47,145 bases of DNA from the NCBI GenBank assembly GCA_944385665.1, contig CALWYB010000015.1, positions 1-47,145 of the forward strand. Reading direction: 5' to 3'. Source of the stretch: an uncultured Oscillospiraceae bacterium (GTDB taxonomy: Bacteria > Bacillota > Clostridia > Oscillospirales > Oscillospiraceae). Below, piece by piece: positions 1 through 47,145 of this stretch; position 1 is the stretch's first letter, and every line of letters starts with the position of its first letter. A program made the translations under genes and the position numbers. Under the pieces are notes generated by a model. The model searched no databases. It saw only the letters and a list, made by a program, of their open reading frames with translations, and had not been told where the DNA came from.

Positions 1-1
1 C

Positions 2-475
2 ATTCTGGACAACCTGCGCTGGGGCAACGCGGACGCCACCGAGGAGGAATGCGTCCAGGCCTGCCAGGCGGCCTGCGCCGATGAGTTCATCGACCGCTTC
101 CCCGACGGCTACCACACCCGCATCGAGCGGGGCGGCGCCAACGTGTCCGGCGGCCAGAAGCAGCGGCTGTGTATCGCCCGGGCTCTGCTGAAAAAGCCCA
201 AGGTCCTCATTCTGGATGACTCCACCTCCGCCGTGGACACCGCCACCGACGCCAAGATCCGTGCCGCCTTTGCCCAGCGCATCCCCGGCACCACCAAGAT
301 CATCATCGCCCAGCGGATCTCCAGTGTGGAGGGGGCCGACCGGATTCTGGTGCTGGACAACGGCCAGATCAACGGCTTTGACACCCACGAGCACCTGCTG
401 GAGAGCAACGCCATCTACCGTGAGATCTACGAATCTCAGGTCCAGGGCGGCGGCGACTTCGATCAGCCCGCGTGA
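2..475 (+). CDS. ABC exporter half-transporter, C-terminal part (degenerate-site subunit)
   Basis: Partial: the frame is open from base 2, so the membrane domain and Walker A lie upstream of the window. The visible 157 residues are the end of a nucleotide-binding domain of a type I (MsbA/MDR-like) exporter. The signature VSGGQ is canonical, but the Walker B region reads LILDDSTSAVD, with Asp where the catalytic Glu normally sits, and the H-loop reads IIIAQRISS, with Gln in place of the switch His. These two changes mark the degenerate-site half of heterodimeric exporters such as TM287/288 or LmrCD (established knowledge). The gene runs straight into the partner gene, whose Shine-Dalgarno overlaps this stop, so the two are co-translated. 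The substrate (drug, peptide or lipid) cannot be told from sequence. Confidence 0.93.
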   Translation: MLDNLRWGNADATEEECVQACQAACADEFIDRFPDGYHTRIERGGANVSGGQKQRLCIARALLKKPKVLILDDSTSAVDTATDAKIRAAFAQRIPGTTKIIIAQRISSVEGADRILVLDNGQINGFDTHEHLLESNAIYREIYESQVQGGGDFDQPA

Positions 476-492
476 AAGGAGGAATCGGTACT

Positions 493-2379
493 ATGAATCC
501 CAACATGAAAAAAGCCAGCCCCACCGTGGTCCTTAAACGGGTGCTGCGCTATATGCTTCACAACTATAAATTTCACTTTCTGGCGGTCGTCCTGTGCATC
601 CTGATCTCCGCCTCCGCCAACGTCACCGGAGCCACCTTCCCCCAGACCCTGGTGGATGACTACATCGTCCCCATGATCAACAGCGGCTCCACCGATTTCA
701 GCGGCCTGTGGAGCGCGGTCTGTCAACTGATCTGCCTGCTGGCCGTGGGTGTGGTGGCCTCCTTCGCCTACAACCGCATCATGGTCACCGTCAGCCAGGG
801 CACCATGCGTCACCTGCGTGACGACCTGTTTCACCGCATGGAGTCCCTGCCCATCAAATACTTCGACACCCACGCCCACGGCGACATCATGTCGGTGTAC
901 ACCAACGACGTGGACACCCTGCGTCAGCTGCTCAGCCAGAGCATTCCCCAGATCATCAACTCCAGCGTCACCATGATCGCAACTCTGATCGTCATGATCC
1001 GCCTCAACCCGGTGCTCACCATCATCTCGGTGCTCACCGCCGTCCTTATGTTCCTGATCACTTCCAACTTCTCCAAGCTGTCGGGCCGCTACTACGTCCA
1101 GCAGCAGCGGAATCTGGGTATTGTGGACGGCTTTATTGAGGAGATGCTGGACGGCCAGAAGGTGGTCAAGGTCTTCTGCCATGAGGAGGCCGCCAAGTCG
1201 GACTTCCGCAAGGTGAATGAGGAGCTGCGGGAGAGCGCCGACAAGGCCAACCGCTACGCCAACCTGCTCATGCCGGTCAACGCCAACATCGGCTGGCTGA
1301 GCTACGCCTGTGTGGCCATCGTAGGCGCCATTCTGGGCATCAACGGCATGGCCGGCATCACCCTGGGCACCGTCATCACCTTCGTGGGTCTGAACAAGAG
1401 CTTCACCCAGCCCATCACCCAGGTGAGCATGCAGGTGAACTTTGTGGTCACCGCCGCCGCCGGCGCCCAGCGTGTCTTCGACCTGATGGACCAGCAGCCC
1501 GAGAAAGACGAGGGCTATGTGGAGCTGGTCAACGCCCGGGAGGATGGGGAAGGCAACCTGTCCGAGAACAAGGAGCGCACCAACGTGTGGGCCTGGAAGC
1601 ACCCCCACAAGGCGGAGGGCACCATTACCTATACCCGCCTGGAGGGCGGCGTGGTACTGGACCACGTGGACTTCGGCTACGACGAGAACAAGCTGGTCCT
1701 CCACGACATCAGCCTGTGGGCCAAGCCCGGACAGAAGATCGCCTTTGTCGGCGCTACCGGCGCGGGCAAAACCACCATCACCAACCTCATCAACCGTTTC
1801 TATGACATCGCCGACGGCAAGATCCGCTACGACGGCATTAACATCAACAAAATTAAAAAGCCCGACCTGCGCCGCTCCATGGGCATCGTCCTTCAGGACA
1901 CCCACCTGTTTACCGGCACGGTCATGGAAAACATCCGCTATGGCAATCTGGAAGCCACCGATGAGGAGTGTATGGCGGCGGCCAAGCTGGCCAACGCCGA
2001 CGGCTTCATCCGCCGCCTGCCCGACGGTTACGACACCATGCTCACCGGCGACGGCGCCAACCTCTCCCAGGGTCAGCGGCAGCTGCTGGCCATTGCCCGG
2101 GCGGCGGTCGCCGATCCTCCTGTGCTGATTCTGGACGAGGCCACCTCCTCCATCGATACCCGTACCGAAAAGCTGGTGCAGGACGGCATGGACGCCCTGA
2201 TGTACGGGCGCACCACCTTCGTCATCGCCCACCGGCTGTCCACCGTGCGCAACGCCGACTGCATCATGGTCATGGACCAGGGCCGCATCATCGAGCGGGG
2301 CACCCACGACGAGCTGATTGAAAAGAAGGGCACCTACTACCGCCTGTACACCGGCAACTTTGCGGAAGAGCCCGCTTAA
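493..2379 (+). CDS. ABC exporter half-transporter (catalytic-site subunit)
   Basis: 628-residue type I exporter half: an N-terminal six-helix membrane domain followed by an ATPase domain. Walker A is GATGAGKTT, Walker B LILDEATSSID with the catalytic Glu, and the H-loop IAHRLS has the His. The signature motif is LSQGQ instead of LSGGQ. It therefore complements the upstream half: this Walker A/B faces the partner's canonical VSGGQ, while the partner's degraded Walker B/H-loop faces LSQGQ. That is the arrangement known from asymmetric heterodimers. A charged insert of about 40 residues lies between the membrane domain and the ATPase. The ATG at 493 is chosen because AAAGGAGG at 475-482 sits 10 nt upstream; the in-frame GTG at 472 would overlap the preceding stop. 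A bidirectional terminator follows. Substrate unknown. Confidence 0.95.
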   Translation: MNPNMKKASPTVVLKRVLRYMLHNYKFHFLAVVLCILISASANVTGATFPQTLVDDYIVPMINSGSTDFSGLWSAVCQLICLLAVGVVASFAYNRIMVTVSQGTMRHLRDDLFHRMESLPIKYFDTHAHGDIMSVYTNDVDTLRQLLSQSIPQIINSSVTMIATLIVMIRLNPVLTIISVLTAVLMFLITSNFSKLSGRYYVQQQRNLGIVDGFIEEMLDGQKVVKVFCHEEAAKSDFRKVNEELRESADKANRYANLLMPVNANIGWLSYACVAIVGAILGINGMAGITLGTVITFVGLNKSFTQPITQVSMQVNFVVTAAAGAQRVFDLMDQQPEKDEGYVELVNAREDGEGNLSENKERTNVWAWKHPHKAEGTITYTRLEGGVVLDHVDFGYDENKLVLHDISLWAKPGQKIAFVGATGAGKTTITNLINRFYDIADGKIRYDGININKIKKPDLRRSMGIVLQDTHLFTGTVMENIRYGNLEATDEECMAAAKLANADGFIRRLPDGYDTMLTGDGANLSQGQRQLLAIARAAVADPPVLILDEATSSIDTRTEKLVQDGMDALMYGRTTFVIAHRLSTVRNADCIMVMDQGRIIERGTHDELIEKKGTYYRLYTGNFAEEPA

Positions 2380-2385
2380 CGGCAT

Positions 2386-2427
2386 AAAAAAATCCCGGAA
2401 CGATTTCCATCGTTCCGGGATTTTTTA
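2386..2427. terminator. Bidirectional intrinsic terminator
   Basis: Perfect stem AATCCCGGAACGA / TCGTTCCGGGATT with A-run on one flank and T-run on the other. It lies between the convergent ABC exporter and the membrane-kinase gene and can serve both. Confidence 0.93.
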
Positions 2428-2431
2428 TCCG

Positions 2432-3709
2432 TCATTCCTCCCGCATTCTCTGGAAGGCCTGAGCAATCAGCTCCTGAGCCCATGCCTCGCTCTGGGAGGT
2501 ATCGATACACAGATGATAGTGCAATGCCATCCCCCAGGCCCGGTTGGTGTAGTACTGGTAGTAGGCCGCCCGCTGCCGATCGGTCTGACGGAGCAGCCGC
2601 CGGGCCTCCTTCTCCTCAAACCCCTCGGTACGCATGAGCCGCTTCACCCGGTACTCCAGAGGGGCGTGGAGGAAGACCCGCAGGCACTTGGCCCGGCCCT
2701 TGAGCACCACGTCGGCGCACCGGCCCACGATGATACAGTCCCCCTTCTGGACCGCCTGACGCATGACCTTGGCCTCCGCCTCAAAGATGGCGTCGGTGGG
2801 GGCGGGAGTCTGCTCGGAATAGCCGTACATCTCGCTGGCCAGGTCGTGGAGCAGCGCGCCGGCGATCTTTTCTTCCCGCTGGGCGATGTACTCCTGGGAG
2901 TAACCGGTGGAGCCCGCCGCCATCTGGATGATCTCCTTGTCATAAAAGGGGATGCCCAGCTGTTGGGACAGTGCCCGGCCAATGTCCCGACCGCCGCTGC
3001 CGTACTGCCGGTCAATGACAATACACACGTGTTCTCCAGGCTGCTCCGTCTCCTCCGTGGACTCCCCGGACTTTTTGCCAAACAGGACCCGGGGCAGGAT
3101 CTCCAGCTTCCGGCCAAAGAGACGGGCGATAAAGCCCACCAGGATGGCGGCCACCACGGTGCCCTCCCGAACGCCGTTGAGCTGGCCCTGGAATACAAAG
3201 GACAGCACGGCGGCAATCACCGTCATGGACACGTCAAAGCACACCTTCGTTACGCCGAACTCGGTTTTCCACCGGAATACGATGGAGCGCACAAAGGACT
3301 CGCCGGGCAGCATCACCACGTCGGCAATGACCTCCAGAAACACGCCAAAGCCCAAAATCACACAGCCGATGAGCAGGTCCACCACCTTCACCGGGTAGGC
3401 ATGGGGCCGGACAAAGGACAGCAGCACCATACACAGATCGATGAAATAGCCAAAGGCGATGGACACCGGCACCTGGAGCAGATGCTCCAGCTTAAAGTCC
3501 CGGCGCAAAATCAGCAGCTGCAAAAAGATTAGCAGCAGACTGAACAAAATCGTAAACTCGCCCAAAGTCATAGGGAAATTCAGGCTGAGCACATAGGGGA
3601 TGGAGGAGATGGGCGAGGTGCCCAGGTCCGCCTTGGTGATCAGACTGACGCCCAGGGAATTGATGAACAATCCCACCAGAAATACCAGATATCGCTTTGC
3701 TTTTTCCAT
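2432..3709 (-). CDS. YczE/YitT-like membrane protein fused to cytidylate-kinase-like domain
   Basis: 425 residues. The first ~200 form an integral membrane domain of the YczE/YyaS type (opening MEKAKRYLVFLVGLFINSLG, then LGTSPISSIPY and several hydrophobic helices). The last ~200 are a soluble P-loop domain of the cytidylate-kinase-like family: IDRQYGSGGRDIG nucleotide loop, YDKEI, later IIVGRCAD and paired Arg-rich motifs. Both parts are in one uninterrupted frame, so this is a genuine fusion. The ATG at 3709 has GGAGAG 4-9 nt upstream; the upstream extension to 3754 lacks an SD. The promoter overlaps a PadR-type dyad and the gene is divergent from the PadR gene, so PadR control is likely (inference). 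The nucleotide substrate is unproven; the membrane half may couple nucleotide or lipid-head-group chemistry to the membrane. Confidence 0.85.
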   Translation of the reverse strand: MEKAKRYLVFLVGLFINSLGVSLITKADLGTSPISSIPYVLSLNFPMTLGEFTILFSLLLIFLQLLILRRDFKLEHLLQVPVSIAFGYFIDLCMVLLSFVRPHAYPVKVVDLLIGCVILGFGVFLEVIADVVMLPGESFVRSIVFRWKTEFGVTKVCFDVSMTVIAAVLSFVFQGQLNGVREGTVVAAILVGFIARLFGRKLEILPRVLFGKKSGESTEETEQPGEHVCIVIDRQYGSGGRDIGRALSQQLGIPFYDKEIIQMAAGSTGYSQEYIAQREEKIAGALLHDLASEMYGYSEQTPAPTDAIFEAEAKVMRQAVQKGDCIIVGRCADVVLKGRAKCLRVFLHAPLEYRVKRLMRTEGFEEKEARRLLRQTDRQRAAYYQYYTNRAWGMALHYHLCIDTSQSEAWAQELIAQAFQRMREE

Positions 3710-3770
3710 GCTTTCTCTCCCACTTTGTTTCGTCGCTTGCCGCGTCCTTCTCACGGCGCAGTGCCTTTTC

Positions 3771-3799
3771 AGATTATCACTCCTTTTTCAACATGTCAA
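3771..3799 (-). promoter_or_regulatory. Promoter of the membrane-kinase gene
   Basis: On the minus strand a perfect -35 TTGACA (3794-3799) is followed, 15-17 nt later, by GATAAT/TAATCT-like -10 sequence near 3771-3778. The -35 lies inside the ACATGTC...GACATGT dyad, so a bound repressor would occlude it. The -10 placement is less certain than the -35. Confidence 0.6.
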
Positions 3800-3810
3800 T
3801 ATAGACATGT
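3791..3810. promoter_or_regulatory. Candidate PadR operator (ATGT-N8-ACAT dyad)
   Basis: A perfect inverted repeat, ACATGTC (3791-3797) and GACATGT (3804-3810), separated by 6 nt. The core ATGT-N8-ACAT matches the operator pattern known for PadR-family repressors. It sits in the intergenic region between padR and the divergent membrane-kinase gene and covers the latter's -35 box; it also lies 22 nt upstream of the padR -35. Binding is inferred, not shown. Confidence 0.75.
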
Positions 3811-3831
3811 TTATATTGCCCGATTTTTCCC

Positions 3832-3859
3832 TTGCCTTTTTGTCCGTTTGTGGTATGAT
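3832..3859 (+). promoter_or_regulatory. padR promoter
   Basis: TTGCCT (3832-3837), 16-nt spacer, TATGAT (3854-3859) with an extended -10 TG one base upstream. It points at the PadR gene starting at 3906. Confidence 0.7.
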
Positions 3860-3905
3860 ACTGGAGCAAGCGTGAAACTCCCCAACCAAAAGTGAGGTGA
3901 TCCCC

Positions 3906-4451
3906 ATGGGCACATTGGGCTACGCCATTCTTGGCCTGCTTCACCGCCGCAGCATGACGGGCTATGAGCTGTCCAAGGAGTTCGAGTCCGGCCTGTTTGA
4001 GGTCTGGAGCGCCAAACACAGCCAGATCTACCCCGAGCTCAAGGGTCTGTACGAGGCAGGACTCATTGAATACCAGGTGGAGATCTCCGGCACAGTGCTG
4101 GAGAAAAAGGTATACACTATCACCCCCGCCGGGCAGCAGGCCCTGCGGGACTGGGCCCAGGCTCCCTGCGGCCCGCTTCAAACTCCCAAGGACGAGTTCC
4201 GGCTGCGGCTGTTTTTCTCCGACTGCATCCCACCCCAGCGGCGGCGGCAGCGGCTGGAGGAGCGGCTGGCGCAGCATCGGCAGCGGCTGGCGCAAATCGA
4301 GAAAGACCGGGAGAAATTTGATACTCTGCCTCCCCGGGAGGGCCAGGCCTTCAGCGACTATCTGGTGCTGCTGGGCGGCATCGCCCGGGAGGAGGCCACC
4401 TGCCGGTGGCTGGAGACCTGTCTGGAGCTGTGCCGGCAGCAGGAGGCATAA
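3906..4451 (+). CDS. PadR-family transcriptional regulator
   Basis: 181 residues. Residues 1-80 form the PadR winged helix (LGYAILGLLHRRSMTGYEL, then QIYPELKGLYEAGLIEY and KKVYTITPAGQQAL), followed by an Arg/Glu/Gln-rich helical C-terminal dimerisation domain (vir_act_alpha_C type). PadR proteins are ligand-releasable repressors, often of the adjacent gene. The start at ATG 3906 is preceded by GAGGTGAT, a near-perfect SD; the in-frame GTG at 3897 falls inside that SD. The gene is divergent from the membrane-kinase fusion, with a consensus PadR dyad between, so auto- and cross-regulation is likely. A strong terminator follows. Confidence 0.93.
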   Translation: MGTLGYAILGLLHRRSMTGYELSKEFESGLFEVWSAKHSQIYPELKGLYEAGLIEYQVEISGTVLEKKVYTITPAGQQALRDWAQAPCGPLQTPKDEFRLRLFFSDCIPPQRRRQRLEERLAQHRQRLAQIEKDREKFDTLPPREGQAFSDYLVLLGGIAREEATCRWLETCLELCRQQEA

Positions 4452-4455
4452 ACAG

Positions 4456-4500
4456 CAAAGGCGGCGGAAGTTGTGGAAACTTCCGCCGCCTTTGTTTTGT
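4456..4500. terminator. Bidirectional intrinsic terminator
   Basis: 15-bp stem CAAAGGCGGCGGAAG / CTTCCGCCGCCTTTG with a 9-nt loop, followed by a T-rich run. It lies between the convergent padR and rsmI genes. Confidence 0.9.
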
Positions 4501-4504
4501 TTGT

Positions 4505-5338
4505 TTACTTGTCGCTGACCGCCATGTCGTAGAGCTCGTTGCGGGACAGGCCCAGCTCCTTGGAGGCCTGCTTCACCGCGTCCCGCAGGGAGGCGCCCTC
4601 CCGCCGCAGGGCGTGCACCCGTTTTAAACCGTCCTCCAGGGTGACCTCCTCCTCTGGGGCAGGCTCTGCACCCTGGACCACCAGGACAAATTCTCCCCGG
4701 GGCGGGTTCTGGTCGTAGTATTCCGCCGCCTCTCCCAGGGTGGTGCGGCGAATCTCTTCGTGGAGCTTGCTCAGCTCCCGGCACAGGGACACCGGCCGGT
4801 CCGGCCCAAAGGTGTCCGCCAAGTCTTTCAAGGTGGCGGGCAGCTTGTGGGGGGCCTCATAGAAGATCATGGTCCGCTCCTCTCCCCGGAGCGAATCCAG
4901 ATGGCGGCGGCGGTTCTTCTTGTTCATGGCTAGAAAGCCCTCAAAGGTAAAGCGCCCGGTGGGCTGACCGGAGGCCGCCAGGGCGGTGACCAGGGCGCAG
5001 GGGCCGGGGATGGACACCACCGGCACCCCGTTCTGAGCACACAGGGCCACCAGATCCTCCCCCGGGTCGGAGATGGCGGGGGTGCCCGCGTCGGTGACCA
5101 GGGCGCAGCTCTCACCGGCCAGCAGCCGCTGCAAAATGGTCTGGCCGCTGTTTTCCGCGTTGTGGCGGTAGTAGGAGACCATGGGCTTTTTCAGCTCCAA
5201 ATGGTTGAGGAGCTTCATGGTCACCCGGGTGTCCTCGGCGGCGATGAAGTCCGCCTGGGCCATGGTCTGGGTCATGCGGGGGGAGATGTCCCCCAGGTTT
5301 CCGATGGGGGTGGGAACTAAATATAAGGTTCCGGACAT
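4505..5338 (-). CDS. rsmI: 16S rRNA (cytidine1402-2'-O)-methyltransferase RsmI
   Basis: 277 residues, normal RsmI length. Family motifs are in order: LVPTPIGNLGDIS near the N-terminus, AEDTR at ~35, DAGTPAISDPGE at ~85, then a helical C-terminal domain ending in an SRNELYDMAVS-type tail. It uses S-adenosylmethionine to 2'-O-methylate C1402 in the ribosomal P site. The ATG at 5338 has GAGGAGG about 8 nt upstream. It is last in a four-gene minus-strand cluster after a tRNA1(Val)-type methyltransferase; the same pair (yabB, yabC) is close together in Bacillus subtilis, which supports both calls. Confidence 0.96.
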   Translation of the reverse strand: MSGTLYLVPTPIGNLGDISPRMTQTMAQADFIAAEDTRVTMKLLNHLELKKPMVSYYRHNAENSGQTILQRLLAGESCALVTDAGTPAISDPGEDLVALCAQNGVPVVSIPGPCALVTALAASGQPTGRFTFEGFLAMNKKNRRRHLDSLRGEERTMIFYEAPHKLPATLKDLADTFGPDRPVSLCRELSKLHEEIRRTTLGEAAEYYDQNPPRGEFVLVVQGAEPAPEEEVTLEDGLKRVHALRREGASLRDAVKQASKELGLSRNELYDMAVSDK

Positions 5339-5356
5339 GGAATGAACCTCCTCATG

Positions 5357-5983
5357 TTATTCCAGACAGGGCAGCACCTGCAAACCGGGCCTGCCCTGGC
5401 GCACCCCCTCGGCCAGCAGGGCATAGGGGGGCTTGGTTGGGGTATGGGACAGCAATTTCAGCCGCTTGGGCTCCAAATCCCAGCGGCGCATGGTTTCAAA
5501 TAGGTCGGCCATCCGCTCCGTGGGGAAAGACAGGGCAAAGCGCCCGCCGTTGCGCAGCAGCCGAGCCGCCGCCCGGCACAGGTCGTCCAATCCTTCCCGC
5601 TCCATCCGGGCCGGGCCGCCGTCTTTTCCGCTGCCCGGGGCGTAGTAGGGCGGGTTGGACACCACCAGGTCAAAGCTGCCCGGCAGAAAGGGGACCTGAG
5701 ACCAGCTGCCGGTCCAGATCGTCCCCTCCAGGCCATTGCGCTCCAGGTTCTCCGCCGCCAGAGCGGCGGCCGCCGGGTCCTGGTCCAGACCGAACAGGGT
5801 CAAACCGGGCTGACGCTCCTCCAGAAGCAAGAGCAGCACGCCGCTGCCGGTCCCCAGGTCGCACACCCGCCAGCCCTTGCGCACCGTGGCAAACCGTCCC
5901 AGGGCCAGGGCGTCGCTGCCCAGAGGGAACACGCCGGGCCGCTGCTCCAGCTGGTAGGGACCCAGCAGCTCGATCTTACCCAT
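5357..5983 (-). CDS. tRNA1(Val) (adenine-N6)-methyltransferase-like protein (TrmN6/YabB family)
   Basis: 208-residue Rossmann methyltransferase. Motif I is CDLGTGSG (residues 41-48) and the amino-methyltransferase motif IV is VVSNPPYYAPGSGK (NPPYY at 110-114). The N-terminal region LGPYQLEQRPGVFPLGSDALAL is typical of the TrmN6/YabB group, which methylates N6 of A37 in tRNA-Val in E. coli; the target here is inferred from family. The start overlaps the end of the upstream Nudix gene by 8 nt and rsmI follows 18 nt downstream, so this is one operon. Confidence 0.88.
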   Translation of the reverse strand: MGKIELLGPYQLEQRPGVFPLGSDALALGRFATVRKGWRVCDLGTGSGVLLLLLEERQPGLTLFGLDQDPAAAALAAENLERNGLEGTIWTGSWSQVPFLPGSFDLVVSNPPYYAPGSGKDGGPARMEREGLDDLCRAAARLLRNGGRFALSFPTERMADLFETMRRWDLEPKRLKLLSHTPTKPPYALLAEGVRQGRPGLQVLPCLE

Positions 5984-6614
5984 GGGCCGCCGCTCCCCCG
6001 CTCTCCTTCACCAGGGACACCAAGTGCCGGGTGATGCGCCCGGTGAGGCCCCAGATGGCTTTCCCCTGCCAGGGGTAGACCGGCACGTTCTCTCCGCCGG
6101 GCTGCCACTTGTAGTCCCTACGAATGCCCAGCAGGTCGTAAGGGAAGCCCTCCCCTGTCTGGGGCAACAGCTTATAACTATATTCCAGGGGCGGATGGCT
6201 GCACAGGTGGTCCAGGGGAACCAGGAAGGTCTCCTCCACCTCGGCGGGGCTGATTTTCATATTCTCCAATCCCGCCCGGTCTACCACCCCCAGGATGGGA
6301 TAGAGGATGAAGTTGGCCCGGTGGGCGATAAAGTCCAGCCGCCCCAGCAGGCGGATATGGTTTTGCGGGATGGCCAGCTCCTCCCAGGTCTCCCGCAGGG
6401 CACAGGACTCCGGGCTCTCCGTCCCCTCTATTTTTCCCCCCGGGAAGCAGACCTCCCCGGGCTGGCGGTGGAGTTTGGCGGCCCGTACCTCGTAGAGGAC
6501 CTGCCATCCCTGTTCTCCCTCCACCAGGGGGACCAGCACGGCATAGCGCCCGGTGGCATCCATCAGGCCCGGGGTGCGCTCCTTCAACAGGCTGCTCAGC
6601 TTTTCCAGCTCCAT
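5976..6614 (-). CDS. Nudix hydrolase, CoA-pyrophosphatase-like
   Basis: 212 residues. The Nudix box is complete, GGKIEGTESPESCALRETW followed by EEL, and is preceded by QPGEVCFP, the UPF0035-type signature of coenzyme A diphosphatases (NudL/YeaB group). Such enzymes hydrolyse CoA or related nucleoside diphosphates to 4'-phosphopantetheine and 3',5'-ADP; the substrate is inferred. The ATG at 6614 overlaps the TGA of the upstream small membrane protein (TGATG), showing translational coupling, and the 3' end overlaps the methyltransferase gene. Confidence 0.88.
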   Translation of the reverse strand: MELEKLSSLLKERTPGLMDATGRYAVLVPLVEGEQGWQVLYEVRAAKLHRQPGEVCFPGGKIEGTESPESCALRETWEELAIPQNHIRLLGRLDFIAHRANFILYPILGVVDRAGLENMKISPAEVEETFLVPLDHLCSHPPLEYSYKLLPQTGEGFPYDLLGIRRDYKWQPGGENVPVYPWQGKAIWGLTGRITRHLVSLVKESGGAAAHG

Positions 6615-6949
6615 CAGGCCACCCCCAAATTGGCGGCCAGCAGGTTAAACACCAGCAGCAGGCTGACGATCGCCCCCACAAAATAGGCGATCTCCCGGGG
6701 CCAGCGCCAGAACAGGGCAGAAAAGCCCCCGGTCATGCCCAGGTGGACCAGCAGCATCACATTTTTGGGCCGCCGGATCACGTCCACCCCGCTGCCCGCC
6801 ACCTGGACGGAGACCTGCTCGGGCAGCAGCTTCCAGCCTATCAAGCTGCCCAGCAGAGCCAGCAGCACAATGAGGTAGACGATGGTGTTCCGGTTTTTTT
6901 GCAAAAAATCCTTCTGTTCCCGGAAGCGCTCCCGCTTTTTTCCCGCCAT
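6614..6949 (-). CDS. Small membrane protein, DUF1648-like
   Basis: 111 residues. A basic N-terminus (MAGKKRERFREQ) precedes a first transmembrane helix (IVYLIVLLALLGSLIGWKL), then LPEQVSVQVAGSGVDVIRRP resembles the conserved segment of DUF1648 (LP..V..H....G), followed by two more hydrophobic helices. No enzymatic motif is visible. AGAGGAGAAGTT lies directly upstream of the ATG. It is the first gene of the Nudix-methyltransferase-rsmI cluster and sits just behind the argS terminator. Function unknown; membership in DUF1648 is tentative. Confidence 0.72.
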   Translation of the reverse strand: MAGKKRERFREQKDFLQKNRNTIVYLIVLLALLGSLIGWKLLPEQVSVQVAGSGVDVIRRPKNVMLLVHLGMTGGFSALFWRWPREIAYFVGAIVSLLLVFNLLAANLGVA

Positions 6950-6964
6950 AACTTCTCCTCTCTG

Positions 6965-6997
6965 CCAAAAAACACGCCGCGAGGGCGTGTTTTTTGG
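6965..6997 (-). terminator. argS terminator / leader hairpin of the downstream cluster
   Basis: CCAAAAAACACGCC / GGCGTGTTTTTTGG around a 5-nt loop; on the minus strand the stem is followed by TTTTTT. A second G4/C4 stem lies between it and the argS stop. It is only about 15 nt upstream of the next gene's ATG, so readthrough or attenuation is possible. Confidence 0.85.
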
Positions 6998-7026
6998 CGT
7001 AAAAGGGGGTTTTTACTCCCCTGGAA

Positions 7027-8775
7027 TTACATCTTCTCCGGTGCACGGACACCCAGCAGGCCCATGCCGTTGGCCAGCACGGAGCGCACAGTATCCGCCA
7101 ACTTCAGCCGGGCGCCCAGCACCGCGGGCTCTTCGCCCTTGATGCGGCAGGCGTTGTAGAAGCGGTGGAAATCGCCGGCCAGAGACACCAGATAGCGGTT
7201 GATGATGCTGGGGTCGTAGTTCCGGGCAGCCAGGTGGATCTCCTCGGGGAACTGAGCCAGGGCCTTGATGAGGGCCTGCTCTTCCGGGGTGGTCAGCACC
7301 GCGGCGTCCACATCGCCGGCCTGAGGCACCTGGGCGCCCTCCTCGGCCAGACGGGCAATGAGGGAGCAGATCCGGGCGTGGGCGTACTGGACATAGTACA
7401 CCGGGTTCTCGCTGTCCTCCCGGACGGCCAGATCCAGGTCAAAGTCCAGGGGGGTGGTGGAGGACCGGGAGTTGAAGAAATACCGGGCGGCATCCACGCT
7501 GATCTCGTCCAGCAGGTCGTGCAGGGCGATGGTCTTACCGGAGCGCTTGGACATCCGCACCGGCTTGCCGTCCTGCATCAGATTGACCAGCTGCATCAGC
7601 ACCACCACCAGGCGGTGGGAGCCGTCCAGTCCCAGGCCGTCCAGGGCGGCCTGAAGCCGGGCCACGTGGCCGTGATGGTCAGCGCCCCAGACATTGACTG
7701 CCTTGTCAAAGCCCCGCACCTCCAGCTTGTTGCGGTGGTAGGCGATGTCGGCGGCAAAGTAGGTGTAGAAGCCGTTGCCCCGGCGCAGCACGTCATCCTT
7801 CAGGTCCAGCTTGTCCACCTGCTCCTGGGTCTTGCCCTCCCGCATGTACTTCTCCTTGAGCAGCTGGGTGGTGTTGAGCCACAAAGCCCCGTCCTTCTCA
7901 TAGGTCCAGCCCTTCTTCTCCAGCAGCTCCACCGTCTGGGCCACATAACCGCTGTTGTGCAGGGAGGACTCAAAGAACCACTGGTCGTACACGATGCCGT
8001 AGCGTTTCAGATCGGCCTCCATCCGGGGGATGTTCACCGACAAGCCGTACTGGGCCATCTTGTCCAGCCGCTCCTCCTCGGGCAGGTCCTTCCAGCTGTC
8101 CCCGTGGGCCTCATAGATGGCCTTAGCCAGCTCCTTGATGTCGTCGCCGTGGTAGCCCTCCTCGGGGAAGGGGAAGTTCTCCTCCCCCACGATGAGCTGC
8201 ATGTACCGGGCGTTGATGGACATGGCAAACTTGTGGATCTGGTTGCCTGCGTCGTTGACGTAGAACTCCTTCCAGGTGTCGCAGCCGTCCCGCTTGAGGA
8301 CGTTGGCCAGGGTGTCGCCCAGCACGCCGCCCCGGGCGTTGCCCATGTGCATGGGGCCGGTGGGGTTGGCGGAGACAAACTCCACCATGACCTTCTCCCC
8401 GCGGCCCTCAGTGTTGGCGCCGTACTCCGCGCCCTCCCGCTCCACGGCAGAGAGAACCTCGCCGTACCACTTGGGTGCCAGGGTAAAGTTCAGGAAGCCG
8501 GGACCGGCAATCTCTACCTTCTGGAAGTAGCTGCCCTCCAGGTCCAGGTTGTCCACAATGGCCTGAGCGATGGCCCGGGGCGCCTTGTGCAGGGCCTTGG
8601 CGCCCGCCATGGCAAAGGAGGAGGCGTAGTCCCCGTGGGCGGTGTCCTTGGGGATTTCAATGGTGGCCTTTACCTGGGCGCCCTCCGGGAGCAGTCCGGC
8701 CTGGGCCGCCTTCTCATAGGCCTGCTGGGTCAGCTGCGCCACCTGGGCGCGGGCCGCTTGGATCATATTTGACAT
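7027..8775 (-). CDS. argS: Arginyl-tRNA synthetase
   Basis: 582 residues, class I ArgRS. The N-terminal Add-1 domain is followed by the HIGH-equivalent HMGN (143-146) within SANPTGPMHMGNARGG, and the KMSKS-equivalent is RMSKRSGKT. The C-terminal DALR anticodon-binding domain ends in LLGVRAPEKM. It charges tRNA-Arg in the cytosol. The ATG at 8775 (MSNMIQAAR) has an AGGGTGAG SD; the longer frame begins at a TTG at 8796 with no SD. A ywiB-like gene lies just upstream, the same pair as ywiB-argS in Bacillus subtilis. Confidence 0.98.
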   Translation of the reverse strand: MSNMIQAARAQVAQLTQQAYEKAAQAGLLPEGAQVKATIEIPKDTAHGDYASSFAMAGAKALHKAPRAIAQAIVDNLDLEGSYFQKVEIAGPGFLNFTLAPKWYGEVLSAVEREGAEYGANTEGRGEKVMVEFVSANPTGPMHMGNARGGVLGDTLANVLKRDGCDTWKEFYVNDAGNQIHKFAMSINARYMQLIVGEENFPFPEEGYHGDDIKELAKAIYEAHGDSWKDLPEEERLDKMAQYGLSVNIPRMEADLKRYGIVYDQWFFESSLHNSGYVAQTVELLEKKGWTYEKDGALWLNTTQLLKEKYMREGKTQEQVDKLDLKDDVLRRGNGFYTYFAADIAYHRNKLEVRGFDKAVNVWGADHHGHVARLQAALDGLGLDGSHRLVVVLMQLVNLMQDGKPVRMSKRSGKTIALHDLLDEISVDAARYFFNSRSSTTPLDFDLDLAVREDSENPVYYVQYAHARICSLIARLAEEGAQVPQAGDVDAAVLTTPEEQALIKALAQFPEEIHLAARNYDPSIINRYLVSLAGDFHRFYNACRIKGEEPAVLGARLKLADTVRSVLANGMGLLGVRAPEKM

Positions 8776-8830
8776 TTCGTTCTCACCCTTCTTCAAACCG
8801 GCCAGTCCACCGGTCGATACAAAGTATATA

Positions 8831-9274
8831 TTACTGCTTGAGGCTGATGCCGTCCGCTTCCTTCACCTTGATCTGGAAGATGTTCCGGCCAGCGATGGCG
8901 TGGTCGATTTCGATGGCATAATCGATCTCAATGTCGCCGCCCTTGTCGTCCAGCTCGGCCAGCAGGTGGCGGGTATTCACCCCGATGGTCATGGCGCCGT
9001 AGGGGGTGTTGTACATGGACATGTGCCGCCGCCCCTCCTGGAACACCATCTGGGAGTTGAACTCCCCTACCCGCATCAGGGTCACCCGCTCGGGCTCGAT
9101 CTGGAAGGTAGTCAGGGTCCCCTCCAGCCCGGTCAGCTCGCTCTCCTGGTAGGACAGGGTGTAGCTGCTGCCCTCCCGCTCCAGGCGCCCCTCGGTCACC
9201 AGCTCGATCACATCCGGATCGGCGTTGTCATACTTCTGCGTCCCCTTAATGGAGATAATCACATCTTTTTCCAT
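8831..9274 (-). CDS. DUF1934 (YwiB-like) beta-barrel protein
   Basis: 147 residues without membrane segments. Alternating hydrophobic beta strands (TLSYQESELTGLEGTLTTF, VTLMRVGEFNSQMVF, MSMYNTPYGAMTIGV) and a C-terminal ELDDKGGDIEIDYAIEID match DUF1934, a calycin-like barrel. No catalytic residues are recognisable and the role is unknown. It is transcribed ahead of argS from a consensus promoter at 9340-9368; this linkage is conserved in Bacillus. A good SD (GGAGG) precedes the ATG. Confidence 0.88.
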   Translation of the reverse strand: MEKDVIISIKGTQKYDNADPDVIELVTEGRLEREGSSYTLSYQESELTGLEGTLTTFQIEPERVTLMRVGEFNSQMVFQEGRRHMSMYNTPYGAMTIGVNTRHLLAELDDKGGDIEIDYAIEIDHAIAGRNIFQIKVKEADGISLKQ

Positions 9275-9339
9275 GGGTTCCTCCCTGGTATACTCAATCT
9301 GCTGTCGGGCACCGGGTCCGGCAGAAAAACAGTGGAGGT

Positions 9340-9368
9340 ATTATACACTGGACCGCTCCCCATGTAAA
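9340..9368 (-). promoter_or_regulatory. Promoter of the DUF1934-argS operon
   Basis: Minus strand: TTTACA (9363-9368), 17-nt spacer, TATAAT (9340-9345). The transcript would start near 9333 and have a leader of about 60 nt. Confidence 0.8.
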
Positions 9369-9457
9369 GGGTTCCGGGCCGCCGCCGCAGTATCTTATAT
9401 ATTTTATGCGATTTTCTTTGGAAAAACAAGGGGGAGTTTCCCTTCTTCCACAAAAGA

Positions 9458-9484
9458 AACGGAAGGCCGCCGGCCTTCCGTTTG
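9458..9484 (-). terminator. Terminator after the YibE/F gene
   Basis: AAACGGAAGGCCG / CGGCCTTCCGTTT stem just downstream of the minus-strand stop at 9493, followed on that strand by TTTCTTTT. Confidence 0.8.
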
Positions 9485-9492
9485 GTCTTTAT

Positions 9493-10665
9493 TCACAGGC
9501 ACTCTTCCTTAGGCTGCATGAGCTCTTCTTTTTTCTCCCTGTGAGTGAGAAATACCCCCGCGCACAGTGCAGTGAAAGGAGCCACCGTCACCAGGCCGAA
9601 GGAGCCGATCACCGTGTGGATGAGCTCGGCCGCCACATACTTGTAGTTGAGAATGTTCTCCACCGGAGTACCCTGGGCCATGAATACCATCAGCAGAGCC
9701 ATATAGCCTCCGGAGTAGGCAAACAGCAGGGTGGTGGTCATAGTGCCCATGGCTGCCCGGCCCACGTTCAGCCCCGAACGGGCCGCCTCCTTCCAGCTCA
9801 GATCAGGCCGCTTCTCCACCACCTCATAGACCGCCGAGGTAATATCCACACTCAGGTCCATAATGGCCCCCGAGGCCCCGATGAAGATGGAGGCCATGAA
9901 GATCCGGGTCAGATTCAGGTCCTGATAGCCGGAGTAGAGCAGGCTCTCTGAGTAGGACATCACCGCCCCGTGGATGTGGAACAGGTCGGTGAACAGCACG
10001 CCCAGCACACAGGTGACCAGGATGCCCAGAAAGGAGCCGGAAACCGCCGCCCAACACCGCCGGTCAAAGCCGTACACCAGGGCGATGATGAGTACCGTGA
10101 GAAACAAGGTGATAGCCAGGCCAATCCAGATGGGGTTATAGCCCTTCAGGTACAAAGGCACCAGCACCTTCCACAGGGTGAGCACCGTCAGCACAAAGGA
10201 GGCGATGGCCCGCACCCCGGTAGGGCCGGCAAACAGGATAAGAAACACGGCAAAGCCGATGGCCATGACCAGCTCCCAGCTCAGGCGGAAATGGTCACTC
10301 ATGGTGACGTTGGTGATGGTATCCCCATCATGGCTCACCACCACCAGGGCCTTGTCCCCGGGCTGAAAGATCTTATCCTGCTCCAGGGAGCCGTTGAGCA
10401 TGTTGACGCCGGAGACGGTCTGGCCCCGGAACATGCCGTCCAAAATCTCCAGCTGGCAGCGCTGCTCCCCCGAGCGCACCAGGCCGGTGTCGATAATGGC
10501 CGAGTCATCCACCGCCACCACCCGGGCGGTACACCGCTCCGCCTCCTGGTAGACCAGCGCCCCCTCAAAGCCGGTGGGCAAAAACAACAAAATCAATATG
10601 GCCAGCAGGCACACCGCCACCGGGGCGTGGTAGCGCAGCATCTCCGGCTTTCTGGATCTGAGCAT
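9493..10665 (-). CDS. YibE/F family membrane protein
   Basis: 390 residues. One N-terminal anchor helix, then an extracytoplasmic domain of ~100 residues (YQEAERCTARVVAVDD ... GDKALVVVSHDGDTITNV), then about seven hydrophobic helices containing the family segments MASIFIGASGAIMDLSVDIT and GRAAMGTMTTTLLFAYSGG. This matches YibE/F-like proteins. The transport substrate is not established for the family. AAGGAG 9 nt before ATG 10665 fixes the start. It lies 3' of the phosphatase gene but is separated from it by a GC-rich hairpin, so it may have its own transcription. Confidence 0.88.
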   Translation of the reverse strand: MLRSRKPEMLRYHAPVAVCLLAILILLFLPTGFEGALVYQEAERCTARVVAVDDSAIIDTGLVRSGEQRCQLEILDGMFRGQTVSGVNMLNGSLEQDKIFQPGDKALVVVSHDGDTITNVTMSDHFRLSWELVMAIGFAVFLILFAGPTGVRAIASFVLTVLTLWKVLVPLYLKGYNPIWIGLAITLFLTVLIIALVYGFDRRCWAAVSGSFLGILVTCVLGVLFTDLFHIHGAVMSYSESLLYSGYQDLNLTRIFMASIFIGASGAIMDLSVDITSAVYEVVEKRPDLSWKEAARSGLNVGRAAMGTMTTTLLFAYSGGYMALLMVFMAQGTPVENILNYKYVAAELIHTVIGSFGLVTVAPFTALCAGVFLTHREKKEELMQPKEECL

Positions 10666-10706
10666 AGATTCGAACTCCTTTTCTTCCCGAACTCATCATA
10701 ACAAGC

Positions 10707-10734
10707 CCGCCCCGCCTGCATTCAGGCGGGGCGG
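10707..10734 (-). terminator. GC-rich hairpin after the alkaline phosphatase gene
   Basis: 12-bp perfect stem CCGCCCCGCCTG / CAGGCGGGGCGG with a 4-nt loop, 22 nt beyond the phosphatase stop. The downstream U-run on the minus strand is weak (CTTGTT), so termination may be partial. Confidence 0.65.
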
Positions 10735-10756
10735 ACCCAACGGCTGCAAGATTCTT

Positions 10757-12310
10757 TTAGGCAATGCTGAGCATGTCAGCCAGCTTGTTGTAGATCTCGG
10801 TGTTGTCGTAGTAGCCGTCGAACACGTCGCTGCCCACGCCCTGGGCCAGCACAGCCACGGGCAGGCCGGTGTGGCTGTAAGAGGAGAAGCTCACGCCGGA
10901 CTTATTGTTGATGATGTGGGTGATGGTGACGGTGAGGGGCTCGTAGGTGCCGTAGAGCACATACTCCTGCTGCTCATCCATGCCGGTATCCGCCTCGTTG
11001 ATGCTCTTCTCATAGGCGGTCTTCAGCTGGCTGAGCTCGTAGTCGGTAAGCACCAGCTTGTCTCCCTCCTCACCGGAGGTCTTCAGACCAAACAGCTGAG
11101 TCACATCGGCCATCACGTCGTCAAAGGAGGTCTTGTTCTCCTTGTACTTGGCCACATAGTCGCTGTCAAACTTGGCGTAGGAGATCTTCTGGCTCTCCAG
11201 TAGGTTGAGATAGGTGTCGTAGTCGGTGCCGGCAAAGCCGATGGTCAGGCCGCCGGTTTCGTGGTCGCCGGTGACTAGGATCAGAGTCTCGTCGGCGTGG
11301 TCCTTGGCAAAGTCGATGGCCACCTGCACCGCGTCGGCCAGAGCCACAGTGTCGTGGATGGAGGAGCCGGCGTCGTTGGCGTGGCAGGCCCAGTCGATCT
11401 TGCCGCCCTCACACATCATAAAGAAGCCCTTGTCGTTGTCCAGCACCTCGATGCCCTTCTCCACGTAGTCGGCCAGAGACCACATGTCCTCGGTGCGGTC
11501 CAGCTCATAGGCCATGGCATCGCCGTCGGCCAGATCCTCGTCCACCAGGATGGCCTTCTCGGTGTCAGCGCCCACCGCCTCGGCCTCCTCGTGGGTCATG
11601 GCCACGGTGTAGCCGGCCTCTTTGGCCAGGTCGTAGAGATTAGCCTGATCCTCGTTCTTGCCGGTGGGGGACAGCAGACCGCCGCCGGCGAAGTAGTCAA
11701 AGTCGGAGTTTACCAGCTCCTGGCCGATCTCGTAGTAGTTGCTGCGGCTGGCCTGGTGGGCATAGAAGGCGGCGGGGGTGGCGTGGTTCAGGTTCACCGA
11801 GGTGATGACGCCGATCTCCCAGTCTTTCTGGTCCTTGAGCTGCTCAGCGATGGTCTCGTAGGGGGTGGTGCCCGTCTCATCCATGTTGATGGTACCGGAG
11901 TAGGTCTTGTGTCCGGTGGAGATGGAGGTGGCGGTAGAGGCCGAGTCGGGGCAGAAGCTGTTGGAGTCGTAAGTAACCGCGGAGCCCACTGACTCAAAGT
12001 TCATAAAGTTCAGGTACTCCGGGCCGTCCAGCTTGGCCCCCTGGTTATCGTCCAGGCTGGGCTCAGCCTGCCAGTAGTCGTCGTCCTTCAGGGCGCCCAG
12101 GTAGTCCGAGGTGGACTGGATCTGGGGGTAGCTCATACCGTCGCCGATAAAGAGGAACACATACTTGGGCGCTTTCACCTGCTCCGTCTGGGACATGTTT
12201 TCCCCATTGACGCTATTCTGGCTGGTGCCGGCAGCAGACCCGGCGGTACAGCCGGCCAGAGTCGCAGCGGCCAGCGCCAGGGTCAGGGTTGTCGCAATCC
12301 GTTTTTTCAT
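10757..12310 (-). CDS. Alkaline phosphatase, lipoprotein
   Basis: 517 residues. A lipoprotein signal peptide (MKKRIATTLTLALAAATLAG followed by Cys21) predicts lipid anchoring outside the membrane. The mature part is a PhoA-type phosphomonoesterase: VFLFIGDGMS with metal ligand Asp57, PDSASTATSISTGHKT with nucleophile Ser123, then CEGGKIDWACHANDAG and LVTGDHETGG metal-binding motifs. It releases phosphate from monoesters using Zn/Mg. GGAGGG lies about 8 nt upstream of the start. No clear Pho box was found; a TACAAT -10-like sequence exists at 12368-12373 without a good -35. Length is slightly above the classical enzyme because of a Ser/Asn-rich spacer after the lipid anchor. Confidence 0.95.
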   Translation of the reverse strand: MKKRIATTLTLALAAATLAGCTAGSAAGTSQNSVNGENMSQTEQVKAPKYVFLFIGDGMSYPQIQSTSDYLGALKDDDYWQAEPSLDDNQGAKLDGPEYLNFMNFESVGSAVTYDSNSFCPDSASTATSISTGHKTYSGTINMDETGTTPYETIAEQLKDQKDWEIGVITSVNLNHATPAAFYAHQASRSNYYEIGQELVNSDFDYFAGGGLLSPTGKNEDQANLYDLAKEAGYTVAMTHEEAEAVGADTEKAILVDEDLADGDAMAYELDRTEDMWSLADYVEKGIEVLDNDKGFFMMCEGGKIDWACHANDAGSSIHDTVALADAVQVAIDFAKDHADETLILVTGDHETGGLTIGFAGTDYDTYLNLLESQKISYAKFDSDYVAKYKENKTSFDDVMADVTQLFGLKTSGEEGDKLVLTDYELSQLKTAYEKSINEADTGMDEQQEYVLYGTYEPLTVTITHIINNKSGVSFSSYSHTGLPVAVLAQGVGSDVFDGYYDNTEIYNKLADMLSIA

Positions 12311-12436
12311 GGTTCAATTCCCTCCAATAAGACTCGCCGCCCGTCTTTCCGCACGCGGGACGGCAAGGCATATTGTATGGGGAATTTGTAAAATCATCCA
12401 CCGGCTCCCGGTGAAACTCCGGTTAAAAGCAAACCA

Positions 12437-12847
12437 TCACTTCTCCCGGGGCTCCAGCAAGTCGGCCAGGGAGACGCTGTCCAGATAGTTCTCCACCATG
12501 GTGTCCAACTTCTCCCACAGGGGGCGGGTGCGGCACTTGGCCGCATTTTCGCAGTGCCCATCCAATGCCTGGCAGTTCACCGGGGACAGGCTCCCCTCGG
12601 TCAGACGGAGAATGGCCCCCACGGAGTACTCTTCCGGCGACCGGGTCAGGCGGTAGCCGCCTCCCTTGCCCCGCACCCCCGCCAAATCTCCGTTGCGGGC
12701 CAACAACTTGACGATGCTCTCCAGATATTTTTCCGACAGCCCCTGCCGCTGGGCAATGTCCTTCAGGGGAATATATCCCTCCCCTCCGTGCTGCGCCAGA
12801 TCCACCATGACCCGCAGGGCATAGCGTCCCTTTGTGGATACCATCAT
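12437..12847 (-). CDS. Rrf2/IscR-family regulator with three cysteines
   Basis: 136 residues. An N-terminal winged helix (VSTKGRYALRVMVDLAQH, LKDIAQRQGLSEKYLESIV, GVRGKGGGYRLTR) is followed by a loop with Cys92, Cys99 and Cys105, spaced like the Fe-S-binding cysteines of IscR. A [2Fe-2S] cofactor is therefore likely (inference). AGGAGG sits 9 nt before the first of two tandem ATGs. It is divergent from a [FeFe] hydrogenase, and both promoters carry the same GCTATGGTA block directly at the -10 box, suggesting that it controls itself and the hydrogenase. Confidence 0.92.
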   Translation of the reverse strand: MMVSTKGRYALRVMVDLAQHGGEGYIPLKDIAQRQGLSEKYLESIVKLLARNGDLAGVRGKGGGYRLTRSPEEYSVGAILRLTEGSLSPVNCQALDGHCENAAKCRTRPLWEKLDTMVENYLDSVSLADLLEPREK

Positions 12848-12915
12848 ATCCCGTTTCCTCCTGTTGCGGTTCTATTCTTTGCGCTTATTTGAAAAAGCGC
12901 CGATTTTTCTATCAA

Positions 12916-12943
12916 ATTATACCATAGCAGAGCAAAAAGGCAA
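12916..12943 (-). promoter_or_regulatory. Promoter of the Rrf2 regulator gene
   Basis: Minus strand: TTGCCT (12938-12943), 16-nt spacer, TATAAT (12916-12921). GCTATGG lies directly upstream of the -10, and CTAT...ATAG flanks the -10 as an imperfect dyad. Confidence 0.72.
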
Positions 12944-13238
12944 TCGTTGCTTTTTCTTATTTTGGTGCATGACTTGCTGCATTGTTTCTGCCGTTCTCTC
13001 CCTTAGAATTTCCAATTTTCCCTCTTGCACCGACCAAAATGCCGCCCCCGGCGCCGCACCCCGGCGGCGCAGGAAGCTTTTTCTCCGTCCTTCCCCATCT
13101 TTTCCGAAATATTGTTCCCACCTTTCCCTATTTTCCCCACTATTTTCTCTTGGGAGAGCCATTCCGTTCTCGTCACTAATTCCAAACAAAACCGCAGAAA
13201 AACCATGGAATTTCTCTGTTGTCTCCGGGCAGGATCTG

Positions 13239-13267
13239 TTGTAAAATGAGGTAAGCTATGGTAATAT
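13239..13267 (+). promoter_or_regulatory. Promoter of the [FeFe] hydrogenase gene
   Basis: TTGTAA (13239-13244), 17-nt spacer, TAATAT (13262-13267). GCTATGG again lies directly upstream of the -10, in the same register as in the divergent Rrf2 promoter. The ATG at 13266 overlaps this -10 and so cannot be the start codon. Confidence 0.6.
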
Positions 13268-13319
13268 GATGCTGACAAACGTGAAAGTTTTCTTGCAAAA
13301 TCGAAGAGGAGGAAATTTT

Positions 13320-14837
13320 ATGCGGGGAGTCCACACCTTTATCAATGATTTGCGGCGCCAGGTCTTCACCGAAGTGGCCCGTCTGGCCTTTGAAGGCGGA
13401 GACTACGCCAAAGCCATTGAACGTCTGCCCTACAAAATCATTCCCGGCGAGGTAGCCCGCCACCGTCAGAATATTTTCCTGGAGCGCGCCATTGTCAGCG
13501 AGCGCATCCGCCTGGCCATCGGCCTTCCTCTGCGGGATGTCGACGAGTACACTCCCACCAGCGCCAACATTGAGGACAGCGCCGTGGCTCAGAAGTACTA
13601 TGAGCCCCCCCTGATCAACATCATCAACTTCGCCTGCAACGCCTGCCCCCCCAAGCAGGTCCGGGTCACCAATATGTGTCAGGGCTGTCTGGCTCACCCC
13701 TGTATGGAGGTTTGCCCCCGAGACGCCATCTCCCTGGTTCAGGGCAAGAGCTTCATTGACCAGTCCAAGTGCATCAAGTGCGGCAAGTGCGCCGACCAGT
13801 GCCCCTACGGCGCCATTCTGAAGCTGGAGCGCCCCTGCGCCGAGGCCTGCGGCATGGACGCCATCGGCTCCGATGAGCTGGGCCGTGCCAAGATCGACTA
13901 TGACAAGTGCGTCTCTTGCGGTATGTGCCTGGTGAACTGCCCCTTCGGCGCTATCTCCGACAAGAGCCAGATCTTCCAGCTCATCCAGGCCATCAAGCGG
14001 GGCGACAAGGTGGTTGCCGCTGTGGCTCCCGCCTTCGTCAGCCAGTTCGGCGACAACGTGACCTCCTCCCAGATGCGGGAGGCCATGCGCCAGGTGGGCT
14101 TTGACAAGGTCATTGAGGTGGCCGTAGGCGCCGATATGTGTACTGCCGAAGAGGCTGAGGACTTTCTCAAGAAGGTCCCCGCCGAGCAGCCCTTCATGGC
14201 CACCTCCTGCTGCCCTGCCTGGAGCGTGATGGCCAAGAAGTTCTTCCCCCAGTTTGCTCCCTATATCTCCATGGCCCTCACCCCCATGGTGCTCACCGCC
14301 CGTCTCTACAAGAAGGACCACCCCGATGCCCGCATCGTCTTCATCGGCCCCTGCGCCGCCAAAAAGCTGGAGGCCTCCCGCCGTACCATCCGCAGCGATG
14401 TGGACTTCGTGCTCACCTTTGAGGAGATGCAGGGCATCTTCGACGCCAAGGGCATCGTCCCCGCCGACATGCCCATCGACCCCGACGACGAGTTCAGCAC
14501 CGGTACCGCTGCCGGCCGCGGCTTTGCGGTGACCGGCGGCGTGGCCGCTGCCGTGAAGGCGGCCATCAAGGAGATCGATCCCGACCGGGAAGTGCTGGTG
14601 GAGCACGCCGACGGCCTGCGGGAGTGCCGCAAGATGCTGCTGCTGGCGAAAACCGGCAAGTACAACGGCTACCTGCTGGAGGGCATGGGCTGCCCCGGCG
14701 GTTGTGTGGCCGGTGCCGGCACCATCACTCCAGTGAAGAAGAGCACCGCTGCGGTCACCAAGTATACCAATGCTGCTCCCGTCAAGAACGTATCCGAATC
14801 CGCCGCCGTCAAGCGGCTCCACGAGGTTCAGGAGTAA
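13320..14837 (+). CDS. Monomeric [FeFe] hydrogenase, group B type
   Basis: 505 residues. The N-terminal half carries cysteine-rich ferredoxin-like segments (CNACPPKQVRVTNMCQGCLAHPC, then CIKCGKCADQCPYGA and CVSCGMCLVNCPFGA). The H-cluster domain has L1 TSCCPAW (Cys297, Cys298), L2 GPCAAKKLE (Cys345) and L3 EGMGCPGGCVAGAG (Cys458, Cys462). By homology with CpI, Cys298, 345, 458 and 462 would bind the H-cluster and Cys297 would relay protons. TSCCPAW and GPCAAKK in place of TSCCPGW and MPCxxKK point to group B enzymes rather than classical group A. Ferredoxin is the likely partner, making or consuming H2 in the cytosol. The ATG at 13320 has AGAGGAGG 7 nt upstream; the longer frame from 13266 begins inside the promoter. 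Confidence 0.92.
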   Translation: MRGVHTFINDLRRQVFTEVARLAFEGGDYAKAIERLPYKIIPGEVARHRQNIFLERAIVSERIRLAIGLPLRDVDEYTPTSANIEDSAVAQKYYEPPLINIINFACNACPPKQVRVTNMCQGCLAHPCMEVCPRDAISLVQGKSFIDQSKCIKCGKCADQCPYGAILKLERPCAEACGMDAIGSDELGRAKIDYDKCVSCGMCLVNCPFGAISDKSQIFQLIQAIKRGDKVVAAVAPAFVSQFGDNVTSSQMREAMRQVGFDKVIEVAVGADMCTAEEAEDFLKKVPAEQPFMATSCCPAWSVMAKKFFPQFAPYISMALTPMVLTARLYKKDHPDARIVFIGPCAAKKLEASRRTIRSDVDFVLTFEEMQGIFDAKGIVPADMPIDPDDEFSTGTAAGRGFAVTGGVAAAVKAAIKEIDPDREVLVEHADGLRECRKMLLLAKTGKYNGYLLEGMGCPGGCVAGAGTITPVKKSTAAVTKYTNAAPVKNVSESAAVKRLHEVQE

Positions 14838-14852
14838 TCTTTCTATTCGCTC

Positions 14853-14882
14853 AGCGCCCGGCCAATGGCCGGGCGCTTTTTT
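14853..14882 (+). terminator. Hydrogenase terminator
   Basis: Perfect stem AGCGCCCGGCC / GGCCGGGCGCT, loop AAT, followed by TTTTTT. Confidence 0.93.
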
Positions 14883-14900
14883 GATTTCTTTCAGAAAAGA

Positions 14901-14938
14901 AAAATCCCGCGGTACATTCGTACCACGGAATTTTTTGT
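14901..14938 (-). terminator. Terminator of the NlpC/P60 gene
   Basis: Minus strand: AAAAAATTCCGTGGTAC / GTACCGCGGGATTTTT with a short loop and G-U pairs, ending in a T-run, 16 nt beyond the stop at 14954. Confidence 0.85.
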
Positions 14939-14953
14939 TATGTAGAAGGAGAA

Positions 14954-15817
14954 TCAGCCCAGACGGCGGGCACCCACATAGGTGTTGGTGTAGTAGGTGG
15001 AATTGAGATCGCTGATGATCACGCCGGTGCTGGGAGTGGAGGAGTGGATGAACTGACCGTTGCCCAGATAGATGCCCACGTGGGTGGCCAGCTTGCTGGA
15101 GTTGCCGCTGTTGAAGAACACCAGATCGCCGGGCTGCAGCTGAGCCTTGGAGACGGCGGTGCCGTTGCTCATCTGAGCGGAGGCGGTGCGGTTGACAGAG
15201 ATGCCGTTCTGGCTGCACACGTAGGTAACAAAGCCGGAGCAGTCAAAGCCGCTGGGGCTGCTGCCGCCGTACACATAGCGATAGCCCAAAAACTGCTTGG
15301 CATAGGCGGCGATGGCCGCGCCCTTGGCGGAGCCGTTCACCACGCTGGCATCCACCAGAGCCACATAGTCGCTGCTCACGTAGCCGTTGGCGATCTTATA
15401 CCAGCCGCCCAGGCCGCCGATGGTGTCCAGAACCTCCACCACAGCGCCGCTGTTCAGGGAGCCGCACACCGCGTAGTTGGTGCCGGGACCGGAACGGACG
15501 TTCAGAACGTCCGTCACCACCTGTCCATAGACCTTCTCAGCCACCACGGAGAGGTAATCCCCGGAGACGTAACCGGTCACTCCCTGGTAGGTCACCTGGT
15601 GCCAGCAGCCGTCGCCGGTGGTGCTGATCACGTCCACCTGAGTGCCGTAGGGCAGCACAGACAGGATGGAAGAACTGGTGTTGGCCTGGGACCGAAGATT
15701 CAGACCGGAATCACTGATTACGGTACCCACATTGGCGGCCAGGGTGGGAGTTACCAGGGCGGAGACCACCAGCATAGCGGCGGCCAGCTTTGCAGTCAGG
15801 GCTTTGGACAAATGCAT
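14954..15817 (-). CDS. Secreted NlpC/P60 endopeptidase with two SH3 domains
   Basis: 287 residues. A Sec signal peptide (residues 1-28, ending TPTLAA) is followed by two bacterial SH3 repeats (GLNLRSQANTSSSILSVLPYG and VLNVRSGPGTNYAVCGSLNSG), then an NlpC/P60 domain with the catalytic Cys193 in GFDCSGFVTYV, His246 in ATHVGIYLG and a polar residue near His258. It would cut stem-peptide bonds in peptidoglycan outside the cell. The ATG at 15817 has GGAGGAG 8 nt upstream; the longer frame lacks an SD. It follows the 96-residue unknown gene by 52 nt, with a shared upstream promoter likely. Confidence 0.95.
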   Translation of the reverse strand: MHLSKALTAKLAAAMLVVSALVTPTLAANVGTVISDSGLNLRSQANTSSSILSVLPYGTQVDVISTTGDGCWHQVTYQGVTGYVSGDYLSVVAEKVYGQVVTDVLNVRSGPGTNYAVCGSLNSGAVVEVLDTIGGLGGWYKIANGYVSSDYVALVDASVVNGSAKGAAIAAYAKQFLGYRYVYGGSSPSGFDCSGFVTYVCSQNGISVNRTASAQMSNGTAVSKAQLQPGDLVFFNSGNSSKLATHVGIYLGNGQFIHSSTPSTGVIISDLNSTYYTNTYVGARRLG

Positions 15818-15869
15818 AGGAATGCTCCTCCGTTTCTCATTCGTAAATTTATTTTGGGGCACGGGACAA

Positions 15870-16160
15870 TTACTTGCCGCTCAGCGCCCGCTCCAGCCAG
15901 ACAGAGGCCACGTCCATGGCGGCGTACAGGCTGTCTTTTTCACTCTTCTTCACCACGCGGTCCCGGCTCTTCAGATCAGGATCGGTGAGCTGCAGCTGAA
16001 CGCTGACCTTGGTGGCCACGTCCATATCGTTCACCTTCTGGGTGGCCAGGATCTGCAGCATAATAATGTATTTCTCGGCCATAGTGCCGTAGTAAATCAG
16101 GTTATCTTTCCGGCGCAGGGGATGTCCCTTATAGGAAAGAGGAATCTTTTCTGAAGCCAT
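15870..16160 (-). CDS. Small conserved-looking protein of unknown function
   Basis: 96 residues, not recognised. Starts MASEKIPLSYKGHPLRRKDN, then a mixed hydrophobic stretch LIYYGTMAEKYIIMLQIL and a charged C-terminal half with VSVQLQLTD and KSRDRVVKKSEKDSLYAAMDVASVWL. No signal peptide, transmembrane helix, cysteines or catalytic pattern is visible; it looks like a small soluble alpha/beta protein. AGGAGG lies 7 nt before ATG 16160, and the promoter at 16194-16222 is consensus, so it is certainly expressed. It precedes a peptidoglycan hydrolase gene, a weak hint of an envelope-related role. Confidence 0.8.
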   Translation of the reverse strand: MASEKIPLSYKGHPLRRKDNLIYYGTMAEKYIIMLQILATQKVNDMDVATKVSVQLQLTDPDLKSRDRVVKKSEKDSLYAAMDVASVWLERALSGK

Positions 16161-16193
16161 TGTGTTCCTCCTGAAATTTGATGTTGTAACCGA

Positions 16194-16222
16194 ATTGTAA
16201 CACATTCGTAACCAGTTGTCAA
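16194..16222 (-). promoter_or_regulatory. Promoter of the 96-residue gene and probably the NlpC/P60 gene
   Basis: Minus strand: TTGACA (16217-16222), 17-nt spacer, TACAAT (16194-16199). Confidence 0.85.
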
Positions 16223-16324
16223 ACCCTTCTGGCCGTTTTTTAATTTTTTCTTTTATTTGTTTCAATTTTTCTTAAGGAAAGTGAGAGAAAATCATAAAGC
16301 GGTCCTTTTTTAACAATTTATTCT

Positions 16325-16353
16325 TTGACATTTTTTCGTAATCCGTGTAGAAT
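16325..16353 (+). promoter_or_regulatory. Promoter of the LTA synthase family gene
   Basis: TTGACA (16325-16330), 17-nt spacer, TAGAAT (16348-16353). The transcript would start near 16360, giving a leader of about 135 nt. Confidence 0.85.
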
Positions 16354-16387
16354 GTAAATCCCGCGTAAAATCAAAGTTAAGCTTCAA

Positions 16388-16444
16388 GTGGAAGATGCTC
16401 CAATGTTCCGCACCGGTTTTTTCCCGCTGCGGAACCTCTTCCAC
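16388..16444 (+). promoter_or_regulatory. Two-tier hairpin in the leader of the LTA synthase family gene
   Basis: Outer arms GTGGAAGA (16388-16395) / TCTTCCAC (16437-16444) enclose inner arms GTTCCGCA (16405-16412) / TGCGGAAC (16428-16435). All 16 pairs are perfect. It lies between the promoter and the SD of the gene. A T-rich stretch follows, so attenuation is possible; no known riboswitch class is recognised. Confidence 0.6.
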
Positions 16445-16493
16445 ACCTTTTGGATCCTTTTAAATTATGATTGAAAAAGAGGAGACTGTCTCA

Positions 16494-18293
16494 ATGAGCC
16501 AATTGATCCGCCGTCTTGACCTGCGGCGGGGCAGAGCGCTTTTGCTCCAGGGCGCACTGCTCCTGATCCCGCCGGTGACGGCCTGCTACTTCATGCAGTT
16601 TATTCTGGGAGCTTACCCCTGGCAGATGTCCCTGGGTGCGGCGGCGGCCAACGCCATCTGCATCGGCGTCCTATACTATCTGCTGTGCGCCCTCACCGGC
16701 CGCTGGGTCATCAGCTGTGTCCTGGTACATATCCTCAGCGGCATCTGGGGTGCGGCCAACTACTTCGTTTCGGTCTACCGGGGCACCCCGGTTCTCCCCT
16801 GGGACCTCACCGCTCTGGGCACTGCCTCGGCGGTGTCCGGCAGCTATGACTTCACCCCCACTTGGCAGATGGCCCTGGCCATCGCCGCAGTGCTGCTGGC
16901 CTGTGTGCTGCTGTGGCGGAAGGCGGGCTCCGGCCGCGTGGCCTGGAAGGGCCGCCTGGCCTTCGCCGCTCTGGGCCTGCTCTGCCTCATCCCTGTGGTC
17001 CAGCCCGCCCGGCTGGACTGGTTCGGGGTCAAGACCGATGTGTGGGACCAGACGGGAGCTTACCGCACCAACGGCGCTCTGGCCACCTTCCTGCTCAACA
17101 CGGAATTTATGGAGGTGGAGGAGCCGGAGGATACTTCCCCCGAGCGGCTCAGCGAGATCATGGACCACGCCGGCGACGCCTCCATTCCCCTGCAAACTTC
17201 CGTGGACCACCCCAACATCATCGCCATCATGAACGAGTCCTGGGCTGACTTTGAGGAATTCGGCAACCTGGAGCTTACGCAGAGCGTCACCGACTACATC
17301 TCCTCCCTGGACAATGCCGTCTGGGGCCACGCCTACACCTCCGTATTCGGCGCCGGCACCAGCTGCAGCGAGTTCGAATTTTTAACCGGCAACTCCATGG
17401 CCTTCCTGCCCTCGGGCAGCATCCCTTATCAGCAATATATTTTAAAGGACACCCCCTCCCTGGCCTCCCTGCTCCGGGAGGAGGGCTACGAGACCCGGGC
17501 CTTCCACCCCGGCGAGCTCACCTCCTGGCAGCGCAACCTGGCCTACCCCCTGCTGGGCTTTGAGCAGTTCAAATGCGGAGTCGACATGGACGTGCCCCAG
17601 GCCCTGGAACACGGCTACGTCAGCGACCAGTCCGACTTTGACCAGGTCATCTGGGAGTTTGAGCACAAAGAGGAGGGGCAGCCCCTCTTCCTCTTCAACG
17701 TCACCATCCAGAACCACGGCAGCTACACGGTAAAGGACTACCCCACCCAGGTCCAGCTGGCCGACCAGCCCGGCCAGTACCCCATGGCCGAGCAGTACCT
17801 CACCCTGGCAAGCAAAACGGATGCGGCCTTCCGGAAGCTGGTGGACTACTTCTCCCAGTGTGACGAGCCCACCCTCATCGTCATGTTCGGCGACCACCAG
17901 CCCTCGGTGGAGCAGGAATTTCTGGACAAGGCCTACGGGGTCACCCAGGACCAGATGACCATGGCGCAGTACATGAACAAATACCGGGTCCCCTTCGTCA
18001 TCTGGGCCAACTACCCCCTGGAGCTGGAGGGTCCCAAGGAGACCAGCCTCAATTTCCTGTCCCAGTATGTGCTCTCTTACAGCGGCATTCCCACCGACTC
18101 CTACGGCCGCTTCCTCTGGTCCCTCCAGAGCGTGGTGCCCTCCCTCACCTTTGTGGGCTATCAGGATGCCCTGGGGGCAGCTTACAGCCACCTGGAGACC
18201 ACTGACTACACCCCCTTTCTTCAGGACTACCAGGCCCTGCAATACGACCGGCTCTTCGGCGGGGAAAATTCCTACTTCCACGCCCAGGCCTGA
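16494..18293 (+). CDS. LTA synthase family sulfatase-fold membrane protein
   Basis: 599 residues. About five transmembrane helices in residues 15-180, then an extracytoplasmic sulfatase-fold domain: NIIAIMNESW with metal ligand Glu248, GAGTSCSEFEF with predicted nucleophile Thr289, and MFGDHQPS with Asp467/His468 as metal ligands. This is the layout of LtaS-type glycerol-phosphate transferases, which build polyglycerolphosphate from phosphatidylglycerol at the outer membrane face; sequence-diverged members in Clostridia may act on other glycolipids or polysaccharides. The ATG at 16494 (MSQLIRR) has GAGGAG 9 nt upstream, whereas the earlier ATG at 16467 has none. A second family member is encoded at 29553-31568. 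Confidence 0.9.
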   Translation: MSQLIRRLDLRRGRALLLQGALLLIPPVTACYFMQFILGAYPWQMSLGAAAANAICIGVLYYLLCALTGRWVISCVLVHILSGIWGAANYFVSVYRGTPVLPWDLTALGTASAVSGSYDFTPTWQMALAIAAVLLACVLLWRKAGSGRVAWKGRLAFAALGLLCLIPVVQPARLDWFGVKTDVWDQTGAYRTNGALATFLLNTEFMEVEEPEDTSPERLSEIMDHAGDASIPLQTSVDHPNIIAIMNESWADFEEFGNLELTQSVTDYISSLDNAVWGHAYTSVFGAGTSCSEFEFLTGNSMAFLPSGSIPYQQYILKDTPSLASLLREEGYETRAFHPGELTSWQRNLAYPLLGFEQFKCGVDMDVPQALEHGYVSDQSDFDQVIWEFEHKEEGQPLFLFNVTIQNHGSYTVKDYPTQVQLADQPGQYPMAEQYLTLASKTDAAFRKLVDYFSQCDEPTLIVMFGDHQPSVEQEFLDKAYGVTQDQMTMAQYMNKYRVPFVIWANYPLELEGPKETSLNFLSQYVLSYSGIPTDSYGRFLWSLQSVVPSLTFVGYQDALGAAYSHLETTDYTPFLQDYQALQYDRLFGGENSYFHAQA

Positions 18294-18347
18294 CATACCG
18301 CCCCCTTTTCCGCCATAGACTATGGGTATGGGAAAGGGGGCGGCGGC

Positions 18348-18617
18348 ATGCGTACCAGAATCGCGGAGCTGCGTTGGAAAGAGGTCATCGGCATGGGGGA
18401 CGGCAGCCGCTTTGGATATGTGGAGGATCTGGAGGTGGACGTGGAGAGCGGACAGGTCCGCTCTCTGGTGCTGCCCGGGCGGCGGCGGCTGTTCGGCCTG
18501 CTGGGCCGGGAGGAGGACCGGTACATCCCCTGGGAGAGCGTGCGCCGCTTCGGCGAGGACGCCATTCTGGTGGAGCACGCCCCTCAGCCCCGTCCCCCCC
18601 GCCGGGGAAGGCGATAA
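18348..18617 (+). CDS. YlmC/YmxH-type PRC-barrel protein
   Basis: 89 residues. A PRC-barrel beta fold: MRTRIAELRWKEVIGMGDG, GYVEDLEVDVESGQVRSLVLPG, EDRYIPWESVRRFGEDAILVE. This matches the YlmC/YmxH family, small proteins found in spore-formers and linked by name to sporulation, but of unproven function. The C-terminal tail is Pro/Arg-rich (PRPPRRGRR). A purine-rich AAAGGGGG SD precedes the ATG. It lies 54 nt after the LTA synthase gene in the same direction and is closed by a strong terminator. Confidence 0.88.
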   Translation: MRTRIAELRWKEVIGMGDGSRFGYVEDLEVDVESGQVRSLVLPGRRRLFGLLGREEDRYIPWESVRRFGEDAILVEHAPQPRPPRRGRR

Positions 18618-18632
18618 TTCGTTTCTCATGCG

Positions 18633-18661
18633 GTCCGGACCGGTTGGTCCGGACTTTTTTT
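18633..18661 (+). terminator. Terminator after the PRC-barrel gene
   Basis: Perfect 9-bp stem GTCCGGACC / GGTCCGGAC, loop GGTT, followed by a run of eight T residues. Confidence 0.92.
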
Positions 18662-18703
18662 GTAAAAATTCGGAATGAAACCGCAAATTTTTTGGGAAAC
18701 TAC

Positions 18704-18732
18704 TTGCAGTTTCCTACCTGCTGTGATATACT
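18704..18732 (+). promoter_or_regulatory. rpsB-tsf promoter
   Basis: TTGCAG (18704-18709), 17-nt spacer, TATACT (18727-18732). Confidence 0.8.
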
Positions 18733-18737
18733 ACCAG

Positions 18738-18851
18738 GGCATCATGCCTGGGAGTGCTGATTTTTCGCCCAGTGCCCGGTCAAGCGGCCGGGTTGGCGAG
18801 GAATATGACGCGCCCGGAAAGATCAAACTGAACTATTAGGAGGAAACAATC
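18738..18851 (+). promoter_or_regulatory. rpsB leader, possibly structured
   Basis: A leader of roughly 110 nt between promoter and start codon. Two short complementary segments are visible: CCAGG...CCTGG around 18734-18752 and CCCGG...CCGGG around 18776-18794. Ribosomal protein S2 leaders are autoregulatory in some bacteria; whether this one is cannot be decided from sequence. Confidence 0.35.
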
Positions 18852-19577
18852 ATGGCAGTCGTATCTATGAAGCAGCTGCTGGAGGCCGGCGTGCACTTCG
18901 GCCACCAGACCCGTCGGTGGAACCCCAAGATGGCCACCTACATTTATACCGAGCGTAACGGCATCTATATCATCGACCTGCAGAAGACCGTGAAGAAGCT
19001 GGAGGAGGCCTACAACTTCGTGCGCGAGCTGGGCGAGAAGGGCGAGACCCTGCTGTTCGTGGGCACCAAGAAGCAGGCTCAGGAGGCCATCAAGGAAGAG
19101 GCTTCCCGCGTTGGCATGTACTGGGTGAACGCCCGTTGGCTGGGCGGCATGCTCACCAACTTCAAGACCATGCGCGGCCGTGTGGACCGTCTCAACCAGC
19201 TCAAGAAGATGCAGGAGGACGGCACCTTCGACATGCTGCCCAAGAAGGAAGTCATGAAGCACCTGGGCGAGATCGCCAAGCTGGAGAAGTACCTGGGCGG
19301 CGTGGTGGAGATGAAGAAGCTCCCCGGCGCGCTGTTCGTGGTTGACCCCCGCAAGGAGCGCAACGCCATCAACGAGGCCCGCAAGCTGCACATCCCCATC
19401 GTGGCCATCGTGGACACCAACTGCGATCCTGACGAGATCGACTACGTGATCCCCGGCAACGACGATGCCATCCGCGCCATTAAGCTCATCTCCTCTGTCA
19501 TGGCCAACGCCATCCAGGAGGGCAAGCAGGGCAAGGACGAGGCCCCTGTGGAAGCCGCTGCCGAGACCGCGGAGTAA
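18852..19577 (+). CDS. rpsB: 30S ribosomal protein S2
   Basis: 241 residues, usual length. Opens with the diagnostic [20 protein letters not shown], then [31 protein letters not shown] and [21 protein letters not shown]. It assembles late into the small subunit and is required for S1-like contacts at the mRNA platform. TAGGAGGAAACAATC precedes the ATG. Co-directional with tsf, as in nearly all bacteria, with a hairpin between the two genes. Confidence 0.99.
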
Positions 19578-19600
19578 TCCAATTCGTTTGACGGCTCTGA

Positions 19601-19631
19601 ACGCGCCCGCCAACAGGGCGGGCGCGTTTTT
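19601..19631 (+). terminator. Hairpin between rpsB and tsf
   Basis: Perfect 11-bp stem ACGCGCCCGCC / GGCGGGCGCGT, 5-nt loop, then TTTTT. Such an internal terminator would lower tsf expression relative to rpsB unless a separate promoter exists; none is obvious in the ~40 nt before tsf. Confidence 0.82.
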
Positions 19632-19669
19632 AAATCGTGTTCCAACAAATTAAATGGAGGTAATTCATT

Positions 19670-20590
19670 ATGGCTATTACTGCGAAAGACGTACAGAAGC
19701 TGCGCGAGATGACCGGCGTTGGCATGATGGACTGCAAGAAGGCCCTCACCGCTTCCGAGGGCGACATGGACAAAGCCATCGAGTGGCTGCGTGAGAAGGG
19801 CCTGGCTGCCCAGACCAAGAAGGCCGGCAAGATCGCCGCTGAGGGCGTGTCCTACGCCATTGTGGCCGACAACGGCGTGGGCGTGGTCATCGAGGTCAAC
19901 TCTCAGACCGACTTCGTGGCCAAGAACGAGGTCTTCCAGAACTTCGTCAAGGACCTGGCTCTGGTGGTCGCCAACGAGAACCCCGCCGACGTGGAGGCTC
20001 TGAAGGCCTGCACCTATCCCGGCACCGACCGCACCGTGGCCGACGTTACCGCCGACAAGGTTCTGGCCATCGGCGAGAACATCCAGATCCGCCGCTTCGC
20101 CCGCTATGCCGAGGGCGTCAACGTGCCCTACATCCACATGGGCGGCAAGATCGGCGTGCTGGTGAACATGGAGGTTGAGGGCATCGAGCCTGCTCAGGTT
20201 ACCGAGCTGGGCAAGGACGTGGCCATGCAGATCGCCGCCATGAACCCCACTTACCTGGACAAGTCCGACGTGGATCAGGCCACTCTGGACAAGGAGAAGG
20301 AGATCCAGCTGGCTCAGATGGCCAACGATCCCAAGATGGCTGCCAAGCCCGAGAAGGTGAAGCAGGGCATCGTCATGGGTAAGCTGGGCAAGTACTACGA
20401 GGAGAACTGCCTGCTGCAGCAGGCCTTCGTCAAGGAGAACAAGGTCTCCGTGGAGAAGCACGTGGCCGAGGTTGCCAAGCAGCTGGGCGGCAAGATCACC
20501 GTGAAGGCCTTCACCCGCTTCGCTACCGGCGAGGGCATCGAGAAGAAGGAGGACGACTTCGCTGCTGAGGTCGCCAGCATGATTCACTAA
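19670..20590 (+). CDS. tsf: Translation elongation factor Ts
   Basis: 306 residues. The N-terminal UBA-like domain AKDVQKLREMTGVGMMDCKKAL is followed by the family block NSQTDFVAKNEVF and core subdomains ending in an acidic tail. It is the nucleotide exchange factor that releases GDP from EF-Tu. AATGGAGG lies at the right distance from the ATG. Second gene of the rpsB-tsf unit. Confidence 0.99.
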   Translation: MAITAKDVQKLREMTGVGMMDCKKALTASEGDMDKAIEWLREKGLAAQTKKAGKIAAEGVSYAIVADNGVGVVIEVNSQTDFVAKNEVFQNFVKDLALVVANENPADVEALKACTYPGTDRTVADVTADKVLAIGENIQIRRFARYAEGVNVPYIHMGGKIGVLVNMEVEGIEPAQVTELGKDVAMQIAAMNPTYLDKSDVDQATLDKEKEIQLAQMANDPKMAAKPEKVKQGIVMGKLGKYYEENCLLQQAFVKENKVSVEKHVAEVAKQLGGKITVKAFTRFATGEGIEKKEDDFAAEVASMIH

Positions 20591-20610
20591 TCCTAACGCT
20601 CATTTTATTC

Positions 20611-20640
20611 AGGCCCGAGGCTTTTGCCTCGGGCCTTTTT
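20611..20640 (+). terminator. tsf terminator
   Basis: Perfect 11-bp stem AGGCCCGAGGC / GCCTCGGGCCT, loop TTTT, followed by TTTTT. It ends 15 nt before the next gene, whose SD follows immediately. Confidence 0.92.
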
Positions 20641-20655
20641 CATGGAGGTATATCC

Positions 20656-21210
20656 ATGCGTCCCATTTTGATTGTCGGCACCCGGGATGTAGGCAAGACC
20701 ACCCTGATCCGCCGCCTGCTCTCCGAAAATTCCCGCCCGGTGCGGGGATTTTATACCGAAAAGCGCCTCACTGACCCGCCCGGCACCCACAGTACCTACC
20801 TCTACCCCGCCTGGCTTTCCCCGGAGGAGCGCACCATCGCTCCGAGCAACCTAGTGGGCCGCTGGGACGGCCAACAGATGCAGCCCTTCCCCCAGGTATT
20901 TGATACCTTGGGGGTCGCCTGTCTGCGTGACGTACCTGCGGATGCCCTGGTAGTCATGGACGAGCTGGGCTTTCTGGAGTCCCAGGCGCCCCGGTTCACC
21001 CAGGCGGTGCTGGACACGCTGAACGGCCCCGTCCAAGTCATCGCCGCCGTGAAGGACCAGCCCGACGTGCCCTTTCTTCAGGCTGTCCTGGCCCACCCCC
21101 AGGCTCTGGTATTCCGCCTGACTCCGGATCACCGGCAATCGGTATTTCAGCAGATTCGAGCGCTGTTATCATCCCCGCCACCTTACCCCCTGGGCACTGA
21201 GGGCGGCTAA
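20656..21210 (+). CDS. THEP1-like nucleoside-triphosphatase
   Basis: 184 residues, close to the usual THEP1 length. Walker A is GTRDVGKTT (residues 8-16), a Walker B-like segment reads ALVVMDELGFLES (Asp102-Glu103), and the intervening VRGFYTEKR matches the family's position after the P-loop. Members hydrolyse NTPs in vitro; the physiological role is uncertain and the assignment here rests on these motifs. TGGAGG lies 8 nt before the ATG. It follows the tsf terminator closely, so it depends on readthrough or an unseen promoter. Its last 42 nt overlap the convergent flippase gene. Confidence 0.78.
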   Translation: MRPILIVGTRDVGKTTLIRRLLSENSRPVRGFYTEKRLTDPPGTHSTYLYPAWLSPEERTIAPSNLVGRWDGQQMQPFPQVFDTLGVACLRDVPADALVVMDELGFLESQAPRFTQAVLDTLNGPVQVIAAVKDQPDVPFLQAVLAHPQALVFRLTPDHRQSVFQQIRALLSSPPPYPLGTEGG

Positions 21211-22689
21211 ATACAGCACCGTCCCAAACACCACTCCGGCCAGGTCCGCCCACAGGGTAGGCGTGCCCCAGTCCCCCAGGGTGTGGACCAGCAGGTTGGT
21301 GGTGAGGGCCATGAGCAGAGTGGCCAGTCCCGGTGCGGTGAGCCAGCGGAACAGCTCCAGCCGCAGCCCGGTGCGCCTTCTCAGCCGCTGGGCACACAGC
21401 AGCAGGCCCAGCACCGTGGAGACCCCGGTACTCACTACAAACCCCTCCATCCCCATCTCAGGCACCAGCCAGGCGGTGAGGGCCAGCTGCACCCCGTCGC
21501 ACAAGATGGAGATCCAGGCCACGGTACTCTGCCGCCCCACCCCGTTGAGGGCAGCTCCCAGCACCGCCTGGTAGCAGCTCAGCGCCATGATGGCCGCTAA
21601 GGGCACCAGGAACTCCCCCACTCCCTCTTGATGGAACAGGGCGCCCCCCAGGTCGCCTCCCACCACCGCCATCATTCCCATGGAGGGCAGCACCAGAAGG
21701 GACACCGTGGACAGGGCCTGGGAGATGTTCTCCCGGATCTCCTCCCCCTGCCCCAGGGCGGCACAGTGGGACAGGCGGGGCACCATGACCAGGTTCATGG
21801 CACCCAGAAAGACGGTGGGCAGGGCCAGCATAGGCAAAGTCATGCCGCACACCACCCCAAACTCCGCCATGGCTGCGCTGGGCTCCATGCCCCCCTCCAC
21901 CAGTTTTCGGGGGATGAGAGTCGCGTTGATCGCCCCCATCACGTTGCCCAGCAGAGCGTTGCAGCCCACCGGCAGGGCGATGGTGGCGATCCGGCGGCGG
22001 CGTACACAGGCGCGCTCTCCAGGCCCGGCCAGTCCCAGGCGGTGTTTCCGCCGCTGAAACAGGACGGACAGGGTGGCCGAAGAAAACAGCTCACAAATCA
22101 CCATGCCGGTAACGATCAGGCCCACCACCCGCTCCGGATACTGGGGCAGAAACAGAGCCAGCAGCCCCAGCACTGCCGCCGTGCGCACCAGCTGCTCCAG
22201 CAGCTCCACCACCGCCGGCGGTCCCACCAGTCCCGCGCCATAAAAGAAGTGCTTGTGGATGTTCTCCACCCCGGTGAGGGCGGCACAGGGCACCAGCAGC
22301 ATAAGGCCCAGCTGGGTGCGGGCGTCCCCCAGGAGATAGACTGAGATGGGATCGCTGAACAGGATGACCGCCGCCCCCACCGGCAGGATCAGCAAAAAAA
22401 GCCACCGCAGACAGGAGCCCACGATCTGGGCCGCTCCCCGGCTGTTTTCCCAGGCCAGATACTGGGAGGTCAGGTTGGACACCGCCGCCGTCAGCCCCAC
22501 CGCCGTCAGGGACAGCAGTACGGAAAAGGCCGGCATCACCAGCTGGTAGAGCCCCATGACCTCTGCCCCCACCATTCGGGACAGGGCCACCCGGTACCCA
22601 AAGCCCAGCAGCTGGGACAGGGCCCCCAGTACCGTGAGCAGCACCACACTGCGCCGGGCGGCGCTTTGATATTCCCGGTCCACATCCAT
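21169..22689 (-). CDS. SpoVB-like polysaccharide/lipid flippase (MOP superfamily)
   Basis: 506 residues with about 14 hydrophobic helices. The start SVVLLTVLGALSQLLGFGYRVALSRMVGAEVMGLYQLVMP is characteristic of the SpoVB/MurJ-like branch, as are VSNLTSQYLA, IHKHFFYGAG and VGCNALLGNVMGAINATLIPRKLVEGG. Members flip lipid-linked precursors across the membrane; SpoVB itself acts in spore cortex formation, so a sporulation role is plausible but inferred. GGAGGG lies upstream of ATG 22689. It overlaps the THEP1-like gene tail to tail and is divergent from the crotonase gene. Confidence 0.88.
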   Translation of the reverse strand: MDVDREYQSAARRSVVLLTVLGALSQLLGFGYRVALSRMVGAEVMGLYQLVMPAFSVLLSLTAVGLTAAVSNLTSQYLAWENSRGAAQIVGSCLRWLFLLILPVGAAVILFSDPISVYLLGDARTQLGLMLLVPCAALTGVENIHKHFFYGAGLVGPPAVVELLEQLVRTAAVLGLLALFLPQYPERVVGLIVTGMVICELFSSATLSVLFQRRKHRLGLAGPGERACVRRRRIATIALPVGCNALLGNVMGAINATLIPRKLVEGGMEPSAAMAEFGVVCGMTLPMLALPTVFLGAMNLVMVPRLSHCAALGQGEEIRENISQALSTVSLLVLPSMGMMAVVGGDLGGALFHQEGVGEFLVPLAAIMALSCYQAVLGAALNGVGRQSTVAWISILCDGVQLALTAWLVPEMGMEGFVVSTGVSTVLGLLLCAQRLRRRTGLRLELFRWLTAPGLATLLMALTTNLLVHTLGDWGTPTLWADLAGVVFGTVLYLAALSAQGVRWRG

Positions 22690-22744
22690 CCCCCCTTCCC
22701 TCCACTTTATTCCTCTCCCCCTCCGGATATGTGGCCGTTCGCCC

Positions 22745-22773
22745 TTGCCCCCGCGGGGGTTCTATTGTATAAT
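22745..22773 (+). promoter_or_regulatory. Crotonase promoter
   Basis: TTGCCC (22745-22750), 17-nt spacer, TATAAT (22768-22773). A leader of about 70 nt precedes the SD. Confidence 0.8.
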
Positions 22774-22847
22774 GGGTTAAAGCGTCTTTGGACGCGCTCC
22801 CTCAGAATAGATGCGCTTCGCGCGAGAAATAAGGAGGAACCTGAGTT

Positions 22848-23624
22848 ATGGCATTTGTAGATCTGGAACAGCGCGGCTCCATCGGCATTCTTACCATGAA
22901 TCGCCCCGAGGCCCTGAACGCGCTCAACGATCAGGTCCTGCGGGATCTGGACGCCGCCCTGGACGCGGTGGAGGCCAACGACGAGATCCTGGTGGTCATC
23001 CTCACCGGTGCGGGCCGCTCCTTTGTGGCCGGGGCCGACATCGGCCAGATGAAGGACTTCACGTCCGTCCAGGCCAAGAAGTTCGGCGCCTACGGCAACA
23101 GCGTGTTCCTGAAGCTGGAGAACTTCCCCAAGCCTGTCATTGCCGCGGTGAACGGCTTCGCTCTGGGCGGCGGCTGTGAGCTGTCCATGGCTTGTGACAT
23201 CCGTCTGGCCAGTGAGAAGGCCAAGTTCGGCCAGCCCGAGGTGGGCCTGGGCATTACCCCCGGCTTCGGCGGCACCCAGCGCCTGGCCCGCATTGTGGGC
23301 GTGTCCAATGCCATGGAGCTCATTCTCACCGCCAAGGTCATCAAGGCCCAGGAGGCCAAGGAGATGGGCCTGGTCAGCCACGTCTATCCCGCCGAGGAGC
23401 TGATGGACAAGGCCATCGAGCTGGCCCAGGCCATCGCCGCCAACGCTCAGGTGGCGGTGCGGCAGTCCAAGGCCGCCATCCGCCACGGCCTGCAGACCGA
23501 TATGTACACCGGCGCCGCCTTTGAGGCCGAGGCCTTTGGCCTGTGCTTCTCCACCGAGGACCAGAAGGACGCCATGACTGCCTTTGTGAACAAAGAGAAG
23601 GTCACCAGCTTTAAAAACCGCTGA
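22848..23624 (+). CDS. Enoyl-CoA hydratase / crotonase family protein
   Basis: 258 residues, standard length. The oxyanion-hole segments FVAGADIGQM and GFALGGGCELSMACD are present, and the two catalytic glutamates are at positions 111 (GGGCE) and 131 (PEVGLGI). This pattern fits short-chain 3-hydroxybutyryl-CoA dehydratase, the crotonyl-CoA-forming step of butyrate synthesis, which would suit the organism; exact chain-length preference cannot be read from sequence. AAGGAGG lies 10 nt before the ATG. It is monocistronic (promoter before, hairpin after), with no other butyrate gene nearby. Confidence 0.93.
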   Translation: MAFVDLEQRGSIGILTMNRPEALNALNDQVLRDLDAALDAVEANDEILVVILTGAGRSFVAGADIGQMKDFTSVQAKKFGAYGNSVFLKLENFPKPVIAAVNGFALGGGCELSMACDIRLASEKAKFGQPEVGLGITPGFGGTQRLARIVGVSNAMELILTAKVIKAQEAKEMGLVSHVYPAEELMDKAIELAQAIAANAQVAVRQSKAAIRHGLQTDMYTGAAFEAEAFGLCFSTEDQKDAMTAFVNKEKVTSFKNR

Positions 23625-23639
23625 TAGGTCCCAAAACAG

Positions 23640-23688
23640 GGCTGCGGCCGGCGCAAGTGCGCCGGCCGCAGCCTTTGATTGCATCTTT
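23640..23688 (+). terminator. Crotonase terminator
   Basis: Perfect 15-bp stem GGCTGCGGCCGGCGC / GCGCCGGCCGCAGCC, loop AAGT, followed by a T-rich segment. Confidence 0.85.
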
Positions 23689-23723
23689 ATTTTACTGCCG
23701 ACACCGCAGAAGGAGCTTTGTAC

Positions 23724-24662
23724 ATGCTGAACATTGCAGACGTTTTTTCCAACCTGGTGGGGCTGTTTCTGCTGATCGCCGTGGGCTATGCCGCGGTGAA
23801 GCTCCAGATCCTCCCCGCCTCCTCCACCAAGCTGCTGAGCAATCTGCTTATGCGTATCACGCTGCCCGCCACCGTGCTGACCTCCCTGGTGCGCCCCTTT
23901 GACGCCGCCTTCATCCGGGACGGCGTACTGATCGTGGTCCTGGGGACGGTCCTGTTCGCCCTGTATGGCCTGCTGGCCTTCCCAGCCGTCCGCCTTTGCC
24001 GGGTCCCCCAGGGACGCCGGGGCGTATGGATCTTCTGCAGTATGTTCAGCAACAACGGCTTCATGGGCTTTCCTGTGGCCCTGGCCCTCTTTCATGAGGA
24101 GGGGTTGGCGCTGGCCGTCTTTCTGGGTATCCCCTTCAACCTGCTGGCCTATACCCTGGGCGCCAAGCTCCTGTGCATGGACCATGGGGCGCAGGATGCC
24201 GGAGCGGCGCCCTCCTGGCGCTCTATTCTCCTCACCAGCGTGAACTGTGCCACGGTGCTGGGTCTGGTGCTGTATGTGGCCCAGATCTCCATCCCCGACG
24301 TGCTCTCCACCCCCCTGACCCATCTCTCCAACATTACCACCCCCCTGTCCATGCTGGTCACCGGCATGAATCTGACCGAGGGGCGGGTCAGCGACCTGCT
24401 GCGGGACCGGGACGTCTTTTCGGTCTCCTTCGTGCGGCTGATCTTCTTCCCGGTGCTCACCTGGGCTATTCTGCGTCTGCTGCCCATCTCCAATTCTTTG
24501 GTGGTGGGAGTTACCTTGATCATTATGGCTATGCCTTCCGCCGCCATCAGCGCCATTTTGGCAGAAACCTATCACTCGGACAAGGAATTTGCCGCCCGGT
24601 CGGTGTTTCTCTCCAGCCTGCTTTGTATCATCACCATCCCCCTCATCTCCCTGCTGCTGTGA
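23724..24662 (+). CDS. AEC-family transporter
   Basis: 312 residues with about ten hydrophobic helices in the two-times-five arrangement of the auxin efflux carrier (AEC) family. Visible family features include LLMRITLPATVLTSLVRPF, FSNNGFMGFPVALALF and the second-half repeat VVGVTLIIMAMPSAA. Members export organic acids such as malate or malonate; the substrate here is unknown. The ATG at 23724 has AAGGAG 8 nt upstream, whereas the longer frame starts at an SD-less TTG at 23679 inside the preceding terminator region. No plus-strand terminator with a T-run follows; the hairpins behind it face the other way. Confidence 0.9.
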   Translation: MLNIADVFSNLVGLFLLIAVGYAAVKLQILPASSTKLLSNLLMRITLPATVLTSLVRPFDAAFIRDGVLIVVLGTVLFALYGLLAFPAVRLCRVPQGRRGVWIFCSMFSNNGFMGFPVALALFHEEGLALAVFLGIPFNLLAYTLGAKLLCMDHGAQDAGAAPSWRSILLTSVNCATVLGLVLYVAQISIPDVLSTPLTHLSNITTPLSMLVTGMNLTEGRVSDLLRDRDVFSVSFVRLIFFPVLTWAILRLLPISNSLVVGVTLIIMAMPSAAISAILAETYHSDKEFAARSVFLSSLLCIITIPLISLLL

Positions 24663-24672
24663 TTTGGGCATG

Positions 24673-24693
24673 AAAAAAACGGGCCTTCGCCCG
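24673..24693 (-). terminator. Second minus-strand terminator behind the large RNA
   Basis: Minus strand: CGGGC-GAAG-GCCCG followed by TTTTTTT. A back-up stop about 20 nt beyond the first terminator, directly before the convergent AEC gene end. Confidence 0.8.
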
Positions 24694-24710
24694 CTCCACA
24701 CCAGATAGAG

Positions 24711-25380
24711 AAAAGAAATGACCCTTGACCGCCCGTTTCGTAATTCGATGCAGTCAAGGGTCATTTCTGGTGGTTCTTGTTATCTAACATCATATGGTTA
24801 CCTCCATTTCTATCAATTCGCATTTACCACACGTTCCGTTTACAGGATGTCGATTTCTGCCATTCAACTTCATTGCCGCGCGTCAACTACGCCGTGCATC
24901 CTCGCTTATGAGGTTCTGTACTGTTGTGGGATCTCATAATTCCTGTAACTTCCTGTGGTATTTGCGTTACCAGATCACACGTTGTATCCGACCAGCTGAT
25001 CTTGTATTGGGTTTCAGAACGTACCGTTGGTTTGCGAAGGGGTTTTCAACATCCCTGGCATTTTGATTACCATTTGAATTCTTCTCTGCTTCAATTCCTT
25101 CTTGTTTTCTCTTCAGCTTACCGACTCTCATGAGCTTTCCTGGTCCGCCGGGTACTTGCAAGTGAAACCGAATTGCATTTAATTTGGAATCCTTGGGAAA
25201 TTTCTTTGCCTGGGGTTTTGAAGTTCCTTTGCTTACCTAGGGATTGATCTGTGATCCGCTACATCTTTGACAGCTTTTTTGTTTTTGATTTACCAGGGAT
25301 TTGATATATCTCAACTTTCTGCTGTCGGATCAGGTGCATCTGGTGCTTAGGTTTGCTACCACATTGGTATCACCCTTTCT
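24711..25380 (-). ncRNA. Candidate large structured non-coding RNA (ROOL-like or new class)
   Basis: About 670 nt, much more AT-rich than its surroundings, with its own TTGACA-17-TATATT promoter and a 14-bp terminator. No reading frame above about 65 codons has an SD or family resemblance. Nested perfect pairings occur in the RNA: 24963-24966/24819-24822 (4 bp), an AA/AA internal loop, 24954-24960/24825-24831 (7 bp), 24941-24948/24840-24847 (8 bp) and 24933-24939/24906-24912 (7 bp). In the 5' part 25321-25331 pairs with 25269-25274 plus 25253-25258 (GAUCCG and ACAGC helices), and 24997-25002 pairs with 24972-24977. A-rich linkers separate the helices, as in ornate large RNAs. A lone non-coding unit of this size in gut Clostridia fits ROOL best among known classes (OLE, GOLLD and HEARO are alternatives), but I cannot verify a consensus match. 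It is not RNase P RNA, tmRNA or SRP RNA: their conserved blocks are absent. Confidence 0.72.
24716..24766 (-). terminator. Terminator of the large RNA
   Basis: Perfect 14-bp stem AAATGACCCTTGAC / GTCAAGGGTCATTT with a 23-nt loop; on the minus strand it runs into TTTCTTTTCTC. Confidence 0.88.
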
Positions 25381-25386
25381 GGCTAT

Positions 25387-25415
25387 AATATAGCACCCGT
25401 CCCTGATTTTGTCAA
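25387..25415 (-). promoter_or_regulatory. Promoter of the large RNA
   Basis: Minus strand: perfect -35 TTGACA (25410-25415), 17-nt spacer, TATATT (25387-25392). No SD or start codon lies at a sensible distance downstream. Confidence 0.85.
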
Positions 25416-25470
25416 CGGTTTTTGGGAGAAATTACAATTCATTTTGCAAGTTTTTTGAAAATCTCTTGCA

Positions 25471-25501
25471 AAAAGGGCGTGCCCGCCGGGCACGCCCTTT
25501 T
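25471..25501 (-). terminator. Terminator of the VanW-DUF2461 operon
   Basis: 14-bp stem AAAAGGGCGTGCCC / GGGCACGCCCTTTT, 3-nt loop, abutting the DUF2461 stop codon. It insulates the RNA promoter just downstream. Confidence 0.9.
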
Positions 25502-26176
25502 TCATCCCTGCTCCGGGGGCGGATCTCCCGCCAGAGCCATGAGATAGTCGTAATAGGGTTTCAGAAATCGGAATCCCTCCGCCACCTGCTGGGCCAGCTC
25601 CGGCTGGAACAGCAGCCCCTCGCAGTTTTCATCCCGGGTGATGGAGATGCTCTTGCGGTTGTACCAGGGGGACAGCAGGGGCCCCGGGTCCCCCTTTGGC
25701 CGCTTGTACATCTCCCCCTCCAGAGCAAACGGGGAGCGGTTGAGCTTCCGGGCCAGCTTTTCCATGGGCTTGGGGTCCCGGTCGATGCGGGCGCGGAGCT
25801 TGGCCATGGTGACGGGAGTGGGGTCGTAGCAGCCCATGCCGAAGCTGTAATACTCCGGGGCGATCTCAAAATAGAAGGCGGGGAGACTGACCCACTGCTC
25901 CTTTGGGCGGCGCAGGGTGAACCACAGATGGTCCTTATACGGCCCCCGGCCGTGGAGCCGCCGGGCGTCCCGGTAGATCCGGGAGACGTGGAGATTGAGC
26001 CCCAGCTTGGGGAAGGCGTCCTCCATGTTCTCCTGGAGCTCCGCCCCCAATTGGCGCAGGGGTTCATCCACGTAAGTGAGATACTCCTGCTTGTGCTGCA
26101 AAAACCAGCTGCGTTCGTTGTTCAGGCGGATTCCCCACAGGAAATCCACCGCTTGCTGTGAAAAACCTTGAAACAT
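25502..26176 (-). CDS. DUF2461 domain protein
   Basis: 224 residues, single DUF2461 (TIGR02453-type) domain: GFSQQAVDFLWGIRLNNERSWF near the start, then VSRIYRDARRL, GPYKDHLWFTL, FYFEIAPEYYSFGMGCYDP and LARKLNRSPFALEGEMYKR. The fold resembles Fe/2-oxoglutarate-like small proteins but no activity is established. AAGGAG precedes ATG 26176. It starts 9 nt after the VanW gene, so the two are co-transcribed; the biological link between them is unknown. Confidence 0.92.
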   Translation of the reverse strand: MFQGFSQQAVDFLWGIRLNNERSWFLQHKQEYLTYVDEPLRQLGAELQENMEDAFPKLGLNLHVSRIYRDARRLHGRGPYKDHLWFTLRRPKEQWVSLPAFYFEIAPEYYSFGMGCYDPTPVTMAKLRARIDRDPKPMEKLARKLNRSPFALEGEMYKRPKGDPGPLLSPWYNRKSISITRDENCEGLLFQPELAQQVAEGFRFLKPYYDYLMALAGDPPPEQG

Positions 26177-26185
26177 GCTCGCTCC

Positions 26186-27967
26186 TTAGGCCACCTGGCT
26201 GCTGGAGGCAGCGGCGGGCTGCTCCGCCTGGGTCTCGGCAGGGGTTTCCTCCGTCGTCTCCGCCGGAGTCTCAGGCTGCGTGGCAGGGGTCTCCGTCTGG
26301 GGCTGAGGGGGAACGCCGTTGACCCAGGTGGATGGATCCCCGTCCGCGGGGTTATACAGGATGGTCTTGGGACGCATCTTGTAGGTGCTGGAGGTCATCT
26401 GCTGCTTCTCCACCAGGTTGCCGTTTTTGTCATAGATATACCGGTAGGTGCTGGCACTGATGCCGGTGTAGGGATTCTGCTTGCTGTCCACCTTGGTGGT
26501 GCCCCGTGGGATGGAGGAGTCCGCCTTGTACTGGGTGGTGGGGTTGACCTGATCGTAGGTGGTGCTCTTGGGCACAGCGTAGTAGCCGGTCTCGTTGGTA
26601 CCGTAGATCTCCACGGTCAGCTTCCGCCTGCCCCCCTGGTCATAGCTGCGGGTGACGATCTTCACCGGGTAGTTGGTGTTGTTCTTGAACCGGAAATCGG
26701 TCTGTCCGTAGTATACCGTGGCATCCATGCCCTCATCCACATAACCGGTGTTGTACATGTGGGCCTTCCGCTCCACCACCTCCAGGGTGGTGTGGAGGAC
26801 GGCGTAGTAGATGGTGGAGGAGGTCTGGCAGATGCCGCCGCCCACCTCATCCACCGAGGCGCCGCCGGAGTACACCGGCGCGGACAGATAACCCTTGGCC
26901 GCGGTGCGGCTGCCGGTGGTGTTGTTGTAGGAGAACACCTCGCCGGGCATGAGAACCACACCGTTGCAGGCCTGGGCGGAGAGCTTGACGTTGTGCTTCC
27001 GGTTGGAGGAGCCGCTGACATTGGTGGTGCCGCTGCCCAGCAGGTCCCGGAACAGCTTGGCCTGCAGGCTCTCCTTGGTCTCCTTGGGCTGGGTCAGGGT
27101 GAGGGGAATGGAGACCGTCTCGCCCTCGGCGGCGGACTCGTAGGCCGCCTTGGCCTGCTCCACATCAAAGTCCACGCCCACCACCGAGTCGGTGGCCTGA
27201 TAGGTCTCCGGGTCCACCGTAGCATCCACAGGCTCAGTGTGCAGCTCCTGATACATGACCTGGAAATCCGGCTCCTGGGGGCTCTCCTCGTGGGCAGTGA
27301 GGGTCACCGTCTCCGGCTGCACGCTCTCGCCCCGCATCTGCTCTGCCAGTTCGTCCTCCAGAGCCTGCTTCACCTGCTCCCGGGACTTCTCCCGGTCGAT
27401 GGCCACACCGGTTACCCCCTTGGTGATCTTCAGCTGATCGCCCTCGATCACATAGGCCGCCTGGGTAATGCCGCCGCCGGCCAGCTCATCCGCCTCATCC
27501 AGCAGGGTATCCAGCTGCTTCTGGCCGTCCTCGCTCCAGTCCAGTACCAGGTCCACATCCCGGTCCGCCCCCAGCAGGCTGCTCAGATAGGCGCCGCCCT
27601 GGAGGATGAAATTGCTACGCCCGGCCTGCCAGGCCTGCTTGGCGCACGCCTCTCCGTCGAGACGCATGGCGCTGCCCTGAATGCTGCCGCTCCAGGTGCC
27701 GTACTCCAGAGGGACGGTGAGAGCCTGGCTCTGCTCCATGCTCTGCTCCAGAGTGGACTTGGCCTGCTCCTGGGTCATGCCGCCCACCGGAACGCCGCCC
27801 ACGGTGACGCCCTTTAAAATGGTGGGGGAGCTGCCCACCCAGGCACACAGGCCCACGTAAGCGCCTACCACCACGACGGCCGCCGCGCCGATTCCGATCC
27901 ACAGTCCTTTTTTCTTTGGATTGTCAGGCCCTTTTTTTGTCTTTTTCTGAACCCGATGTCCTTCCAT
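26186..27967 (-). CDS. VanW-family cell-wall protein
   Basis: 593 residues. A basic cytoplasmic N-terminus and one transmembrane helix (residues ~22-43) are followed by a large outside part: a YoaR-type peptidoglycan-binding-like region (residues ~60-270) and then the VanW domain with SSNRKHNVKLSAQACNGVVL, MPGEVFSYNNTTGSRT and VDEVGGGICQTSSTIYYAV. The C-terminus is a low-complexity Pro/Glu/Thr tail of about 50 residues. VanW proteins accompany some vancomycin-resistance clusters but no such cluster is present here; the function is envelope-related at most. GGAGG lies 10 nt before ATG 27967. First gene of a two-gene operon. Confidence 0.93.
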   Translation of the reverse strand: MEGHRVQKKTKKGPDNPKKKGLWIGIGAAAVVVVGAYVGLCAWVGSSPTILKGVTVGGVPVGGMTQEQAKSTLEQSMEQSQALTVPLEYGTWSGSIQGSAMRLDGEACAKQAWQAGRSNFILQGGAYLSSLLGADRDVDLVLDWSEDGQKQLDTLLDEADELAGGGITQAAYVIEGDQLKITKGVTGVAIDREKSREQVKQALEDELAEQMRGESVQPETVTLTAHEESPQEPDFQVMYQELHTEPVDATVDPETYQATDSVVGVDFDVEQAKAAYESAAEGETVSIPLTLTQPKETKESLQAKLFRDLLGSGTTNVSGSSNRKHNVKLSAQACNGVVLMPGEVFSYNNTTGSRTAAKGYLSAPVYSGGASVDEVGGGICQTSSTIYYAVLHTTLEVVERKAHMYNTGYVDEGMDATVYYGQTDFRFKNNTNYPVKIVTRSYDQGGRRKLTVEIYGTNETGYYAVPKSTTYDQVNPTTQYKADSSIPRGTTKVDSKQNPYTGISASTYRYIYDKNGNLVEKQQMTSSTYKMRPKTILYNPADGDPSTWVNGVPPQPQTETPATQPETPAETTEETPAETQAEQPAAASSSQVA

Positions 27968-28359
27968 AATTCCATTACCTCCACACGCCGGAGGGATTCC
28001 GGCATGTCTTTTTGTTTATTTCTCCGCCTAACGCCGGATTTATATCCACATTTCTCACCAATTCTGCGTATTCCCGGAGATCAGCCCCATTATAGCACCC
28101 CTCTTTCTTCCTTACAATTACAGAACAGTTACAACTGTCTCTTCCAAATTTTGCCTCAAAAGCAAAATCCTTGGATGAGACTTTACTTTTTTCGGCCCTT
28201 GGGGTATCATGTTTTTTACGCAGGAGCGTCCCCTGCCTCTCCAGTCTATGCGGATTTAAACAATTTTAAGAAAATCTCAATTGGATTTTGACGCAGCTCT
28301 GTTAAGATATTTTGTAAGCAGACCGCTCCCGCGGCCTACCATCGGAGGGAACAGCCACT
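27968..28359. other. Divergent intergenic region, VanW / XpaC-like genes
   Basis: 392 AT-rich nt without a gene. Holds the VanW promoter at 28089-28117. For the XpaC-like gene only a weak candidate is visible (TTGGAT 28281-28286, 16 nt, TAAGAT). Nothing else recognised. Confidence 0.6.
28089..28117 (-). promoter_or_regulatory. Promoter of the VanW-DUF2461 operon
   Basis: Minus strand: TTGTAA (28112-28117), 17-nt spacer, TATAAT (28089-28094). The leader would be about 115 nt. Confidence 0.78.
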
Positions 28360-29511
28360 ATGTCAAATTATCAGTATCGAAAAGGGAAAGGAACCAACGG
28401 GGATCTGCCCTATTGGATCATCGCGGTGGTACTGCTGGTCTGTATGCCGCCCATCGGCTTTTTTATGATCGTGCTGAAACTGCTGGGCGGAAAAAAGCGA
28501 GCTGGGCGCAGCGGCACCACCTACACCCGGCGTCCGGAATCCCAGCCGCTGGGAGCTCGCACCACCTCCCCCCAAGCCGCCCCCGAGCCCACCGCCCAGG
28601 CCCGCAGCGCCCAGCTGGCTGCCATGAACCGGAAGGGCCGCACCCTCACAGTGGTAGGGGCCGTACTTACCGCCGTCTTTCTCCTGTCTTCTCTGGCCGG
28701 CCTCAGCGACGCGTTTTACTGGCTGATCCACGGGGAGCTGACCTGGTTTTTGGAGGACCTGACCAATATGCTGCCCATCCTATGCTTTTTGGGCGGCGGC
28801 GCCGGGTGCCTGCTGAACGGCCTGCGGCGTCAGAAAAAGGTCTCCCGGTTTCGTCAGTACCTGGCCATGATCGGCCGGCGCACCAGCATCTCTCTGGCAT
28901 CCCTGTCCTCGGCCACCGGTGCCTCCCCCGCCAAGGTGCGGGACGATCTGGAGGATATGCTGGAGGAGAACCTGTTCCCCAACGGATACCTGGACCTGGG
29001 CAGTGGCATGCTGGTGGTCTCCGGCGACGGCCTGTCCGATCCGCCCAAGCAGGAACCCAAGAAAGCGGAGCCTCCCAAGCAGGAGCGCCCCCAGGACGCG
29101 GTGCTGGAGGAGATCCGGGCGGTAAACGACGCCATCGACAACCCCCGCCTCAGCCAGCAGATCGACCGCATCGGCGTGATCACCGCCAAGATCCTGGACT
29201 ATCAGCGGCAGCACCCGGATAAATCTCCCCAGCTGCACAGCTTCTTGAGCTACTACCTGCCCACCACCCTGAAGATCCTCCGGGCCTACGCCCAGCTGGA
29301 GGACCAGGAGGTGGCGGGTGAGAACATCACCGCCGCCATGGAGCGCATTGAGGGCATGATGGATAAAGTGGTGGAGGGCTTTGAAAAGCAGTTGGACCAG
29401 CTGTTCCAGGGGGACGCCATGGACATCACCACCGACGTGGAGGTGCTGGAGCGGATGCTCTCCAAGGACGGTCTGTCCACCGACAAGGACGGAATCCGGC
29501 TAGAGCTATAA
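28360..29511 (+). CDS. XpaC-like (5-bromo-4-chloroindolyl phosphate hydrolysis) family protein
   Basis: 383 residues. One N-terminal helix (DLPYWIIAVVLLVCMPPIGFF), a Pro/Ala/Arg linker, two further hydrophobic segments at ~95-150, then a winged-helix-like stretch (FRQYLAMIGRRTSISLASLSSATGASPAKVRDDLEDML) and the XpaC-type helical domain with LHSFLSYYLPTTLKILRAYAQLE near the C-terminus. The family name comes from a phosphatase phenotype in Bacillus; no catalytic centre is obvious, so an enzymatic role is doubtful. GGAGGG lies 9 nt before the ATG. Confidence 0.85.
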   Translation: MSNYQYRKGKGTNGDLPYWIIAVVLLVCMPPIGFFMIVLKLLGGKKRAGRSGTTYTRRPESQPLGARTTSPQAAPEPTAQARSAQLAAMNRKGRTLTVVGAVLTAVFLLSSLAGLSDAFYWLIHGELTWFLEDLTNMLPILCFLGGGAGCLLNGLRRQKKVSRFRQYLAMIGRRTSISLASLSSATGASPAKVRDDLEDMLEENLFPNGYLDLGSGMLVVSGDGLSDPPKQEPKKAEPPKQERPQDAVLEEIRAVNDAIDNPRLSQQIDRIGVITAKILDYQRQHPDKSPQLHSFLSYYLPTTLKILRAYAQLEDQEVAGENITAAMERIEGMMDKVVEGFEKQLDQLFQGDAMDITTDVEVLERMLSKDGLSTDKDGIRLEL

Positions 29512-29512
29512 T

Positions 29513-29548
29513 AAAAAATGGCTGACACCTGTGTGTCAGCCATTTTTT
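29513..29548. terminator. Bidirectional intrinsic terminator
   Basis: AAAAAATGGCTGACAC / GTGTCAGCCATTTTTT with a 4-nt loop, between two convergent genes. Confidence 0.93.
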
Positions 29549-29552
29549 ATGC

Positions 29553-31568
29553 TCAGGAGGAACCGAACACCACCCGGTAGTAGTCGGTGTCCAGGATGGA
29601 TGCCGAGTAGGCCACCCGGTTCTGCACCTCGGAGAGGCGCTCGGCCACATACTCTGGGTCGGGCTGGCTGCCATCCCACATTTCAAAGGTATCGGTGGTG
29701 GAGTCGTAGCGGCCCTTGTCGGTGATGAAGCTGTAATTGGAGAAGATGACCCGCCCCGGCTCGTCGGAGAGGATGTCCCGCCCCATGATCAGCCGGGAGT
29801 CATATTCCAGACCGAAGAGGTTTGCCAGTGTGGGCATCACGTCCAGGCTGGAGCAGTATTTGTCCACATGGACGGGCTCCTCCAGGTCGGCGCTCCAGAG
29901 GATCAGGGTGTTCTTATAGATCTCAAATACCGGGTCCACCGTGTGGCCCAGCAGCTCGCTGTACTCCTCATCGGTGAGCCCGTAGGGGTAGTGGTCGGCG
30001 GAGAGGACGATCACGGTATCGTCCAGCTTGCCTGCCGCCTCCAGCTGGTCCATCAGGCTCTCCATGGCCAGCTCCAGCTCCATCTGGCAGGCCAGATAGG
30101 CGGTCACCGCCTCGGAGTAACCCAGGCCGGACACCTCATTCCAGTGGCGGCGGGACATGGCGTTGCTCTGGTAGTCGTACTTTAAATGGCCGCTCACCGT
30201 CAGGCAGTAGACCATGAAGTGGTCCTCGTTGACAAACTGGGGGACGATCTTCTCCATCATCTCCTGGTCGGAGGGGGGAAAGTTGTCCTCGTCGATCTCC
30301 ATATCCAGGCCGTTGCCGATGCCGTAATACTCGTAGCCCATGTTGGGATGGGAGAGATTCCGGTCGTAGTAGTCATAGAGGTAGTCGTGGTAGGCCAGGG
30401 TGCGGTAGCCCAGATTTTTAAATAAGGTACCAAAGCCGAAGGGCATGTAGTTGTCCGAGGACTCCGAATAGCTCCACACCCCAGACTTGGGGATCAGGCC
30501 CGTGGTGGTCACGTACTCTCCGTCGGAGGTGGACACGCCCCACAAAGGCGTATAGAAGTGGTCGCAGACAATTCCCTGGTGGGACAGCTTCCAAAGGGTA
30601 GGCGTGCGCTCCGGGTCCATGGCCAGGGTGGAGAATCCCTCCGCCACCACCCAGATTAGGTTCTTTCCCGCAAAGCGACCCGTCCACTCATTCTCCGACG
30701 TGGGCTCCACCTTGGAGAAATACTGGTGCATGTCGGTCAGAGTGGGGTCGTCCTTGTCCCGCTGGATAAGGGCTTCAAAGTCGATGTCCATCTCATGCAC
30801 CCCCGGCGTTTCTCCATTCTCCACCTGGTAAGGGGACGAGGTGCGCACCGCAAGCTTGGGCAGGATCTGATTGTCCGGGTCGATGCCGAAGAGCACCCGG
30901 CGAATCTCCAGCTGGGTCTGGGTGAACATCCCGAAGTTTTGTACCTCCAGTTCCGGGGCTGCGGCCTGGAGATAGAGGTACCGCAGAGACAGGTTACCGC
31001 CCCCGCACAGCAGCACCAGAAGGATGCCCACAACCTGCACCAGGGCACCTATGCCGAACCACCGCAGCCGGTCTCCCGGCTCCAGAGCCGGTCCGGCCAC
31101 CATCCGCTTGCGAAACACCAGGGCCAGCACCACCGGCACCACCATCATTAAAATAGGGAACCAGTTCATCAGCACCTGACCCACCGCCATATTGCCGAAG
31201 GACTGGGCCACCATCAGCATCTTGGTCAGGGAGAAGATGGTCATAAAGGTCTTGAACAGGTGGTAGTAGACGATCTGGGAACCCATCCACAGGGAGATGA
31301 TCCCGGTACACACCACCAGCAGCCACCGTCCGGTGCGCTCCCTCACGCCCCCGCACAGCAGTCCAAAGAGGATCGCCACGGGGATGGAGTAGATCAGGGT
31401 AAAGAACACTCCGGCAAACGACAGCGAATGGAAACAGAAGAGCTTCATAAACAGCTCCTCATAGTAGATGACGGCCAGGAAAAAGGCGGAGGGCGCGATG
31501 AGCCGCCGCCTGCTCCACTTGGGCAGGCAGAAGGTCCTTCCTTTTATCCTCCGATCCGCCAAATCCAT
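29553..31568 (-). CDS. LTA synthase family sulfatase-fold membrane protein (second copy)
   Basis: 671 residues. Five transmembrane helices (~28-190) and an outside sulfatase-type domain: NLIWVVAEGF with metal ligand Glu310, LWGVSTSDGEYVTTTG with predicted nucleophile Thr347, and VLSADHYPYG with the Asp/His metal pair. Longer than, and clearly diverged from, the copy at 16494-18293, so the two probably have different substrates or a primase/synthase split as in some Firmicutes (inference). AAAGGAG precedes ATG 31568. It is transcribed alone from a consensus promoter, with a structured leader. Confidence 0.9.
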   Translation of the reverse strand: MDLADRRIKGRTFCLPKWSRRRLIAPSAFFLAVIYYEELFMKLFCFHSLSFAGVFFTLIYSIPVAILFGLLCGGVRERTGRWLLVVCTGIISLWMGSQIVYYHLFKTFMTIFSLTKMLMVAQSFGNMAVGQVLMNWFPILMMVVPVVLALVFRKRMVAGPALEPGDRLRWFGIGALVQVVGILLVLLCGGGNLSLRYLYLQAAAPELEVQNFGMFTQTQLEIRRVLFGIDPDNQILPKLAVRTSSPYQVENGETPGVHEMDIDFEALIQRDKDDPTLTDMHQYFSKVEPTSENEWTGRFAGKNLIWVVAEGFSTLAMDPERTPTLWKLSHQGIVCDHFYTPLWGVSTSDGEYVTTTGLIPKSGVWSYSESSDNYMPFGFGTLFKNLGYRTLAYHDYLYDYYDRNLSHPNMGYEYYGIGNGLDMEIDEDNFPPSDQEMMEKIVPQFVNEDHFMVYCLTVSGHLKYDYQSNAMSRRHWNEVSGLGYSEAVTAYLACQMELELAMESLMDQLEAAGKLDDTVIVLSADHYPYGLTDEEYSELLGHTVDPVFEIYKNTLILWSADLEEPVHVDKYCSSLDVMPTLANLFGLEYDSRLIMGRDILSDEPGRVIFSNYSFITDKGRYDSTTDTFEMWDGSQPDPEYVAERLSEVQNRVAYSASILDTDYYRVVFGSS

Positions 31569-31582
31569 TGCGTCGCTCCTTT

Positions 31583-31652
31583 CCGCCCAACCGGAGGCTT
31601 CTTTGTCCCCCGGGCGGCACGGACCCAGCCGGCCTCTCTCCTGCCGGCTGTT
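31583..31652 (-). promoter_or_regulatory. Structured leader of the second LTA synthase family gene
   Basis: Two stems in a ~95-nt leader: CAGCCGGC (31626-31633) / GCCGGCTG (31643-31650), and CCGCCC (31583-31588) / GGGCGG (31612-31617) just before the SD. Read on the plus strand, the first stem is followed by TTTTTT, so it could also stop antisense transcripts. Confidence 0.5.
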
Positions 31653-31668
31653 TTTTCATCGCAGGCTC

Positions 31669-31697
31669 ATTGTACCCGATTGGCCCTAACCTGTCAA
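31669..31697 (-). promoter_or_regulatory. Promoter of the second LTA synthase family gene
   Basis: Minus strand: TTGACA (31692-31697), 17-nt spacer, TACAAT (31669-31674). Confidence 0.85.
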
Positions 31698-31880
31698 CAA
31701 ACCCGCCCTGCCCCTCTATTTTCCATCCGGTCCAATGGTTCTTATTGAATTTTTTCCTTTAATTTTCCTGCTACGGTCTTCTCTTCGTACATTCTGTCAT
31801 TTTCTTCCGGCCTTAGCTTTTTTCTTTTGCTTTGTTAAACAAAAATAAGAGGTTTTCCGGCCAAAACAAACAGTTTAGGG

Positions 31881-31909
31881 TTGCATTGAGCTGGGAAATC
31901 TGCTATATT
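31881..31909 (+). promoter_or_regulatory. Promoter of the cstA operon
   Basis: TTGCAT (31881-31886), 17-nt spacer, TATATT (31904-31909). Leader of about 140 nt to the first start codon. Confidence 0.75.
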
Positions 31910-32052
31910 AACCTTAATAATTTATTCACAATTTAGAAGGTTCCAATTCTTAAGTTTTTCCTAAGGTTTTCTGGCAACTTTTGAACGAAAAGCAGCCCTT
32001 GTCGGCTGCTTTCCCTTTTGTTGCCGGAAAATCCAGCGAAAGGATGGTTTGT

Positions 32053-32592
32053 GTGGCTTCCCTGCGCTCCGCGCTGGAACAGCGCCTGCTGAAGGCCTTT
32101 GCTCCCCATTATGATATTGATGCCATCGAAGATGGCTCTTCCTTAAAAGCTGCCTGTGCATTTCACTCCCGGGACTCCCAATATGTCCTGAGCAAAAAAG
32201 TGGAGCTGTGGGCGGCCGAACACCATGAATACCTCTATCTCTTCTCCCTGCCCCATCTGGACGAGGCGGCGGTGGAGGAGATCTGCCAGAAAACGCTGGA
32301 CTTAGGCTCCCCTCAGGTCAAGCCCCACGCCCAGCACATGTACACCTATCTCACTGCCGTGGTCCTGTGCGATCAGGCCGACGAGCAGGCTCTGCGTGTT
32401 CTCCAGAAGAAGAAGCACCGCAGAGAATTTAAGCTATCGCTCCATGGATGGATGGAGTTTCGCATAGCCGCGGTGGATCTTTCCACCGACGAGATCTCCA
32501 CGAACCGGGCCGGTCGGGAATTCAAGAAGTCCCTGCGCCCCTTTGTGGAGGCTGCAAAGAAATTTAATATAGGAGAGGAGAACCCCAAGTGA
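32053..32592 (+). CDS. Unknown protein encoded directly upstream of cstA
   Basis: 179 residues from a GTG at 32053, chosen because GAAAGGA ends 8 nt upstream; an ATG at 32044 sits inside that SD, and a TTG at 31981 has none. Not recognised. The protein is soluble and mixed alpha/beta: SLRSALEQRLLKAFAPHYDIDAI, then EYLYLFSLPHLDEAAVEEI, a central HMYTYLTAVVLCDQADEQAL and a basic KKKHRREFKLSLHGWMEFRIAAVDL. Its stop overlaps the cstA GTG (GTGA), so the two are translationally coupled and likely act together; a regulatory or accessory role for the transporter is inference only. The start choice is moderately secure. Confidence 0.75.
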   Translation: MASLRSALEQRLLKAFAPHYDIDAIEDGSSLKAACAFHSRDSQYVLSKKVELWAAEHHEYLYLFSLPHLDEAAVEEICQKTLDLGSPQVKPHAQHMYTYLTAVVLCDQADEQALRVLQKKKHRREFKLSLHGWMEFRIAAVDLSTDEISTNRAGREFKKSLRPFVEAAKKFNIGEENPK

Positions 32593-34334
32593 ATGCAGTA
32601 TTGATCCTTCTGGTCGGCTGCGCCATTCTGATCGTAGGTTATATCTTCTACGGCGGCTGGCTGGCCAAGCAGTGGGGCGTGGATGACTCCCGTCCCACAC
32701 CTGCCCATGAACTGGAGGATGGCATGGACTATGTGCCCGCCAAGGCTCCCGTTCTGATGGGTCACCACTTTTCCTCCATCGCCGGCGCCGGCCCGATCAA
32801 CGGCCCGATTCAAGCCGCGGTCTTCGGCTGGGTGCCTGTGGTGCTGTGGATTCTGATCGGCGGCATCTTCTTCGGCGCGGTCCATGACTATGGCGCCCTG
32901 TTTGCCTCCATTCGCCACAAGGGCCAGTCTATCGGCGAGGTCATTGCCCTGAACATCGGTGACCGGGCCAAGAAGCTGTTCCTGATTTTCTCTTACCTGA
33001 CCCTGATCCTGGTGGTCGCCGCCTTCGGCTCCATCGTGGCCAGCACCTTCCAGGCCACTTACGTGGATGGCGTGGTGGATACCGCCGCTTCCGCCACCAA
33101 CGCTTCCGTGGCCATGATTTCCCTGCTGTTCATCGTGATGGCCATTCTGTTCGGCTTCTTCGTGTACCGGAAGGGCGCGCCCCTGTCCGTGGCCACCATC
33201 GCCGGCGTGATTGGCATTGTGATCTGCCTGGCCATCGGCCTGAACTTCCACCCCATCTATCTGTCCAACACCGCTTGGATGTGGATCATCGGTTTGTACA
33301 TCCTGGTTGCCTCTGTGGCCCCCGTGTGGATCCTGCTCCAGCCCCGTGACTACCTGAGCTCCTTCCTGCTGTACGCCATGATGGTCATCGCCGCGCTGGG
33401 CGTCATCGGCGCCGGCTTCACCGGTGCTGACCTGAACATGGAGATGCCCGCCTTCACCGGCTGGTACGACAATATCACGGTCAACACCAATGGCGATCCC
33501 GCTTCCCTGGGCTATGTGTTCCCCGCCCTGTTCGTCACCATTGCCTGCGGCGCCATCTCCGGCTTCCACTCTCTGGTGGGTTCCGGCACCACCGCCAAGC
33601 AGCTGGACCACGAGCGGGACGCTAAGCCCATTGCTTACGGCGGCATGCTCATCGAGTGTGCTCTGGCTCTGGTTTCCCTGTGCGCCGTGGCCTTCATCTG
33701 GAACGACTATATGGACGGCCTGCGCACTCCCACCAACGTGTTCGCCACCGGTATTTCCCGGATGGTGGCCACCATCCCCGGCCTGGCCGGCACTCAGTCC
33801 ACCGTCAGCTCCCTGCTGGTGCTGACTGTGTCCGTGTTCTGCCTGACCTCTCTGGACACCGCCACCCGTCTGGCCCGCTACATGTTCCAGGAGTTCTGGC
33901 TCAAGCCCGGCGAGACTTATAAGGATGCCACCGGCTTCAAGGCCATCCTGTGCAACCCCTTCGTGGCCACCCTGATCACTGTGGTTCTGGGCATCGGCCT
34001 GGGCCTGGGCGGCTACTCCACCATCTGGCCTCTGTTCGGCGCTGCCAACCAGCTGCTGGCTGCTCTGGCTCTGCTGGCTGTGTGTGCCTGGCTGGGCAAC
34101 ATCGGCAAGAACAACAAGATGTTCTACATCCCCATGCTGTTCATGCTGATTGTCACCCTGACCTCTCTGGCTCAGACCGCTCTGGCCAAGTGGAACACCA
34201 TTTCCGCTTCCGGCGCTTCCACCGCTCCTGTGGTGCAGCTGGTGCTGGCTGTGGTGCTGTTCGTGCTGGCCATCGTGCTGGCCGTGGAGGCTTGCCAGAC
34301 CATTTTCCTGGGCAAGAAGCCTGTTCAGAAATAA
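32589..34334 (+). CDS. cstA: CstA-family peptide/pyruvate transporter
   Basis: 581 residues and some 15 hydrophobic helices. Family hallmarks are APVLMGHHFSSIAGAGPINGPI (residues ~55-76), the GGIFFGAVHDYGALFASIRHKG block, the SGFHSLVGSGTTAKQL motif and DTATRLARYMFQEF. CstA proteins import peptides or pyruvate on carbon limitation in enterobacteria; pyruvate uptake is well supported for the E. coli paralogues. The GTG start at 32589 is preceded by GGAGAGGAG and overlaps the stop of the upstream unknown gene. Shorter than E. coli CstA, as is common in Firmicutes. A terminator follows. Confidence 0.95.
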   Translation: MNAVLILLVGCAILIVGYIFYGGWLAKQWGVDDSRPTPAHELEDGMDYVPAKAPVLMGHHFSSIAGAGPINGPIQAAVFGWVPVVLWILIGGIFFGAVHDYGALFASIRHKGQSIGEVIALNIGDRAKKLFLIFSYLTLILVVAAFGSIVASTFQATYVDGVVDTAASATNASVAMISLLFIVMAILFGFFVYRKGAPLSVATIAGVIGIVICLAIGLNFHPIYLSNTAWMWIIGLYILVASVAPVWILLQPRDYLSSFLLYAMMVIAALGVIGAGFTGADLNMEMPAFTGWYDNITVNTNGDPASLGYVFPALFVTIACGAISGFHSLVGSGTTAKQLDHERDAKPIAYGGMLIECALALVSLCAVAFIWNDYMDGLRTPTNVFATGISRMVATIPGLAGTQSTVSSLLVLTVSVFCLTSLDTATRLARYMFQEFWLKPGETYKDATGFKAILCNPFVATLITVVLGIGLGLGGYSTIWPLFGAANQLLAALALLAVCAWLGNIGKNNKMFYIPMLFMLIVTLTSLAQTALAKWNTISASGASTAPVVQLVLAVVLFVLAIVLAVEACQTIFLGKKPVQK

Positions 34335-34352
34335 TTTTATCTCCATCCAGAC

Positions 34353-34386
34353 AAGAGGGTCCGGCATTTGCCGGGCCCTCTTTCTT
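34353..34386 (+). terminator. cstA terminator
   Basis: AGAGGGTCCGGC / GCCGGGCCCTCT (one G-U pair), loop ATTT, then TTTCTTGTTT. It overlaps the -35 of the next promoter. Confidence 0.88.
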
Positions 34387-34413
34387 GTTTCCGGTGCTGT
34401 TTTGTGGTATGAT
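34385..34413 (+). promoter_or_regulatory. Promoter of the YhhN-like / TIGR01906 pair
   Basis: TTGTTT (34385-34390), 17-nt spacer, TATGAT (34408-34413) with extended -10 TGG. The -10 region TTTGTGGTATGATA is identical to that of the padR promoter. Confidence 0.62.
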
Positions 34414-34441
34414 AATGCCTGCTGAAAAGGAGGGAGACACC

Positions 34442-35119
34442 ATGGGACCATCCCGTCGGGCCTTGACCCTGTTTCTGAGTGTGGAGGCTCTTCTCTATGC
34501 CGCCTTTCTCACCTGGGACCTGACCGTGGGGGGCCGTGGCTCCAACCCCATCAAATATGCCGGCATTCTGCTGTGCCTGGCCTACTCCCTGTATCTGGAG
34601 CGCCGGGGCGGCAGCCGGCTGGTGCCCGCTGCCCTGGCCTTCACCGCTCTGGCCGACGTATTTCTCCTCCTGCTGGACCGCCACTATGCCCTGGGCATTC
34701 TGCTGTTCTGCGTGGTGCAGGGGCTGTATCTGGTGCGGATTGTCCGCCATCCTCGCGGCCGGAGCCTGTGGGGCCTGCGGGCCGTCCTGTTTCTTCTGGC
34801 CCTGCTGGTTCTGAAGGGTCTGGGGCTGCTGATCCCCCTGAATATTTTGGCCCTGTTCTACTTTACCAACTTTTTCTGCAACGCCCTGGCCAGCCTGGGC
34901 TGCCCGGGCCGGAACATGCGGCTGTTTTCCGTGGGCCTGTGGCTGTTCTTATGCTGTGATCTATGTGTGGGCCTGTTCCAGAGCCCGGAGCTGACTTCTC
35001 CCGCTGTGGAGGCCTTTGTCCGGGTGGGGATGTGGCTGTTCTATCTGCCCGCCCAGGTCCTCATCGTCCTGTCGGGCGCAAATCAACCCTTTGGAGGTAC
35101 TCCCTATGAAACCAAGTAA
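34442..35119 (+). CDS. YhhN/TMEM86-like integral membrane protein
   Basis: 225 residues with about eight hydrophobic helices. The segment KYAGILLCLAYSLYLE, the ALADVFLLLLDRHYALGILLF block and GLYLVRIVRHP resemble YhhN-family proteins, whose vertebrate relative TMEM86B is a lysoplasmalogenase; the bacterial role is unsettled. Plasmalogens do occur in anaerobic Clostridia, which would fit, but this is inference. AAGGAGGGAGACACC precedes ATG 34442. The end overlaps the next membrane protein gene by 14 nt. Confidence 0.68.
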   Translation: MGPSRRALTLFLSVEALLYAAFLTWDLTVGGRGSNPIKYAGILLCLAYSLYLERRGGSRLVPAALAFTALADVFLLLLDRHYALGILLFCVVQGLYLVRIVRHPRGRSLWGLRAVLFLLALLVLKGLGLLIPLNILALFYFTNFFCNALASLGCPGRNMRLFSVGLWLFLCCDLCVGLFQSPELTSPAVEAFVRVGMWLFYLPAQVLIVLSGANQPFGGTPYETK

Positions 35120-35828
35120 GCTGCTGGCCCTCTTTACCGGAGTGTTCACCGCCCTGCTGGTGCTCACCGCCTCCATCGCCGCCCCCCTGCTGTGCCGGCC
35201 CTTCTACTACGCCCACATTGAGGCCCTGGATCTGGACGGCTACACCGGGCTGAGCGTGGCGCAGATCAAAGAGGCCTTCGATCAGGTGATGGACTACTGC
35301 CTGGGGCTGCGGCCCGACTTTGCCGCCGGCGTGCTCCCCTTCTCCCAGTCCGGCGCCTCCCACTTTGCCGATGTGCGGGTGCTGTTTCTGCTGGATCTGG
35401 CGGTGGCGGTCCTTTCCCTGGCGGCGCTGGTGGTTTTGTTTGCCGTCAGCCGGAAGAGAAAGCTCACCCCCGCTCCCCTGCTGGGCCACGGCCCCGGCTT
35501 CTGGGCGGCTATCGGCCTGGGCGGCCTATTCCTCATCGTGGGCGGCCTGGCCGCCACCAACTTTGACCGGGCCTTCGTGGTGTTTCACTCCCTGTTTTTC
35601 CCGGGAAAAACCAACTGGCTCTTTGACTGGCGCACCGACCCCATTATCCTGCTGCTGCCCGAGGACTTCTTCCGCAACTGCGCCATTTTGATCCTGGCTC
35701 TGCTTATCTTCTGGTGTGTGGTGCTCATTGCCGCCGACCTGCTGGCCCAGCGCCGCCGCCGCAAGATGACACCGCCCCCCTCGTCCCCCTGCTCCGGGAA
35801 CTGCTCCGGGTGCTCCGGCTGTTCGTAA
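35106..35828 (+). CDS. TIGR01906/DUF1461-family integral membrane protein with Cys-rich tail
   Basis: 240 residues. Four to five transmembrane helices (residues ~8-30, 95-118, 135-158 and 200-225) and an extracytoplasmic loop with YYAHIEALDL and a conserved-looking FDQVMDYCLGL, then FHSLFFPGKTNWLFDWRTDPII, typical of the TIGR01906 family of unknown function. The last 13 residues, PCSGNCSGCSGCS, add four cysteines in CxxxCxxCxxC spacing, an uncommon feature that could bind a metal. TTGGAGG precedes ATG 35106, which lies inside the end of the upstream gene (14-nt overlap). Confidence 0.85.
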   Translation: MKPSKLLALFTGVFTALLVLTASIAAPLLCRPFYYAHIEALDLDGYTGLSVAQIKEAFDQVMDYCLGLRPDFAAGVLPFSQSGASHFADVRVLFLLDLAVAVLSLAALVVLFAVSRKRKLTPAPLLGHGPGFWAAIGLGGLFLIVGGLAATNFDRAFVVFHSLFFPGKTNWLFDWRTDPIILLLPEDFFRNCAILILALLIFWCVVLIAADLLAQRRRRKMTPPPSSPCSGNCSGCSGCS

Positions 35829-35836
35829 AAGAACAT

Positions 35837-35872
35837 AAAAAATCCCGCTGTTTTGCAACAGCGGGATTTTTC
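35837..35872. terminator. Bidirectional intrinsic terminator
   Basis: AAAAAATCCCGCTGTT / AACAGCGGGATTTTT, loop TTGC, between convergent genes. Confidence 0.93.
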
Positions 35873-35876
35873 TTGC

Positions 35877-36194
35877 TTACAGGTTCTGATCCAGCACCTG
35901 GGTGAAGGCGCCGGCGGGCATGACGCCCACCTTCCGGTCGATCTCCTTGCCGTTCTTGAAGAAGATCACGGTGGGGATGGACATGACGCCATAGCGCATG
36001 GCCAGCTCGCCCTGCTCATCCACGTCTACCTTGCCCACTTCGGCCTTGCCCTCGTACTGACTGGCCAGCTGCTCGATCACGGGACCCAGCATGCGGCAGG
36101 GACCGCACCAGTTAGCCCAGAAATCCACCATCATCAGCTTGCCCTCGCTCAGGCTCTTGTCAAAGCTCTCCTTGTTGTAATGCTGCAGTGCCAT
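35877..36194 (-). CDS. trxA: Thioredoxin
   Basis: 105 residues, classical size. Active site WCGPC at 29-33 in VDFWANWCGPCRM, cis-Pro in MSIPTVIFF, and the usual C-terminal helix. It is a cytosolic dithiol reductant. The ATG at 36194 has AAGGA 7 nt upstream; the longer frame to 36260 would run into the reductase gene. It follows the flavoprotein reductase gene by 34 nt, forming a reductase-thioredoxin operon. Confidence 0.97.
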   Translation of the reverse strand: MALQHYNKESFDKSLSEGKLMMVDFWANWCGPCRMLGPVIEQLASQYEGKAEVGKVDVDEQGELAMRYGVMSIPTVIFFKNGKEIDRKVGVMPAGAFTQVLDQNL

Positions 36195-36228
36195 ATTGTA
36201 ATCCTTCTTTCTGATTGAATTTATGAAT

Positions 36229-37083
36229 TTAGTTTGCACCCCGACGGTCCAGGTATTCACAGGCGGACAGGGCGGCGATCAGGCCCTCGCCCACCGCTTT
36301 GGACACCTGGAGGGGTGCTCCCGTCACATCCCCGGCGGCAAAGACGCCGGGCACGCTGGTGGCCATGGACCGGTCCACCTGGATGGCTCCGTCCTGGAAG
36401 GTGAGGCCGGGGAGCAGGTCGCCGGGGGCCACCGCCTCCCGGAGGATAAACACCCCGTTCACCGGGATGTCCGCTCCGTCCGCCTCCAGAGCGGTGACGG
36501 TCTGCTCCCCCTTCACGGCCAGCTTGGCCGCCTGGATGAAGGGGATATCCTCCGCCAGTTCCTCCGGCCGCTTGGGAGCCACATAGACCACCTGGCAGCC
36601 GATACTCTTGAGGTAGGCCGCCTCGTGGGGGGCGTCCTTGCTGCGGCCCACCACTGCCACCGGCTTGTTCCGGTAGAGCATGCCGTCGCAGGTGGCGCAG
36701 TAGCTCACGCCCCGGCCCAGGTATTGCTCCTCCCCGGGGAACTTGGCCTGGCGCACCACGCCGGGGGCCAGGATCAGAGCGGAGCCCTGGTAGATCTGGC
36801 TGCCCACGGTGAGGTGGAAACCCTCCCACTCCATAATGGAGAGCACCTTGCCGGTGACCATCTCCACCCCCATCTCCTGGGCGTGGCGCTGGAAGGCCTC
36901 CAGCATCTCCACCCCGGTGAGCCCAGGCATGCCCAGGTAGTTGTCGATGCGCTCGGCCCGGGCCAGGGGACTGTCCTGCCAGCGGTTGCCGATGACCAGC
37001 ACGCTTTTGTTCCGCCCCCGGGCGGTGACTGCCGCCGAGAGGCCCGCCGGGCCGCTGCCCAGCACGATGAGATCATATGTCAT
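36229..37083 (-). CDS. Thioredoxin-reductase-like flavoprotein with altered NADPH site
   Basis: 284 residues, about 25 shorter than typical bacterial thioredoxin reductase. The FAD-binding motif VLGSGPAGLSAA (residues 7-18), redox pair CATC (129-132) in SYCATCDGML, and the C-terminal FAD motif GVFAAGDVTG are intact. The second nucleotide-binding motif is not: GGGxSA is replaced by VVGRSKDA (144-151), and the HRRxxxR motif that holds the NADPH phosphate is replaced by APKRPEE. Ferredoxin-dependent flavin thioredoxin reductases (FFTR) of Clostridium have lost the same motifs, so ferredoxin, not NADPH, may be the donor (inference). AAGGAGG lies about 10 nt before ATG 37083. Operon with trxA. Confidence 0.88.
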   Translation of the reverse strand: MTYDLIVLGSGPAGLSAAVTARGRNKSVLVIGNRWQDSPLARAERIDNYLGMPGLTGVEMLEAFQRHAQEMGVEMVTGKVLSIMEWEGFHLTVGSQIYQGSALILAPGVVRQAKFPGEEQYLGRGVSYCATCDGMLYRNKPVAVVGRSKDAPHEAAYLKSIGCQVVYVAPKRPEELAEDIPFIQAAKLAVKGEQTVTALEADGADIPVNGVFILREAVAPGDLLPGLTFQDGAIQVDRSMATSVPGVFAAGDVTGAPLQVSKAVGEGLIAALSACEYLDRRGAN

Positions 37084-37162
37084 TGTCTTAGCCTCCTTTC
37101 AGCGGTTTCTTCCGGTTCTGTGGGTATGATACCCTTTTTTCCCTGGGTATACTGTGACCAGG

Positions 37163-37660
37163 TCACACGCAGGCACTTTTTTTCTGCCGCACCAGCTCGA
37201 TGGCCTCCTTGCCCGACATGTGCTCCACGGTAAGCTCCACCATGGCCACGTTGGCAAACTGGGCGCGGATCTCCTCCTTCCGCCCGGCCTCCTGCTGGGG
37301 GGAGTACTTGGCGGCCAGAGCCTCCAGGGCCTGGCGCTTCTCCCAGGGGTCCTCCAGCTCCCGGGCCGTCCCAAAGGCGATGACGCTGCGGAAGTAGGTG
37401 GTATACTCCTCGGGCACAATCTGGTCCTGGTCCACCACGCAGAAGGATACCTTAGGATACGCCCGGATGGCCTCCAGTTTGTGTCCGGTTTTGGCGCAGT
37501 GGAACCAGAGTTTCCCATCTCCGTGGACATAGCTCACCGGGACGGCATAGGGATAGCCCTCGTCCCCCAGCACGGCCAGCACTCCGTGGGTCCCCCGCTC
37601 CAGCACCCGGATGCACTCCTCCTGGGTAAGCTGCTGTCGAACGCGGCGCATTTGGCGCAT
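37163..37660 (-). CDS. Pyridoxamine-phosphate-oxidase-like FMN protein (Nim-like)
   Basis: 165 residues, split-barrel FMN fold. Family features: MRRVRQQLTQEECIRVL at the N-terminus, GVLAVLGDEGYPYAVPVSYV, LWFHCAKTGHKLEAIRAYP and KVSFCVVDQDQIVP. This is the layout of NimA-type nitroimidazole reductases and related uncharacterised FMN proteins; resistance activity cannot be claimed. The ATG at 37660 has GAGGAGG 8 nt upstream, whereas the longer frame runs past the promoter. Transcribed from a consensus promoter at 37709-37737. The reductase gene follows 79 nt downstream. Confidence 0.87.
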   Translation of the reverse strand: MRQMRRVRQQLTQEECIRVLERGTHGVLAVLGDEGYPYAVPVSYVHGDGKLWFHCAKTGHKLEAIRAYPKVSFCVVDQDQIVPEEYTTYFRSVIAFGTARELEDPWEKRQALEALAAKYSPQQEAGRKEEIRAQFANVAMVELTVEHMSGKEAIELVRQKKSACV

Positions 37661-37708
37661 GGCGCGCCTCCTCTCTGTGCCATGAGGCACCTGAAATTCT
37701 GTCTCTTG

Positions 37709-37737
37709 AGTATAGCACACCCCCACCTTCCCTGCAA
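37709..37737 (-). promoter_or_regulatory. Promoter of the Nim-like gene
   Basis: Minus strand: TTGCAG (37732-37737), 17-nt spacer, TATACT (37709-37714). It may also serve the downstream reductase-trxA genes. Confidence 0.8.
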
Positions 37738-37772
37738 GGAGGGCCTCCCTACCCGGAAAAATGGAAAAAACC

Positions 37773-37801
37773 TTGCAAGACAACCGCCCCTGGTGTAGAA
37801 T
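37773..37801 (+). promoter_or_regulatory. glnS promoter
   Basis: TTGCAA (37773-37778), 17-nt spacer, TAGAAT (37796-37801). Confidence 0.8.
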
Positions 37802-37864
37802 AATGAAGTTAAGATTCCCACGCGGACCATTTGGCTGCCCGCGAAAGAGACAGGAGGGTCAACC

Positions 37865-39571
37865 ATGGCTGACGACATCAAGACCGGCGCCCCTACCACC
37901 GAGGGTCCCGCCCCCAGCCAGAACTTTATTCATGAATTTATTGCGGAGGACATTGCCCCCGGCGGACAGTTTGCCGGGATGCAGGTCCACACCCGTTTTC
38001 CGCCTGAGCCCAACGGCTACCTGCACATCGGCCACTGCAAGGCGCTGATCATCGACTTCGGCTCCGCTGAGAAGTTCGGCGGTATCTGCAACCTGCGTAT
38101 GGACGACACCAACCCCGCCAAAGAGGACACCGAGTTCGTGGACGCCATCAAAGAGGACATCCACTGGCTGGGCTTTGACTGGGGCGACCGGTTCTTCTAC
38201 GGCAGCGATTACTTTGAGAAGACCTATGAGCTGGCCGTGGGCCTGATCAAGAAGGGCCTGGCCTACGTGTGTGAGCTGACCCCCGAGCAGTTCAAGGAGT
38301 ACCGCGGCGACACCAACACCCCCGCCCGCTCCCCCTGGCGGGACCGGCCCATTGAGGAGAGCCTGGACCTGTTTGAGCGGATGAAGAACGGCGAGTTCCC
38401 CGAGGGCAAGTACACCCTGCGGGCCAAGATCGATCTGGCCAGCGGCAACTTCAATATGCGGGACCCGGTGCTCTACCGCATCCGGTATATCGAGCACCAC
38501 CGCCAGGGCACCAAGTGGTGCATCTTCCCCATGTACGACTTCGCCCACCCCATCCAGGACGCCCTGGAGGGCATCACCCACTCCCTGTGCTCCCTGGAGT
38601 ATGAGGACCACCGGCCCCTGTACGACTGGGTCATCAACAACACCGACGTGCCCAACAAGCCCCGGCAGATCGAGTTTGCCCGCCTGGGCATCAACTACAC
38701 GGTCATGTCCAAGCGGAAGCTGCGCAAGCTGGTGGAGGAGGGCTATGTGTCCGGCTGGGACGACCCCCGGATGCCCACCCTGTGCGGCCTGCGCCGCCGG
38801 GGCTACACCCCCGCCTCCATCCGCAACTTCTGCGACCGCATCGGCGTGGCCAAGAACACCTCCGTGGTGGAGTACAGCTTCCTGGAGCACTGCCTGCGGG
38901 AGGACCTGAATGAGCACGCCCAGCGGGCTATGGCGGTGCTGCGTCCCATCAAGCTGACCATCACCAACTACCCCGAGGGCCAGAGCGAGACCTTCCCCGT
39001 GGAGAATAACCCCAACGATCCCGACGCCGGTACCCGTGAGGTAAGCTTCTCCCGGGACCTGTATGTGGAGGCCGACGACTTCCTGGAGACCCCCATTCCC
39101 AAGTATAAGCGCCTCTACCCCGACGGCCCCGAGTGCCGCCTGAAGGGTGCCTACCTCATCAAGTGCACCGGCTGCGTCAAGGACGAGCAGGGCAATGTGG
39201 TGGAGATTCTGGCCACCTACGACCCCGACTCCAAGGGCGGCAACCCCGCCGACGGCCGGAAGGTGAAGGGCGCCACCATCCACTGGGTGGACGCCCACAC
39301 CGCCTTGGACGCTCAGGTGCGCCTGTACGACAACCTGTTTGCCGACGAGGCCCCCGACGCCGGCGACAAGAATTTCCTGGACTGCCTGAACCCCAACTCT
39401 CTGGAGGTGCTGACGGGCTGCAAGCTGGAGGCCGGCCTGGCCAACGCTCAGCCCAGCGACCGCTTCCAGTTCCTGCGTCTGGGTTACTTCTGTGCCGACA
39501 GCAAGGACTCCAAGCCCGGGGCTCTGGTGTTCAACCGCGCCGTCAGCCTGAAGGACGGCTTCAAAAAGTAA
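37865..39571 (+). CDS. glnS: Glutaminyl-tRNA synthetase
   Basis: 568 residues, full-length class I GlnRS. The HIGH motif is HIGH at 54-57 in PPEPNGYLHIGHCKA, then NLRMDDTNPAKE, and the KMSKS loop is VMSKR (280-284). Two C-terminal beta-barrel domains follow, with FSRDLYVEADDF and the long DPDSKGGNPADGRKVKGATIHWV block characteristic of GlnRS rather than GluRS. It makes Gln-tRNA directly, a route absent from many Firmicutes, which use GatCAB. CAGGAGG lies 8 nt before the ATG. Monocistronic with its own promoter and terminator. Confidence 0.97.
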   Translation: MADDIKTGAPTTEGPAPSQNFIHEFIAEDIAPGGQFAGMQVHTRFPPEPNGYLHIGHCKALIIDFGSAEKFGGICNLRMDDTNPAKEDTEFVDAIKEDIHWLGFDWGDRFFYGSDYFEKTYELAVGLIKKGLAYVCELTPEQFKEYRGDTNTPARSPWRDRPIEESLDLFERMKNGEFPEGKYTLRAKIDLASGNFNMRDPVLYRIRYIEHHRQGTKWCIFPMYDFAHPIQDALEGITHSLCSLEYEDHRPLYDWVINNTDVPNKPRQIEFARLGINYTVMSKRKLRKLVEEGYVSGWDDPRMPTLCGLRRRGYTPASIRNFCDRIGVAKNTSVVEYSFLEHCLREDLNEHAQRAMAVLRPIKLTITNYPEGQSETFPVENNPNDPDAGTREVSFSRDLYVEADDFLETPIPKYKRLYPDGPECRLKGAYLIKCTGCVKDEQGNVVEILATYDPDSKGGNPADGRKVKGATIHWVDAHTALDAQVRLYDNLFADEAPDAGDKNFLDCLNPNSLEVLTGCKLEAGLANAQPSDRFQFLRLGYFCADSKDSKPGALVFNRAVSLKDGFKK

Positions 39572-39587
39572 GCATATGACCAAAATA

Positions 39588-39626
39588 GCCCGGCGCACGT
39601 TAAAATGTGCGCCGGGCCGTTGTTTT
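39588..39626 (+). terminator. glnS terminator
   Basis: 11-bp stem GCCCGGCGCAC / GTGCGCCGGGC, 8-nt loop, then a T-rich run. Confidence 0.9.
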
Positions 39627-39644
39627 TCTCTTGCTGTGGAAAAC

Positions 39645-40544
39645 TTATCCTTCCTTCGGGGCGGAGCCTCTCTCATAAGCCTGCTGCTCCACATAAGCGG
39701 TGTACGCTGCCTCCCGCTCCTCGTTGTCATAGCGGGCCTCATACTCGTCCCACAGGGTGTACTCCCACAAGTTGATGGCGTTGAGCTGCTGGGGGCCGCC
39801 CATGGGGTTGTCATAGATCCAGCAGTTTACCACTCCGTCTTTGCTGGCCTCCACCGTGGCCCGGTACTCCATGTCTCCGATGGTAAGGGCAAATTCAAAC
39901 TGATAGATGGGTACGCCATCGAAGGATTCGCTGCACTGATAGGCGTTGCCATACCCGCCCCAAAAGAAGCGGTAGTCGGACAGGCCGCCCATCTCGGCAT
40001 AGCCCTGGGCGGCGGCTACAAAGGTGTCGAGGGCATCCTGGTCATAATTTTCCAGTTCCTCTTCCGTAAAGCGCGCCTGGAACTCTCCCCGCCTGACTTC
40101 CCGGTCGATGTACTTGGCCGCCCCCTCATAGTCTCCGGCCTTCATCTTTCCCAGAAATGCATTGGCCAGGTAGAACTCGTTGAGGTTGGTGTAGCACAGG
40201 CCGGTCTCCCTCACCTGGTTGATGCCCAGGAGCACGAGAGGTACCAAAAGGATCACCACAATGAGAGAGGCGATCCACCGGCGGCGGATCTTCTTCATCC
40301 CCTTGCGGAAGGTCTTTTCCCGTTTTTTCTCCGGCTCCTCCGGGACAGGCTCTGCCGGAACCGGTTCTGCCTCCGGCTCAGGCTCCTGGGGGGCAGGAAT
40401 ATCCCCTGTCATTGCCTGCCACGCCTGCTTGCAGGCGGAGCACTCCTTCAGATGCTCCTCTACCAGCTCCCGGCTGCTCTGGGTGCAGCAGCCGTCCACG
40501 TAGAGGGGAAGCAGGTCCTGAACAATCTCGCATTTGTTTTTCAT
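39645..40544 (-). CDS. Anti-sigma factor with zf-HC2 domain
   Basis: 299 residues. The N-terminal zinc-associated anti-sigma domain reads CEIVQDLLPLYVDGCCTQSS followed by HLKECSACKQAW (HxxxCxxC). A Pro/Glu-rich linker, one transmembrane helix (WIASLIVVILLVPLVLLGI) and an outside domain of about 150 residues follow. It would hold the neighbouring ECF sigma factor at the membrane until an envelope signal arrives. The ATG at 40544 overlaps the sigma stop as ATGA, with TTGGAGGG upstream, showing tight coupling. The outside sensor domain is not recognised. Confidence 0.92.
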   Translation of the reverse strand: MKNKCEIVQDLLPLYVDGCCTQSSRELVEEHLKECSACKQAWQAMTGDIPAPQEPEPEAEPVPAEPVPEEPEKKREKTFRKGMKKIRRRWIASLIVVILLVPLVLLGINQVRETGLCYTNLNEFYLANAFLGKMKAGDYEGAAKYIDREVRRGEFQARFTEEELENYDQDALDTFVAAAQGYAEMGGLSDYRFFWGGYGNAYQCSESFDGVPIYQFEFALTIGDMEYRATVEASKDGVVNCWIYDNPMGGPQQLNAINLWEYTLWDEYEARYDNEEREAAYTAYVEQQAYERGSAPKEG

Positions 40545-41020
40545 CGCAGTCCCTCCAAATTCTGTCTCAGCATTTGTTTGGCCCGGTAGTAGGTGACTTT
40601 GGCCCAGCTCTCTGACTTGCCCTTCATGGCCGAGATCTCTTTTAAGGAAATCTCGCCGTAGACGTGGAGGATCACCACGTCCCGGAAATCCTCCGGCAGG
40701 TCGGCCACCGCCCGGCGCAGGGCGTTCTGGACCTCCCGGGCGGAGAGGGTCTCCTCCGGTCCGGGCTGGGGGATGTCGGTGAGGGTGTGTTTCCGGCGGC
40801 TCTCCTTGCGACACTGGCTGAGCCACAGGTTTTTCCCGATGGCGCACAGCCAGGTGAACATCTGCCCCTGCTCTTTATAGCGGCCAATGTGGAGCAGGGC
40901 CCGGTAAAAGACCTCCTGGGTCAGATCCTCCGCCTGGTGGGGATCGCCGGAGAGGGCCAGCAGGAAGCGGTATACCCGGTCATAGTAGACCTGGCAGGCC
41001 GCCGCAAAATCCTGGCTCAT
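40541..41020 (-). CDS. ECF-type RNA polymerase sigma factor
   Basis: 159 residues with sigma region 2 (VYYDRVYRFLLALSGDPHQAEDLTQEVFYRALLH, -10 recognition FTWLCAIGKNLWL) and region 4 (LRRAVADLPEDFRDVVILHVYGEISLKEISAMKG, -35 recognition). It directs polymerase to stress or envelope genes when freed by the anti-sigma partner. The ATG at 41020 has GGAGGGGAGGGG upstream; the in-frame ATG at 41062 falls at the expected transcription start of the ECF promoter, so it is excluded. Confidence 0.94.
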   Translation of the reverse strand: MSQDFAAACQVYYDRVYRFLLALSGDPHQAEDLTQEVFYRALLHIGRYKEQGQMFTWLCAIGKNLWLSQCRKESRRKHTLTDIPQPGPEETLSAREVQNALRRAVADLPEDFRDVVILHVYGEISLKEISAMKGKSESWAKVTYYRAKQMLRQNLEGLR

Positions 41021-41066
41021 GGTGCATCCCCTCCCCTCCGGTTCCCTGTTGGTTGGTTCCATCTGT

Positions 41067-41093
41067 TAAACGCGAAATATTCCGAAACGTTAC
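41067..41093 (-). promoter_or_regulatory. ECF-type promoter (autoregulation)
   Basis: Minus strand: GTAACGTTT (-35; GTAAC at 41089-41093) and CGTTTA (-10; 41067-41072). The AAC-N16-CGT spacing is the ECF consensus. It lies immediately upstream of the sigma gene. Confidence 0.68.
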
Positions 41094-41104
41094 AGCTTTT
41101 TGAA

Positions 41105-41137
41105 AAAAATAGGGATGGCAATGCCATCCCTATTTTT
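41105..41137. terminator. Bidirectional terminator after recD2
   Basis: Perfect 15-bp stem AAAAATAGGGATGGC / GCCATCCCTATTTTT, loop AAT. On the minus strand it ends in a T-run behind recD2. Confidence 0.9.
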
Positions 41138-41149
41138 GTTTTTCGTTTG

Positions 41150-41250
41150 ATGGTGCAGACTTCTGCTTTCGCCCAGAAGCAAAACGAAGTTTTGCACAAA
41201 GTTCTTTGCCAAGCTTTCTTTCAAGAAAGCGGCTTTTCTTACAAGGAAAG
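41150..41250. repeat. Cluster of small palindromes behind recD2 (possible dispersed intergenic repeat)
   Basis: Three perfect or near-perfect short hairpins in a row: GCAAAAC-GAA-GTTTTGC (41179-41195), GCTTTCTT-TC-AAGAAAGC (41213-41230) and CTTTTCTT...AAGGAAAG (41233-41250, overlapping the recD2 stop). The sequence is AT-rich compared with its flanks. Copies elsewhere in the genome cannot be checked here. Confidence 0.45.
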
Positions 41251-43443
41251 TAACCTAGCACGTAGCCCAGAGTAGCGGCGGGTCTGGCGGTTGTTGGCCA
41301 CCATGCGCTCCACCGCCTGGTCGTCCCCCACGATGATAAACAGCTCTTTCGCCCGTGTAATGGCAGTGTACAGCACGCCCCGGGTCATGAGCATGGGCGC
41401 TCCATCCAAAGCGGCCAAAATCACCGCCCGGTACTCGCTGCCCTGGGCCTTATGTACCGTCACCGCGAAGGCGGGCTCCAGCTCCCCAAGCATGTCGGGG
41501 CTGTACTCCACGATTTTCCCATCAAAATCCACGGTGATGCACTCCCGATCCACCGATCGGATGACACCGATGTCGCCATTGAACATCCCCATGCCGGAGT
41601 CGGTGCCGCCGTCCTCCCGCCAAAGGATGTCGTAGTTGTTCTTCACCTGCATGACCCGGTCTCCCGCCCGGAAGATCCAGTCCCCGAAGCGGCGCTCGCC
41701 CTTCTTCTCGTCGGGCGGGTTCAGGGCGGCCTGGAGGGCCTGGTTGAGCACTGCGGTGCCGGTGCCCCGGCGGCGGGTGGGAGACAGGACCTGGATCTGA
41801 TCGGCGGGAATCCCCATATTTTCCGGCAGCCGGCGGCGGCACAGGTCCACGATGGTCTCCGCCGCACTCTGGGCGTCCCGCCGGCGCAGGAAAAAGAAGT
41901 CTCCCCGGTTCTCCCGCAGGTTGGGCAGCACCCCCTGATTGACCTGGTGGGCGTTGCGGACGATGGCGCTCTGGGCCGCTTGGCGGAAAATTTCGGTGAG
42001 CCGCACGGTGGGCACCACCTGGCTGCGGATCAGGTCGGAAAACAGGTTGCCCGGCCCCACGGAGGGCAGCTGGTCGGGGTCGCCCACCAGCACCAGGCGG
42101 CAATCGTCTCTTAACGCGGACAGAAGGGCCGCCATGAGGGGCACGTCCACCATGGACACCTCGTCCACGATGACAGCGTCTACCTCCAGGGGGTCGTACT
42201 CGTTGCGGGTAAAGACCAGCTGTCCGGTGTGGGGATCAAAGCCGGTCTCCAGCAGGCGGTGAATGGTGGAGGCGTCGGTGGAGCACAGCTCCCCCAGGCG
42301 CTTGGCCGCCCGTCCGGTGGGGGCGGCCAAGGCGGTCTCCATGCCCATGGCCTCAAAGAGGGCCAGCACGCCCCGGAGACAGGTGGTCTTGCCGGTGCCC
42401 GGCCCGCCGGTGAGAAGCATAACCTGGCGGCTGGCCGCCTGCTCCACTGCCTGGCGCTGCTGAGGCGCATAGGTGATGCCCTGGCGGTGCTGGATTTTTT
42501 TCAGCAGCTTGTCAAGGTCGTCGGGGGGCAGCAGCTCGGCCTGGCTCATCTCTCCGATGCGCTGGGCGATGTACACCTCCGCCTCATAAATTTGAGGCAG
42601 ATAGACCGCCTCCTCCCCGGCGATCTCCTCCCGGACGATCTTCCCCCGGGTGTTCAGCGTGTTCAGGGACTGCTCCAGCAGCTCCCCATCCACCCCCAGC
42701 AGCTGCCCGGTGGCCGCCACCAGTTTACCGGCCGGGAGAAAGCTGTGGCCGTTGTTCAGGTTGTGGTCCAGCTCGAAGAGCAGTCCGGCCTCCCGGCGGA
42801 GAGGCGCCTCCCCCTCCACCCCCAGCTCCAGGGCCAGGGCGTCGGCCTGGGAGAAGTCCACCCCAAACTCCCACCCGGAGAGCAGATAGGGGTTGGACCG
42901 CACCGCCTCCAGGGCCACGTCCCCGTAGCTTCGATACAGGGGCATGGCCAGCTCCAGGGGCAGCTGGTGCTGGCTGAGAAACTCCATCAGGCGGCGCATC
43001 CCCATCTGCTGGCGGAAGGCATTGCTGATGGTGCGGGCACGCTTGGGGGAGATCCCCCGGATTTTCGTCAGTTTGTCCGGCTCCTCCTCGATGACGTTGA
43101 GAGTGTCCTCCCCGAACTCCTCCACCAGCAGCCGGGCGGTGGCCTTGCCCACCCCCTTCACCGCTCCGGAGGCCAGATAGTGGTAGACCTCTTTCAAACC
43201 CTGGGGCAGGCGGCGCTCCACCACGTCGGCCCGGAACTGGGTGCCGTAGGTGGCGTGGCGCACCCACTCCCCCCGGACGGTGAGGTACTCCCCCGGGGAT
43301 ACCCCGGGCATGGAGCCCACCACCGTCATCTCCTCCTCCCCCACGTCCAGGCGGAGGATGGTGTAGCCGTTTTCCTCGTTTTGAAAAATAATGGAGGAGA
43401 CGGTACCCTCCAGTACCGGCTTCTCCGTGCCCTCCTGGTTCAT
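41239..43443 (-). CDS. recD2: RecD2-type SF1B DNA helicase
   Basis: 734 residues, typical RecD2 length. An OB-like N-terminal domain (residues 8-75), helix-hairpin-helix repeats (VKGVGKATARLLVEEFG, LTKIRGISPKRARTI), then a helicase core with Walker A GGPGTGKTT (346-354), motif II DEVS (427-430), VGDPDQLPSVG and the C-terminal VTVHKAQGSEY and YTAITRAK motifs. It unwinds DNA 5'-3' and acts in repair outside RecBCD. AGGAGGAGACGGG precedes ATG 43443. It is third in an operon with two small membrane protein genes. Confidence 0.97.
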   Translation of the reverse strand: MNQEGTEKPVLEGTVSSIIFQNEENGYTILRLDVGEEEMTVVGSMPGVSPGEYLTVRGEWVRHATYGTQFRADVVERRLPQGLKEVYHYLASGAVKGVGKATARLLVEEFGEDTLNVIEEEPDKLTKIRGISPKRARTISNAFRQQMGMRRLMEFLSQHQLPLELAMPLYRSYGDVALEAVRSNPYLLSGWEFGVDFSQADALALELGVEGEAPLRREAGLLFELDHNLNNGHSFLPAGKLVAATGQLLGVDGELLEQSLNTLNTRGKIVREEIAGEEAVYLPQIYEAEVYIAQRIGEMSQAELLPPDDLDKLLKKIQHRQGITYAPQQRQAVEQAASRQVMLLTGGPGTGKTTCLRGVLALFEAMGMETALAAPTGRAAKRLGELCSTDASTIHRLLETGFDPHTGQLVFTRNEYDPLEVDAVIVDEVSMVDVPLMAALLSALRDDCRLVLVGDPDQLPSVGPGNLFSDLIRSQVVPTVRLTEIFRQAAQSAIVRNAHQVNQGVLPNLRENRGDFFFLRRRDAQSAAETIVDLCRRRLPENMGIPADQIQVLSPTRRRGTGTAVLNQALQAALNPPDEKKGERRFGDWIFRAGDRVMQVKNNYDILWREDGGTDSGMGMFNGDIGVIRSVDRECITVDFDGKIVEYSPDMLGELEPAFAVTVHKAQGSEYRAVILAALDGAPMLMTRGVLYTAITRAKELFIIVGDDQAVERMVANNRQTRRYSGLRARLLSL

Positions 43444-43461
43444 CCCGTCTCCTCCTTCTTG

Positions 43462-43803
43462 TTATGGTTCCTCGTCCCGGCTGAGCCACTCCTCCAGGCT
43501 CCCGGCGGGACAGCAGCTGACCCAGTTCCACCGCCGGGACAGATTCAGGGCCAACTCCCGGCCCTGGGGGGTGAGGCTGCGGTCAAAAATCACCGCCCAG
43601 CCCCGGAAGGCGCCGCTCTCCCGGCACCAGGCCAGCCAGCGCAGGGTGGCCTCCAGCCCCTCGCCGTCCCCTTCTCCAGGCAGGACCATCCAAAGCCGCT
43701 CCCCCCGAAGGGGGCGCAGCAGACGTCCAAACAAATACCACAGCAGGGCCGCCGCCCAAATCACAAACAGCACCGCCGCCGCCAGTTCTCCCAACCGCGT
43801 CAA
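43462..43803 (-). CDS. Small membrane-anchored protein of unknown function
   Basis: 113 residues from a TTG at 43803, chosen because GGAGG lies 8 nt upstream; the GTG at 43812 overlaps that SD. One transmembrane helix (LAAAVLFVIWAAALLWYLFG), then a cytosolic domain of about 80 residues with ERLWMVLPGEGDGEGLEATLRWL, WAVIFDRSLTPQGRELAL and a WNWVSCCPAG turn. Not assigned to a family. It lies 18 nt upstream of recD2 and belongs to its operon. Confidence 0.72.
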   Translation of the reverse strand: MTRLGELAAAVLFVIWAAALLWYLFGRLLRPLRGERLWMVLPGEGDGEGLEATLRWLAWCRESGAFRGWAVIFDRSLTPQGRELALNLSRRWNWVSCCPAGSLEEWLSRDEEP

Positions 43804-43849
43804 GGATACCACCTCCGGGCCATCCTATGCCTGGGAGCGGTGGGTGGTG

Positions 43850-44338
43850 TCAGGAGAACAGGTTAACCCCCACGTGGGTTAGGGCGGTCATGATGCACCC
43901 GGCGGTAAGCACGCCCAGCAGCACGGCCGGGAATGCCTTCCGCAGGCGCATGTTCAAAAAGGCGGCCGCCAGAGAGCCGGTCCAGGCTCCGGTGCCGGGC
44001 AGAGGGATGGCCACAAAGAGCCACAGGCCGATATACTTGTACTTGCTCACCTTCTGCCCCTTCAAATGGGCCTTTTTCTCCATCTTATCCACCACACCGT
44101 TGAGCCGGGGCATATACCGGCGCATCATCATAAAAATCTTGCGGATATAGACGATAATGAAGGGGGCGGGAATAATGTTGCCGATGACGGCGGAGACAAA
44201 GGCCTCCTGATAGGGCAGGCCCAGGGCCACGCCGAAGGGAATGCCGCCCCGCAGCTCGATAATGGGGATCATGGAAACCAGGGTGGTGAACACGCACCGC
44301 CCAAAATCGGTCTGGGTTAAAAAGTGCATGATATCCAT
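43850..44338 (-). CDS. COG2426 small multidrug-export-like membrane protein
   Basis: 162 residues, four to five hydrophobic helices. The start VFTTLVSMIPIIELRGGIPFGVALG, the IIPAPFIIVYIRKI segment and IGLWLFVAIPLPGTGAWTGSLAAAFL are hallmarks of COG2426 (annotated as small multi-drug export proteins, though transport is unproven and relatives belong to the DedA/VTT superfamily). The ATG at 44338 has AAGGAG 12 nt upstream, a little long. First gene of the recD2 operon. Confidence 0.88.
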   Translation of the reverse strand: MDIMHFLTQTDFGRCVFTTLVSMIPIIELRGGIPFGVALGLPYQEAFVSAVIGNIIPAPFIIVYIRKIFMMMRRYMPRLNGVVDKMEKKAHLKGQKVSKYKYIGLWLFVAIPLPGTGAWTGSLAAAFLNMRLRKAFPAVLLGVLTAGCIMTALTHVGVNLFS

Positions 44339-44416
44339 GGGGAAACAAAACTCCTTTGTAAGATCCGCCCGGCCTCTCCTGCACGACAAAGGCTGCTTTC
44401 ACCGGGCGTCTTTACT

Positions 44417-44445
44417 ATCCTACACGGTTTGCCGTTTCCCGTCAA
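44417..44445 (-). promoter_or_regulatory. Promoter of the COG2426-recD2 operon
   Basis: Minus strand: TTGACG (44440-44445), 17-nt spacer, TAGGAT (44417-44422). Confidence 0.7.
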
Positions 44446-44472
44446 TGGAACGGAAATTAAGAAACCATAAAT

Positions 44473-47145
44473 TTACGGCTCCCGGCCCAGCATCCGCTGG
44501 AGATACTGGCCGGTATAGCTCTGGGGACAGGCAGCCACTTCCTCCGGCGTTCCGGTACACACGATAGTTCCTCCCCCGTCACCGCCCTCGGGTCCCAGGT
44601 CGATGATGTGGTCGGCGGTCTTGATGACGTCCAGGTTGTGCTCAATGACCACCACGGTGTTGCCCGCATCCACCAGCTTTTGCAGCACGTCGATGAGCCG
44701 CTGTACGTCGTAGCTGTGCAGGCCGGTGGTGGGCTCGTCCAGGATATAGATGGTCTTGCCGGTGGAGCGCTTACTGAGCTCGGTGGCCAGCTTCACCCGC
44801 TGGGCCTCACCGCCGGACAGGGTGGTGGAGGACTGGCCCAGCTTCACATAGCCCAGGCCCACCTCCTCCAGGGTTTTCAGACGGTTATACAGCTTGGGGA
44901 TGTTCTCGAAGAAGGGCAGAGCCTCATCCACCGTCATCTCCAGCACCTCGTAGATGTTCTTGCCCTTGTAGCGCACCTCCAGGGTCTCCCGGTTGTACCG
45001 TTTTCCCTTACACACTTCACAGGGCACATAGATGTCGGGGAGGAAGTGCATCTCGATTTTCAGCAGGCCATCGCCCTGGCAGGCCTCACACCGGCCGCCC
45101 CGGGTGTTGAAGGAGAACCGCCCCGGTCCGTAGCCCCGGGTCTTGGCGTCCTGGGTGGAGGCAAACAGCTCCCGGATGTCGTTGAACAGTCCGGTATAGG
45201 TGGCGGGGTTAGAGCGGGGCGTTCTTCCGATGGGGGACTGGTCGATGTCGATGACCTTGTCCAGGTACTCCTCCCCCTCGATGCGGTCGTGCTTGCCGGG
45301 ACGCACCTTTACCCGGTTCAGATCGGCCCCCAGCTTTTTATAGAGGATCTCGTTGACCAGGGAGGACTTGCCGCTGCCCGACACACCGGTGACGCAGGTA
45401 AAGGTACCCAGGGGGATGTCCACGTCCACCCCCCGCAGGTTATTCTCCCGGGCACCGAAGATCTTCAGGTGCTTCCCGTTGCCCTCCCGGCGGTGGTCCG
45501 GGACGGGAATCTTCCGGCGGCCCGCCAGGTAGTCGCCGGTAATGGAGCCGGGGGTGTTCATGACCTCCTCCGGGGTGCCCGCCGCCACGATCTCGCCCCC
45601 GTGGACCCCCGCACCTGGTCCCACATCCACGATGTAGTCGGCAGCGCGCATGGTGTCCTCGTCGTGCTCCACCACAATGAGGGTGTTGCCCAGGTCCCGC
45701 AGGTCCTGGAGGGTTTTCAGCAGCTTGTCGTTGTCCCGCTGATGCAGGCCGATGGAGGGCTCGTCCAGAATATAGAGGACCCCCATGAGGGAGGAACCAA
45801 TCTGGGTGGCCAGGCGAATGCGCTGACTCTCGCCCCCGGACAGGGTGGCGGCGGAGCGGGACAGAGTCAGGTATTGCAGGCCCACCGAGCGGAGAAAGCC
45901 CAGGCGGTTTTTAATCTCCTTCAAAATCTGGGCGGCGATCATCTGCTGGGTCTCGGTGAGCTCCAGATGCTCCATAAAGTCCAGGGCCTCGGTGACCGAC
46001 TTATGGCAGAAGGTGTCGATGTCGATGCCCCCCACCGTCACCGCCAGTGACTCCCGGCGCAGACGGCGGCCATGGCAGGTGGGGCAGGGGCTCTGGCTCA
46101 TGCAGTCCTCCAGCTCCTTGCGCACCGCGTCGGACTGGGTCTCCTTGTACCGCCGCTCCAGGTTGTTGCAGATGCCCTCAAAGGCCTGGTGGAGGGTGCC
46201 CTTCCCCCGGGGCTGGTCATAGTGGAGAGTGAGCTCCTCCCCCTTGGTGCCGTAGAGGATCACGTCCAGCACCTCCGGGGACAGGTCCTTCACCGGGGTG
46301 TCCAGCTTGAAGCGGTACTTCTTGGCCAGGGCCTCGAAGTACATGCGGGAGATGCCGTCGGACTTGATGTTGCTCCACCCGGAGGCGGTGATGGCCCCCT
46401 CCAGGATAGACAGGTTCTTATTGGGAATCACCAGGTCGGGGTCCACCTTCAGCTGGCTGCCCAGACCGGTACAGGTGGGGCAGGCGCCGAAGGGGTTGTT
46501 GAAGGAGAACATCCGGGGGGTGAGCTCCTCGATGGACACGCCGCAGTCCTCGCAGGCGTAGTTCTGGGAGAAGAGGATGTTCCGGTCCTCCCCCACCACG
46601 TTGATGACCACCAGGCCGCCCGCCAGATTGGAGGCCACCTCCACGCTGTCGGTGAGGCGGCGGGTGATGTCGTCCCGGATGACCAGGCGGTCCACTACGA
46701 TCTCAATGTTGTGCTTTTTATTTTTCTCCAGTTTGATCTCCTCGCTGAGATCGTAAGCGATGCCGTCCACCCGGCAACGCACATAGCCGGAGCGGCGGGC
46801 ATCCTCAAAGATCTTGGCGTGCTCGCCCTTCTTGCCCCGGATCACGGGAGCCATCACCTGGATGCGGGTGGCTTCGGGCAGAGCCAGAACCTGGTCGATG
46901 ATCTGGTCGATGGTCTGCTGTTTGATCTCCTTGCCGCAGATGGGGCAGTGGGGAGTGCCCACCCGTGCCCACAGCAGTCGCAGGTAGTCGTAGATCTCGG
47001 TGACGGTGCCCACCGTGGAGCGGGGGTTCTTACTGGTGGTTTTCTGGTCGATGGAGATGGCGGGAGAGAGGCCGTCGATGTAGTCCACGTCCGGCTTCTC
47101 CATCTGGCCCAGGAACATCCGGGCGTAGGAGGACAGGGACTCCAC
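44473..47145 (-). CDS. uvrA: Excinuclease ABC subunit UvrA (N-terminus outside the window)
   Basis: 890 residues visible. The first residues read (V)[20 protein letters not shown], which in complete UvrA lies about 50 residues after the start, so the N-terminal Walker A is cut off by the window edge. Zinc-binding CPICGK and further CxxC pairs, the [19 protein letters not shown] signature with [13 protein letters not shown], the second Walker [23 protein letters not shown] and the second signature [16 protein letters not shown] are all present. It scans DNA for bulky lesions with UvrB in nucleotide excision repair. No clear terminator is seen after the stop. Confidence 0.98.

Follow-up and report, generated by a model that had tools for sequence, protein, structure and literature searches.

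The window, a 47,145-nucleotide stretch of DNA from an uncultured bacterium of the family Oscillospiraceae, contains a free-standing unit whose common core, made up of a promoter, a 5′ minigene (ORF1), a 3′ short peptide frame (ORF2), and a terminator, is organized like a tiny mRNA that carries a minigene in its leader. We put the probability at roughly 0.48 that this element is a conserved mini-mRNA or dual-function RNA of Clostridia, in which the ORF2 peptide would be the selected product and ORF1, together with the middle of the RNA, would act in cis. Comparison among copies from other genomes supports both predicted frames and their putative ribosome-binding sites, promoter, terminator, and fold.

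Transcription unit, relatives, and gene neighborhood

The unit (24711–25380) lies on the minus strand and is AT-rich, with a GC content of 43.4% compared with 60.4% and 61.8% in the flanking genes and 60.8% in the window as a whole. An earlier reading of the DNA, made from the sequence alone and giving no strand, had proposed a low-GC independent transcription unit behind a TTGACA-17-TATATT promoter; the GC drop, the promoter, and the hairpins bear out the former, and a promoter scan the latter. The promoter comprises TTGACA (from 25415), 17 nt, and TATATT (to 25387), agrees with the consensus at 11 of 12 bases, and has a TG before the −10 box; the scan returned 3 sites in the region versus 0.9 expected by shuffling. 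We place the predicted transcript start 7 to 10 nt past the −10 box, near 25380. Folding of the whole unit as minus-strand RNA gave a z-score of −6.3 (0/20 shuffles as good), and the plus strand folds well too (z −5.0). The features are as follows:

24711–25380, minus strand: predicted whole transcript, from the promoter and terminator positions; matches in 62/64 genus genomes, the window's own included
25410–25415, minus strand: −35 box TTGACA, from the promoter scan; recurs in same-genus copies
25387–25392, minus strand: −10 box TATATT with extended TG, from the promoter scan; recurs in same-genus copies
25370–25380, minus strand: ORF1 ribosome-binding site (AGAAAGGGTGA); predicted duplex with the 16S tail, −16.0 kcal/mol
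25356–25364, minus strand: ORF1, ATG TGG TAG (M-W-stop); the early stop recurs among copies
24815–25352, minus strand: structured middle, variable in length and sequence, from the minimum free energy (MFE), covariation, and a clade consensus fold
24800–24805, minus strand: ORF2 ribosome-binding site GGAGGT; predicted duplex, −15.2 kcal/mol
24761–24793, minus strand: ORF2, MMLDNKNHQK-stop, 10 codons (9-codon start possible); open in all same-genus copies
24711–24768, minus strand: main intrinsic terminator, −34.2 kcal/mol; the ORF2 stop lies within its 5′ arm
24673–24697, minus strand: second terminator-like hairpin running into T7, −14.1 kcal/mol; similar hairpins follow several relatives, as judged by eye

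The neighbors in the window are a Mem_trans transporter gene (convergent), DUF2461, and VanW. A strong hairpin at 25470–25505, between DUF2461 and the promoter, weakly resembles Atu_C9 and most likely terminates DUF2461. Another AT-rich intergenic stretch (27970–28355), between the divergent VanW and Halogen_Hydrol genes, has no Rfam match at the gathering score.

The sequence-only reading had also seen no convincing protein in the unit. This holds for long proteins: the nearest relative (83% identity) differs by 14 gaps, 13 of which are not multiples of 3, and the five ORFs of at least 40 aa share at most about a third (14/40) of their five-residue words with an ORF of that relative. It does not hold for the two very short frames, which are conserved.

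Same-genus matches fall mainly within the final 100 nt and the initial 60 nt, and the middle varies. In the 61 same-genus copies read (the window and L031–L090), the promoter, both ends, and the terminator recur, L056 being divergent; a strong sigma-A type promoter is followed by the ribosome-binding site and ORF1. The promoter script comparing these copies mis-anchored five rows. Beyond the genus, covariance models detected the 3′ module in 34/150 genomes sampled from the family (R1), 60/346 from the order (R2), 12/342 from the class, and 1/299 from the phylum, the last being the window's own genome, which is included in the sample of every rank; the family and order samples contain three more genomes of its genus. 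Copies found with these models are biased towards those resembling the seed, and stricter filters in this search lose some weak matches. From the family, 46 of 63 model matches were kept (40 loci), and from the order and class together, 44 of 45 (40 loci); the excluded ones were matches to the same hairpin on the opposite strand, along with locus L262. A pattern scan of named genomes yielded 102 stretches, some outside the genus and many in uncultured gut or rumen Clostridia; 80 were examined, and 37 copies that the same-genus set did not yet contain were kept. Removal of identical 3′ stretches reduced 188 copies to 170 distinct ones. The shortest whole copies (L245, L251, and L256) measure about 150 nt, the longest (the window's and L071) about 670–700 nt.

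No conserved downstream gene was found: among 137 copies used, 130 had a downstream ORF called (gene calls around the distant copies being crude), on the same strand in 54 and on the opposite strand in 76. Clustering of the neighbors outside the genus, on which Pfam was not run, revealed no large shared cluster among the 12 largest. A leader of a downstream gene was rejected, since no conserved or regularly same-strand gene is present there. The window's 3′ module had no match in 50,697 phage records or in plasmid records, and viral contigs contained no match to one exact pattern; a phage or plasmid origin was rejected on these grounds.

Certain genomes carry multiple copies, with seven in G209, where locus L232 (4400–7600) holds five tandem copies on one contig, each preceded by a promoter-like sequence. 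Tandem copies also occur in two named assemblies, three in L106 (88–1421) and two in L098 (7346–7906). Multiple copies and the tandem array are what a functionless mobile or repeated element might leave behind. Against this reading, which we consider very improbable, stand the presence, at 45 of the genus's 60 other loci, of a same-strand DUF2461 just upstream (outside the genus the neighbors differ, DUF2461, VanW, and AEC accompanying the element in 1, 1, and 2 of 80 distant loci), the missing plasmid and phage matches to the window's 3′ module, and the codon-level selection on ORF2 described below.

Short frames at both ends of the RNA

ORF2 is open and stops at the same codon in 61/61 same-genus copies, where the ribosome-binding site is followed by [A/T]TG-ATG-YTA-GAT-AAY-AAR, four variable codons, and the stop; codons two to six vary synonymously only (TTA/CTA, AAC/AAT, AAG/AAA). 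The GAGG of the ribosome-binding site is invariant in alignment A1 and nearly so in A2. The consensus peptide is M(M)LD[N/I/T]KxEQK, usually of 9–10 codons, with MLDIKSEQK, MLDTKNSQK, MIEPKNLEK, and similar peptides in distant copies. A mechanical start search assigned 7–12 codons to 165 of the 170 distinct copies (9 or 10 in 154 of those); among the other five, three were called shorter and two were missed, their start lying beyond the search range. Eight rows of A1 are gapped within ORF2. In five of them an entire codon is missing; in L094 and the two L098 rows a single base is, and the frame there runs on for two more codons before stopping, without leaving the stem.

The coding test compared nearest-neighbor pairs (86 distinct ORFs, 71 pairs) and was limited to ORFs made up of an ATG and eight sense codons. 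The synonymous fraction in frame 0 was 0.376 versus 0.210 expected (z 5.7, 0/300 replicates), and in the two other frames it fell below expectation. The first test included copies found with a pattern that, at some sites, permitted synonymous letters only; when it was repeated without them, the result held. The sequence-only reading had taken the RNA to be noncoding and had named codon-like substitution in one frame among the observations that would refute it. By that criterion, the synonymous excess confined to ORF2's own frame contradicts a purely noncoding RNA, and a second frame of 2–3 codons recurs at the 5′ end. Selection does not appear to act on the peptide exclusively: the Asp codon is GAT in 147/147 copies with Asp at that position and the Leu codon is TTA in 132/146, counts in which the search pattern had fixed most of these letters in 35 of the 170 copies, and this uniformity suggests some constraint on the nucleotides. 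According to the available text of PMC11109978, one category of short ORFs comprises frames with conserved start and stop and coding substitutions that are not placed to regulate a main ORF. ORF2 combines a conserved start and stop, a coding substitution pattern, and no constant downstream gene.

The frame ends inside the terminator. The main hairpin (24768–24711) folds into a stem of 22 pairs interrupted by a single bulge (−34.2 kcal/mol, 0/200 shuffles as good) and has TTTT at 24711; the second (24700–24671) has 9 pairs (−14.1 kcal/mol, 4/200 shuffles as good). The 14-bp terminator plus a second one described previously are thus recovered as two hairpins that both fold, but the first stem is longer than had been stated. 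A simple terminator scan lists neither hairpin, the first because its loop exceeds the scan's 8-nt limit. In the consensus stem, 13 of 18 pairs show compensatory changes. At least two bases of the ORF2 stop are paired in the 5′ arm in 163/165 copies, and the second base of the stop covaries with its partner (A1 columns 58–109: GC 43, AU 22, none broken).

This arrangement raises the possibility of a translation-coupled 3′-end switch, in which a ribosome finishing ORF2 would cover the 5′ arm of the terminator and thereby choose between the first and second hairpins. The near-universal placement of the stop, the stem changes that compensate for changes in it, and the second hairpin that follows in the window are consistent with such a switch. 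We nevertheless regard it as improbable: no gene lies consistently downstream, which leaves the switch without an obvious output, and the short spacing from stop to terminator may be mere compactness.

At the 5′ end, ORF1 has the layout of a minigene, with a Shine–Dalgarno sequence (SD), an AUG, one or two codons, and a stop. In same-genus copies, the AUG is followed by an aromatic codon, in many cases by AGG or AAG, and then by the stop, which falls at codon 3 or 4 in 60/61 copies. The exception, L056 (genome G053), belongs to a genome whose two matches start about 550 nt apart, so one copy may be decaying. ORF1 was located in 145 of the 170 distinct copies by a 5′ motif and ATG, with no stop required. 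Among these, the stop comes at codon 3 or 4 in 122, compared with 5.4% of control ATGs (all 10,666 ATGs read from a single strand of 120 fetched loci, those of the element itself counted in). Copies from the order and class encode, for example, M-R-N-stop or M-N-K-stop, several of them with AGGAGGT at the position of the ribosome-binding site; the product is not conserved. The 25 copies in which the motif was not found, like the 23 located ones with no such early stop, argue against ORF1 being universal. Some of those 23 are chance motif matches, and L288, L289, L302, and L320 look like real losses. In the L232 tandem array, an AUG ORF1 of 2–3 codons is present in three copies, and the usual AUG is absent near 5800 and 4720.

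The ORF1 and ORF2 starts lie 39–573 nt apart in the genus and family sets, and up to 710 nt apart at looser motif matches. Judged by their calculated duplexes with an assumed 16S tail sequence, both ribosome-binding sites of the window are predicted to be strong; for 31 control ORFs, taking the best of up to six starts each, the median was −11.5 and the 5th percentile −16.6 kcal/mol.

The folded middle and known RNA families

Taken without the terminator, the middle folds better than expected (MFE z −3.6, 0/100 shuffles as good). In 23 relatives, the fold between the two ORFs has ten helices with 50 pairs in all, a count that leaves out long-range pairs and the terminator. Nineteen pairs changed on both sides versus 10.4 in shuffled alignments, the covariation score was 0.179 versus 0.111, and 92% of cells were paired versus 87%. 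Slid versions of the fold score lower (7–13 pairs, 25–42% of cells), a control that leans towards the fold since the latter was derived from the same alignment. In the window's clade (12 copies), a consensus fold of 33 pairs, 16 with double changes, beats column-shuffled alignments, which are a weak control. At the other extreme, the middle is reduced to a few tens of nucleotides in L245, L251, L256, and one L232 copy, in which both ends stay; the fold is accordingly real in some lineages and lies outside the common core. Of the earlier description of a large structured RNA, the structure is upheld by the covariation, but size is not a family trait.

These observations bear on the strongest rival to the mini-mRNA, a structured regulatory or scaffold RNA in which the folded middle would do the work, the mini-ORFs would only shield the ends from nucleases, and the peptides would be idle. 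Covariation among the 23 relatives, the clade consensus fold, the nonconserved ORF1 product, and the partial nucleotide-level constraint on ORF2 all favor it; the near loss of the middle in copies that keep both ends, and amino-acid selection on ORF2, make it, in our judgment, rather unlikely. The mini-mRNA reading has a difficulty of its own in that the middle is structured and, in some clades, conserved beyond the needs of a simple leader. In a dual-function RNA, the structure and the translated frame would each serve a function of their own; what was observed here is covariation of the middle and coding selection on ORF2.

The consensus fold pairs the stretch following ORF1 with the ORF2 start, in pairs that hardly vary and of which none shows a compensatory change. 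Complementarity between the two stretches is no better than in shuffled sequences (95 copies; group mean z −0.02 to +0.47). A switch in which the post-ORF1 stretch hides the ORF2 start was rejected on both counts, and no simple sequestering switch was found.

The window has no match in Rfam 15 at the gathering score. At E-values up to 10, the region gives 11 weak matches, which sit mostly on hairpins, the best ones included. ROOL, suggested by the sequence-only reading, is absent even at this threshold, as are OLE, GOLLD, and HEARO, which it also named. A search of 19 distant loci found no match in the element; its only hits, four tRNAs and a Gut-1 RNA, lay outside it. In L299 (3479–3735), a tRNA gene starts about 70 nt past the element; at L286 (1941–2146), the Gut-1 RNA (RF01706) has a tRNA as its neighbor and lies some 2 kb away from the element.

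Like the four families, the element is a long free-standing structured bacterial RNA, and the size of the window's copy, the free-standing unit, and the many carriers from rumen and gut speak for membership in one of them. Unlike them, it is variable in length and carries translation signals at both ends, and it has no match to their models or to phages and viral contigs. ROOL and GOLLD have been described from phages and prophages, often near tRNA islands, in the available text of PMC12286853; the window contains no tRNA. Because no Rfam family matches, membership in ROOL, OLE, GOLLD, or HEARO is refuted as far as their models reach, and we attach almost no probability to it. The absence of matches in the window and the 19 distant loci supports instead the suggestion, made in the same earlier reading, of an undescribed class. 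Divergent 6S RNA and divergent tmRNA were each rejected, since the genome has a normal copy of both elsewhere, and a CsrA-type decoy was discarded because the copies do not retain the GGA motif. In a literature search, we found no description of the element, although a supplementary table may list it as an unnamed motif.

Proposed mechanism and comparison with known systems

The mini-mRNA, according to the reading we prefer, would be transcribed as a free-standing unit, strongly and probably constitutively, and ribosomes would load at both of its ends. At the 5′ end, ORF1 would be translated as a minigene of 2–3 codons, its product not being conserved; at the 3′ end, translation of ORF2 would yield the conserved peptide, usually of 9–10 residues, and stop inside the terminator hairpin. 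ORF1 and the folded middle would form a cis leader that protects the RNA and sets how often ORF2 is translated. From the comparison of copies, we infer translation of both frames, protection in cis by ORF1, and a function for the peptide. More tentatively, we propose that the element represents an undescribed kind, which would be widespread in Clostridia: a free-standing RNA with a ribosome-loaded mini-ORF at either end (2–3 and about 9–10 codons). Under this tentative proposal, the stop of the longer frame would form part of the terminator, so that a peptide, ribosome traffic, and the 3′ end would be tied together.

Dual-function small RNAs, such as SgrS, SR1, and RNAIII, join a short translated frame and RNA structure in one transcript. 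The element shares this combination but differs in having two frames, one per end, and in placing its final stop within the stem of the terminator. In leader-peptide attenuators such as trpL, a short ORF runs into a terminator hairpin, as it does here, whereas the element lacks a regulated gene downstream. For the two-codon minigene of axe-txe, the available text of PMC8708949 describes increased expression in cis, possibly through mRNA protection. ORF1 resembles that minigene (mg2), as described there, in being a putatively ribosome-bound two-codon ORF in a leader that likely acts in cis; it differs in spanning a bacterial class and in not lying upstream of a large gene. Leaderless communication peptides, as characterized in the available text of PMC10518010, have 8–10 residues, are highly hydrophobic, and are encoded beside a RopB-like receptor. 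The ORF2 peptides match them, on that description, in size and in having no signal sequence, but are hydrophilic (e.g., MLDNKSEQK), and the element has no constant neighbor; the neighbors in the window, Mem_trans, DUF2461, and VanW, include no RopB-type receptor.

If the proposed reading is correct, gut Clostridia would hold a conserved gene class that ordinary gene finding likely misses because its frames span only about 9–10 and 2–3 codons, and that is absent from Rfam perhaps because most of the RNA varies. The element would then offer a natural model both for the action of two- or three-codon minigenes on an RNA and for amino-acid selection in so short a peptide, and the 170 distinct copies make both minigene action and peptide selection directly testable.
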